A DNA stretch of 37,345 nucleotides from an uncultured Prevotella sp. (GTDB taxonomy: Bacteria; Bacteroidota; Bacteroidia; Bacteroidales; Bacteroidaceae): contig CAMJWJ010000010.1 in the NCBI GenBank assembly GCA_946409435.1, positions 1 to 37,345 of the forward strand, written 5' to 3'. Both the position numbers and the translations under genes were made by a program. The notes under the pieces are model-generated. The model ran no database searches and was not told the DNA's origin. It worked only from the letters and a program-made list of their open reading frames with translations. Below, one piece after another: positions 1 to 37,345 of this stretch (position 1 is the first letter of the stretch; every line of letters starts with the position of its first letter).

Positions 1-264
1 GCCAGAACGAACTATATATTAACAAGGTATATAGAAACGCTCCACGTAGACGTCTCGTTGTCATCTGCCTGCTGTGATGATAGGAATTTGCGAGATTCAC
101 GACCCACAACGACAGACGTTCTGCTCGCGCAGACTTTCCTCACGACTCAGCCCATCATGCAAGCAAGTTGGCTTTCGCTGCTCGGAAAGTTCGAAAACGT
201 CTTTCTCATATATAAGACCGCCCGCCGCCCACTGCTGGGCTAACTGAGCGATGGTGCAAAGATA
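1..264 (-). other. Left-edge leftward transcript or small ORF candidate
   Basis: No gene with a normal start is visible here. A minus-strand frame stays open from about 330 to the TGA at 97-99 (about 77 codons) without any ATG; its predicted peptide contains the pieces AQQWAAGGLIYEKDVFEL and CLHDGLSREESLREQ. A good TAnnTTTG box lies inside the frame and would start a leftward RNA near 250, so the product could be a non-coding RNA with short hairpins (for example GCCCA-gcag-TGGGC near 225-239) rather than a protein. The peptide looks familiar as a sequence recurring in Bacteroidales genomes, but that is from memory and unchecked. Bases 1-96 hold nothing else I can name. Confidence 0.3.
257..264 (-). 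promoter_or_regulatory. Bacteroidetes -7 box for the leftward transcript
   Basis: Reads TATCTTTG on the minus strand, a full match to TAnnTTTG. It lies just past the terminator-like hairpin at 271-306, so it would start a new leftward RNA near 250 that is separate from the gene at 363-2543. Confidence 0.5.
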
Positions 265-270
265 GAAAGA

Positions 271-306
271 AAATTCCGAACCGCCAAGCGATTCGGAGTT
301 TTTTTT
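271..306. terminator. Bidirectional Rho-independent terminator
   Basis: AAATTCCGAA at 271-280 pairs with TTCGGAGTTT at 292-301 (one G-U), with an 11-base loop. T-rich runs follow on both strands (TTTTT on plus; TTTTCTTTCT on minus), so it can end the leftward gene that stops at 363. Confidence 0.6.
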
Positions 307-362
307 CAGGATGCAGCAGCCTAACGATGCTTACCGATGGGCCGCCCGCCACGCCCGGTGCC

Positions 363-2543
363 TCACCGCTCCTTGACCCAGTAGACCATGCCGAAGGACT
401 TGCGCTCGCTTTCGAAGCGGTACTCCGGACGGCTGAGGATGCGGCCTATGCGCTCATAGACGTTGTCGTCCTCGGCGTAGGCACGCTTGAACACCTGTCT
501 CAGACGGGCCGAGATGTCCTTCAGCGTCATCCACTGGCCACCGGCGGGGTCGCTGTCGGGCGTGTCCTCCGGACGCTCGAAGACGGAGAGGAGTTGCTCG
601 CCGAGCTGCGAGAGACGCTGGTAGCGCTGGTTATGGGCCATGAGCGCCTGCTCCTCGTCACGCGTCAGGTGGTAGCGCAGCCGCTGCACGCTGACCTCAT
701 GCTCCAGCTGGGCGTAGAGCTGGGGGTAGTCGATGGGCGTCTGGAAGTCGATGTCGCCGTCGACGTTGACACAGATGAAACGCCGCGAGCCGGTGGGGTC
801 GGTCAGCGGCATCGTCTCGTTGGTGGTGCCGATGAACGAGGCATAGCGGCGGTGGCTGGAGTAGGCACGGCCGTAGGGCGGGCGGTACTTCAGGTCGGAG
901 GTGGAGACGAGGTACTTCAGCACGATCTGCTGGCGCTGGGTGATCTTGTCGAACTCGTCGAGGTTGATGAGTGCAAACGACGTCAGGCCGAGGTTCAGGT
1001 CGCTCTCGTTCTTGAAGTTGATGCGGTCGTTGTAGTAGCCCCGTTGCTCGCGGGGCAGCAGCATGCGGCAGAAGGATGTCTTGCCGCAGCCCTGTCGTCC
1101 TATTAATATCGGTACGAGGGCGTTGCCCGTCAGCTGTCCCTTGCCGCGCCACATGGCCACCATCGAGCGCATCCAGATGTGGAACAGGTGTGGCCACTGG
1201 TCATAGCCGGTCTTGACACGTAGCGCCAGCTCCTCCACCCTGTCGCGGCCGTCCCACTGGGGCAGATGGTCCAGGAAGTCGGTCATCGGCTCGTACAGCT
1301 CGATGTCGTTGGAGTTGACGTATCGCATGATGTCCTTGTCCCAGCAGCGCACACCCTGCGACAGGGCATGCATGGTGATGCTGTTGCGCACCTCGTCGGT
1401 CAGGTCCTGGTAGTCGAAGCCGTAGCCGGTGCGCACACGGTATTCGGCAACGCCGCGCATGACGTTCTTGCGCAGCTCGTAGTTGGCGTTGAGAAACATG
1501 TCGACCTTCATCATCAGCAGCGTCTCGGCGGGGATGTTCTTCAGCGGCCGCGCCATGCTCTTGCGGCGGCGGTAGCGCTGCTCGTGGTCCTCGCGGTAGG
1601 CGTTCTCGAAGGCTTTCTTCACCACGGCCGGTTCGCGCCCCAAGCGTATGCTGAACAGTGCCAGCCGCTGGGCCATGGCCATAGGCAGCCCGGCCTCCTG
1701 GCAGTAGCCGGCCAGCCGGGTGACGACGAGATGGGTGCGCTCGTCACGGTCGGCGATGTCGGCCGTGTCGTCGTAGGCCCTTGACAGACAGAACTCGTAG
1801 ACCAGCCTCATGGCCTGGTAGTTGTCCATGCCCGGCAGGACGGACTCCTGACGGTCGGCATAGAGCCTGACGGGCTGCACGGTGCGCGCCGTCTCGCCGC
1901 AGTCGGTATAGAACGGTTGCGACATGGGGTTGTAGAACAGTCCCGTGTCGCTGCTGACGTAGCACGACCGGTCGAGCGTGGGTTCCAGCTTTTCTACGGT
2001 GACGCCCAGCTGCATGTTATAGGCCACGCGGGCCTTCTCGTAGAGGTTGACATGAAATCGCTTCACGTCGTCGTCCTTCTCGGGCAGGCTGCCTGCCGTG
2101 CCGTCATCGGTTTTCTGTCCGCCGTCGAACAGCTCGCCGCGACAGACGATCTTCACGCTCCTTCCGCTGGCACCGACAAAGGCCAGCATGGTCTGCGGTA
2201 TCACCATGGCACCGTTGCGCACGGCCTCGGCCTCCTCATAGCCAGCGAGGTTGTTCACCTCGAGCAGCACCAGTCCGTTGTAGCTTCGCACGACGCGCTG
2301 CCTGTTTCTGTTTTCCATGACGGTTGCGAAGCACACCCTCGGCAAGTCGCGTGTGTAGTCGTCCAGTGTGCTGTCGAAAGCATCGTACTTCCGTCTCACC
2401 TCTGCCAGCGGATAGACTTCGCGCAGCCCCTTGCACTGTTCGCCATAGGTCTCCTGCCGTATCATCGCAACAAAGTCGGTGATGTCCAACTGTCTGAGTG
2501 TCTCCGCATTACGGTATTTTTTTACGATTGTCACTTTTGCCAT
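363..2543 (-). CDS. BT4734/VirE-like P-loop protein (DUF3874-type, predicted primase-helicase)
   Basis: A 726-aa protein. Residues about 50-230 resemble the BT4734-like/VirE N-terminal domain. Residues about 340-650 form a VirE/DUF3874-type P-loop ATPase: Walker A GRQGCGKTS at 482-490 (K488), Walker B LINLDEFD at 525-532, a sensor-like FIGTTNE near 570 and the arginine-containing DPTGSRRFI at 583-590. Proteins of this build occur widely in Bacteroidales and in phage or island replication modules, where VirE-like ATPases act as replicative helicase-like factors; DNA replication or maintenance is therefore the likely role. The ATG at 2543 follows a TACCTTTG box at 2573-2580 by about 30 bases. 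It is divergent from the small gene at 3159, across a repeat-rich region. Exact biochemical function is unproven. Confidence 0.8.
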   Translation of the reverse strand: MAKVTIVKKYRNAETLRQLDITDFVAMIRQETYGEQCKGLREVYPLAEVRRKYDAFDSTLDDYTRDLPRVCFATVMENRNRQRVVRSYNGLVLLEVNNLAGYEEAEAVRNGAMVIPQTMLAFVGASGRSVKIVCRGELFDGGQKTDDGTAGSLPEKDDDVKRFHVNLYEKARVAYNMQLGVTVEKLEPTLDRSCYVSSDTGLFYNPMSQPFYTDCGETARTVQPVRLYADRQESVLPGMDNYQAMRLVYEFCLSRAYDDTADIADRDERTHLVVTRLAGYCQEAGLPMAMAQRLALFSIRLGREPAVVKKAFENAYREDHEQRYRRRKSMARPLKNIPAETLLMMKVDMFLNANYELRKNVMRGVAEYRVRTGYGFDYQDLTDEVRNSITMHALSQGVRCWDKDIMRYVNSNDIELYEPMTDFLDHLPQWDGRDRVEELALRVKTGYDQWPHLFHIWMRSMVAMWRGKGQLTGNALVPILIGRQGCGKTSFCRMLLPREQRGYYNDRINFKNESDLNLGLTSFALINLDEFDKITQRQQIVLKYLVSTSDLKYRPPYGRAYSSHRRYASFIGTTNETMPLTDPTGSRRFICVNVDGDIDFQTPIDYPQLYAQLEHEVSVQRLRYHLTRDEEQALMAHNQRYQRLSQLGEQLLSVFERPEDTPDSDPAGGQWMTLKDISARLRQVFKRAYAEDDNVYERIGRILSRPEYRFESERKSFGMVYWVKER

Positions 2544-2572
2544 ATCTATCAGATTTAACGATTAAACTGCTG

Positions 2573-2580
2573 CAAAGGTA
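2573..2580 (-). promoter_or_regulatory. -7 box for the VirE-like gene
   Basis: TACCTTTG on the minus strand, placing the RNA start about 20-25 bases before the ATG at 2543. Confidence 0.55.
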
Positions 2581-2638
2581 CAACATAAAAATGACATAAC
2601 CAAATGCTTTGCAATTTTTCTGAGAAAAAAGATGTAAA

Positions 2639-3063
2639 TTCACATACATACCTACACAAAACGCGCAACTAATTATTACACAAAAGTTTACACCATGTAG
2701 GTTTGAAAAAAAACATACACAAACATACACAAACCTACATAAATCATGCACGGACAAAGGAATACATGCCGCAAAAAACATGGCACATTACCTGAGAAAT
2801 GTACGTGATTTTTCTGGTCATCAACATGGAAACAGAGTGTTTCCTGCATAGAAACACAGTGTTTCTTACGTAGAAACAGAGTGTTTCCATATTTATAACT
2901 GAAGTGGAACACATTACAAATCAAATGGTTAACATGTATTTATCACTAAAAAAGCGACTCCAACAAGCCTGACAATGTATGTTTGTGTATGTTTAAAGCC
3001 AAACATACATTCGTTATATATATAATTTTCAGACGTTTACAAAGAAAATGTAGGAATGTAGGT
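2639..3063. repeat. Repeat-rich divergent intergenic region (AAAC[A/C]TACA family)
   Basis: Between the divergent genes at 2543 and 3159 lie about nine copies or near-copies of AAAC[A/C]TACA in both orientations: 2695-2704 (inverted), 2711-2720, 2721-2730, 2731-2740, 2976-2994 (two inverted), 3001-3010, and degenerate copies near 2643-2655 and 3049-3060. The copies at 2711-2729 and 2976-2994 form a perfect 19-bp inverted repeat, AAACATACACAAACATACA, which encloses three palindromes. No convincing gene is seen here. The arrangement resembles iterons or a multi-site operator; which one cannot be decided from sequence. Confidence 0.65.
2828..2888. repeat. Three 15-bp palindromes at exact 22-bp pitch
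   Basis: GAAACA(G/C)AGTGTTTC occurs at 2829-2843, 2851-2865 and 2873-2887. The centres at 2836, 2858 and 2880 are exactly 22 bp apart, about two helical turns, so bound dimers would sit on one face of the DNA. The middle copy is a perfect palindrome with 7-bp arms about a single base. Confidence 0.75.
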
Positions 3064-3114
3064 AAATTTTAAAAAAAATGTGAGAGAAAATTTGCAAGTA
3101 TCACATAAAATCAC

Positions 3115-3122
3115 TACCTTTG
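3115..3122 (+). promoter_or_regulatory. Promoter for the DUF6078-like gene
   Basis: -7 box TACCTTTG at 3115-3122 with a TTTG -33 element at 3091-3094, 20 bases apart. It lies 36 bases upstream of the ATG at 3159. Confidence 0.6.
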
Positions 3123-3158
3123 CATTGAAAACATCAACAACCAACGATCAATACGACT

Positions 3159-3611
3159 ATGAGCAAAACCCCAACCCGCACGAGAGAAGACGTGTTCCGC
3201 CAGAAGGCCCAGAGCTACCTCGTCTGCCAGAGTGCCACCTGTCCGCTACGCGAAAAATGCCTGCGCAGCATCGCCAGCGGCTACGTCGACGAGCAGCGCG
3301 TCTCCGTCACCAGCATCAACCTCAACAATCCGCAGGTGCAGACCGACAGCTGTCCCCACTTCCGCGACAGCCAGCCCGTCCGCCTGCCCGTCGGCTTCTG
3401 TGGCCTCTTCCGCAACATGCCCGGCCGGATGGAGGTAGCCATCAAGGGGAGCCTCATCCACACCTACAGCCGCAAGCGCTTCTACGAGTACCGCAAGGGC
3501 GCCCTCCCCGTCACGCCCGACGTGGAGCAGACCATCCGCGAGACTTTCCGGAGGTACGGCTGGCACGAGGAGCCCCAGTGGGACGGCTATGCCGACGAGT
3601 ACTTGTGGTGA
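3159..3611 (+). CDS. Small Cys-containing protein, DUF6078-like
   Basis: A 150-aa soluble protein with no signal peptide. It starts with a cysteine cluster, C23-x4-C28-x5-C34 (VCQSATCPLREKCLR), followed by C65 in DSCPHF and C81 in GFCGLF; this spacing suggests a bound metal or Fe-S cluster, but that is inference. The N-terminal pattern and length resemble the Bacteroidales family DUF6078, whose function is unknown to me. It has its own promoter and is divergent from the VirE-like gene, with which it shares the repeat-rich region; a shared regulatory circuit is possible. The end lies only 16 bases from the convergent methyltransferase gene, so transcripts may overlap. Confidence 0.65.
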   Translation: MSKTPTRTREDVFRQKAQSYLVCQSATCPLREKCLRSIASGYVDEQRVSVTSINLNNPQVQTDSCPHFRDSQPVRLPVGFCGLFRNMPGRMEVAIKGSLIHTYSRKRFYEYRKGALPVTPDVEQTIRETFRRYGWHEEPQWDGYADEYLW

Positions 3612-3627
3612 GCGGGGGGGGATTAGT

Positions 3628-4545
3628 CTATATAGCCTCTGCAAACAGTTCCAACTGTCTCGCTGGCTCAGCCTCGACCCTTTCGTGGATGTCGAAATTG
3701 AAGACAAGGGCCTCGACTACGGAATGACGGTTTTCGATGTGTCCGCCGCCGTGGTAAAAGTGGTCGCGGGTGGTGATGTTGAAACGGTTCCAATAGCGCT
3801 CCACCATTCCGTTGGGACGGAAGTCGTTATGATGCCATGTTGAAAGGATGAATTTGGCGCGGGTACGACTGAGCGCTTCAAACAATTCGTGCTCGTCCTG
3901 CTCTGTCCATCCGTTGTAGTAGTCCACATAACGGCCAAAATATGGAGGGTCGCAGTAGATGATATCGCCTGCCTCGGCACGTGCTATCGTCTCGGCAAAG
4001 GTCACGTTGTTAAACTCCCATTCTCTCTTCTTAATAATGCCGGCTACGCGCTCTATCTGATTGCATATTTTGGTAACATAGGCAGGGGCGAAACGGTCAG
4101 GCTTTTTGCAGAACGGAATGTTCCAATCGCCGTGGCGATTGAAGCGCATCATCCCGTTAAAACCCGCCCGTGACAGGAAAATAAAATCGTAGGGGCTGTG
4201 CTCTGCGTTGAAACGGTCGCGCACTTCGCGGTAGTGTACATAGCCGTCCTCGTCGGACTCGGCAAGCATGCGGCTTTCCTTTTCAAGATAGGCCCGCATG
4301 GTGTACGAGGTAATCTCTCCGCTCTGTACACCACGGTAGAAATTGATAATGTGCGGATTGGTGTCGCCCACGATATGAGCACCACGCATTGGCGAATTGA
4401 AGCCAACCACGCCCGTGCCAAAAAACGGCTCAATCCAACGGGCATTCAAATCGGTACCCGAAGTCAGAATGAGGTCATTTATCCAAGGCACAAGTTTTGT
4501 CTTGATGCCTTGCGACTTGATGGGAGGAACGGTCACAGTTGCCAT
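3628..4545 (-). CDS. EcoRV-type DNA adenine methyltransferase (D12 class)
   Basis: A 305-aa N6-adenine methyltransferase. The AdoMet-binding motif EPFFGTGVVGFN is at 39-50 and the catalytic DPPY at 199-202 (D199-PP-Y202), in the order typical of D12/alpha-class enzymes. Several stretches match the remembered EcoRV methylase closely: VPPIKSQGIKTKLVP at 6-20, FNGMMRFN, PFCKKPDRFA, STWHHND and HFYHGGG. It follows the endonuclease gene by six bases and is almost certainly cotranscribed with it, protecting the host site. By homology the site is GATATC, an inference testable by base-modification sequencing. Start is the ATG at 4545, which gives the full N-terminal family motif. Confidence 0.92.
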   Translation of the reverse strand: MATVTVPPIKSQGIKTKLVPWINDLILTSGTDLNARWIEPFFGTGVVGFNSPMRGAHIVGDTNPHIINFYRGVQSGEITSYTMRAYLEKESRMLAESDEDGYVHYREVRDRFNAEHSPYDFIFLSRAGFNGMMRFNRHGDWNIPFCKKPDRFAPAYVTKICNQIERVAGIIKKREWEFNNVTFAETIARAEAGDIIYCDPPYFGRYVDYYNGWTEQDEHELFEALSRTRAKFILSTWHHNDFRPNGMVERYWNRFNITTRDHFYHGGGHIENRHSVVEALVFNFDIHERVEAEPARQLELFAEAI

Positions 4546-4551
4546 TATGCT

Positions 4552-5370
4552 CTATTCTTGGAGTTTACTTCTGATTTTCTGCTGCTTGTCAAGATACTTT
4601 TTGTACGTCTCGATGTTTTTGTAGCGCGGCTTGCCTATGCCGGCTTTCTTAGCATCGGTAGTATTGAAAAAGTTCATCCAATAGTCATCGAACACCTCTT
4701 CGCCGAGTTCAGAAAATGTACCTTTACCAGCCACCAAGTCATCAATGTTTTCCATGCCTCCGATATTCCTTGTGTTGCCACTTCCTACCTTGTCGCTTGC
4801 AATCTTCCATTTAGGCTGGACAAAGAAAATGAACTGCTCAATGACTGACTTGATGACATTAAGTTCATCAATAGTGTAAATACCCTTCTCGTTCTTGTCG
4901 GTCACGCTCTGCTTGTAAAGCATTCCTATAACGAGGTGGCATTTGTAATCATTGTAAGGATAATCAGTGTTCTTTTTGACATCGCGATTGCGGAAATACC
5001 CCCAATAGGAGCCAAGCGTCAGCCCGTTCACCTTTCGGTCGTCGCCATAGTAGCTCGATTTGAAGTCAACAGCGAACAAATTACCTTCCGCGTCCTTGAA
5101 TGTCAGGTCAGGGTAGTAATTCTGAGCCGAAGGTAGCTCAAGCATCATACCGTTTCTTTTAGCAAAGGCATCAAGATGGGGAATAAGGATGATTTCGATG
5201 ATTTTAGACACCACTTTAGTATCATTCGTAATCGTATAGACATTCTTGTCCACGTCGACAAACCCTTTAACAATCCAGTCATTGTCATTGGTCTCCAGCA
5301 GTGCCTTATATGATTCCACTTCCTTGGATAGAAGCTGTTGAAAAGTATCTTTATCCATGATTGCAGCCAT
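4552..5370 (-). CDS. EcoRV-family type II restriction endonuclease
   Basis: A 272-aa homologue of R.EcoRV. The PD-(D/E)xK core is visible: E59 in DTKVVSKIIE, D88 in QNYYPDLT, and D102-F-K104 in VDFKSSY, equivalent to EcoRV E45, D74 and D90/K92. Other family segments are TLGSYWGYFRN, QPKWKIASDKVGSGNTRNIG and DDYWMNF. The expected role is blunt double-strand cutting at GATATC; specificity is inferred. The -7 box at 5383-5390 leaves at most about 10 bases of leader before the ATG at 5370; a second in-frame ATG at 5358 (M5) is an equally possible start. The endonuclease is placed before the methylase in one transcript with no visible controller protein, an order that raises the question of how the methylase gets a head start. 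Confidence 0.92.
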   Translation of the reverse strand: MAAIMDKDTFQQLLSKEVESYKALLETNDNDWIVKGFVDVDKNVYTITNDTKVVSKIIEIILIPHLDAFAKRNGMMLELPSAQNYYPDLTFKDAEGNLFAVDFKSSYYGDDRKVNGLTLGSYWGYFRNRDVKKNTDYPYNDYKCHLVIGMLYKQSVTDKNEKGIYTIDELNVIKSVIEQFIFFVQPKWKIASDKVGSGNTRNIGGMENIDDLVAGKGTFSELGEEVFDDYWMNFFNTTDAKKAGIGKPRYKNIETYKKYLDKQQKIRSKLQE

Positions 5371-5382
5371 TTATTGCGGCTA

Positions 5383-5390
5383 CAAAGGTA
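5383..5390 (-). promoter_or_regulatory. -7 box for the restriction-modification operon
   Basis: TACCTTTG on the minus strand, 12 bases before the ATG at 5370, which predicts a nearly leaderless message. Confidence 0.55.
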
Positions 5391-5523
5391 CAACTTTTTT
5401 CGCAAACATATTGTGTTTTACTGTTAAAAGTGCAAAATATTTTTTCCACCGGATTTTTCGCTTTTCCAATATTTCTTCGTAACTTTGTCACTCTGTGACG
5501 AACTTACTGAGCACTCGGAAGAA

Positions 5524-5543
5524 AAAACAAACGAGTTTGTTTT
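5524..5543. promoter_or_regulatory. 9-bp inverted repeat over the TIR gene -33 region
   Basis: AAAACAAAC-GA-GTTTGTTTT is a perfect inverted repeat. It overlaps the TTTG -33 element at 5541-5544 of the promoter that drives the TIR gene, a position expected of an operator. No regulator gene is adjacent. Confidence 0.5.
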
Positions 5544-5564
5544 GTTCTTCTCTCGTTTTTTTCG

Positions 5565-5572
5565 TAACTTTG
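5565..5572 (+). promoter_or_regulatory. -7 box for the TIR gene
   Basis: TAACTTTG, with TTTG 20 bases upstream at 5541-5544. It lies about 80 bases before the ATG. A second TAACTTTG-like box lies near 5480 and could be an additional start. Confidence 0.55.
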
Positions 5573-5654
5573 CAGCACGAACAATAACATCATACGATTA
5601 TAACGTAAGATTCGCATGTCCAACAATATAAAGACTTAAAATTATCTTCTTGTC

Positions 5655-6476
5655 ATGTATCGAGACTTTGCCTTCATCAGCTACAGCTCGAAGGACACCG
5701 AATGGGGTAAGCGGTTGCAACGGAAACTGGAAAACTATCGCATGCCAGCAACGATATGCCGCGAGCACGGATGGCAGCGGAAGCCCATCAATCCCGTGTT
5801 CTTTGCACCGACGGACATACAGCCCGGCGGGCTGACCTCAGAACTGCAGGAACGGCTGCAAGCATCACGCAACCTCATCGTCATCTGTTCGCCCCACTCT
5901 GCACAGTCCGACTGGGTGAGCAGGGAAATCGAGTTCTTCCACCAGTTAGGGCGTACGGAGCATATCCATTTCTTCATCGTCGACGGCGATGCCGCTAAGG
6001 CGTTGTGGTACATGCAGGATATGCGCAAGCTTGCCACTGCCGAAAAGAAACCGGGTATTGACTATTCTGATCCGATGACCGTCATGCTGTACGAGAATCT
6101 GCTGTCGGTTTACCGTAAGTCGTTTGGCGATAGGCTGCCCGAATTTACCTTGGGCGGCAAGAAGTATATCGTCATTGCCATGAACAAGTGGAATTTGGAA
6201 ATGCCGCTGATGGGCTGGCTGGGCGGCTTTAATGACAGTGATGGCGAAGAGAGAACCAAAGGTCTGAAGCTGTTATATGGTGAAGATGGCAAGGTCTATG
6301 ACGACATGCACGGAGAAATGAACTACAGTTTCAATTTCACCAAGGATGGTTTCGTACCCCAGGAGGGCTACAATGTGCGTATGATTACTGTTACGCCCGA
6401 ACAGCGCCAGAAGATGGTAGCCGCCTACCACAGCTATATGAAGAAGCACAAGAAGGACAAGCAAAAAGAGAAATAG
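5655..6476 (+). CDS. Stand-alone TIR-domain protein
   Basis: A 273-aa cytoplasmic protein with an N-terminal TIR domain (about 1-150). It opens with DFAFISYSSKD and has the SDWVSREIEFF segment, in which E91 (W87-x3-E91) sits where TIR NADases carry their catalytic glutamate. The C-terminal part (about 150-273) has no recognised domain and ends in a Lys-rich tail, KKHKKDKQKEK. Bacterial TIR proteins cleave NAD or make cyclic ADP-ribose isomers in antiphage defence; activity here is predicted, not shown. It is monocistronic, lies between the RM system and an MNT/HEPN pair, and has an operator-like palindrome at its promoter. The family of TIR proteins starting this way is common in Bacteroidales as single genes, so a partner need not be adjacent. 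Confidence 0.82.
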   Translation: MYRDFAFISYSSKDTEWGKRLQRKLENYRMPATICREHGWQRKPINPVFFAPTDIQPGGLTSELQERLQASRNLIVICSPHSAQSDWVSREIEFFHQLGRTEHIHFFIVDGDAAKALWYMQDMRKLATAEKKPGIDYSDPMTVMLYENLLSVYRKSFGDRLPEFTLGGKKYIVIAMNKWNLEMPLMGWLGGFNDSDGEERTKGLKLLYGEDGKVYDDMHGEMNYSFNFTKDGFVPQEGYNVRMITVTPEQRQKMVAAYHSYMKKHKKDKQKEK

Positions 6477-6545
6477 CAATTAGCAATTATTAGTGCATAG
6501 TTGTAATTTTTTCGTGACTTTATTTGTTTATTCGGAAATTATCCG

Positions 6546-6553
6546 TATATTTG
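6546..6553 (+). promoter_or_regulatory. -7 box for the MNT/HEPN operon
   Basis: TATATTTG with TTTG at 6523-6526, 19 bases apart. The RNA would start near 6560, leaving a ~90-base leader before the ATG at 6652. Confidence 0.55.
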
Positions 6554-6651
6554 CACACGAAAGCGTGCGAAACTCGGCTGCGCCTCAGCAATTGGAGCGA
6601 GCTCCATTGCATTCGCCTTGCACGAGCCTTGCAGGCAGATAAGTGAATAAC

Positions 6652-6975
6652 ATGGACAAAGTTCAGATGATAAACCACATTAAGCAGACCGCTGCTCGCG
6701 TATTGCCTAAGGGCAGTACGCTGTACCTTTACGGTTCGCGAGCACGTGGAGATTATCATGAAGACTCTGACTGGGATTTGTTGTTGCTCATCGACAAACA
6801 GAAGCTCGTACACGAGGATTTTGAAAAGTATTCCTATCCTTTCGTTCTGATGGGATGGGACTTGGGAGCCGACGTTCGTCCCCACGCTTACACCAAGGAT
6901 GAATGGTTTAACGGTCCTCACGCCATGTTTTACTACAACGTTGAAGAAGACAAGGAGGTGCTATATGAGTCTTAA
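6652..6975 (+). CDS. MNT-type minimal nucleotidyltransferase (antitoxin)
   Basis: A 107-aa protein of the minimal nucleotidyltransferase fold. The signature GSRARG is at 28-33 and the acidic pair in DSDWD is D40 and D42, so the active site looks intact. In MNT/HEPN modules this protein is the antitoxin and in studied cases adds AMP to the HEPN toxin. An in-frame GTG at 6643 would add three residues (MNN); the ATG at 6652 is preferred as the family usually starts just before the first helix. Its 3' end overlaps the next gene by 11 bases, which implies translational coupling and a two-gene operon. Confidence 0.85.
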   Translation: MDKVQMINHIKQTAARVLPKGSTLYLYGSRARGDYHEDSDWDLLLLIDKQKLVHEDFEKYSYPFVLMGWDLGADVRPHAYTKDEWFNGPHAMFYYNVEEDKEVLYES

Positions 6976-7369
6976 TGAGAATGAACGTAATATCATTGTA
7001 ACACGCGAGTTGGAAAAAACTCAGCGGACATTCTCCGATGCAGTCTTCTGTGCCAACGAAGGAAAGTGGGAGGCAGCAGCAAATCGTATTTATTATGCGT
7101 TGTTCCACGCTATGTCTGCTTTACTTGTCAGTGACGGCCATCAGGTGAAGAGTCATAGAGGTGTCCTTTCTATGTTTGGTGAGCACTACATCAAAACTGA
7201 AATTTTCTCAAGACAAGACGGATCCTTGCTTTCTGATTTAGTACTCATGCGTGATAATGCAGACTACAACTGTTTTTTCGAGGCTGACGAAGAAAAGCTT
7301 CAGCCATATATTGAGCCCACGCGATTGCTTATTGAAAAAATTAAGCAGTATATTGCTTGTAAAGAATAA
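6965..7369 (+). CDS. HEPN-domain protein (UPF0332-like, toxin partner)
   Basis: A 134-aa helical protein of the HEPN superfamily. It shows the N-terminal helix AANRIYYALFHAMSALL at 38-54, the KSHRG segment at 62-66, and the C-terminal LMRDNADYNCFF at 94-105. The ATG at 6965 overlaps the MNT gene and removes a non-family N-terminal extension that a start at 6899 would give. HEPN toxins are usually RNases with an R-x4-6-H motif; here the usual site reads R96-DNA-D100-Y101 with no His, although R41-x6-H48 occurs in the first helix. It may be an RNase of the UPF0332 branch, a tRNA-targeting toxin, or a non-catalytic partner; the family alone does not settle this. Confidence 0.82.
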   Translation: MSLNENERNIIVTRELEKTQRTFSDAVFCANEGKWEAAANRIYYALFHAMSALLVSDGHQVKSHRGVLSMFGEHYIKTEIFSRQDGSLLSDLVLMRDNADYNCFFEADEEKLQPYIEPTRLLIEKIKQYIACKE

Positions 7370-7665
7370 AATAATGTATAACTAAAGTTTCCCACCCCTG
7401 ATTTTACGGTGTTTCAAGGTATTATTTGGGATAGATCGAGGACGGTGGATCGGGGACTCTGATGATCTGTTTATAGTCTGCCAGTTCAACTGTGATGATG
7501 TTATAGCAAGACATAAGTGATTTTTTACGTCAACCCTATTTCAATCAAGTTATCGACCGCATCATCGGAACGATAGTGGACGGTGATTTTTAAGAAAAGA
7601 ATAACATCAGAAGTGCAAGAATCAAATATTCTTGCACTTTTCTTTGTCGAATCAATTTTTCTTTT
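7370..7665. other. Intergenic stretch with possible gene remnant
   Basis: No complete gene is seen. A short plus-strand frame ending with TAA at about 7591-7593 reads DISDFLRQPYFNQVIDRIIG and then TIVDGDF, which looks like the C-terminus of a lost protein, but it has no start and I cannot name it. A terminator closes the region, consistent with a former transcription unit that ended here. Confidence 0.3.
7611..7643 (+). terminator. Rho-independent terminator
   Basis: AAGTGCAAGAAT (7611-7622) and ATTCTTGCACTT (7628-7639) form a perfect 12-bp stem with a five-base loop, followed by TTCTTT. It insulates the exported-protein operon from the MNT/HEPN genes. Confidence 0.75.
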
Positions 7666-7673
7666 TAACTTTG
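7666..7673 (+). promoter_or_regulatory. Promoter of the exported-protein operon
   Basis: -7 box TAACTTTG with TTTG at 7643-7646, 19 bases apart; it lies 31 bases before the ATG at 7705. Confidence 0.6.
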
Positions 7674-7704
7674 CAACATAATATTAATCATTAAATGAAT
7701 ATCT

Positions 7705-8178
7705 ATGAAGAAGAAACTATTCTTTATTTTGTTATCTGTAATGACACTGTCACAATATGCAGTTGCCATTAACGGCTTTTGGTTAGATAAGCGTGACGGT
7801 AGCACAATCGGTTACCTTTTCGATCAAGACATCAATATTAGTTACACCACTACAAGTGTCTTGCTGACCGCAAACTCTGTAACAGTTGAATATCCATTCG
7901 ACGATGTGATTCGAATGTATTTCGACGATAATGTCACTGGCATTTCCAATACCACTTTGACAGAGAAGCAACAACTGATTCGCATTATTGCCAATGGCTT
8001 GGAACTAAAGGGATTCAATGCCAGTACTTTAGTCACCGTCAGCGACCTTGCTGGAAGAGTCGCTCTACAGCACACGACAGATACCAACGGCCTACTGTAT
8101 ATCAGATGGTATGACCTACCCCGTGGAGTGTATGTGGTCAGAGCCGGCAAGACGACTATCAAGTTTAACAACAAATAA
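7705..8178 (+). CDS. Small exported protein with type IX-like C-terminal tail
   Basis: A 157-aa protein with a clear signal peptide (KKKLFFILLSVMTLSQYAVA, cut near residue 22). Residues about 98-157 resemble a type IX secretion sorting domain: TLVTVSDLAGRVAL, then LYIRWYDLPRGVYVVRAGKTT and a short Lys/Asn-rich end. The middle (about 25-97) has no recognised domain. It is the first gene of a three-gene operon; the next start follows after 12 bases. I infer export to the cell surface or medium. No function can be assigned. Confidence 0.7.
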   Translation: MKKKLFFILLSVMTLSQYAVAINGFWLDKRDGSTIGYLFDQDINISYTTTSVLLTANSVTVEYPFDDVIRMYFDDNVTGISNTTLTEKQQLIRIIANGLELKGFNASTLVTVSDLAGRVALQHTTDTNGLLYIRWYDLPRGVYVVRAGKTTIKFNNK

Positions 8179-8190
8179 AAATGTGATACG

Positions 8191-9885
8191 ATGAAAAAAA
8201 CAATACTTCAAGTTATAATCTTGATGTCAGTCGTTTCTGCAAGTGCGCAGATTACGATGCCCATTGGTAATCAAAAATACAATGTATCAGAGGTTGACAG
8301 CATAGTGTTCAAATATATCGAATTGCCATCGGTCACGACCAGCATGGAGAATTCTAATGAATACAGCATCTTCGCTGCCGCACTGAAGCTGACAGGGTTA
8401 GCCGACAGCCTGCTGAACACAGAGAGGGATAAGACGTATGTAATGGGCTATCACAGTGACAGGGATGGCAATCTGCTTTATTATCCTAAGCATTGTGAAA
8501 TCGGCTATACAGTATTTGCCGAGAAAGATGTTGTATTTCAGAACGTAGGCATTAACAGCCTTGAAGATCTTGTGGCGAAGTGCCGTGAGTGGTACGGCAA
8601 TCCTACGTGGTATGACCTCTTGGCCGAGCAGGGCATAAAAGTCTCTACGGGAACTGACTATACCAATGAATGGAACGTTCTTCACATGTTTATGGCATAT
8701 CATATCGTCCGTGCCAGGATTGCCGTTGACGAACTGGTGTACGAGAAAAATTCCAGGACCGACTGGACTTGGAATTACTGTTTTGGCTATGAGCCGCAGG
8801 CATATTACGAGACCATGCTGCCAGGAACACTACTGAAAGTGTGGCAGACAAATCCCAAGACTAATAAGGAATTATGGATAAACCGGTATGTGAAGAACAA
8901 CACTCTGACTAACCAGTATGGAACCTTTGGCAGCGACAGCATGCACCCAATCGTATATACTGGGGCGCAGATAGACCGTGAGACAAGCATTGAGACCCTG
9001 AATGCTTACGTACACAACATAGACAAAGTGATGCTCTACAACAGCAACGCCCGTAATGCCCAGCATGAACGGATGCGATTCCATGTGAATCAGATGCTAC
9101 CCGAACTGGCTACTAACAAGATCATGAGAGCTACACCATCTGATGTTTCCTCTTTGAATGGTGGGGGTGACGGCAACAGAATAGCATTTGCTACCGATTT
9201 CTTCGACAATCTCCAGTGCTATGTTGATGACATGGTTCTCAGATACAATGTCATGGGAGCTTGGCGAGCTTTGGAGTCTACACAGTTCCAAGGATGGGGT
9301 GCGTTTGACTTTGCAATCCGTCTGCCCCGTGTACCTTCGGGTAAGTACGAGGTCAGGTATATGTACCCACCCATGTACCGTGGCGGTGAAATCGACTTCT
9401 ACATCGGCAATAGCCGCGACAAGACGACTATGACGAAAATGAGCATATTAGATGTAACAAAAAATCCGTATGAGAGTAGCGAAATGGGCTATGTTCAGAT
9501 TAATCCCGAAGAAGGGGAGTATGGCATTGAGTCCGGTAAGGTCATGCGTCAGAAAGGTTACATGTATGCTCCAGCATCGTTCTCGCGAGGAACGTATAAC
9601 GTCATCACAGACAAGCTGAACTACAGCGATGATGACCCATTTTCTGCATGCAAGCAGATGGTTGGTTATACAAGTTGCCGCACCGAGTCTGGATACGGCA
9701 CGATGATGTTACGCTATATCGTGGGTACGGTAGATATGCAGCAAAGCAAGGACTATTGGCTGCGATTCAAAGGAGTATGTCCGTCCGATTTTCCAGAAGA
9801 AAACTTGGGGTGGGCGTTGAACTTCATAGAACTCGTCCCAACAGATGTGGCAGACAATGATACGTATATGGAAGACTGGTACTAA
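8191..9885 (+). CDS. Exported fasciclin-like protein
   Basis: A 564-aa protein with a type I signal peptide (cut near VSASAQ, residue 20) and no lipobox cysteine. The segment NEYSIFAAALKLTGLADSLL (about 54-73) and the following region with TVFAEKDVVFQ and SLEDLVAKCREWYG resemble the start of a fasciclin (FAS1) fold, which in Bacteroidales occurs in surface proteins, often with DUF5108-like parts. The C-terminal half (about 330-550) looks like an all-beta ligand-binding module (WGAFDFAIRLPRVPSGKYEVRY is part of it). It is the central gene of a tight operon. Surface attachment or ligand binding is inferred only. Confidence 0.65.
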   Translation: MKKTILQVIILMSVVSASAQITMPIGNQKYNVSEVDSIVFKYIELPSVTTSMENSNEYSIFAAALKLTGLADSLLNTERDKTYVMGYHSDRDGNLLYYPKHCEIGYTVFAEKDVVFQNVGINSLEDLVAKCREWYGNPTWYDLLAEQGIKVSTGTDYTNEWNVLHMFMAYHIVRARIAVDELVYEKNSRTDWTWNYCFGYEPQAYYETMLPGTLLKVWQTNPKTNKELWINRYVKNNTLTNQYGTFGSDSMHPIVYTGAQIDRETSIETLNAYVHNIDKVMLYNSNARNAQHERMRFHVNQMLPELATNKIMRATPSDVSSLNGGGDGNRIAFATDFFDNLQCYVDDMVLRYNVMGAWRALESTQFQGWGAFDFAIRLPRVPSGKYEVRYMYPPMYRGGEIDFYIGNSRDKTTMTKMSILDVTKNPYESSEMGYVQINPEEGEYGIESGKVMRQKGYMYAPASFSRGTYNVITDKLNYSDDDPFSACKQMVGYTSCRTESGYGTMMLRYIVGTVDMQQSKDYWLRFKGVCPSDFPEENLGWALNFIELVPTDVADNDTYMEDWY

Positions 9886-9905
9886 CTCAAGAACAAATGA
9901 CAATC

Positions 9906-11309
9906 ATGAAGAAAAGATATATTTTACTGATACTGCTGACGGTTTTCACGCTGGCAACTACGGCACAGAATCTGACCACCAAAGCTATGGTGGTGTATAA
10001 GACCAATCATACGCAGGACACCATTTTGTGGAAAAGTATCGTGGGGGGCGGAACGTATTTCTACGGCAAGGAGAACCCCACAGAAAATGACTACGTGACG
10101 TTAAGTTTTTCTTTTGACGAAAGCGGGATGACGTATAGCACCTGTTTGACCCCTGCAGGGAAGCAGGCGCCCTTCCAGACCTATGGCACCATGCTGTCGA
10201 CAAACCATATTGATGTTATCCCGGAAAATATGTACATTGCACCAAATCTAATCTATTTTTTAGATAAAAAGCAATGGTATGGTCCTGACTATGGAACAGG
10301 TAATGGTGAGGTAATACGTTATGACAACGTGAAGGAGTACTTTTCCTTTACTCCTGGACAAGTATTTTATGTCCGTGCTGTCTATATTCTTGACGATAAG
10401 CCTTACTTTAGCTCCGAAATTGCGGCGCGTGCGCCCAAGACAAGAAACATCATGCGAGAGCTTGTTTATGACGACTACATTTCATTAAATGACAGCATTT
10501 TATTCAAGGCTGATGTTGCCAAGATGGTTGAGGACAACAAAGAAATGTTCACAGACACCACGGCTTATGAACGGCAAATTGTTTTACAATATGTTCATAG
10601 CGTATTGTCTGGCATGGCCACTTCAGTCGTAATGACCATGGTTACTAAGACGGAAATATGCGACAATGGTATGCTATATATCATCGATGATGTCCCTTCT
10701 TCAGTTAAGAATGATGCTCTGAATATCATTAATGAAGAGGTTTTTCAGCCATTCTATGTGCAGGCTAATCTAAAGACAGTGTATGATGGCAGTGTCACCA
10801 CTGATTTTGGAACAAGGAAATGTACGCCAACGATATATGAAGTTGACGAAAAATGGGGAATACGCGACAATCAGTATCTTTATACAAACCTTCAAGGTCA
10901 AGGTACAACGGCCAAGCCTAGCCTTGCACTGATGATGAATCATCTAATGAAGCCTGGAAAAGTGTACGATGTTACCCTAACATTCGCTCCGAATATACAG
11001 GACGAAGAGGCAGACACACTTAACACCTATTTTTACGTAAGCATAGCAGACGAAATGAACAATGGTAAAATGCCAACACTAACCAATGCGCAGACGTTCG
11101 GCAACGACACAACGGTGAAAGACCGAGGACTGTTCATTGCAAGACCGCGCGAGCTGAAAGTGATGACAATGGAATACACACCTGCAAACTTCACCAACGT
11201 ACACGTTTTGCAGTTAAATCATCAGTTTTCTTTTACGACTTCTGCAAATCGTCGAAGGTACGGGCAAGAGTTCCGCGTGGTAGGAATAGAGGTAAAGCCA
11301 CATGAATAG
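9906..11309 (+). CDS. Exported protein of unknown function
   Basis: A 467-aa protein counting from the ATG at 9906, which puts KKRYILLILLTVFTLATTAQ directly at the N-terminus as a signal peptide; an ATG at 9897 would add MTI and is possible. The rest is soluble and rich in beta-prone Thr, Tyr and Asp segments, with no domain I recognise. The end, SANRRRYGQEFRVVGIEVKP, could be a beta-sandwich edge. It is last in an operon with two other exported proteins, 11-20 bases after the preceding stop. A hairpin at 11331-11367 follows. Joint export and assembly with the fasciclin-like protein is inferred from the operon. Confidence 0.6.
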   Translation: MKKRYILLILLTVFTLATTAQNLTTKAMVVYKTNHTQDTILWKSIVGGGTYFYGKENPTENDYVTLSFSFDESGMTYSTCLTPAGKQAPFQTYGTMLSTNHIDVIPENMYIAPNLIYFLDKKQWYGPDYGTGNGEVIRYDNVKEYFSFTPGQVFYVRAVYILDDKPYFSSEIAARAPKTRNIMRELVYDDYISLNDSILFKADVAKMVEDNKEMFTDTTAYERQIVLQYVHSVLSGMATSVVMTMVTKTEICDNGMLYIIDDVPSSVKNDALNIINEEVFQPFYVQANLKTVYDGSVTTDFGTRKCTPTIYEVDEKWGIRDNQYLYTNLQGQGTTAKPSLALMMNHLMKPGKVYDVTLTFAPNIQDEEADTLNTYFYVSIADEMNNGKMPTLTNAQTFGNDTTVKDRGLFIARPRELKVMTMEYTPANFTNVHVLQLNHQFSFTTSANRRRYGQEFRVVGIEVKPHE

Positions 11310-11330
11310 TATATCTATAGTGGTGAAATA

Positions 11331-11367
11331 TAAATTCCACATCTTCGATTTGGAGGTGTGGGATTTA
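11331..11367 (+). terminator. Hairpin after the exported-protein operon
   Basis: TAAATTCCACA pairs with TGTGGGATTTA (11-bp, one G-U) around a 15-base loop. No strong T-run follows, so it may be a weak terminator or an RNA 3' stabiliser. The rest of 11368-11570 shows no gene. Confidence 0.45.
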
Positions 11368-11573
11368 TCGTATGTTTTCCATAGATAGTTGACGGCTCAC
11401 CATTCACGATGTTCATGCTCATTTGCCTTTGTCGAATTTCTTGGCGGCTCGGGATAGCTCAAGCAAGCTTGGCTCTCCTCTCGCTGCCACGTCATTTCAG
11501 AGTATGACGGCAAAAATATGTACAAAAACATAAAAAAAACGTGAAACAGCCAAGCATTGTCCGTTTTTTTACG

Positions 11574-11581
11574 TACATTTG
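11574..11581 (+). promoter_or_regulatory. -7 box for the SIR2-TIR/STAND/RyR operon
   Basis: TACATTTG, 47 bases before the ATG at 11628. No other such box is evident between the four genes downstream, which fits a single transcript. Confidence 0.5.
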
Positions 11582-11627
11582 CATTCAAATGGAACAACAA
11601 CAAAAGACAATCTGCTAAAATAGAAAA

Positions 11628-13034
11628 ATGAATAAAGAGAATATCTTTAAGTCAAAAAGAGACAAGGCTAAGACGGAGAACAACCGCCAGTGGGCCACGC
11701 TCATCAACAAGATCGTCCAGGGAGAAGTGGTCCCCGTCATCGGGCCTGAGTTCATGGCAAGCTACGAGAAAGAGGATAGTGAGGACAATGGTAATGACGA
11801 CAAGAACACCGAGGAATGGGTGAACCCACATCTGGAACTCATCAACCAACTGGCTGAGTCGATGGACATTGAACCCGGCCAGCATCAGTCGTTCTCCGAA
11901 CTGCTCTACGACGACGCCTTCCCAGCCAGCGAGCGCATGGAAATCTACGACATGTTAGGCGAGGTTTTTGAACAGGAGATTGCGGCACTGAACAGGGGAG
12001 AGCTACCCCGGAAGAGAATCTTTGCACCCTCTTCACTCCTTATTAAACTGCTGAAGACCTGCAGGTTCCGTTTTGTGATTACCACATCGTTTACACCCGT
12101 CGTGGAGTATGCCATGAAAGAGATCTATGGAACGGAGAACGTACGTGTGCTGAACTTCAGCAACAACCCCTCTGGAAACGATGACATTGAGGATGTTGAC
12201 GACATCCAGAAACCGACCGTCTACTATATGTTTGGGCGCGTCTGCCGTCAAGAGAAGCGCTATGTCGTCAACGACTCCGACATGCTCTCGTTCTGCCGTT
12301 CATGGCTAAGCAACGCGCCAAAGACATTGGTGAGCGTACTGAAGGACAAGTACCTGCTGCTGTTGGGCAACAGCTATTCCGACTGGCTTTGCCGTTTCGT
12401 ATGGTACTCGATGAAGACGAAGCTGGAAACCGAGCTAAAAGGAATGGTGGTCAATCCTGCCGCCAGCGAAAGTCTGCTACAGTTCATGAAGCGCATCGAT
12501 GCATTCACGCAGCAGGACCCCAAGGCCGTCATCGAAAGAATCGACACGCTGATCGAGGCTGAGAGAGCATCCCAGGAGGAGAACAAGTTTAAGAAGCCGG
12601 AAATCAATACGGACGTCTTCATCAGTTATTCGAGAAGAGACGGCGACGTCGTAAAGACACTCTACGACCAACTGAGGGAGAAAGGACTGCGCGTCTGGTA
12701 CGACAAGGAGAAGCTGGATACTGGTGCCAAGTTCATGGACGACATCAAGCTGGCCATTCGGAAGACCAGGATATTCATCCCGGTGCTCTCTCACCACATA
12801 GAGGATGAGAAGAATGAGTCGCACCCATATAGGACAGAATGGGACACAGCGCTGGAAGTGGACTCGACCTACGGGCGGAACTTCATCATGCCTGTCTGCG
12901 AGAAAGGTTTTGACTTCTACAACGGTTGCATTCCCGAAAAGCTGCAAAGGCACAATGCCAAGGTCTACGACAAGGAGAAGCCTGATTTCAGTGAGTTTGT
13001 AAATGAAGTGTACAACTACCTAATGTCAATATAG
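11628..13034 (+). CDS. SIR2-like/TIR fusion protein
   Basis: A 468-aa cytoplasmic protein. Residues about 20-290 resemble the SIR2_2 fold: GEVVPVIGPEF at 32-42 (nucleotide loop), ITTSFTPVVEYA at 151-162 (as ITTNYD-type motifs), TVYYMFGRV at 197-205, and LLLLGNSYSDWL at 243-254. Residues about 327-468 are a TIR domain: DVFISYSRRDGD at 329-340, RVWYDKEKL at 355-363, and YRTEWDTALE at 401-410 with E404 in the catalytic glutamate region. The SIR2 half lacks the usual catalytic His (LHG is replaced by MFG) and the GAGxS loop, so it may bind NAD or a related nucleotide rather than cleave it, leaving TIR as the enzyme. The next gene starts after three bases. Predicted role: sensor or effector enzyme of an antiphage system. 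Confidence 0.82.
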   Translation: MNKENIFKSKRDKAKTENNRQWATLINKIVQGEVVPVIGPEFMASYEKEDSEDNGNDDKNTEEWVNPHLELINQLAESMDIEPGQHQSFSELLYDDAFPASERMEIYDMLGEVFEQEIAALNRGELPRKRIFAPSSLLIKLLKTCRFRFVITTSFTPVVEYAMKEIYGTENVRVLNFSNNPSGNDDIEDVDDIQKPTVYYMFGRVCRQEKRYVVNDSDMLSFCRSWLSNAPKTLVSVLKDKYLLLLGNSYSDWLCRFVWYSMKTKLETELKGMVVNPAASESLLQFMKRIDAFTQQDPKAVIERIDTLIEAERASQEENKFKKPEINTDVFISYSRRDGDVVKTLYDQLREKGLRVWYDKEKLDTGAKFMDDIKLAIRKTRIFIPVLSHHIEDEKNESHPYRTEWDTALEVDSTYGRNFIMPVCEKGFDFYNGCIPEKLQRHNAKVYDKEKPDFSEFVNEVYNYLMSI

Positions 13035-13037
13035 AAT

Positions 13038-15530
13038 ATGGATCAACAGGTTAAGGCCAATCCATGGAAAGGATTGCAGTCCTATCAGGAGAATGACGTC
13101 ATCTTCGGCCGCGACGACGAGATAAAGAACCTCTACAACCGCATTTTGTTTGACATTCAGACTGTCGTCTACGGCAAGTCGGGCATCGGCAAGTCGTCCA
13201 TCATCAACGCGGGCATCATACCAAGGGCTAAGCTTGACGACATGCTGCCGGTGGACATCCGACTGGCACATACTGTCAAGAAAGAGCAGAAGCCCACCCT
13301 ACCCTATACGGAACAAATCAAGAATAAGATAGCAGAGGCATTGAGTAGCATTGGCGGCGAAGCAGAAGATGTCACTACGTCAAGAGTGGTTGACCTGATG
13401 ACAGAGAAGAGCCCACGTTCACTATGGGAACTGCTGCACCGCTACCGTTTGTGGAAGGTCGACGACGGCATTCGCAAGCGCGTCACACCCCTGCTGCTGT
13501 TCGACCAGTTTGAAGAAATATTCACTCTTGAAACAGACAGCAAGCGTGTCGAAGCGTTTTTCTCGGAATTAGCCGACCTGCTCAACGAGGTAAAGCCCGA
13601 CTACCTGATGTCGTCTGCTGCCGTCAGCGACCACGCTCAGGCTACTGCGAAGGAGGCGGAAAGCAGTCCCAAGTCGCGCAACGTCTTCACCGAAATAGCC
13701 AGCAGAAGACGCTCTGCCAACGCAGAATACTTAGAGAAGAGCGAGTTTCACATTGTAATAACGCTACGCGAAGACTTCCTGTCGGACTTGGAGCGGCACA
13801 CGACCTATATCCCCGGCATGAAGTCGAACCGCTTTGCCATACTCCCTTTGAACGAGGAACAGGCAGCCAAAATCATCATGGAACCCGTAAAGGGCCTCAT
13901 CAGCACGGACGTTGCAACAGCCATCATACAACGTGTCACCGGCCGTACGGACTTCAAGCTCGACGGCGTGCCCGAAATCGATGTGAACGCATCGCTGCTG
14001 TCACTTTACATGGAACAGCTGTACAACAAAAAGCTGGAAAGCAATGTCAAAACCATCACCATGGCGATGGTCGAGCAATACGGCGACTACTTCATCACCA
14101 ACTTCTACGAAGAGTCCATCAAAGGCATCCCCGACGAAGTCGTGAAGATATTGGAAGAGGAACTCATCACCAATGCTGACAAACGTGACAACGTGGCACG
14201 CATTGACTTGGTAGCAAAAGGGGTTGGCGAACAATACATAGACCAGCTGCTCGAGAAAAAAGTACTGCAGAAATTCCACTACAACGACGACGAGCGCATA
14301 GAATTCATCCACGACATTCTTTGTCCGATAGTCAACCAGCGCATTCTGAACCGTGAGCAAATAAAAGAAGAAAACGAACGCCGCGAAAGGGAACAAGAGC
14401 AGGCGCAAAAGCTGAAACGGAGCCGACACGTTATAGCCGGCGTCTCAGTCGTCGCACTACTGGCACTACTGGGATTTGCCTATGCCATCTATAAATACTT
14501 CACGAAGCCTACCACCATCCTCGACGACAAGTATGCCGACGTCATACTGGTGTTCAATCCCGACAAGACCCTCGAAGGCAATCAATGGGAAGCCGACGTC
14601 GTCATTGACTTACTAAAGGACACCACAACCATGAAACTGCTTCATCCACTCACCAGCAATGACGGACGGGTACACATCAAGGGACCTGGCGCCGACACCA
14701 TCAAGATAAAGATGCTGATGGAAAAAATAGACGAGGCGTTCAAGGTAGAAGTCAAATCGCAGATAGACTGGCTGTGCCAGGAAAAGGAAGAACGGATTCA
14801 ATTTGAGAGGCCCAACATTGACAGCCTCAGGACAATGACGTGGGCTACGACACTGACACGTGACCCCAAGGCCATGTTCCAGTTTGGCGGACGTGTAACC
14901 ACCCTTAACGGAGCACCGCTAACGGAAACATTTGTCGTGCTGGGCGACAAACTGACAAGGACTGACGAACAGGGACGATTCACCATGACCATCAACGACT
15001 CCAAGGAGCTGATGGGAACAACCCTTTACCTATTTAAGAACGAATATACCCCAGGGAACGTCAGGGGTGTTGACATCCTGAAAAAGCTGAATAAGGACAA
15101 CGAGTTTGACATCACGATGAAAGTCAGGCCGGAGTACGACTCACTGTACTACCAACAACTGGACGTGGTCAAAAAGATTGCTGGGAACGAACCGCTGACA
15201 GCCAACGACTCAAGTCTCGTCGACACCTATTTCGGCAACCAGTATAGGTTCAGACACTCGAACGTGAAATCGCCCGACACGACATTCTACTATGTCTTCA
15301 AGAAGTACTCCAAGAAGGAAGAGGAAAACGAGGAAGGCAGAATATTCGGCTACTACAGGACGAATAAGGACCATAAAACGGCAGTCCCCTTCGACGGCTA
15401 CCTGCAAGAGATCGAACCTGACAATAAAACCCGCAGATGGAAGATGACCGTCATGGAATACGACAGCGTCTATAACAAGAAGCGCATCACAGGTATCATC
15501 AGGAAAGAGCATATTTATCTGAGCAAATAA
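13038..15530 (+). CDS. Membrane-anchored nSTAND1-type NTPase
   Basis: An 830-aa protein. The N-terminus NPWKGLQSYQENDVIFGRDDE (residues 8-28) is the typical lead-in of novel STAND NTPase 1, followed by Walker A GKSGIGKSS at 46-54 (K52) and Walker B LLLFDQFEE at 152-160. The NTPase and winged-helix-like part runs to about 440; a charged helix (EENERREREQEQ) leads to one transmembrane segment at about 466-490. The ~340 residues beyond it lie across the membrane or in the periplasm and include a carboxypeptidase-regulatory-like beta domain near 613-675 (FGGRVTTLNGAPL, DEQGRFTMTI). STAND proteins switch by NTP-driven oligomerisation on ligand binding. Here the repeat sensor usual in STANDs is replaced by a membrane-crossing tail, so an envelope-level trigger or target is inferred. 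Confidence 0.82.
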   Translation: MDQQVKANPWKGLQSYQENDVIFGRDDEIKNLYNRILFDIQTVVYGKSGIGKSSIINAGIIPRAKLDDMLPVDIRLAHTVKKEQKPTLPYTEQIKNKIAEALSSIGGEAEDVTTSRVVDLMTEKSPRSLWELLHRYRLWKVDDGIRKRVTPLLLFDQFEEIFTLETDSKRVEAFFSELADLLNEVKPDYLMSSAAVSDHAQATAKEAESSPKSRNVFTEIASRRRSANAEYLEKSEFHIVITLREDFLSDLERHTTYIPGMKSNRFAILPLNEEQAAKIIMEPVKGLISTDVATAIIQRVTGRTDFKLDGVPEIDVNASLLSLYMEQLYNKKLESNVKTITMAMVEQYGDYFITNFYEESIKGIPDEVVKILEEELITNADKRDNVARIDLVAKGVGEQYIDQLLEKKVLQKFHYNDDERIEFIHDILCPIVNQRILNREQIKEENERREREQEQAQKLKRSRHVIAGVSVVALLALLGFAYAIYKYFTKPTTILDDKYADVILVFNPDKTLEGNQWEADVVIDLLKDTTTMKLLHPLTSNDGRVHIKGPGADTIKIKMLMEKIDEAFKVEVKSQIDWLCQEKEERIQFERPNIDSLRTMTWATTLTRDPKAMFQFGGRVTTLNGAPLTETFVVLGDKLTRTDEQGRFTMTINDSKELMGTTLYLFKNEYTPGNVRGVDILKKLNKDNEFDITMKVRPEYDSLYYQQLDVVKKIAGNEPLTANDSSLVDTYFGNQYRFRHSNVKSPDTTFYYVFKKYSKKEEENEEGRIFGYYRTNKDHKTAVPFDGYLQEIEPDNKTRRWKMTVMEYDSVYNKKRITGIIRKEHIYLSK

Positions 15531-15537
15531 CACGACC

Positions 15538-17790
15538 ATGTACGACAAGCCACAAGGTTCAAGCACCATGAAGAAACGCTGCACAGCACTCTTCAGCGCT
15601 GTTGCCGCCGTAGCGGCCGTAGTGCTGTTTTGGTGCATGCTGGCAGAAACGACCGTCAGCGAGTGCATCATGATCGATTATCTGAGGACGTTCAAAGGCT
15701 CCTATTTGGTGGTGGGCGTCTGGTGGGTAGCATTGGTAACCTTCGTCTGTCAGCTGGGAAAGTGGATATGGCATGCCGACCGCGCCAATCGCCACAGCCT
15801 GCACGTCAGGCTGCTGGGCAGCATCATGCTCCTGCTATGGGCCACGGGATGGGTGCTGATGACACAGGCGTTTATACTGACGCAACAGGACCGACAGCTA
15901 CTCAGTGCCGAACAGCTCATCCGCCCTGCAATAGCAGCACTCAACCTCTTCGTGCTCAACATCGACAGCTACATAATCAACGCGCTCAGCGACTATCCCA
16001 AACTCAGGGGAGCCATCACGCTGACCAGCCTGCTGGCATTCCTGTGTACCATCGTCCTGTTCCTGAGCCTGGTATCCGAACGGCTACTGGCCTATCTGAG
16101 GCTGAGGTGGTCGAGGGTCAGCAAACACTGTCCGCACGTCTACGTATTCTTCGGACTCAACGAGGCCACCGAGCTGTTAGCCAAGGACACAAGAGACCAC
16201 GACCCCAAGAGCCTGAGAGTCGTGATAGAAAAGAGCGGCGACAATCATGACGACGACAAGAGCAGTTGGAACCGGGTGAAAGCCATGATGACCCACCGAC
16301 GGGAGACCTTCCGCCGGACGAGGGATGCCGGTACACTGCTCTCCCTGAGCAGTGTCGAACTGTCGGAGATAGGCGTCGGCAAGAAGGATGTCCTTGGCGA
16401 GGCGAGCATCGGGCTGGTGAAGCAGCGCATCGGCCGACTGGCCAGCATGTCCGGCGAGGACCGTAGGCTACACCTCTTCTTCCTGTCGGACGACGAGGAG
16501 CAGAACATGCTCTCGGCGGCAATCGTCAAAGGGGACGTCACTATCAGCCGCGCCAGCGAGCAGGGCGTCAAGGTGGTCATCTACTGTCATGCACGCCGCA
16601 ACAGTGTGAACCAGGTGCTGGAAGAGTCGGCACCGATGAAGAATGTGGAGATACGCCTCATCGACTCCGCAAGGCTATCGGTAGAGTTGCTGAAACGACA
16701 GGTTGAGAACCACCCCGTCAGGTACGTCGACATCGACGACGAGCGTAACCCGGGAACCGTGAAAAGCGAGTTCAACAGCCTTGTGGTAGGACTGGGTGAG
16801 ACGGGACGCGACGCCGTCAGGTTCCTTTATGAGTTCGGCGCATTCATGAGCGATGGCTCCGACAGCGAGCACGCCGAGAGAAGCCCCTTCCATTGCTACA
16901 TAGCAGACAACGAGATGAAAAACAGGGAGGGGCTGTTTGCCGCCACGGCCCCAGAGGCTGTTAAGGCAAGAAACAGCGACGGGTCGAGTCTGCTGACGTT
17001 CGTCCATGCCAACACTGGCTCAACGGCATTTGCCGACCTGCTGAACAAGATAGCCGGGACGTTGAACTACGTTGTGGTGGCCATGGGCAGCGACGTCGAG
17101 AACACGACGCTGGCGGTGAGCATCATGAAACGGCTGATGGCCAGCGGCAACAACCTGAAAAAAACACGAATACTTGTCAAGGTGGGCGGCAACCGACACA
17201 TCGGACACTTCCGTAAAATCGCGGAACACTATAACCAGATCGTCGGCAGCCCCTGCATGGATGTCTTCGGCGACTATGAAGACATCTTCAGCTATCAACT
17301 CGTGGTGGAGGACCAGTTCAGGAAGGACGCAGAGCAGTTCTACGACAGCTATCGAAAAACCATGCTGAGACGTGAGCTGACACAGAAGAGCAACTCATGG
17401 GAGGAACGGCGCGACAAGCTAACGGGCAACGGCCATCCTACATACGAGAACCTGAGGAAGCTACGCAGACAGACACAACAGGACATGAGCAATGCGTGGC
17501 ACCAGCTGACAAAGCGCGAACTGATGAAGGGTAAGACGACAAGCCAACTGATGCTCAACATGGCCATCACGGAACACCTGCGGTGGTGTGCGTCGCACGA
17601 AATGCTGGGTTACAAAAAGGGAGAAAAGACGGACGAACGGCAGCAAAGGCACAACTGCCTGGTCAGCTGGCAGGAACTGGACGAGGTCTCCAAGAGAGTC
17701 AGCGAGGAAAGCGGCACAAGCGTTGACTACAAGAAGTACGACTTTGCCGTAGTTGAAACGACTATTGCACTCATGGACAAACAACTATGA
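15538..17790 (+). CDS. Four-TM protein with two Rossmann domains and C-terminal RyR domain
   Basis: A 750-aa membrane protein. Transmembrane segments are predicted at about 16-37, 56-78, 92-114 and 159-181. A first TrkA-N/RCK-like Rossmann segment starts at 199 (HVYVFFGLNEATELLAKD) and a second at about 412 (SLVVGLGETGRDAVRFL, with GxGxxG). The C-terminus (about 670-748) is a RyR domain: AITEHLRWCASHEMLGYKKG, then RHNCLVSWQEL and YDFAVVETTIALM. Tandem Rossmann units after a membrane domain recall ligand-gated channels of the RCK type, but I see no K+ selectivity filter. The start at 15538 is seven bases after the previous stop; M11 at 15568 is an alternative. It is probably the membrane effector or receptor of the cluster. 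The stop codon lies in a heptamer array. Confidence 0.75.
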   Translation: MYDKPQGSSTMKKRCTALFSAVAAVAAVVLFWCMLAETTVSECIMIDYLRTFKGSYLVVGVWWVALVTFVCQLGKWIWHADRANRHSLHVRLLGSIMLLLWATGWVLMTQAFILTQQDRQLLSAEQLIRPAIAALNLFVLNIDSYIINALSDYPKLRGAITLTSLLAFLCTIVLFLSLVSERLLAYLRLRWSRVSKHCPHVYVFFGLNEATELLAKDTRDHDPKSLRVVIEKSGDNHDDDKSSWNRVKAMMTHRRETFRRTRDAGTLLSLSSVELSEIGVGKKDVLGEASIGLVKQRIGRLASMSGEDRRLHLFFLSDDEEQNMLSAAIVKGDVTISRASEQGVKVVIYCHARRNSVNQVLEESAPMKNVEIRLIDSARLSVELLKRQVENHPVRYVDIDDERNPGTVKSEFNSLVVGLGETGRDAVRFLYEFGAFMSDGSDSEHAERSPFHCYIADNEMKNREGLFAATAPEAVKARNSDGSSLLTFVHANTGSTAFADLLNKIAGTLNYVVVAMGSDVENTTLAVSIMKRLMASGNNLKKTRILVKVGGNRHIGHFRKIAEHYNQIVGSPCMDVFGDYEDIFSYQLVVEDQFRKDAEQFYDSYRKTMLRRELTQKSNSWEERRDKLTGNGHPTYENLRKLRRQTQQDMSNAWHQLTKRELMKGKTTSQLMLNMAITEHLRWCASHEMLGYKKGEKTDERQQRHNCLVSWQELDEVSKRVSEESGTSVDYKKYDFAVVETTIALMDKQL

Positions 17791-17884
17791 ACTGTGAACT
17801 ATGAACTATGAACTATGAACTGTGAACTATGAACTGTGAACTATGAACTATGAACTGTGAACTATGAACTATGAACTATGAACT
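17786..17884 (+). repeat. Heptanucleotide tandem array (TATGAAC/TGTGAAC)
   Basis: About 14 units of TATGAAC or TGTGAAC fill the space between the two RyR genes. The array supplies the TGA stop of the upstream gene (17788-17790) and the ATG start of the downstream one (17871, then the codons NYE). Each frame meets TGA every 21 bases, so no longer N-terminus is possible. Unit gain or loss would change spacing between stop and start. Confidence 0.85.
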
Positions 17885-18173
17885 ATTATACTCTCCACAG
17901 CCTATAGACACTTCGGACGTCACGCTGCCGGCCGAGCTGCGGGAACTGACAGAACAGATGGCTAAAAACGTCCATGAAGTATGGGCCGAGACTCGTATCA
18001 AGCAGGGTTGGACCTATGGCAAACAGCGCAACGACACGCTGAAGACCCACCCTTGTCTCGTCCCCTACGAAGAATTGCCCGAAGAGGAGAAGGAGTACGA
18101 CCGTAACACCGCTGTCGGCACGTTGAGACTCATCATGAAGCTCGGCTTCCAGATAATGCCAGTCACAAAATGA
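17871..18173 (+). CDS. Stand-alone RyR-domain protein
   Basis: A 100-aa soluble protein that is almost only a RyR domain (about 28-97): NVHEVWAETRIKQGW, TYGKQRND, THPCLVPYEELPEEEK and YDRNTAVGTLRLIMKLGF follow the family pattern closely, better than the domain fused to the upstream membrane protein. RyR domains take their name from ryanodine receptors, where they are repeated modules; bacterial examples are mostly uncharacterised and are candidate ligand-binding units. The ATG at 17871 is inside the heptamer array and is the only start that keeps the first strand; the next Met is residue 30. It is the last gene of the cluster, and pairing with the membrane RyR protein, as a soluble competitor or subunit, is inferred. 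Confidence 0.8.
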   Translation: MNYELLYSPQPIDTSDVTLPAELRELTEQMAKNVHEVWAETRIKQGWTYGKQRNDTLKTHPCLVPYEELPEEEKEYDRNTAVGTLRLIMKLGFQIMPVTK

Positions 18174-18194
18174 GCTATACGCCCAAGATTATTC

Positions 18195-18416
18195 TTAGAT
18201 ATTCAGCAGGAGCGTCTTGCTGATAGCCTCTATATGCTTTGGTCTTACTCCACAATCTTTTGCTGTCTCAGACCAAGATGCTACCGTGGAGAGAACTTCC
18301 TCGATGATGCGGTTGGCATCACGTATGCCGATGTTCTGTGCCACAGCCAACAAGTCCTCCCGAGTAAAGTCACGGTGTTCTGTCAAAACGGCGTGTCATA
18401 AAGTGGTTGCAGTCAC
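18195..18416 (-). pseudogene. hipA: Decayed hipA (toxin kinase remnant)
   Basis: Directly after hipB on the minus strand are two hipA pieces. The first, around 18399-18373, reads HFMTRRFDRTP and then TGA; TRRFDR is a conserved HipA core motif. The second, ending at 18195, reads DFTREDLLAVAQNIGI and DANRIIEEVLSTVASWSETA, the typical HipA C-terminus, but in another frame and opening only at a TTG (18386). The N-terminal half and about 150 core residues including the kinase active site are missing. The gene is thus a deletion plus frameshift relic and cannot make an active kinase. Confidence 0.8.
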
Positions 18417-18719
18417 TTAATCTTTCTTTGTTCTTACGCGTTTTACCTGCTTGCCCTGCATCTTCAACAGTTCCATTGGCGATGGTTTCTGTTCGGGTAC
18501 AAGCAAGTCTAAGTTTTCAAGCATTCCAAGCGTTCTCATGACACTGATTAATAATGAGAACGAAACAGACTGTCCACTCTCTATTTTGGCGATGGTGCTC
18601 ACACCAACGCCCGATTCAGCGGCCAGTTCCTGCTGTTTCATCCCTCTTGCTATGCGATAGGCTTTCAGCCTCGTTCCGAGCCTCTTCAATATAGCTGTAT
18701 CACTAAGTTCTGTCCACAT
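18417..18719 (-). CDS. hipB: HipB-like XRE-family antitoxin/repressor
   Basis: A 100-aa DNA-binding protein with a Cro/C1-type helix-turn-helix: LGTRLKAYRIARGMKQQELAAESGVGVSTIAKIESG (helices in about residues 14-50). The C-terminal tail is basic (KQVKRVRTKKD), usual for HipB. It would repress its own operon and, in an intact module, bind and silence HipA. Here hipA is broken, so this is an orphan antitoxin that may persist as a regulator or block a related HipA elsewhere. Start ATG 18719; a TACCTTTG box lies at 18828-18835 and an imperfect palindrome at 18771-18795 could be its operator. Confidence 0.85.
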   Translation of the reverse strand: MWTELSDTAILKRLGTRLKAYRIARGMKQQELAAESGVGVSTIAKIESGQSVSFSLLISVMRTLGMLENLDLLVPEQKPSPMELLKMQGKQVKRVRTKKD

Positions 18720-18770
18720 ATTATCAATGAAGTCTTATGTATTTCGGTTGCAAGGCTGCGGTTAAGCGAG

Positions 18771-18795
18771 GGCAATCAAACAGGTTTGAATTGCC
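18771..18795. promoter_or_regulatory. Imperfect palindrome upstream of hipB (operator candidate)
   Basis: GGCAAT-CAAAC on the left pairs with GTTTG-A-ATTGCC on the right, with one bulged base and an AG centre. It lies between the -7 box and the hipB start, where an autorepressor would act. Confidence 0.45.
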
Positions 18796-18827
18796 GAACG
18801 AAAGCAGGCTCGCATCATTTCATGGTG

Positions 18828-18835
18828 CAAAGGTA
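18828..18835 (-). promoter_or_regulatory. -7 box for hipB
   Basis: TACCTTTG on the minus strand, about 109 bases before the hipB ATG, leaving a leader of about 100 bases that contains the palindrome. Confidence 0.5.
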
Positions 18836-18925
18836 TAAATAAAAATTGTAAATACAAAGATAAAAGCCAAAAATATTGCAAAACCATTGCAAAAACAACG
18901 ATTAATCTTTATTCGTAGTTACTAT

Positions 18926-18963
18926 ATAGGGGTCGTGTCTGCTACTTTTGACACGACCCCTAT
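18926..18963. repeat. Perfect 14-bp inverted repeat hairpin
   Basis: ATAGGGGTCGTGTC (18926-18939) and GACACGACCCCTAT (18950-18963) are perfectly complementary around a 10-base loop containing a T-run. No T-tract follows the stem on either strand. It may be a terminator for the leftward 41-aa gene, or a leftover end of a small mobile element; no gene marks either. Confidence 0.55.
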
Positions 18964-19128
18964 TACTATTTCCTATCTCAGCTAAGCTGAATGGTTTCCG
19001 TCCTTGCTTATGCCAGGAGCAAATCCCAGCCAGTCGCCGTAGTTTGGTACATATTCAGGTTGTTGCTCACCACTTGCTTGAAGCAAGAACGATTAAAGCT
19101 ATTATTTGAATCATTCTCAAAATCTCCA

Positions 19129-19254
19129 TTAATCAATTTCATTACCCCACAGAGGGGCATCTGTCGGTTCTTCACCGCTACCAGCCAGTAGGTGAACCTG
19201 ATGTTGCAGAATGACTACTTGCATCGCAGGCTTCTCATATATTTCCTTTTTCAT
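19129..19254 (-). CDS. 41-aa peptide of the short Prevotella KP-x-MQVV type
   Basis: ATG at 19254 to TAA at 19129 encodes 41 residues beginning KKEIYEKPAMQVVILQHQ and containing HLLAGSGEEP. Small Bacteroidales proteins with a Lys/Glu-rich start, the block KPxMQVV and a following LLAGS are common and often sit near secreted or surface proteins; they are sometimes likened to double-glycine-type leader peptides, but their role is not established. There is no signal peptide. The frame is preserved although the flanks are non-coding, which supports it being real. Downstream, a further open frame without a start runs to about 19010 and may be a frameshifted extension. Low-to-moderate certainty. Confidence 0.5.
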   Translation of the reverse strand: MKKEIYEKPAMQVVILQHQVHLLAGSGEEPTDAPLWGNEID

Positions 19255-19275
19255 ATTCGAATCATTTTTTTTTGT

Positions 19276-19358
19276 GAACACGAATCTCTCGAATCTTACA
19301 AATCTTTGGCTGTGCCTGACAGGATTTTTAATTCGTCGGATTCGTGAAATTCGTGTTC
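19276..19358. repeat. Long imperfect inverted repeat around the 3' end of the giant gene
   Basis: GAACACGAATCTCTCGAATC (19276-19295) matches the reverse complement of GATTCGTGAAATTCGTGTTC (19339-19358) with two mismatches; the loop is 43 bases. It lies just downstream of the 1869-aa gene stop at 19367 and could act as its terminator or RNA 3' stabiliser. Confidence 0.5.
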
Positions 19359-19366
19359 GTTGATAA

Positions 19367-22300
19367 TTACTTAATTACGATCTTTTTACCATTATTAATA
19401 TACAGTCCTTTCTGCGTTGGCTTACCGCTTAGCTTTCTGCCCTGCAGGTCGTACCAACCGTCAGCGTCAGCATAATTGTCAATTGTCCATTGTCCATTGT
19501 CAATTGTTCCGATGCCTGTTGTCTGGCCGTTGGCTCCTACCAGACGCACGATGATGCTGCTGGGCAGTTCCTCCTCCGTAGCTGCTGCACCACGCGAGAG
19601 GGAACGGGCTTGATTTGGTACGCCTACATACGACAGGTAGCAGCGCATAGGCTTGGCAGAAGCGCCTGTAGTGAGGCGAACGAACTGACCTGCCTCCACG
19701 CTCTTATCATCAGCAGAGGTGCCGCTGGAAGCAGCGAAACCATAGTCATGGGTCTCAACCTCATTCCATAACTTCTTACTATATGTACCGTGGAACACCC
19801 ATCCTTCAGTATCAGAATCGAGACAGTTGCCGCCGCCCGTGGTGTTCAGCGTCACTGTACTCCAGCTTGAGCCAAGATTAAAGGTCACTTTTCCGTCAAC
19901 AAGCTCATTGTTTGGCATCAGCAGGTACGGCGTGTTGGCCTGTAGCGTTGCCGTTTCGGTCATCGTGGCCTCCCACTTGCCTGCCGTTTCATTCTTCGTA
20001 ACGCCCGTGAACTTGTAGAGCGTGCCGCCCGTCAGCGTCTGTCCTTCGCCAAGCGAGAACGGCAACATCACAGTGGATGGCTTGCCCTCGGTAAACGTGC
20101 GGTTGTAGGTCACGCTATTCACTTCAACATCCACGGGGATGCTCACCGTCGTCTCCGATGAGCCGTTGAATGTGGCGGAGACGTTATAGTATTCCTTCGT
20201 CAGTGTCACGCCAGTGTAATCTAATGGTTTCAGCGTTCTGTTGTTGATGCCGTGTTCTATTTGATCATTATCGAGCGTTCCGCTCCAGATTACCCCGTAG
20301 TCATCAACAAGCGTCTTGCCGTCGGCAATCTGGAGTCCATTTTGAGGATTGTAGGCTTTGACATAGATTTGGTCGGTGGCGTTGGTATAGCCCAAGATAA
20401 TCTTACCGCTCATGGTCTTGAGTCCCTTATACCGTGCCCACAATTTTCCGCCAAGAATGCTGATGGAACCGCCGGAAATGTCGCCGTTGGCACCTTCTCC
20501 GCTCTCTACATCGAGTGTACCACCGAGGAGGGTGACGCTGTTGTTAGCATAGATGCAGGCACCATTGCCGTCAAAGATCACTACATTGCCGCTATACTGG
20601 GTGTAGTAATTTACATTATTAATGCCATCCTCACTGTATGCTTTCAGCCAGCCGGTACCTCCGCTCTGACCGTAGATGGTGAGATTATGGTTTTGGCAAT
20701 CCATGATTGTAGCATTCAGCTGTTCGTCCTTTCCGATGCTCATGATGCAGCCGTCGCCGAGAATCAGCGTCACGTCGCCGCTGAGGGTAATCTGGCCCGT
20801 GTAGTCGACGTTTTCGTTCACCACATACCAGCCCGCAGCGAGTGTCGTCATGGTGTTGTCCAGCGGGATGGCAATGACATTCTCGTGCAGTGTGCCGCTG
20901 GCCTCGACATACGAGGTGATGACAGCACGACGCAGCGTCTTGCCGCCGATTGCGATTCTTTGTTCGTACGTCAGCGTGCCGCTGTAACCGTTCATACCAT
21001 TGCTGGCCACAGTGCCGTCGGTGAGGGCCTTGCCGTCGGCTATCTTCACGGCGCCATATCCTGAGCTGTAACTGCTGGCCTGTATGAAGTCGGTGGCATT
21101 GGTGCAACTGAGGGTGATGTCATTATCCGCCCAAATGCCCCCACTGTTTCCTGTCGCAGTAAGTTGGCCGCCGCTGAAAGTGAAATCATTGTCGAAGTCG
21201 AAGCCTATGAAATCATCCGTGCAGCGAATACCGATGTAGCCGCTTGCCGTGACCGTGGCGCCAGTCTGCACATAGTTGCCGACACAGACGGCTATACCAT
21301 AATCGCCAGTAGTCGCGACGCTAAGCGTTCCCTCGCCGCTGACGAAGAGTGTGTAATCGCTTAAAATACCTTCGCTCGTTGCGGTGTTGACGGTCATCGT
21401 CTTGCCGTCGTCAATGATGAGATGAGTATCGCCAAGGAGGTTGAGCGTGTGGTCGAAGGTGATGTCGCTATCCACCTTATACCAGCCTCCGGCGAAGTTG
21501 GTCACTGTATTGTCTGTCAGTGCTACAGCCGATGCCTCGTCAGCACCGCCTGCAAGGGCAGAAACGAAGGTAACGGTGAGGTTGACGTATGTGCCGTCCT
21601 TCATGTCGTTGGGCACGGTGAGTGTGGCGGTAGTACCGTTGATGGGTAGTTTGAGCCCGCTCGCAGTCCAACTGTTATTAGTATATCCGTATGCTATGCT
21701 TACGGCATAGCCACTCTCAGGTGCAAGGGTCAGCGTAACATCTGTACCCTTCTCAGCCGCAACGCCAAACGTCTCTCCGCTTGCCGCGCTCTTATCATTG
21801 TATGTCACCGTGCCGTTGCCCGTCACATTGACCACGACGGTCGATGGCAGGATGGTGAACTCCTTCGCAACGCTGCCCAACGGCGTGTAGTCGCCCTTGA
21901 AGGTGACGGTTGCCGTTGCCGTGCCTACATTCGTGTTGTCCGTATAGGAATAATCATAGTCCGTGCCTTTGGTAAGGATGAGCGAGCCGATTGTCACCTG
22001 TGGTTCAGGCTTAATCTCACTACCCGTGTAGGTCTGTTCGGGAACATCGGCAATCACTGGTTTCTGTACAATAAGTCTGCGATTACCGTCTGTGCCAATA
22101 GTGAAATAGTCGGTCTTGCTGGCGGTCACATTGGTTTCGCCGTGCTTATAGACCACGCTACCGAAGTCATTGATGCTCGATGCGTCAACCTTGTCGATGT
22201 CGTCGTAAATCGTCACGGTGCCGATTTGATAAGTGGCGTGGTAGATGTTGTCCCCTGCGCCTATGCCGTCAGCACCATTACCGCCATCAGCCGTCACGCC

Positions 22301-24976
22301 CACAGCCGTCACCGTTCCACCCTTGATGGTGATGTTTCCAACGATAGCTTTTCTCGAACTGCTGATGTTCTTGTCTTTGGTAAAGCCAGCACCGATACCG
22401 GCAGCGCCTTTACCACCATTGGCGGCGATGATTCCGCTCTCAATAACAATATTGCCGCCGATGACATCTTCCGTTACGTTAAATGCACCGTTCAGACCGA
22501 TGCCAGCAGCATATTGAGCTCCGTTTGCCGTCAGCGAACCGTTGCCCTTGATGGTGAGTGTAGTGCCAGAACCACCAACCTGAATGCCTGCTGTATAGCG
22601 ATACGCCTCTATATTGGGATCATATCTACTTAAACCCGTCACGCTGTTCGTTCCGACAAGGGTAATCTCCGCTGTACCTGCGCAGACGATGCCGCCGTTG
22701 ATAGTTGCACCGCTGAGTGTTATGCCAGCATTGTCTGCTATCGTCACGGTGTGGCTAGTTGAGCCTGTCAACACGTCATTATTGATGGCGGTAAAGTCGC
22801 CGGGGGCATCCGCAAGGTTAATCGTGCTGCTGCGCTCGATGGTGGCCGAGATGGTGACGTCGGATGTGCCAATAGTAACGCTGTAAATGCCGTTGGCATC
22901 GGGTTCAAGCGTGTTTGTGCCGTCGGAAACATTTGAAGCAGTGTATGGGAAAAGCGCCTTGAATGTAACGGTCGTTCCCGAAATATATTTCCCGTCGCCA
23001 TCTGCAGTGTTCGTCGCGCTGACGATTTCCATATTCGTGGGCAGGGTAACGGAATATGTTGCTGCTACCGTTGCCGTAACGGTCACGTCAGTGTTAGGCA
23101 TGACGAAGGTGTATTGTCTGTTTCCAATATCGGTCAGCGTCAGGTCGTTGGTGCCATCGTTCACCTTCAGCGTCGAAGCATCGACTGACGGGTTGAGTGT
23201 CAGCGTGACGGTCTCGCCCTCAGGTGCAGATTTTATGCTTGCCGTAACGCTTGCCTTGATGTCGTCACTGATTGTAATGCTATGTTTTACCACTTTACCA
23301 AAAATGGTTCTTGATGTGCCTTCGCCCGAATCGGAGAACACAGCATCCTTGTCATCACCGGTCACTTCATTATTATTATGCTTGAATACCACATTGACGG
23401 TGGTGCTGGCATTATATCCTTTTCCTATACATTCAGAATTCCAACCTTTTGTTGCAACAATTCGCTTGACACCGCTACCTATCGTGATGGTCATCGTGCC
23501 GCTGCTGGCGTATGCGCCTGTTCCGATGCCGGCACCGCCGGACTGCGTGTCGCCAGTAGCGGTAATGACACCGCCGTTCAGCGTGACGCTGGTCACATAG
23601 CCATTGTTGCCGCCGCCAATGCCCGCACTGTTGGAGTAGCCATCCGCCGTTGCATTGACGATACCGCCGTTGATGGTGATGTTACCGCTAGTCGAGCCGT
23701 AGCCGCCACCGATACCAGCGTTATTACCGGTTGCCGTAATCTTTCCACCATTGATATTGATAGTACCGAAATTAGAGTTGTTTCCGCCGCCTATACCGGC
23801 GCAATTAAATTCGGTTGTTGCCGTAGCCACGAGTGCACCCATCGTCGCCTCGTCCTCCGACTGCGCATAGACATTGAATGTTGCGCTGCTGCCAACACCA
23901 ATGCCCTTATTGGCGGTCAGCGTCGCACCGTCGAAGAGAATCAGGTTGACCGTACCGCTCACGCTGATGCGATCGGTGATGGTCACATCATCATAGACCA
24001 CATACCATCCCTCATTCCATGAAGTCGAGGAACTTGTGACTGCCGTTGCAATTTCGTTTAGCGTTGTCAGCGTACCGTTACCGTCGAGGTATTTCACAAC
24101 ATGTGTCTGCAACTCGGTGATTTCGTTGGTGCAGGCTTCGTCGCTGAAATATTTATTACACATGGAGCACTGCCAATACTCGATGTGGTTTGCGTCCGCA
24201 TCGTGATGTGCGCCAGTGTGGGGTTTCATCGGCTCTATGACAGCATCTTCGGCAAGTTCGGTCGTTCCGTTTTCGTCTGAGAAATACTTGCCATCGCCGC
24301 GCTTGTAGCACTCCTGCTTGATACCCGCCTCCGTGCATGTAGCAGCCCTTACGGTCAGGTGCGTGTAGGTCAGGTTCTCATAGCCGTAGAACTGCAACTC
24401 ATTGAGAATGCTCATCATAGTACCTTCAACTTCGTATATTTCAAAGCGGAAATACTGATACTGATTGTTACCGTCGTTGTTGCAGGGAATCTTAAAGCTT
24501 GAACCGTTGCCAAGCGAGGAATTGGAAGAATGAATAGTCGTCCAATTATCACTCTCGCTAAGTTTTGCCTTTAACGCCCACGATGTGGGTTTCCAATTCT
24601 CATTTACCGAATTATCGTATGTCAAGACATAGCCTTTCGGAATAATAGGAGCATCGGCATGGAACTCCACAAATGCGGGGTCTACTATGCCGCCGTTAAA
24701 GTCGCCAGCGGGAGCATTGGGATCATCCACATTTTTCTTTACCCACCATTCATTCGACAGATTACCGTCCACGAAGTTCGAGTAACTGGCTGTGCCTGCC
24801 GTAGCGGTGAAGCCTGTGAACAGTGTGTAGTCCGTGCCGCCCACGTTGATGGTTGATGTAGTCGTTGCCCACGCCGTAACAGTCGTGAGCATCATCACAA
24901 GCAGCAGCATCGCTGCCCGTCGCGTTGCGCCCAGCCCCAAGGCCAAGGGCGCGAAAAAGTCTTTCTTAATACTCAT
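19367..24976 (-). CDS. Giant secreted repeat protein with type IX-like tail
   Basis: An 1869-aa exported protein. The signal peptide has a basic start and the core MLLLVMMLTTVTAWA, cut near residue 37. Residues about 40-200 look like a discoidin-type beta-sandwich (NEWWVKKN, KYQYFRFEIY-like strands), followed by a His/Cys module with CSMCNKYFSDEACTNEI. From about 330 on, stretches such as AGIGGG, ITINGGIVNAT and VTLNGGVITATG repeat with a period fitting a right-handed beta-helix; between them are Ig/MBG-like beta domains (YTGSEIKPEPQVTIG, FKGDYTPLG). The last 30 residues, with WYDLQGRKLSGKPTQKGLYI, form a Prevotella-type C-terminal sorting tail. A surface adhesin or glycan-binding role is inferred. 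A 7-bp repeat (19475-19509) is translated within GTIDNGQWTIDNY. It is monocistronic, with no clear TAnnTTTG box upstream. Confidence 0.8.
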   Translation of the reverse strand: MSIKKDFFAPLALGLGATRRAAMLLLVMMLTTVTAWATTTSTINVGGTDYTLFTGFTATAGTASYSNFVDGNLSNEWWVKKNVDDPNAPAGDFNGGIVDPAFVEFHADAPIIPKGYVLTYDNSVNENWKPTSWALKAKLSESDNWTTIHSSNSSLGNGSSFKIPCNNDGNNQYQYFRFEIYEVEGTMMSILNELQFYGYENLTYTHLTVRAATCTEAGIKQECYKRGDGKYFSDENGTTELAEDAVIEPMKPHTGAHHDADANHIEYWQCSMCNKYFSDEACTNEITELQTHVVKYLDGNGTLTTLNEIATAVTSSSTSWNEGWYVVYDDVTITDRISVSGTVNLILFDGATLTANKGIGVGSSATFNVYAQSEDEATMGALVATATTEFNCAGIGGGNNSNFGTININGGKITATGNNAGIGGGYGSTSGNITINGGIVNATADGYSNSAGIGGGNNGYVTSVTLNGGVITATGDTQSGGAGIGTGAYASSGTMTITIGSGVKRIVATKGWNSECIGKGYNASTTVNVVFKHNNNEVTGDDKDAVFSDSGEGTSRTIFGKVVKHSITISDDIKASVTASIKSAPEGETVTLTLNPSVDASTLKVNDGTNDLTLTDIGNRQYTFVMPNTDVTVTATVAATYSVTLPTNMEIVSATNTADGDGKYISGTTVTFKALFPYTASNVSDGTNTLEPDANGIYSVTIGTSDVTISATIERSSTINLADAPGDFTAINNDVLTGSTSHTVTIADNAGITLSGATINGGIVCAGTAEITLVGTNSVTGLSRYDPNIEAYRYTAGIQVGGSGTTLTIKGNGSLTANGAQYAAGIGLNGAFNVTEDVIGGNIVIESGIIAANGGKGAAGIGAGFTKDKNISSSRKAIVGNITIKGGTVTAVGVTADGGNGADGIGAGDNIYHATYQIGTVTIYDDIDKVDASSINDFGSVVYKHGETNVTASKTDYFTIGTDGNRRLIVQKPVIADVPEQTYTGSEIKPEPQVTIGSLILTKGTDYDYSYTDNTNVGTATATVTFKGDYTPLGSVAKEFTILPSTVVVNVTGNGTVTYNDKSAASGETFGVAAEKGTDVTLTLAPESGYAVSIAYGYTNNSWTASGLKLPINGTTATLTVPNDMKDGTYVNLTVTFVSALAGGADEASAVALTDNTVTNFAGGWYKVDSDITFDHTLNLLGDTHLIIDDGKTMTVNTATSEGILSDYTLFVSGEGTLSVATTGDYGIAVCVGNYVQTGATVTASGYIGIRCTDDFIGFDFDNDFTFSGGQLTATGNSGGIWADNDITLSCTNATDFIQASSYSSGYGAVKIADGKALTDGTVASNGMNGYSGTLTYEQRIAIGGKTLRRAVITSYVEASGTLHENVIAIPLDNTMTTLAAGWYVVNENVDYTGQITLSGDVTLILGDGCIMSIGKDEQLNATIMDCQNHNLTIYGQSGGTGWLKAYSEDGINNVNYYTQYSGNVVIFDGNGACIYANNSVTLLGGTLDVESGEGANGDISGGSISILGGKLWARYKGLKTMSGKIILGYTNATDQIYVKAYNPQNGLQIADGKTLVDDYGVIWSGTLDNDQIEHGINNRTLKPLDYTGVTLTKEYYNVSATFNGSSETTVSIPVDVEVNSVTYNRTFTEGKPSTVMLPFSLGEGQTLTGGTLYKFTGVTKNETAGKWEATMTETATLQANTPYLLMPNNELVDGKVTFNLGSSWSTVTLNTTGGGNCLDSDTEGWVFHGTYSKKLWNEVETHDYGFAASSGTSADDKSVEAGQFVRLTTGASAKPMRCYLSYVGVPNQARSLSRGAAATEEELPSSIIVRLVGANGQTTGIGTIDNGQWTIDNYADADGWYDLQGRKLSGKPTQKGLYINNGKKIVIK
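19475..19509 (-). repeat. In-gene heptamer repeat (ATTGTCA/ATTGTCC)
   Basis: Four to five copies of ATTGTC(A/C) lie in the coding sequence for the linker before the C-terminal sorting tail. One unit gained or lost would shift the frame and remove the tail. Confidence 0.7.
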
Positions 24977-25068
24977 TGTTTTGTTTATTTTTGATTAATA
25001 TGATAATTGTTTCTTCCGATTAATATTGATTTATCTGACGGATAGTCACAAAAAGCCTTACGGCCTCG

Positions 25069-25184
25069 CCGAAGGCAAAGCCGTATATGTCGCTGGTCAC
25101 GCCGCCCACCCGTCGGGCGTCGCTCCATGCTGATGTTTAGAGTATAGAGTGAGTGAGTGAGTGAGTGAGTGAGTGAGTGAGTGA
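25069..25184. repeat. Dispersed element copy A with (GAGT)9 tract
   Basis: Begins GCCGAAGGCAAAGCCGTATA and ends in nine GAGT units (25147-25182). It shares an ordered set of blocks with copy B at 25709-25806: CCGAAGGCAA, AGCCGTA, GTCG, CGTCGCTC-ATG, TATAG and GTGAGTGAGT. Read on the minus strand, the tract gives (CACT)n inside a 37-codon frame (25250 to 25137: start MRKIEKITLFNANCLATS, then SLTH repeats); that frame is too uncertain to call a gene. The rest of 24977-25345 shows nothing else. Confidence 0.6.
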
Positions 25185-25345
25185 TAACGAATTATTTGAC
25201 GTAGCCAAACAATTCGCGTTAAACAATGTTATCTTCTCAATCTTTCTCATGTCTCGTTAATGTATATGGTCGGGTGTTCCTTTATTATAATTTTAGAACA
25301 AATCTGAGTGCGTGCCAGTCTGCAGGGATACCGTATATGCCATAG

Positions 25346-25576
25346 CTATAGACCCATTTCCTTATAAAAGTCTTTCAGTGAATCATAATGATACACTCTG
25401 CCGTTCTTGACATTATCCATCGCCTCGCGATAACCGGCCGTTTTTGTGATGTCGTAATCTTTCTTCTTAGTGGCCTTATGTACCTTGACAGAAGTCACGC
25501 CTACAAGCATCTTGCATGCGTTCTTTACCTTTGAAACCAAACTCTCATCTGGTACCTGTAACACTACTGTTGCCAT
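25346..25576 (-). CDS. Small antitoxin-like protein
   Basis: A 76-aa soluble protein. The ATG at 25576 is chosen because a TAACTTTG promoter box lies at 25606-25613; any longer reading would start upstream of the promoter. The N-terminus ATVVLQVPDESLVSKVKNA forms a beta strand and helix typical of small ribbon-helix-helix or RelB-like antitoxins, and the end GYREAMDNVKNGRVYHYDSL resembles the toxin-binding tail of Bacteroidales antitoxins of this size. No toxin gene follows: the downstream frame stops within about 20 codons. It may be an orphan antitoxin. It is flanked by the two copies of a dispersed repeat. The function is inferred from general features only. Confidence 0.55.
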   Translation of the reverse strand: MATVVLQVPDESLVSKVKNACKMLVGVTSVKVHKATKKKDYDITKTAGYREAMDNVKNGRVYHYDSLKDFYKEMGL

Positions 25577-25605
25577 AATCGTTAATTCTTTTACTTTTTC
25601 GAGTG

Positions 25606-25613
25606 CAAAGTTA
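25606..25613 (-). promoter_or_regulatory. -7 box for the antitoxin-like gene
   Basis: TAACTTTG on the minus strand, about 30 bases before the ATG at 25576; it decides the start. Confidence 0.6.
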
Positions 25614-25708
25614 CGAAACATTCCGCACATTCGTAGCAATTCTTCGGAAAAATCTACAAGTTTTAACGGAAAAGCGGGTGAAATTGAGCTATGACCAATG
25701 GTTCTCAT

Positions 25709-25806
25709 GCCCGAAGGCAAGCACAGCCGTACATCGCCATCGCTCGCCGACACAAGTGTCGTCGCTCAATGTCTTTATAGTTAATAAGGAATATAGTGAG
25801 TGAGTA
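25709..25806. repeat. Dispersed element copy B
   Basis: Begins GCCCGAAGGCAA, continues with AGCCGTACATCGCC and GTCGTCGCTCAATG, and ends in TATAGTGAGTGAGT with only two to three GAGT units. It shares block order with copy A at 25069-25184, with diverged and inserted bases between. The two copies bracket the antitoxin-like gene in the same orientation. Confidence 0.55.
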
Positions 25807-25934
25807 ATATAAAAGCACTATAAAGGTACAACATTTTTAGAAAATAACGTCAGACTTTCGTCAGTTTATCGTTGCTGTTAACGGTTTTGTAACATTTTGG
25901 CACACTTTTGCTTTGCATTTTCCGAAAATAGTAG

Positions 25935-25942
25935 TATCTTTG
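25935..25942 (+). promoter_or_regulatory. -7 box for the polysaccharide locus
   Basis: TATCTTTG, 20 bases before the ATG at 25963. It is probably the main promoter for the flippase, GT2, DUF6625-like and acyltransferase genes, between which I see no other such box. Confidence 0.55.
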
Positions 25943-25962
25943 CAAAAAGTTTCTGACAGACG

Positions 25963-27495
25963 ATGGGTGGACGCTTACATAAGAGCATAGTGAATGCGGA
26001 AGTAAATCTGCTGTTTTACTTTCTGTCACTCTTCCTGACCTTCTTCTCACGCAAGATATTCCTCGACAACCTGGGAGCGGAGTTTATCGGACTGACGGGT
26101 ACGCTGAACAACATCTTAGGATACCTGAACCTGACGGAGCTGGGCATATCGGCCTGCGTGGGCTACTTCCTGTTCAAGCCCCTGCAGTCGGGCAACAGGC
26201 AGGAGACTCAGGAGATTCTGGCCCTACTGGGATGGCTGTACCGATGGATAGGTGCCATTGTCTTTGGCGGTGCCGTCGTCGTCAGCCTCTTCTTCCCGCT
26301 GGTCTTCGCAAATACGGAGCTGGGGCTGGGCATCGTCTACTTCGCCTTCTACTCCTTCTTAGGGTCGTCGCTCATCGGCTATTTCATCAATTACCGGCAG
26401 GTGCTGCTCACCGCCGACCAGAAGAACTATCTGGTGGCCGTCTACTACCAGTCGGCCAACCTGATTAAGATTGCCCTGCAGATATTCTTGGCCGTCAGCT
26501 ATAAGAACCTGTATGTCTGGGTGGCCGTGGAGTTTCTGTTTGGCATCGTGGGGTGCATCGTGCTGAACTGGAAGATTGACAAAGAGTATCCTTGGCTCAG
26601 CGTCGACAAGCGGCAGGGCAAGGCACTGCTGAAGAAGTATCCCGACGTCATAGCCAAGACGAAGCAGGTGTTCATCCACAAGATCAAGGACTTCTTCCTC
26701 ATCAAGAGCGACGAGCTCTTTATCTTCCTGTTTGTCTCCTTGAAAATGGTTGCTTTCTATGGCAACTACATGATTGTCGTCTCGAAACTCGTCTCGCTGT
26801 TCTCGGCTATCACCGGCAGCGTGGGGGCCAGCGTGGGCAACCTCGTGGCCGAGGGCGACAAGCAGAAGTTGTTCAAGGTGTTCTGGGAGTTCACCACCAT
26901 CCAGCATACCATCGCTGCCGTGCTCAGCTTCTCGCTATACCACTTCCTCGAGCCGTTCATCGCCCATTGGCTTGGAGCGCAGTACATCATGGACCACGAG
27001 GTGCTGGTGCTGCTGGTTGTCTTCATCTACATAGCCAATTCACGGGGAGCCGTCGACGCATTCAACTATGCCCACGGGCTGTATGCCGACGTGTGGTCAG
27101 CATGGGCAGAACTGATTATCAATGCCTCGGTCACGATAGTCTGCGGCTTGTACTGGGGAATCGTCGGCATACTGCTGGGAAAGATTGTCAGCCTCTTGGC
27201 CATTGTGGCCCTCTGGAAGCCCTACTACCTGTTCAGTGCCGGTTTCAAGGAGTCTGTGTCGGTCTATTGGAGGGGGGTGACACGCAACTACCTGATTTCA
27301 GCCGTTGCCTTTCTCTTCTCCACCATGCTGCTACGACAGGTACCCGTCGACCCGTACGCCAGCATCTGGACGTGGATGGTCTATGCCGCTGCAGGCATGG
27401 CCATCTTCCTGACCATCGACCTGACGTCCACCTACATCTTTGCCAAGGGTGCCAAGGACACGATGAGAAGAATGAAAATGAAGAGTGAAGAATGA
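25963..27495 (+). CDS. Polysaccharide flippase-like membrane protein (Wzx/MVF superfamily)
   Basis: A 510-aa polytopic membrane protein with about 12-14 hydrophobic segments. The N-terminus LLFYFLSLFLTFFSRKIFLDNLGAEFIGLTG resembles Bacteroidales sugar transporters of the Wzx/MOP exporter family, in which early TM1-TM2 charges (SRK, LG) line the cavity. The role would be flipping of undecaprenyl-linked oligosaccharide across the inner membrane. It heads a run of glycosyltransferase-type genes, which supports it. The last residues, MKMKSEE, are encoded by a TGAAGAR heptamer array, so its exact C-terminus can vary. No wzy-like polymerase is recognised in the window. It is not homologous enough in my reading to name it wzx with certainty. 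Confidence 0.78.
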   Translation: MGGRLHKSIVNAEVNLLFYFLSLFLTFFSRKIFLDNLGAEFIGLTGTLNNILGYLNLTELGISACVGYFLFKPLQSGNRQETQEILALLGWLYRWIGAIVFGGAVVVSLFFPLVFANTELGLGIVYFAFYSFLGSSLIGYFINYRQVLLTADQKNYLVAVYYQSANLIKIALQIFLAVSYKNLYVWVAVEFLFGIVGCIVLNWKIDKEYPWLSVDKRQGKALLKKYPDVIAKTKQVFIHKIKDFFLIKSDELFIFLFVSLKMVAFYGNYMIVVSKLVSLFSAITGSVGASVGNLVAEGDKQKLFKVFWEFTTIQHTIAAVLSFSLYHFLEPFIAHWLGAQYIMDHEVLVLLVVFIYIANSRGAVDAFNYAHGLYADVWSAWAELIINASVTIVCGLYWGIVGILLGKIVSLLAIVALWKPYYLFSAGFKESVSVYWRGVTRNYLISAVAFLFSTMLLRQVPVDPYASIWTWMVYAAAGMAIFLTIDLTSTYIFAKGAKDTMRRMKMKSEE

Positions 27496-27513
27496 AGAAT
27501 GAAGAATTTACAA
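27474..27513 (+). repeat. Heptamer array TGAAGAA/TGAAGAG (first copy)
   Basis: About five units span the 3' end of the flippase gene and the space before the GT2 ATG at 27515. Units carry overlapping ATG and TGA (ATGA). Confidence 0.7.
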
Positions 27514-27514
27514 T

Positions 27515-28318
27515 ATGAGATATTCTATCATCACCGTCAATTACAATAATGTGGAGGGGCTGTGCAGAACCATTGAGAGCGTGACCAGCCAGACCTGCCG
27601 CGACTTCGAGTTCATCGTCATCGACGGAGGCTCTACCGACGGCAGTGCCGAGGTGCTGAAAGCATACGACAAGGACATCGACTACTGGGTGTCGGAACCT
27701 GACGGAGGCATCTATCAGGCCATGAACAAGGGGATAGCCCAGGCTCACGGCGAATACCTGAACTTCATGAACTCGGGCGACAGCTTCTACGACGGGCAGG
27801 TGCTGGAACGGCTGACGGCAAGTAGGCTCTCGGCGGACATCATCGTCGGCAGAGACTACCATTTCGACGAGGCTACCGGACAGGGCTTTGCCACCTTGCT
27901 GCCTCCAAGGGTGACGATGCTGACGTTCATCCACCACTCACTGCCCCACCAGAGTTCTTTCTTCAGAAGGACGCTGTTTGCCGACTCGCCCTACGACGAA
28001 TCGCTACGACTGGTTGCCGACGTGAAGCTGTATATCCAGAAGATATGCGTAGAACAGCGTACCGTGCAGCTGGCAGACATCATCGTCTGCCGACGCGAGA
28101 AGGACGGTGCCAGCGTGGCGCACAACGACACGAGGCTCAGCGAGCACAGCCGCGTCGTCGGCGAATACTTGCCCAAGGGGGCCATCGAGGACTATGAGAC
28201 GCTGTACCTGTTGGACAAGAGCACGATGTACAAGCTCATGACGCTGCTACACCACAGCAAGGGGCGGCGATGGCTGGCCTACTGCATCAGGATCATCCAC
28301 AGACTGTGCTGTTCCTGA
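27515..28318 (+). CDS. Glycosyltransferase family 2
   Basis: A 267-aa GT-A-fold enzyme. It begins YSIITVNYNNVEGL, followed by VIDGGSTDGS at 35-44 (D37), the EPDGGIYQAMNKG loop at 61-73 and MNSGD at 85-89, the metal/donor-binding motif. This is the pattern of GT2 enzymes that transfer sugars to lipid-linked or polysaccharide acceptors. There are no transmembrane segments, so it acts at the inner face of the cytoplasmic membrane. It starts 20 bases after the flippase stop, across the heptamer array. The acceptor and donor cannot be told from sequence. Confidence 0.88.
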   Translation: MRYSIITVNYNNVEGLCRTIESVTSQTCRDFEFIVIDGGSTDGSAEVLKAYDKDIDYWVSEPDGGIYQAMNKGIAQAHGEYLNFMNSGDSFYDGQVLERLTASRLSADIIVGRDYHFDEATGQGFATLLPPRVTMLTFIHHSLPHQSSFFRRTLFADSPYDESLRLVADVKLYIQKICVEQRTVQLADIIVCRREKDGASVAHNDTRLSEHSRVVGEYLPKGAIEDYETLYLLDKSTMYKLMTLLHHSKGRRWLAYCIRIIHRLCCS

Positions 28319-28361
28319 ACGATTCCTCCAATCTGTTACATCAACAATCATCGCATTCACA

Positions 28362-29285
28362 ATGGATTCAATCGTTATCATCTTCCCATATTTTGGGCCC
28401 TTGCCTCCTCAGTATGGCATGTGGCGTGCTTCGGCATTGAGGAATCCCACCGTTGAATTCATGTTCTTTACTGATTCCGACGTGGAGCCTGCCGAGAACA
28501 TCATCGTACACAAAATGCTGTTTGACGACTTCCGGCAAATAGTCCAGAAGGCATTCGACTTCCCCATTGTCCTTGACCGCCCCTATAAACTCTGCGAATA
28601 CAAGCAAGCCTACGGCTATATCCTGCAGGACTACATCAAGGGCTACGACTTCTGGGGATTTGGCGACCTCGACCTCGTCTATGGCGACCTGCGTACCTTC
28701 CTCGACGGCGAGGCCCTGTCGCATAAGCTACTGCTGGGATGGGGGCACCTCACCCTACTCCACAACGACGAGGATGCCAACACGTATTTCATGAAACAGG
28801 CCGATGGCTACCAGAACTACCGAGATGCCTTCACCACTACCAGCATCACCTTCTTCGACGAGTTCGGTCACAAGGGATGCAGTGACAAGTGGCGCGACCT
28901 ACGGCCGGACGACTGCTGGCTGGAAGAGCCGTTCGACAACGTCTCGAAGCCCAAGCAGGCGTATCATTTCTGCAGCCTCAACAGGGGGTGGAAGCAGGTG
29001 GTCTTCGAGCATGTCGGCAATAAGCTCTACATGCTACGGTTCCATCACGGACAGTTAGAGCAGCAGGAGTCGCTCTATGCACACTTCCAGCACCGTGGCT
29101 TCATGAAGGACCGCGTCACCGACTACGACCGTTTCCTGGTGACCCCCAGGGCAGTCATCGACTATCCCCGCCACTTCGTCCGTCTCCGTCTTCGCTGGCT
29201 ATGCCGTAACCGCTGCCTGATGACAAAATACTACCAGTGGCGCGACTACATCATCTGGCGCCTGCATCTCGACTACCAAAGGTAA
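28362..29285 (+). CDS. DUF6625-like putative glycosyltransferase
   Basis: A 307-aa soluble protein. It starts SIVIIFPYFGPLPPQYGMW and has a DxD-like site in WGFGDLDLVYGDL (D102-L-D104), with an early FTDSD near 36-40. These features match the Bacteroidales family I know as DUF6625, found in capsule and O-antigen loci and often annotated as a glycosyltransferase. The DLD could bind metal and nucleotide-sugar, which is inferred rather than shown. It lies between GT2 and the acyltransferase, with only six bases to the next start, and is expected to be part of the same operon. Confidence 0.7.
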   Translation: MDSIVIIFPYFGPLPPQYGMWRASALRNPTVEFMFFTDSDVEPAENIIVHKMLFDDFRQIVQKAFDFPIVLDRPYKLCEYKQAYGYILQDYIKGYDFWGFGDLDLVYGDLRTFLDGEALSHKLLLGWGHLTLLHNDEDANTYFMKQADGYQNYRDAFTTTSITFFDEFGHKGCSDKWRDLRPDDCWLEEPFDNVSKPKQAYHFCSLNRGWKQVVFEHVGNKLYMLRFHHGQLEQQESLYAHFQHRGFMKDRVTDYDRFLVTPRAVIDYPRHFVRLRLRWLCRNRCLMTKYYQWRDYIIWRLHLDYQR

Positions 29286-29291
29286 ACAAGG

Positions 29292-30287
29292 ATGAAACAG
29301 AGATTAGACTACATTGACATCGCAAAGGGGATAGGCATCCTGTTGGTGGTATGTAATCATACGATATGCCCCGAAATGGTACACTACACCGCAGCGGTCG
29401 TCGTGCCTATCTTCTTCTTCTGCTCGGGATACACCTCGCATAAAAAAGATAACGGCATCAAGGAGAACGTCATACGCCATGCCGTGCGACTGCTGAAGCC
29501 CTACCTGCTGTTCAGCCTGTTATTGATGGTCTACTTTCACGACTTCTCCAAACGTGCCATATTGGGTATATGCTATTCCAGATACTGCCTCTATCCCTTT
29601 GGAACGACTTCAGACATCGTACACTTCATGACGGTAGGCAACTTCCCCATGTGGTTTCTTACCTGCATGGCGGTGTCCTACCTGCTATACGCCGTTCTGG
29701 TCTATTATCCGAGATACAGGTACTATCTTCTTGCCAGCTACCTGCTGCTTTCAGTACTGATGACCTACCTGCCCGTTCTCTTGCCCTGGAGCATTGACAC
29801 GGCGTTTCTGATGGCAGTCATCATGTACGGCGGCACCATGGTCCGTGACAGCATCCCGGACTTATACCGTTCCAGGCGGCCGCACGTCTTTGTCATCATC
29901 TGTGCACTTGTCTACTTGATATTGCTGCCGCTCTTCGACGGCATCAACATCTCTGTGCGGCAATACGGCTACTCCATCTGGACATACCTCGTTGCTGCCA
30001 TTGCCGGATGCGTGGTGCTTGTCTACATTTCACGGCTGCTTGAGCACACGCTGCTTGCAAAGCTGTTCCAACAGATCGGCCATCATTCGCTGACCATTTT
30101 CAGTATTGAGATTCCATTCGTCATTCTCGGGAAGCAAATCGGCGACGCCCTCTTTGGCAGTCTGCCCCAGCAGGCCATGCTCCTGGCAACTGCCACGACA
30201 CAAGTCGTCATCGCCATTGCCGGCGGGTATCTGATTTCATTTCTGTTGCACAAGAACAAGCTCACATACAACCTGTTTTTCAGATAA
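29292..30287 (+). CDS. Acyltransferase 3 family membrane protein
   Basis: A 331-aa integral membrane protein with about 10 hydrophobic segments. The N-terminus LDYIDIAKGIGILLVVCNH (H23) is the typical lead of the Acyltransferase_3/OafA family, and PIFFFCSGY follows as the second motif. Members transfer acetyl or other acyl groups to sugars in surface polysaccharides, so it likely O-acetylates a residue of the glycan built by this locus. It follows the DUF6625-like gene by six bases. A new promoter appears after it (30379-30386), so it is probably the last gene of the first transcript. Confidence 0.85.
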   Translation: MKQRLDYIDIAKGIGILLVVCNHTICPEMVHYTAAVVVPIFFFCSGYTSHKKDNGIKENVIRHAVRLLKPYLLFSLLLMVYFHDFSKRAILGICYSRYCLYPFGTTSDIVHFMTVGNFPMWFLTCMAVSYLLYAVLVYYPRYRYYLLASYLLLSVLMTYLPVLLPWSIDTAFLMAVIMYGGTMVRDSIPDLYRSRRPHVFVIICALVYLILLPLFDGINISVRQYGYSIWTYLVAAIAGCVVLVYISRLLEHTLLAKLFQQIGHHSLTIFSIEIPFVILGKQIGDALFGSLPQQAMLLATATTQVVIAIAGGYLISFLLHKNKLTYNLFFR

Positions 30288-30378
30288 TCCTGCCTTTTAC
30301 GCCCGGCATCCATCAGTGCTGCATGCTGGAATATCAGAAAAAGCTCAAATAAAATTTGGCTTTTTGCTCAGTTATTCG

Positions 30379-30386
30379 TAACTTTG
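30379..30386 (+). promoter_or_regulatory. -7 box for the GT4/glf genes
   Basis: TAACTTTG, 31 bases before the ATG at 30417; it starts a second transcript within the polysaccharide locus. Confidence 0.55.
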
Positions 30387-30416
30387 CAGATTATTAGGAT
30401 GTTTTAGAAAGTTGAA

Positions 30417-31607
30417 ATGAAGATAGCCATTCTGACTTCGGGTATATTGCCAGTTCCTGCCGTGAAGGGGGGAGCCGTAGAGAACCTTATGGACTTCTAC
30501 CTGGCATACAACGACAAGCACCGGCTGCACGACATCACGGTCTACAGCGTCTGGCATCCCGACGTCGCACAACATCCGGCACAGCAATCCGAAGTGAACC
30601 GCTATATATATTTAAGAGTGGACACGATATGGGCAAAACTGAAGAAAAGGCTGTTCAAATGGACGCACTCCGAGGGGTACTACCACTACACCATCGAGTA
30701 CTATCTGGACTGGGCTCTCCGACAAATCAACAGGCAGCAGTTTGATGTCGTCATCACCGAGAACCGACCGGGCTATGCGCTACAGCTCATGCGACAGGGA
30801 CACCAGCAAGTGGTGGTCTGTCACCAAGAAAACGACTACGTGAACGTCACCACACCACAGCACCGGCAGATATACGATTCGACAGCCCTGTTCATCAACA
30901 CCTCAGACTACATCACCCGCTGTGTCCGCACCATCAGCGATACTGACACGAAATGCGTCACGGTGCTCAACGGCATCGACGTAGAGCGCTTCTACCAGGC
31001 CTGCCCACTGCCAAGGAGTGCCGCAGGATTGCACGACGAGGACTTCGTGCTGGTGTTCAGCGGAAGGCTTGTCGAGGAGAAAGGCATCCTGGAACTGATT
31101 CAGGCTATCAAGACGCTCAGCATACCTCATCTGAAACTGCTCATCATCGGAGCCAGCTTCTACGGACAGGACATGAAGAAGTCGCCATTTGTCAAACGGC
31201 TGGAGGATGAGAGCGAATCCGTCAAGGACCAGGTAGTCTTTACGGGATTCGTTCCCTACGGACAAATACCTTCCTATCTGAAGATGGCCGACGTAGCCGT
31301 CGTACCGTCTATGTGGGAAGAGCCCTTCGGACTGACTGTGGCCGAAGCCATGGCCGCAGGGCTGCCACTCATCACCACGCGAAGTGGCGGCATACCGGAA
31401 ATCTGTGAAGGCGTGGCCGAAATTGTTGACAGGGAGAACGTAGTGGCCCACTTGGCCGATGCCATCAAGGGGCTGTACGATGACACCGCCAGGCGACGCA
31501 CCATGGCAGAAGCGGCGCTGGAGCGTTCAAAACTGTTCAGCAAGGAGGCCTTTGCACGAAACTACTTCCATGCTTTGGGAAACGTGAGAGTGAAGAATGA
31601 AGAATGA
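30417..31607 (+). CDS. Glycosyltransferase family 4
   Basis: A 396-aa GT-B-fold retaining enzyme. The N-terminal domain starts KIAILTSGILPVPAVKGGAVENL, with a glycine-rich acceptor loop. The C-terminal domain holds FSGRLVEEKG near 215-224 and the E-x7-E motif in EEPFGLTVAEAMAAGLPLI (near 300-318), followed by TTRSGGIPEI, which binds the nucleotide-sugar. It would add a sugar to the growing lipid-linked glycan at the inner membrane. The last codons (RVKNEE) run into a heptamer array, which also supplies its TGA. Linkage to the galactofuranose gene next to it is suggestive of Galf use but not proved. Confidence 0.88.
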   Translation: MKIAILTSGILPVPAVKGGAVENLMDFYLAYNDKHRLHDITVYSVWHPDVAQHPAQQSEVNRYIYLRVDTIWAKLKKRLFKWTHSEGYYHYTIEYYLDWALRQINRQQFDVVITENRPGYALQLMRQGHQQVVVCHQENDYVNVTTPQHRQIYDSTALFINTSDYITRCVRTISDTDTKCVTVLNGIDVERFYQACPLPRSAAGLHDEDFVLVFSGRLVEEKGILELIQAIKTLSIPHLKLLIIGASFYGQDMKKSPFVKRLEDESESVKDQVVFTGFVPYGQIPSYLKMADVAVVPSMWEEPFGLTVAEAMAAGLPLITTRSGGIPEICEGVAEIVDRENVVAHLADAIKGLYDDTARRRTMAEAALERSKLFSKEAFARNYFHALGNVRVKNEE

Positions 31608-31650
31608 AGAGTGAAGAATGAAGAGTGAAGAGTGAAGAATGAAGAATGAC
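31587..31650 (+). repeat. Heptamer array TGAAGAA/TGAAGAG (second copy)
   Basis: About eight units overlap the 3' end of the GT4 gene and the 5' end of the mutase gene, supplying the stop of one and the start ATG (31639) of the other. Confidence 0.75.
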
Positions 31651-32763
31651 TACGACCTACTCATAGTGGGTGCCGGCATCTACGGAGCCACGGCAGCCTA
31701 CAAGGCGAAGCGCGAAGGCAAGCGCTGCCTCGTCATCGACCAGCGTCAGCACCTCGGAGGCAATATCTACTGCGAGTGTGTCGAGGGCATCAATGTCCAT
31801 AAGTATGGTGCCCACATCTTCCATACCAACAACCGCCGCGTGTGGGACTTCGTCAACAGCATTGTCGAGTTCAACCGCTACACCAACTCGCCCATCGCCA
31901 ACTACAAGGGACGCCAGTACAACCTGCCCTTCAACATGAACACCTTCTACCAGATGTGGGGCGTGACGACTCCCGACGAGGCCCGTCAGCAGATAGACCG
32001 GCAGCGGCAGGAGGCACTCCAAAGCATGCAGGCCGACGGTGCCAAGGAGCCGCGCAACCTCGAGGAGCAGGCGCTGCTGCTCGTTGGCCGTGACATCTAC
32101 GAGACACTTGTCAAGGGCTATACCGAGAAGCAGTGGGGGCGCCGCTGTACAGACCTTCCGCCGTTTATCATCAAGCGGCTGCCCGTGCGCTTTGTTTACG
32201 ACAACAACTATTTCAGCGACCGCTACCAGGGCATCCCTATCGGTGGTTACAACAGGCTCATCGACGGGCTGCTCGACGGCATCGAGACGCGCACCGGCGT
32301 CAACTTCTTCGACGACCGCAGCTATTGGGAGTCCATAGCCAGCCACGTGCTGTTTACGGGTAAGATCGACGAGTACTACGACTACCGTTTCGGACAGCTG
32401 CAGTGGCGTAGCGTACGCTTCGAGCAGGAGACGCTCGCTACGCCTAACTACCAGGGCAATGCCGTCATGAACTTCACCGACGCCGACGTGCCCTACACCC
32501 GCATCATCGAGCACAAACACTTCGAGATGTTCGGCGACGACGTCTATCGTTGTCCCGTCACCGTCATCTCCCGTGAATACTCCTCCGAATGGCACGAAGG
32601 TATCGAACCCTTCTACACCGTCAACGACAACCGTAACGACAGCCTCTACCGACAATACAAAGCACTGGCCGACCGTGAAGAGCACGTCACCTTTGGCGGT
32701 AGGCTGGCAGAATACAAATACTACGACATGGCTCCCATCATCGAGAAAATCATGGGATTCTGA
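31639..32763 (+). CDS. glf: UDP-galactopyranose mutase
   Basis: A 374-aa flavoenzyme that interconverts UDP-galactopyranose and UDP-galactofuranose, the donor for galactofuranose in capsule or O-antigen. The FAD-binding loop LLIVGAGIYGATAA is at 7-20 (GAGIYG at 11-16), with the later family segments HIFHTNN, YEKLVKGYTEKQWG-like (TLVKGYTEKQWGRRC), PIGGYNRLIDGLL and RLAEYKYYDM near the C-terminus. Length matches the family. The ATG at 31639 lies in a heptamer array; the next in-frame Met is far inside the Rossmann fold, so this start is needed. Its presence predicts that the surface glycan contains Galf. Confidence 0.95.
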   Translation: MKNDYDLLIVGAGIYGATAAYKAKREGKRCLVIDQRQHLGGNIYCECVEGINVHKYGAHIFHTNNRRVWDFVNSIVEFNRYTNSPIANYKGRQYNLPFNMNTFYQMWGVTTPDEARQQIDRQRQEALQSMQADGAKEPRNLEEQALLLVGRDIYETLVKGYTEKQWGRRCTDLPPFIIKRLPVRFVYDNNYFSDRYQGIPIGGYNRLIDGLLDGIETRTGVNFFDDRSYWESIASHVLFTGKIDEYYDYRFGQLQWRSVRFEQETLATPNYQGNAVMNFTDADVPYTRIIEHKHFEMFGDDVYRCPVTVISREYSSEWHEGIEPFYTVNDNRNDSLYRQYKALADREEHVTFGGRLAEYKYYDMAPIIEKIMGF

Positions 32764-32859
32764 AGAATGAAGAGTGAAGAATGAAGAATGAAGAATGAAG
32801 AATGAAGAATGAAGAATGAAGAGTGAAGAATGAAGAATGAAGAATGAAGAGTGAAGAAT
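32763..32859 (+). repeat. Heptamer array TGAAGAA/TGAAGAG (third copy, longest)
   Basis: About 14 units fill the gap between the mutase stop and the ATG at 32861. Overlapping ATGA occurs in almost every unit. Confidence 0.85.
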
Positions 32860-32860
32860 T

Positions 32861-33505
32861 ATGAACAAGAACGAGAAATTTGTCATCACCATCAATCGTG
32901 AGTTAGGCAGTGGCGGACGTACCGTAGGCCGCATCGTTTCCGAAAGACTGGGTGTACCATTCTACGACAAGGCCCTCATCCAGGCACTGACGGGGAAATA
33001 CCAATTGAGCGTCGATGAGATAGAGCGCATGAAGGGCCGCAGCCACTCGTGGTGGGCCGACTTCAAGCGTGCAATCAACATCGGTGCAAGCATCAATGCC
33101 ACACACCAATACCACCTGAAACCCACCGACATGCCCGACCTGCTGACCACCGACGAGATGTTCAAGACCGAACAGGAGGTGCTGCGGGGCATCGCCGCCG
33201 ACGAGTCGTGCGTGGTGGCTGGCCGCAGCGGTTTCTATGTGTTCCGCGAACACCCCAACCACCTGAGCATACTCATCCAGGCCTCCATGAACTACCGCAT
33301 CGACCACGTGGCCCGCAAGCAACAGCTGACAGCCGACGAGGCCCGCAAGATTATCGAGCAGGTGGACGAGATGCGCGAAAACTACGTCAGGAAGTATACC
33401 GGCACGTCGCGCTACGACACGCGCAACTACGATCTCGTGCTCCGGGCTGACGGCAAGACAGCCGACGAACTGGCTGACATCATCATGCAATACATAAAAA
33501 GTTAA
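32861..33505 (+). CDS. Cytidylate kinase-like family protein
   Basis: A 214-aa P-loop kinase-like protein. ITINRELGSGGRTVGRIVSERLGVPFYDKALI at the start (phosphate loop GSGGRT at 16-21) matches the cytidylate kinase-like family common in Bacteroidales, distinct from the housekeeping cmk. Later segments VVAGRSGFYVFREHP and RIDHVARKQQL with YDLVLRADG near the end fit the NMP-kinase fold. Substrate is unknown. It follows the mutase across the heptamer array, and its membership in the polysaccharide operon may be by chance. The start ATG at 32861 comes just after the array. Confidence 0.85.
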   Translation: MNKNEKFVITINRELGSGGRTVGRIVSERLGVPFYDKALIQALTGKYQLSVDEIERMKGRSHSWWADFKRAINIGASINATHQYHLKPTDMPDLLTTDEMFKTEQEVLRGIAADESCVVAGRSGFYVFREHPNHLSILIQASMNYRIDHVARKQQLTADEARKIIEQVDEMRENYVRKYTGTSRYDTRNYDLVLRADGKTADELADIIMQYIKS

Positions 33506-33536
33506 GGTTTTATTTGGCTTTTAGCCCGATTCTTTG

Positions 33537-33544
33537 TACTTTTG
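33537..33544 (+). promoter_or_regulatory. -7 box for the GH30 gene
   Basis: TACTTTTG, 27 bases before the ATG at 33571. It lies downstream of an in-frame ATG at 33514, which rules that longer start out. Confidence 0.6.
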
Positions 33545-33570
33545 CAGTCGAATTTTTACTATCACCTATC

Positions 33571-35127
33571 ATGAAACAACTTTTTTTCACTACCATTCCC
33601 ACCCTACGGTGCCTGTCTGCAGCCATTCTCTCACTGGCCTTCGCTACCGCTGTGCAGGCAGACTTACCCAAGGTAAAAGTAACCATCCGTGACGCTCGCC
33701 AACAGACGATTACGGGCTTCGGTGCCGCCTGCTGCGACGGTGCCATGTGTCCTTTCGGCGAAGACACCGGCCCCGTCAACCTGCTCTACGGTCCGAGGTC
33801 GAAAGTAGGACTGAACATCATGCGTATGGAGATTTCACCAAACTTCATAGGCGATGTCAAGGTGCCCGAGTGGAACAACTACGACACACCATACGACTGG
33901 AAAGGCTCGCTGCCTTCGGCACAGATGGTGAAGCGCCGCGGCGGCATCGTCTTTGGCACGCCCTGGTCACCCCCCGGCGACTTCAAGACCAACGGCACCG
34001 CTCAGGGCGGCAACAGTGAAGACCAGGGCAACCAGCGCGGCGAGCTGCGTACCGACTGCTACGACAAGTTCTTCCCTTGGATGAACACTTTCCTGCAGTA
34101 TATGAAGGACAACGGCGTTGACGTCGATGCCGTCTCCATCCAGAACGAACCCGACTGGTGGGTCAGCTATTCTGGCTGCCTCTACACACCTCAGCAGCAG
34201 GTCGACCTGGTGAAGAACTACGCCCACATGCTCGACCGCGAGACGTTCAAGGGCGTGCGTCTCATCAGTGCCGAGCCATTGGGATTCGACCCGAAATACT
34301 CCGATGCCCTGCTGAAGGATGCCACGGCACGTGACCAGATCGACATCATCGCCGGTCACCTGTACGGTCACCCACCCTTGGTGAATATGAAGAATGCCAA
34401 CACCCTGGCCGCCAAGTACGGCAAGGAGGTATGGATGACCGAGCACTCCTCGCAGGACAACACCGGCCAGCTGCCGACTTGGCACGAACAGCTGCTGTTT
34501 GCCGAAGAGCTGAACGAGTGCATGCACGCCGGCTGCACAGGCTACATCTATTGGTATATGCGCGCCCACTGGTCGTTCGTAGGCACCGGTGAGACACAAT
34601 ACGGTACGGCCAACAAAAAGAACACGCTGCTGCCCCGTGGCTACGTCATGTCGCACTTCTCGAAATACGTCACAGGCTCTACACGCCTCAACTCGTTCCA
34701 ATCAATAACCCTCGACACGGAAGCCGCCTTCGAGAGTTCGGCATACATCAAGGGCGACTCGCTCATCGTGGTGGCCATCGACACCACCTCGACGGGTCAT
34801 GAGATGAGGCTCCTGCTGCCGTTCAACGTGAAGAGCGGCACGCAGATACAGTCCACTGGCAACGAGACGACAAAGCTTTGCAAGAAGCAGGAAATGACCA
34901 TCGACGAGCCGACAGACAACTTCACCATCGAACTGCCGGCACGCAGTCTGACGACCTACGTCTTCATGATTGACAATCCTGAGACGGCCATCCAGGAGGT
35001 GAAAGCAGCAAACGACAGCGGGCCAAAGACCTACTACGACCTGCGCGGCCGCCGGCTGGAGGTTCCCCACGGTCTATGCATAGAGAGGAGTGCCAACGGT
35101 ACAGCCAGGAAGGTCATAAAGAACTGA
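33571..35127 (+). CDS. Secreted GH30-family glycoside hydrolase (xylanase-like)
   Basis: A 518-aa exported enzyme with a signal peptide (cut near AVQA, about residue 30). The (beta/alpha)8 barrel carries the GH30 markers GFGAACC, MRMEISP, FGTPWSPPGDFKTNG, the acid/base glutamate E193 in VSIQNEPDW, and the nucleophile E291 in WMTEHSS; a beta domain follows. The pattern is closest to glucuronoxylanases and related GH30 endo-enzymes, so xylan is the likely substrate, though other beta-glycans are possible. The C-terminus, TYYDLRGRRLEVPHGLCI, is a Prevotella-type sorting tail as in the giant protein. Start chosen by promoter position. It stands alone; no SusC/SusD pair is nearby. Confidence 0.88.
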   Translation: MKQLFFTTIPTLRCLSAAILSLAFATAVQADLPKVKVTIRDARQQTITGFGAACCDGAMCPFGEDTGPVNLLYGPRSKVGLNIMRMEISPNFIGDVKVPEWNNYDTPYDWKGSLPSAQMVKRRGGIVFGTPWSPPGDFKTNGTAQGGNSEDQGNQRGELRTDCYDKFFPWMNTFLQYMKDNGVDVDAVSIQNEPDWWVSYSGCLYTPQQQVDLVKNYAHMLDRETFKGVRLISAEPLGFDPKYSDALLKDATARDQIDIIAGHLYGHPPLVNMKNANTLAAKYGKEVWMTEHSSQDNTGQLPTWHEQLLFAEELNECMHAGCTGYIYWYMRAHWSFVGTGETQYGTANKKNTLLPRGYVMSHFSKYVTGSTRLNSFQSITLDTEAAFESSAYIKGDSLIVVAIDTTSTGHEMRLLLPFNVKSGTQIQSTGNETTKLCKKQEMTIDEPTDNFTIELPARSLTTYVFMIDNPETAIQEVKAANDSGPKTYYDLRGRRLEVPHGLCIERSANGTARKVIKN

Positions 35128-35159
35128 CCTTCCCGGCGCCCGACCTAACTATCAGCGGA

Positions 35160-36083
35160 TTACACTGCTTTTTCGGCACCACTGTCTGAATTAGAGTATC
35201 TCTCGAGTGATGCCTGCAAAGTACAGTATATCTTTTGGCGCAGCTCCAATGGTTCAAGCACTTCCAAGTCGCCTGAATGCGACATCAGCTCAAGAACGAA
35301 ATCAACTGAAGGACGGATATCGTATGAGAAATCAGTATATGTATCAGTATGCCCTATCTCCTTCTGTGAAGCATGCAAGGGCAGCGTCCGCAGATAGTTA
35401 GGCATATTTCCGTACGCTCGAATCACCACATGGGCCATAGGCGTGCCGTCTGTCGTAACACCATAGTATTCTGCGAAATAAGTCTCTGGCGAGAAGCCTT
35501 CCGGCATTTCAAAAGTCTCGTCAGAGATTACCACCGACAGCATCCTGTCAAGTGCGTAAGTCGCCATGTGCCTGCCTGTAAAAGTCAGTATATACCATCG
35601 CTGGTGGAAAAGCTTTAGGGCGTATGGCGACACCGTCTTCTCATAACTCTCACACCCGAACCGCTGGTATGTAATTGTCAGCCGTCTGTTGGTTTTGAGG
35701 GCCAGTATGATAGTCTGTAAGTATTCTTCTCCAGCAGGCACGTTCTCCAAAAGAATACGATTCCTAAGAGAGATACTATCGGAGAGAACTGTGCTGACTG
35801 TAAGCGTAGACAGCATCCACCCTTCTATTGTATCATCATTTATCACCTCAGGATTGCTGATGAAGTACTTATAGCCATGCTCCAAGTCGCACTCAATGAT
35901 GATGCCAAACATGTTGAGAATGGCATCCTTATGGCGCAAAAACGATTTGCGGTTTAGAGGGTCACCTCCAATCACATCATCATTCATCCACAGCTCATTA
36001 AGCTGTTCGAGCGACAACTTCTTATATTGCCGCAGTGTATTCACAATCCAAATATACTGCTGGAAAATCCTTGCCGGTTTCAT
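35160..36083 (-). CDS. WYL-domain transcriptional regulator
   Basis: A 307-aa protein. The N-terminal third (about 1-110) resembles the winged-helix DNA-binding part used by WYL regulators (LSLEQLNELWM, SFLRHKDAIL). Residues about 130-200 form the WYL domain: RLTITYQRFGCESYEKTVSPYALKLFHQRWYILTF, where RWYI replaces the eponymous WYL. A C-terminal WCX-like part follows (FSYDIRPSVDFVLELMSHSGDLEVLEP). WYL proteins regulate defence genes, including some CRISPR-Cas loci, by binding nucleic acid or nucleotides. It has its own promoter (TAATTTTG, 36142-36149) and reads away from the array, about 110 bases from the terminal repeat. A role in controlling the adjacent CRISPR locus is possible but unproved. 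Confidence 0.85.
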   Translation of the reverse strand: MKPARIFQQYIWIVNTLRQYKKLSLEQLNELWMNDDVIGGDPLNRKSFLRHKDAILNMFGIIIECDLEHGYKYFISNPEVINDDTIEGWMLSTLTVSTVLSDSISLRNRILLENVPAGEEYLQTIILALKTNRRLTITYQRFGCESYEKTVSPYALKLFHQRWYILTFTGRHMATYALDRMLSVVISDETFEMPEGFSPETYFAEYYGVTTDGTPMAHVVIRAYGNMPNYLRTLPLHASQKEIGHTDTYTDFSYDIRPSVDFVLELMSHSGDLEVLEPLELRQKIYCTLQASLERYSNSDSGAEKAV

Positions 36084-36141
36084 AAGTTCACATCTTTATA
36101 TTACTATCTATTCTTCTTTCATCTCTTATTCGTTTTGTTTG

Positions 36142-36149
36142 CAAAATTA
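36142..36149 (-). promoter_or_regulatory. -7 box for the WYL gene
   Basis: TAATTTTG on the minus strand, about 60 bases before the ATG at 36083. Confidence 0.5.
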
Positions 36150-36192
36150 ATTCTTTTCTTTCAATATAGAATGCAAAAACCGAAAAAACATC

Positions 36193-37345
36193 TTTGATAA
36201 TAGTAGAATTTAGTCTGGCTTTATAGCCGTCGCCGCCCATGGGCGACCAGCTGCAGATCTACAATAGTAGAAATTAGTCTGGCTTTATAGCCTAAATTAA
36301 GATTAGCCATAAATGTTAATATCTACAATAGTAGAAATTAGTAGAAATTAGTCTGGCTTTATAGCCTGAAACAAATTTATTTGGGTCTACTTCAAATCTA
36401 CAATAGTAGAAATTAGTCTGGCTTTATAGCCCAGCGTGAAAGTTAAACAAAGTATTAATTATCTACAATAGTAGAAATTAATCTGGCTTTATAGCCGTTG
36501 GTAGCACTCTGAACTTCCAGTCTGATCTACAATAGTAGAAATTAATCTGGCTTTATAGCCGTTGCGAGAAACCTATCATGGACTATGACATCTACAATAG
36601 TAGAAATTAATCTGGCTTTATAGCCCTAAATGATGAATGTGTTGGAAAAGCAGAATCTACAATAGTAGAAATTAATCTGGCTTTATAGCCAAAAAATGAT
36701 TTAAAAAAAGAGATTAAATCTACAATAGTAGAAATTAATCTGGCTTTATAGCCTAGAGCGTCGGTGTCCAAAACAGATCCTATCTACAATAGTAGAAATT
36801 AATCTGGCTTTATAGCCAACTGGGCACGGTCTTTGGGCCATACGCTATCTACAATAGTAGAAATTAATCTGGCTTTATAGCCGATTAATACCAGCCTGAA
36901 TCATACGTTTATCTACAATAGTAGAAATTAATCTGGCTTTATAGCCGTCATGGGGCACCATTATGGATATTGAATCTACAATAGTAGAAATTAATCTGGC
37001 TTTATAGCCCAAGGATGGTTTTTGAACTTCCTTTTTGTTATCTACAATAGTAGAAATTAATCTGGCTTTATAGCCTACCTGACAGATACATTTACACTAT
37101 TTATCTACAATAGTAGAAATTAATCTGGCTTTATAGCCATCTCAGCGTGTCCGTACTTGTCATTGCGATCTACAATAGTAGAAATTAATCTGGCTTTATA
37201 GCCCTCTCCGCTTTTTTATCAACGAAGAAAATATCTACAATAGTAGAAATTAATCTGGCTTTATAGCCCTGATACCGAAAGACCAACCCGACAAGCCATC
37301 TACAATAGTAGAAATTAATCTGGCTTTATAGCCAGTCGCCTTCCA
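36193..37345 (-). CRISPR. Type V-A (Cas12a) CRISPR array, leader-distal part
   Basis: Eighteen 36-bp repeats and 17 complete spacers of 27-30 bases are visible; the array continues past the right edge. On the minus strand each repeat starts GGCTATAAAGCC and ends AATTTCTACTATTGTAGAT, the Cas12a crRNA handle (TCTAC-TATT-GTAGA stem). Transcription is therefore leftward and the leader and cas genes lie to the right, outside the window. Repeats start at 36193, 36257, 36321, 36396, 36461, 36525, 36590, 36655, 36718, 36782, 36847, 36911, 36974, 37040, 37103, 37168, 37233 and 37298. The first is degenerate in the handle, the third has a 10-bp internal duplication (46 bp), and the first four carry ATTAGTCT where later ones have ATTAATCT (plus-strand reading). 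No cas gene is present here, so type is inferred from the repeat. Confidence 0.95.

What the first reader, a model, noticed from the sequence alone, without database searches (positions are those of the whole stretch)
11628..18173. Candidate undescribed conflict system: SIR2-like-TIR + membrane nSTAND1 + four-TM Rossmann-RyR + RyR
Four genes are packed on one strand with gaps of 3, 7 and 80 bases after a single promoter box. They combine an NAD-handling enzyme (TIR, with a SIR2-like partner domain), a STAND switch with a membrane-crossing tail, a membrane protein with two RCK-like Rossmann units and a RyR domain, and a free RyR domain. In animals TIR enzymes make cyclic ADP-ribose, a calcium-release signal linked to ryanodine receptors; bacterial TIR proteins make related nucleotides in Thoeris-type defence. 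Finding TIR and RyR in one bacterial operon suggests a nucleotide signal read by RyR and acting on the membrane. Comparative work has, to my memory, placed bacterial RyR domains in predicted nucleotide-signalling conflict systems, but I know of no experimental description of this gene set.
Basis: partly seen in the sequence, partly recalled or inferred. Interest (0 to 1): 0.93.

Follow-up and report, generated by a model that had tools for sequence, protein, structure and literature searches.

The report
Bacterial immune operon with RyR channel
Four packed genes (a likely operon) in what is likely a Bacteroidales bacterium set a TIR-domain protein and a STAND ATPase beside a membrane protein that is predicted to be an ion channel and carries a ryanodine-receptor (RyR) domain; TIR and RyR genes lie together in other sampled genomes of the phylum far more often than chance, so these bacteria likely use a TIR-made nucleotide signal to open a membrane channel, probably when phages attack.

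Summary
Confirmed: four packed + strand genes (11628-18173; gaps 3, 7, 80 bases) encode A, SIR2-like+TIR; B, nSTAND1 ATPase with one membrane helix; C, a membrane-Rossmann-RyR protein; D, a free RyR domain. New here: C's high-confidence model matches RCK-gated cation channels (GsuK, CASTOR/DMI1 rings); its membrane part resembles P-loop pores, more weakly. The four ligand residues of the cADPR-cleaving phage RyR protein RyDEP are present in D and C. RyR genes lie near TIR genes far beyond chance: 19 of 40 RyR clusters within 15 kb in one family (1.5 expected) and 5 of 6 sites elsewhere in the phylum (0.09 expected), leaving out one genus of 20 genomes whose RyR has another setting (0 of 20 near TIR). 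In four distant genomes the RyR protein is again TrkA_N-RyR with an N-terminal membrane part, abutting a TIR gene in three. The exact four-gene order is not conserved. A's SIR2-like part lacks the usual catalytic residues. Best explanation: STAND sensor, TIR-made NAD+-derived signal, RyR-gated channel, D as sponge or hydrolase; every biochemical step is inferred. The open papers searched tied RyR to TIR signals only in phages. New variant of Thoeris-like signalling.

The parts
11574..11581 (+). TAnnTTTG (Bacteroidetes -7-type) box, candidate operon promoter
   Evidence: pattern scan; consensus recalled, not from a call
11628..13034 (+). gene A: SIR2-like domain (about 12072-12431) + TIR domain (about 12615-12905; E404 codon at 12837-12839)
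   Evidence: invariant residues; best solved relatives of the family profile 7uwg, 7uxr and 8g83 (AbTIR)
13038..15530 (+). gene B: nSTAND1 ATPase (about 13062-14321; Walker A 13173-13196), one membrane helix (14433-14489), C-terminal part of about 345 residues
15538..17790 (+). gene C: membrane domain (pore unit about 15790-16107, loop 15931-15987, D143 codon 15964-15966), tandem RCK-like Rossmann units (about 16132-17313), C-terminal RyR (about 17533-17775)
17871..18173 (+). gene D: free RyR domain, 100 aa; ligand-type residues H35, W38, H60, D77

Best explanation
These four genes are a likely operon in which a predicted sensor (the nSTAND protein B) would switch on the TIR protein A, whose NAD+-derived nucleotide likely binds the RyR domain of C, a membrane protein predicted to be an RCK-type cation channel, and would open it, while the free RyR protein D would bind or break down the same signal. 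Shown here: the genes and their domains, the conserved TIR catalytic glutamate and STAND motifs, the conserved RyR ligand residues, C's fold match to RCK channels, and the recurrent neighbourhood of TIR genes with RyR-bearing proteins, many of them membrane-RCK-RyR proteins. Inferred: that B senses phage and acts on A, that A makes a cyclic ADP-ribose isomer rather than only ADP-ribose, that this nucleotide is the RyR ligand, that binding opens a pore, that ion flux stops growth and so blocks phage, and that D tunes or ends the signal.
Confidence: 0.5

Rival explanations
1. Same architecture, but the signal is not a cADPR isomer: RyR reads another nucleotide (linear ADPR, His-ADPR, NADP-derived or a cyclic nucleotide).
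For: RyR gene beside a Pycsar effector and a nucleotide cyclase on a Priestia plasmid; macro-type Thoeris effectors bind ADPR and IAD, not 2'/3'cADPR (PMC11204291, passages).
Against: The phage RyR domains tested bind 2'/3'cADPR in 6 of 8 cases (PMC13232231), and the same residues are kept; the closest solved TIRs to A's family profile include AbTIR, a 2'cADPR maker (recalled).
Confidence: 0.2
2. A is a plain NADase effector and C senses the fall of NAD(H) or rise of ADP(R) through its RCK Rossmann folds; RyR is a structural or tuning part.
For: GsuK, the top channel match, is solved with ADP and with NAD bound; C keeps a GxGxxG-type motif with invariant G418 and G423.
Against: The RyR ligand residues are kept through C homologs, and RyR, not RCK, is the part shared by the channel-like, C39-peptidase and PrsW fusions.
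Confidence: 0.13
3. The operon serves stress or ion homeostasis rather than phage defence.
For: RCK proteins commonly regulate K+ (established knowledge); no phage data.
Against: Patchy spread (C proper in 11 of 201 genomes of the family, window included; two further matches cover the RyR part only), location beside R-M, a second TIR and HEPN, reshuffled modules with caspase, CHAT and STAND partners.
Confidence: 0.1
4. C is a membrane-tethered receptor without a pore, and D is a subunit that pairs with C's RyR, as RyR repeats pair in animals.
For: Weak pore match by Foldseek; unusual filter region; a free RyR gene within 300 bases of C in 15 of 76 non-redundant C loci.
Against: GsuK match through membrane plus RCK parts, P-loop ranking of the membrane part, D(P/T)G(S/N/V) at the pore position in 6 of 8 membrane-bearing members of the related RCK-RyR family p513, like the CASTOR filter as I recall it; free RyR also occurs beside A+B without C in the fetched 20 kb (L162, L163), although both genomes have another RyR protein elsewhere.
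Confidence: 0.07

Closest known systems
Thoeris (ThsB TIR + ThsA SIR2-SLOG or TM-macro)
   Same: TIR protein plus effector with its own nucleotide-binding domain; the TM-macro type also acts through a membrane protein (PMC11204291, passages)
   Different: predicted receptor is RyR, effector a predicted RCK channel; a separate nSTAND partner; no SLOG or macro domain found
Phage RyDEP proteins (PF02026)
   Same: RyR domain and the four ligand residues at the same spacing in D
   Different: host-encoded, often near TIR genes, and often fused to other domains; in phages it counters Thoeris (PMC13232231)
CASTOR/POLLUX/DMI1 and GsuK RCK channels
   Same: pore-like unit followed by two tandem RCK units
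   Different: added C-terminal RyR, two extra N-terminal helices compared with GsuK's two-helix pore unit, other filter sequence, gene row with TIR
Animal ryanodine receptors
   Same: RyR domain on a predicted ion channel, and a link to ADP-ribose signals
   Different: D matches the RyR repeats, but no other ryanodine-receptor domain was found in A-D and the channel fold is the RCK type
AVAST/nSTAND sensors
   Same: nSTAND1 ATPase with a variable C-terminal part
   Different: no effector domain found in B by Pfam; it is paired with TIR protein A

Membership tests
Thoeris | TIR protein with catalytic glutamate | tested here: met
   TIR_2 70 bits over 28; E404 invariant 34 of 34
Thoeris | ThsA effector with SLOG or macro sensor domain | tested here: not met
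   no such Pfam hit in A-D at E<=1
Thoeris | match to curated Thoeris models | tested here: not met
   ThcB4 22 bits against a cut-off of 220; PADLOC ThsB models match only A's TIR part, best E 1.2e-08; no PADLOC hit for B-D
Thoeris | makes a cADPR-type signal | not testable with these tools
   needs enzymology
RyR domain PF02026 (RyDEP-like) | profile match over the curated cut-off | tested here: met
   D 130.6 bits; C 25.4 (under 27.4), 29.1 (over)
RyR domain PF02026 (RyDEP-like) | ligand residues H, W, H, D | tested here: met
   frequencies
RyR domain PF02026 (RyDEP-like) | binds or cleaves 2'/3'cADPR | not testable with these tools
   of the phage homologs tested elsewhere, 6 of 8 bind and none but RyDEP cleaves (PMC13232231)
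RCK-gated channel | two tandem RCK units | tested here: met
   fold matches to GsuK, CASTOR, DMI1, TrkA
RCK-gated channel | P-loop pore | tested here: inconclusive
   P-loop channels fill 45 of 50 rows, but Foldseek E is 0.2 or worse
RCK-gated channel | TVGYG K+ filter | tested here: not met
   also absent in CASTOR (PMC6697748 passage)
SIR2 NADase | catalytic Asn and His | tested here: not met
   TTSFTP and MFG in place of TTN and HG, near invariant in A2; motif equivalence recalled
nSTAND1 | PF20703 match and Walker A/B | tested here: met
   108 bits; GKSGIGKS and LLLFDQFEE
CBASS / Pycsar | CD-NTase or cyclase gene | tested here: not met
   none among A-D by Pfam

The most novel reading that the evidence does not exclude
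Bacteroidota run a TIR-to-RyR immune circuit: infection makes a TIR enzyme release a cyclic ADP-ribose signal that opens a RyR-gated RCK ion channel and collapses the membrane potential, a bacterial counterpart of cADPR-ryanodine-receptor signalling; the same RyR receptor is also plugged onto C39 and PrsW proteases, and a free RyR protein is the built-in off switch.
Probability: 0.45. Interest if true: 0.95.

Novelty: new variant of a known kind. Interest (0 to 1): 0.86.

Why it matters
The papers searched give host RyR domains of bacteria no tested role, while phage RyR proteins were reported in 2026 to bind or destroy TIR signals. Finding RyR as the shared part of membrane-RCK and protease proteins near TIR genes predicts what the host domain does, predicts a new effector class (ligand-gated ion channel) for TIR immunity, and makes the old question of whether cADPR acts on ryanodine receptors through the RyR repeats testable in a small bacterial protein.

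Tried and rejected
Relatives of C in viral contigs, plasmids and phages: none at the limits used. Relatives of D in viral contigs: none by short patterns from the single sequence; an alignment-based scan was not run. Two 'phage' records with 67-71% identical RyR (MT837259, MT836850) looked like phage counter-defence, but the pieces carry ORFs of bacterial type (glycosyltransferases; TonB-type receptor, FecR-like and sigma-factor-like; my reading of the translations), so they were not counted. Sigma-70-type promoters (10, 7.2 expected) and terminators (8, 8.0 expected) are no more than in shuffles. Control family N6_Mtase in the same 201 genomes: by eye, none of the listed places lies on a RyR contig, but the list was cut, so it is only a partial control. 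I considered that the SIR2-like part is a second NADase and dropped it, since both catalytic positions are changed. I considered a fixed four-gene system and dropped it, since modules reshuffle. PHROGs gave only families of unknown function, over the TIR part of A and the RyR parts of C and D, none for B. In the fold search of the whole model C's RyR part is barely covered; absence of a RyR row there says nothing.

Rows dropped: 44 of 53 homologs plus the window were aligned, 33 of 120 listed (873 found) plus the window, 60 of 77 locus segments plus the window; one search kept 80 of 116 relatives; one frame-broken RyR piece (G193:C33:1551) was left out and all genomes were taken as 2.8 Mb; one search counted distinct domains only; one search went from 80 loci to 76 (90% identity) to 40 (both flanks at least 8 kb).

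Papers: PMC13232231 (preprint): sections 2-5 and passages. PMC9503650, PMC7159879, PMC8195603, PMC6697748, PMC11204291, PMC13288928: passages or term counts only. Searches behind 'only in phages': (open-licence PMC only; ranked listings, capped at 10-20 rows; a further listing was used to find surveys). The 2015 nucleotide-centric survey by Burroughs and colleagues is not held; I recall that it discusses bacterial RyR domains, so an earlier forecast of a RyR-nucleotide link is likely.

Full report
OBSERVATION. Four + strand ORFs at 11628-13034 (A, 468 aa), 13038-15530 (B, 830 aa), 15538-17790 (C, 750 aa) and 17871-18173 (D, 100 aa) are separated by 3, 7 and 80 bases. Pfam finds SIR2_2 and TIR_2 in A, nSTAND1 in B, RyR at the end of C (25.4 bits, cut-off 27.4; 29.1 in the genome search) and RyR in D (130.6 bits). 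A TAnnTTTG box lies at 11574-11581 and a terminator-like hairpin at 11330-11368, behind the upstream gene (not more such hairpins than in shuffles). The next gene, an HTH_3 protein at 18417-18719, is on the other strand.

THE RyR SITE. A May 2026 preprint (PMC13232231; [quoted passage not shown] I took gp78 from the phage record and aligned it: the four residues fall on D H35, W38, H60, D77 and on C H680, W683, H705, D735. Across distinct RyR domains from the loci they are kept in 83, 82, 81 and 81 of 83 C-type, 43, 43, 37 and 43 of 43 free, 19, 19, 14 and 19 of 19 C39-fused and 15, 15, 13 and 12 of 15 p513-type copies (two of the 15 have a gap there). The catalytic pair (H75, D117) is therefore present in D, but the preprint's other homologs did not cleave, so D may be hydrolase or sponge.

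A AND B. In 34 aligned A sequences Y401, R402, E404 and W405 of the TIR are invariant, while the SIR2-like part reads TTSFTP and MFG where active SIR2 enzymes have TTN and HG (recalled motifs), so it is probably not catalytic. The profile's best solved relatives are bacterial TIRs (7uwg, named there 'Molecular chaperone Tir'; 7uxr; 8g83, AbTIR) and SARM1. A+B is a stable pair: in the nine genomes found by searching A at E<=1e-30 (5 of 201 in the family sample, 5 of 393 in the order sample, the window in both) STAND follows A in 9 of 9. A RyR gene lies in the same 20 kb in 5 of 9, and somewhere in the genome in 8 of 9; in the family sample 5 of 5 A genomes carry RyR against 26 of 196 others. 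The STAND partners differ in size (830 aa in the window, up to 1641 aa in L141; some are cut by locus ends) and in the C-terminal part (for example LRR and WD40 in L103), as expected of sensors.

RECURRENCE. In 201 genomes of the family RyR occurs in 31, TIR_2 in 59, and C in 13, of which two matches cover only the RyR part, leaving 11. RyR forms 40 clusters; 19 have TIR within 15 kb against 1.5 expected from TIR numbers and genome size, 21 have none; 26 of 31 RyR genomes have TIR against 33 of 170 (relatedness not corrected, the window is one of the 19). Of 80 C loci in named genomes, 40 are non-redundant with both flanks of at least 8 kb: TIR within 8 kb in 29, always on C's strand; another RyR gene in 26; either in 33. 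A, B, C plus a further RyR gene occur in L027, L031, L059, L083, L103 and L138 besides the window, in several orders; in L053 A and B lie 9.6 and 10.9 kb from C and no separate RyR gene was found. Other partners, named by Pfam on one or two examples and by my profiles elsewhere, are TIR-FGE + CHAT, TPR + caspase + TIR, RyR-C39 peptidase with a 184-residue partner, PrsW and RyR-PrsW fusions.

DEEPER IN THE PHYLUM. In 395 genomes of the phylum RyR occurs in 27 including the window. Twenty belong to one genus; in the three of these that I fetched two tandem RyR domains end an ATPase-like protein (my reading of a Walker A motif), and no TIR lies on the RyR contigs (0 of 20). Of the other six, five have TIR within 7 kb (0.09 expected at 15 kb; two are of one genus). 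In the four of these that I fetched the RyR protein is TrkA_N + RyR (TrkA_N over its cut-off in 4 of 4; RyR over its cut-off in 3 of 4, 18.7 bits in L196) with N-terminal hydrophobic segments, two in L193, L194 and L196 and one over threshold in L192. The TIR gene abuts it on the same strand in three (gap 4 in L192, 23 in L193, overlap in L194); in L196 TIR lies about 3.6 kb beyond it with one same-strand FGE-type gene, and another ORF, between. In L193 and L194 the TIR protein ends in WD40-type propellers, a likely sensor. So TIR protein + RyR-RCK membrane protein looks like the core pair, and the window is a version with a separate STAND protein and an extra free RyR.

MECHANISM (steps marked). 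Shown by sequence or model: domains, motifs, fold of C, linkage. Inferred: B detects infection; A makes a NAD+-derived nucleotide; RyR of C binds it; the gating ring opens the pore; ion flux stops the cell; D limits or ends the signal. Free RyR beside A+B without C in the fetched stretch in L162 and L163 leans towards D acting on the signal rather than only as a subunit of C, but both genomes have a second, longer RyR reading frame elsewhere.

AGAINST. No activity is shown. The pore call is weak on its own. A RyR gene in a Priestia plasmid stands beside a Pycsar effector and a cyclase, with a TIR gene 1.4 kb on, so the ligand may vary. About half of the RyR clusters have no TIR in reach, some of them near contig ends. 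Defence genes cluster in general, and my non-TIR control was cut short in its listing.

COMPARISON AND NOVELTY. It works like Thoeris (TIR signal read by an effector) but is not filed as Thoeris: no SLOG or macro receptor, no match over a Thoeris cut-off. It works like a RCK channel and shares a domain with animal ryanodine receptors, but is no member of the latter. In nine listings from the open library the only work tying RyR to TIR signals was the phage preprint; one other hit only names a RyR-domain protein in a Cellulophaga phage (PMC13288928, passage). A 2015 comparative survey that I recall as treating bacterial RyR could not be read, so a domain-level forecast may exist. Verdict: new variant of a known kind, high interest.

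Noticed in passing
window 3628-5370 (-): D12-class adenine methyltransferase next to an EcoRV-type restriction endonuclease: a type II R-M pair upstream of the operon.
   Followed up: no
window 5655-7369 (+): A second TIR gene (TIR_2 and ThsB_TIR matches) followed by a HEPN-domain gene.
   Followed up: no
window 363-2543 (-): BT4734-like/VapE-type protein, typical of mobile elements (recalled).
   Followed up: no
window 18417-18719 (-): HTH_3 regulator on the other strand, pointing towards the operon's end.
   Followed up: no
L024:3164-4655; also L038, L040, L066, L083, L088: RyR fused to a C39-like peptidase, nearly always with a partner of about 184 residues just upstream (not seen in L150): a candidate second RyR effector module (Pfam run on L024 only).
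   Followed up: partly
L175:9404-10474, L178:9638-10675: RyR fused to a PrsW intramembrane protease.
   Followed up: partly
L188 (Priestia plasmid NZ_CP128553): Free RyR gene next to a nucleotide cyclase-domain gene and a Pycsar effector on one strand, TIR gene nearby.
   Followed up: partly
L191, L195, L197: Two tandem RyR domains, as in animal receptors, at the end of an ATPase-like protein found in 20 genomes of one genus of the phylum, not near TIR.
   Followed up: partly
L166, L167 (MT837259, MT836850): Records deposited as phage that look like bacterial chromosome pieces.
   Followed up: partly
L054, L055, L057, L058, L063: Repeated C + TPR + caspase/LRR + TIR + RyR + metallophosphatase-propeller gene row in Bacteroidales MAGs (Pfam run on L054 only).
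   Followed up: partly
Cellulophaga phage phi38:1 gp081 (PMC13288928): A phage of the same phylum is listed with a RyR-domain protein that is methylated during infection, a possible natural sponge or hydrolase for such signals.
   Followed up: no
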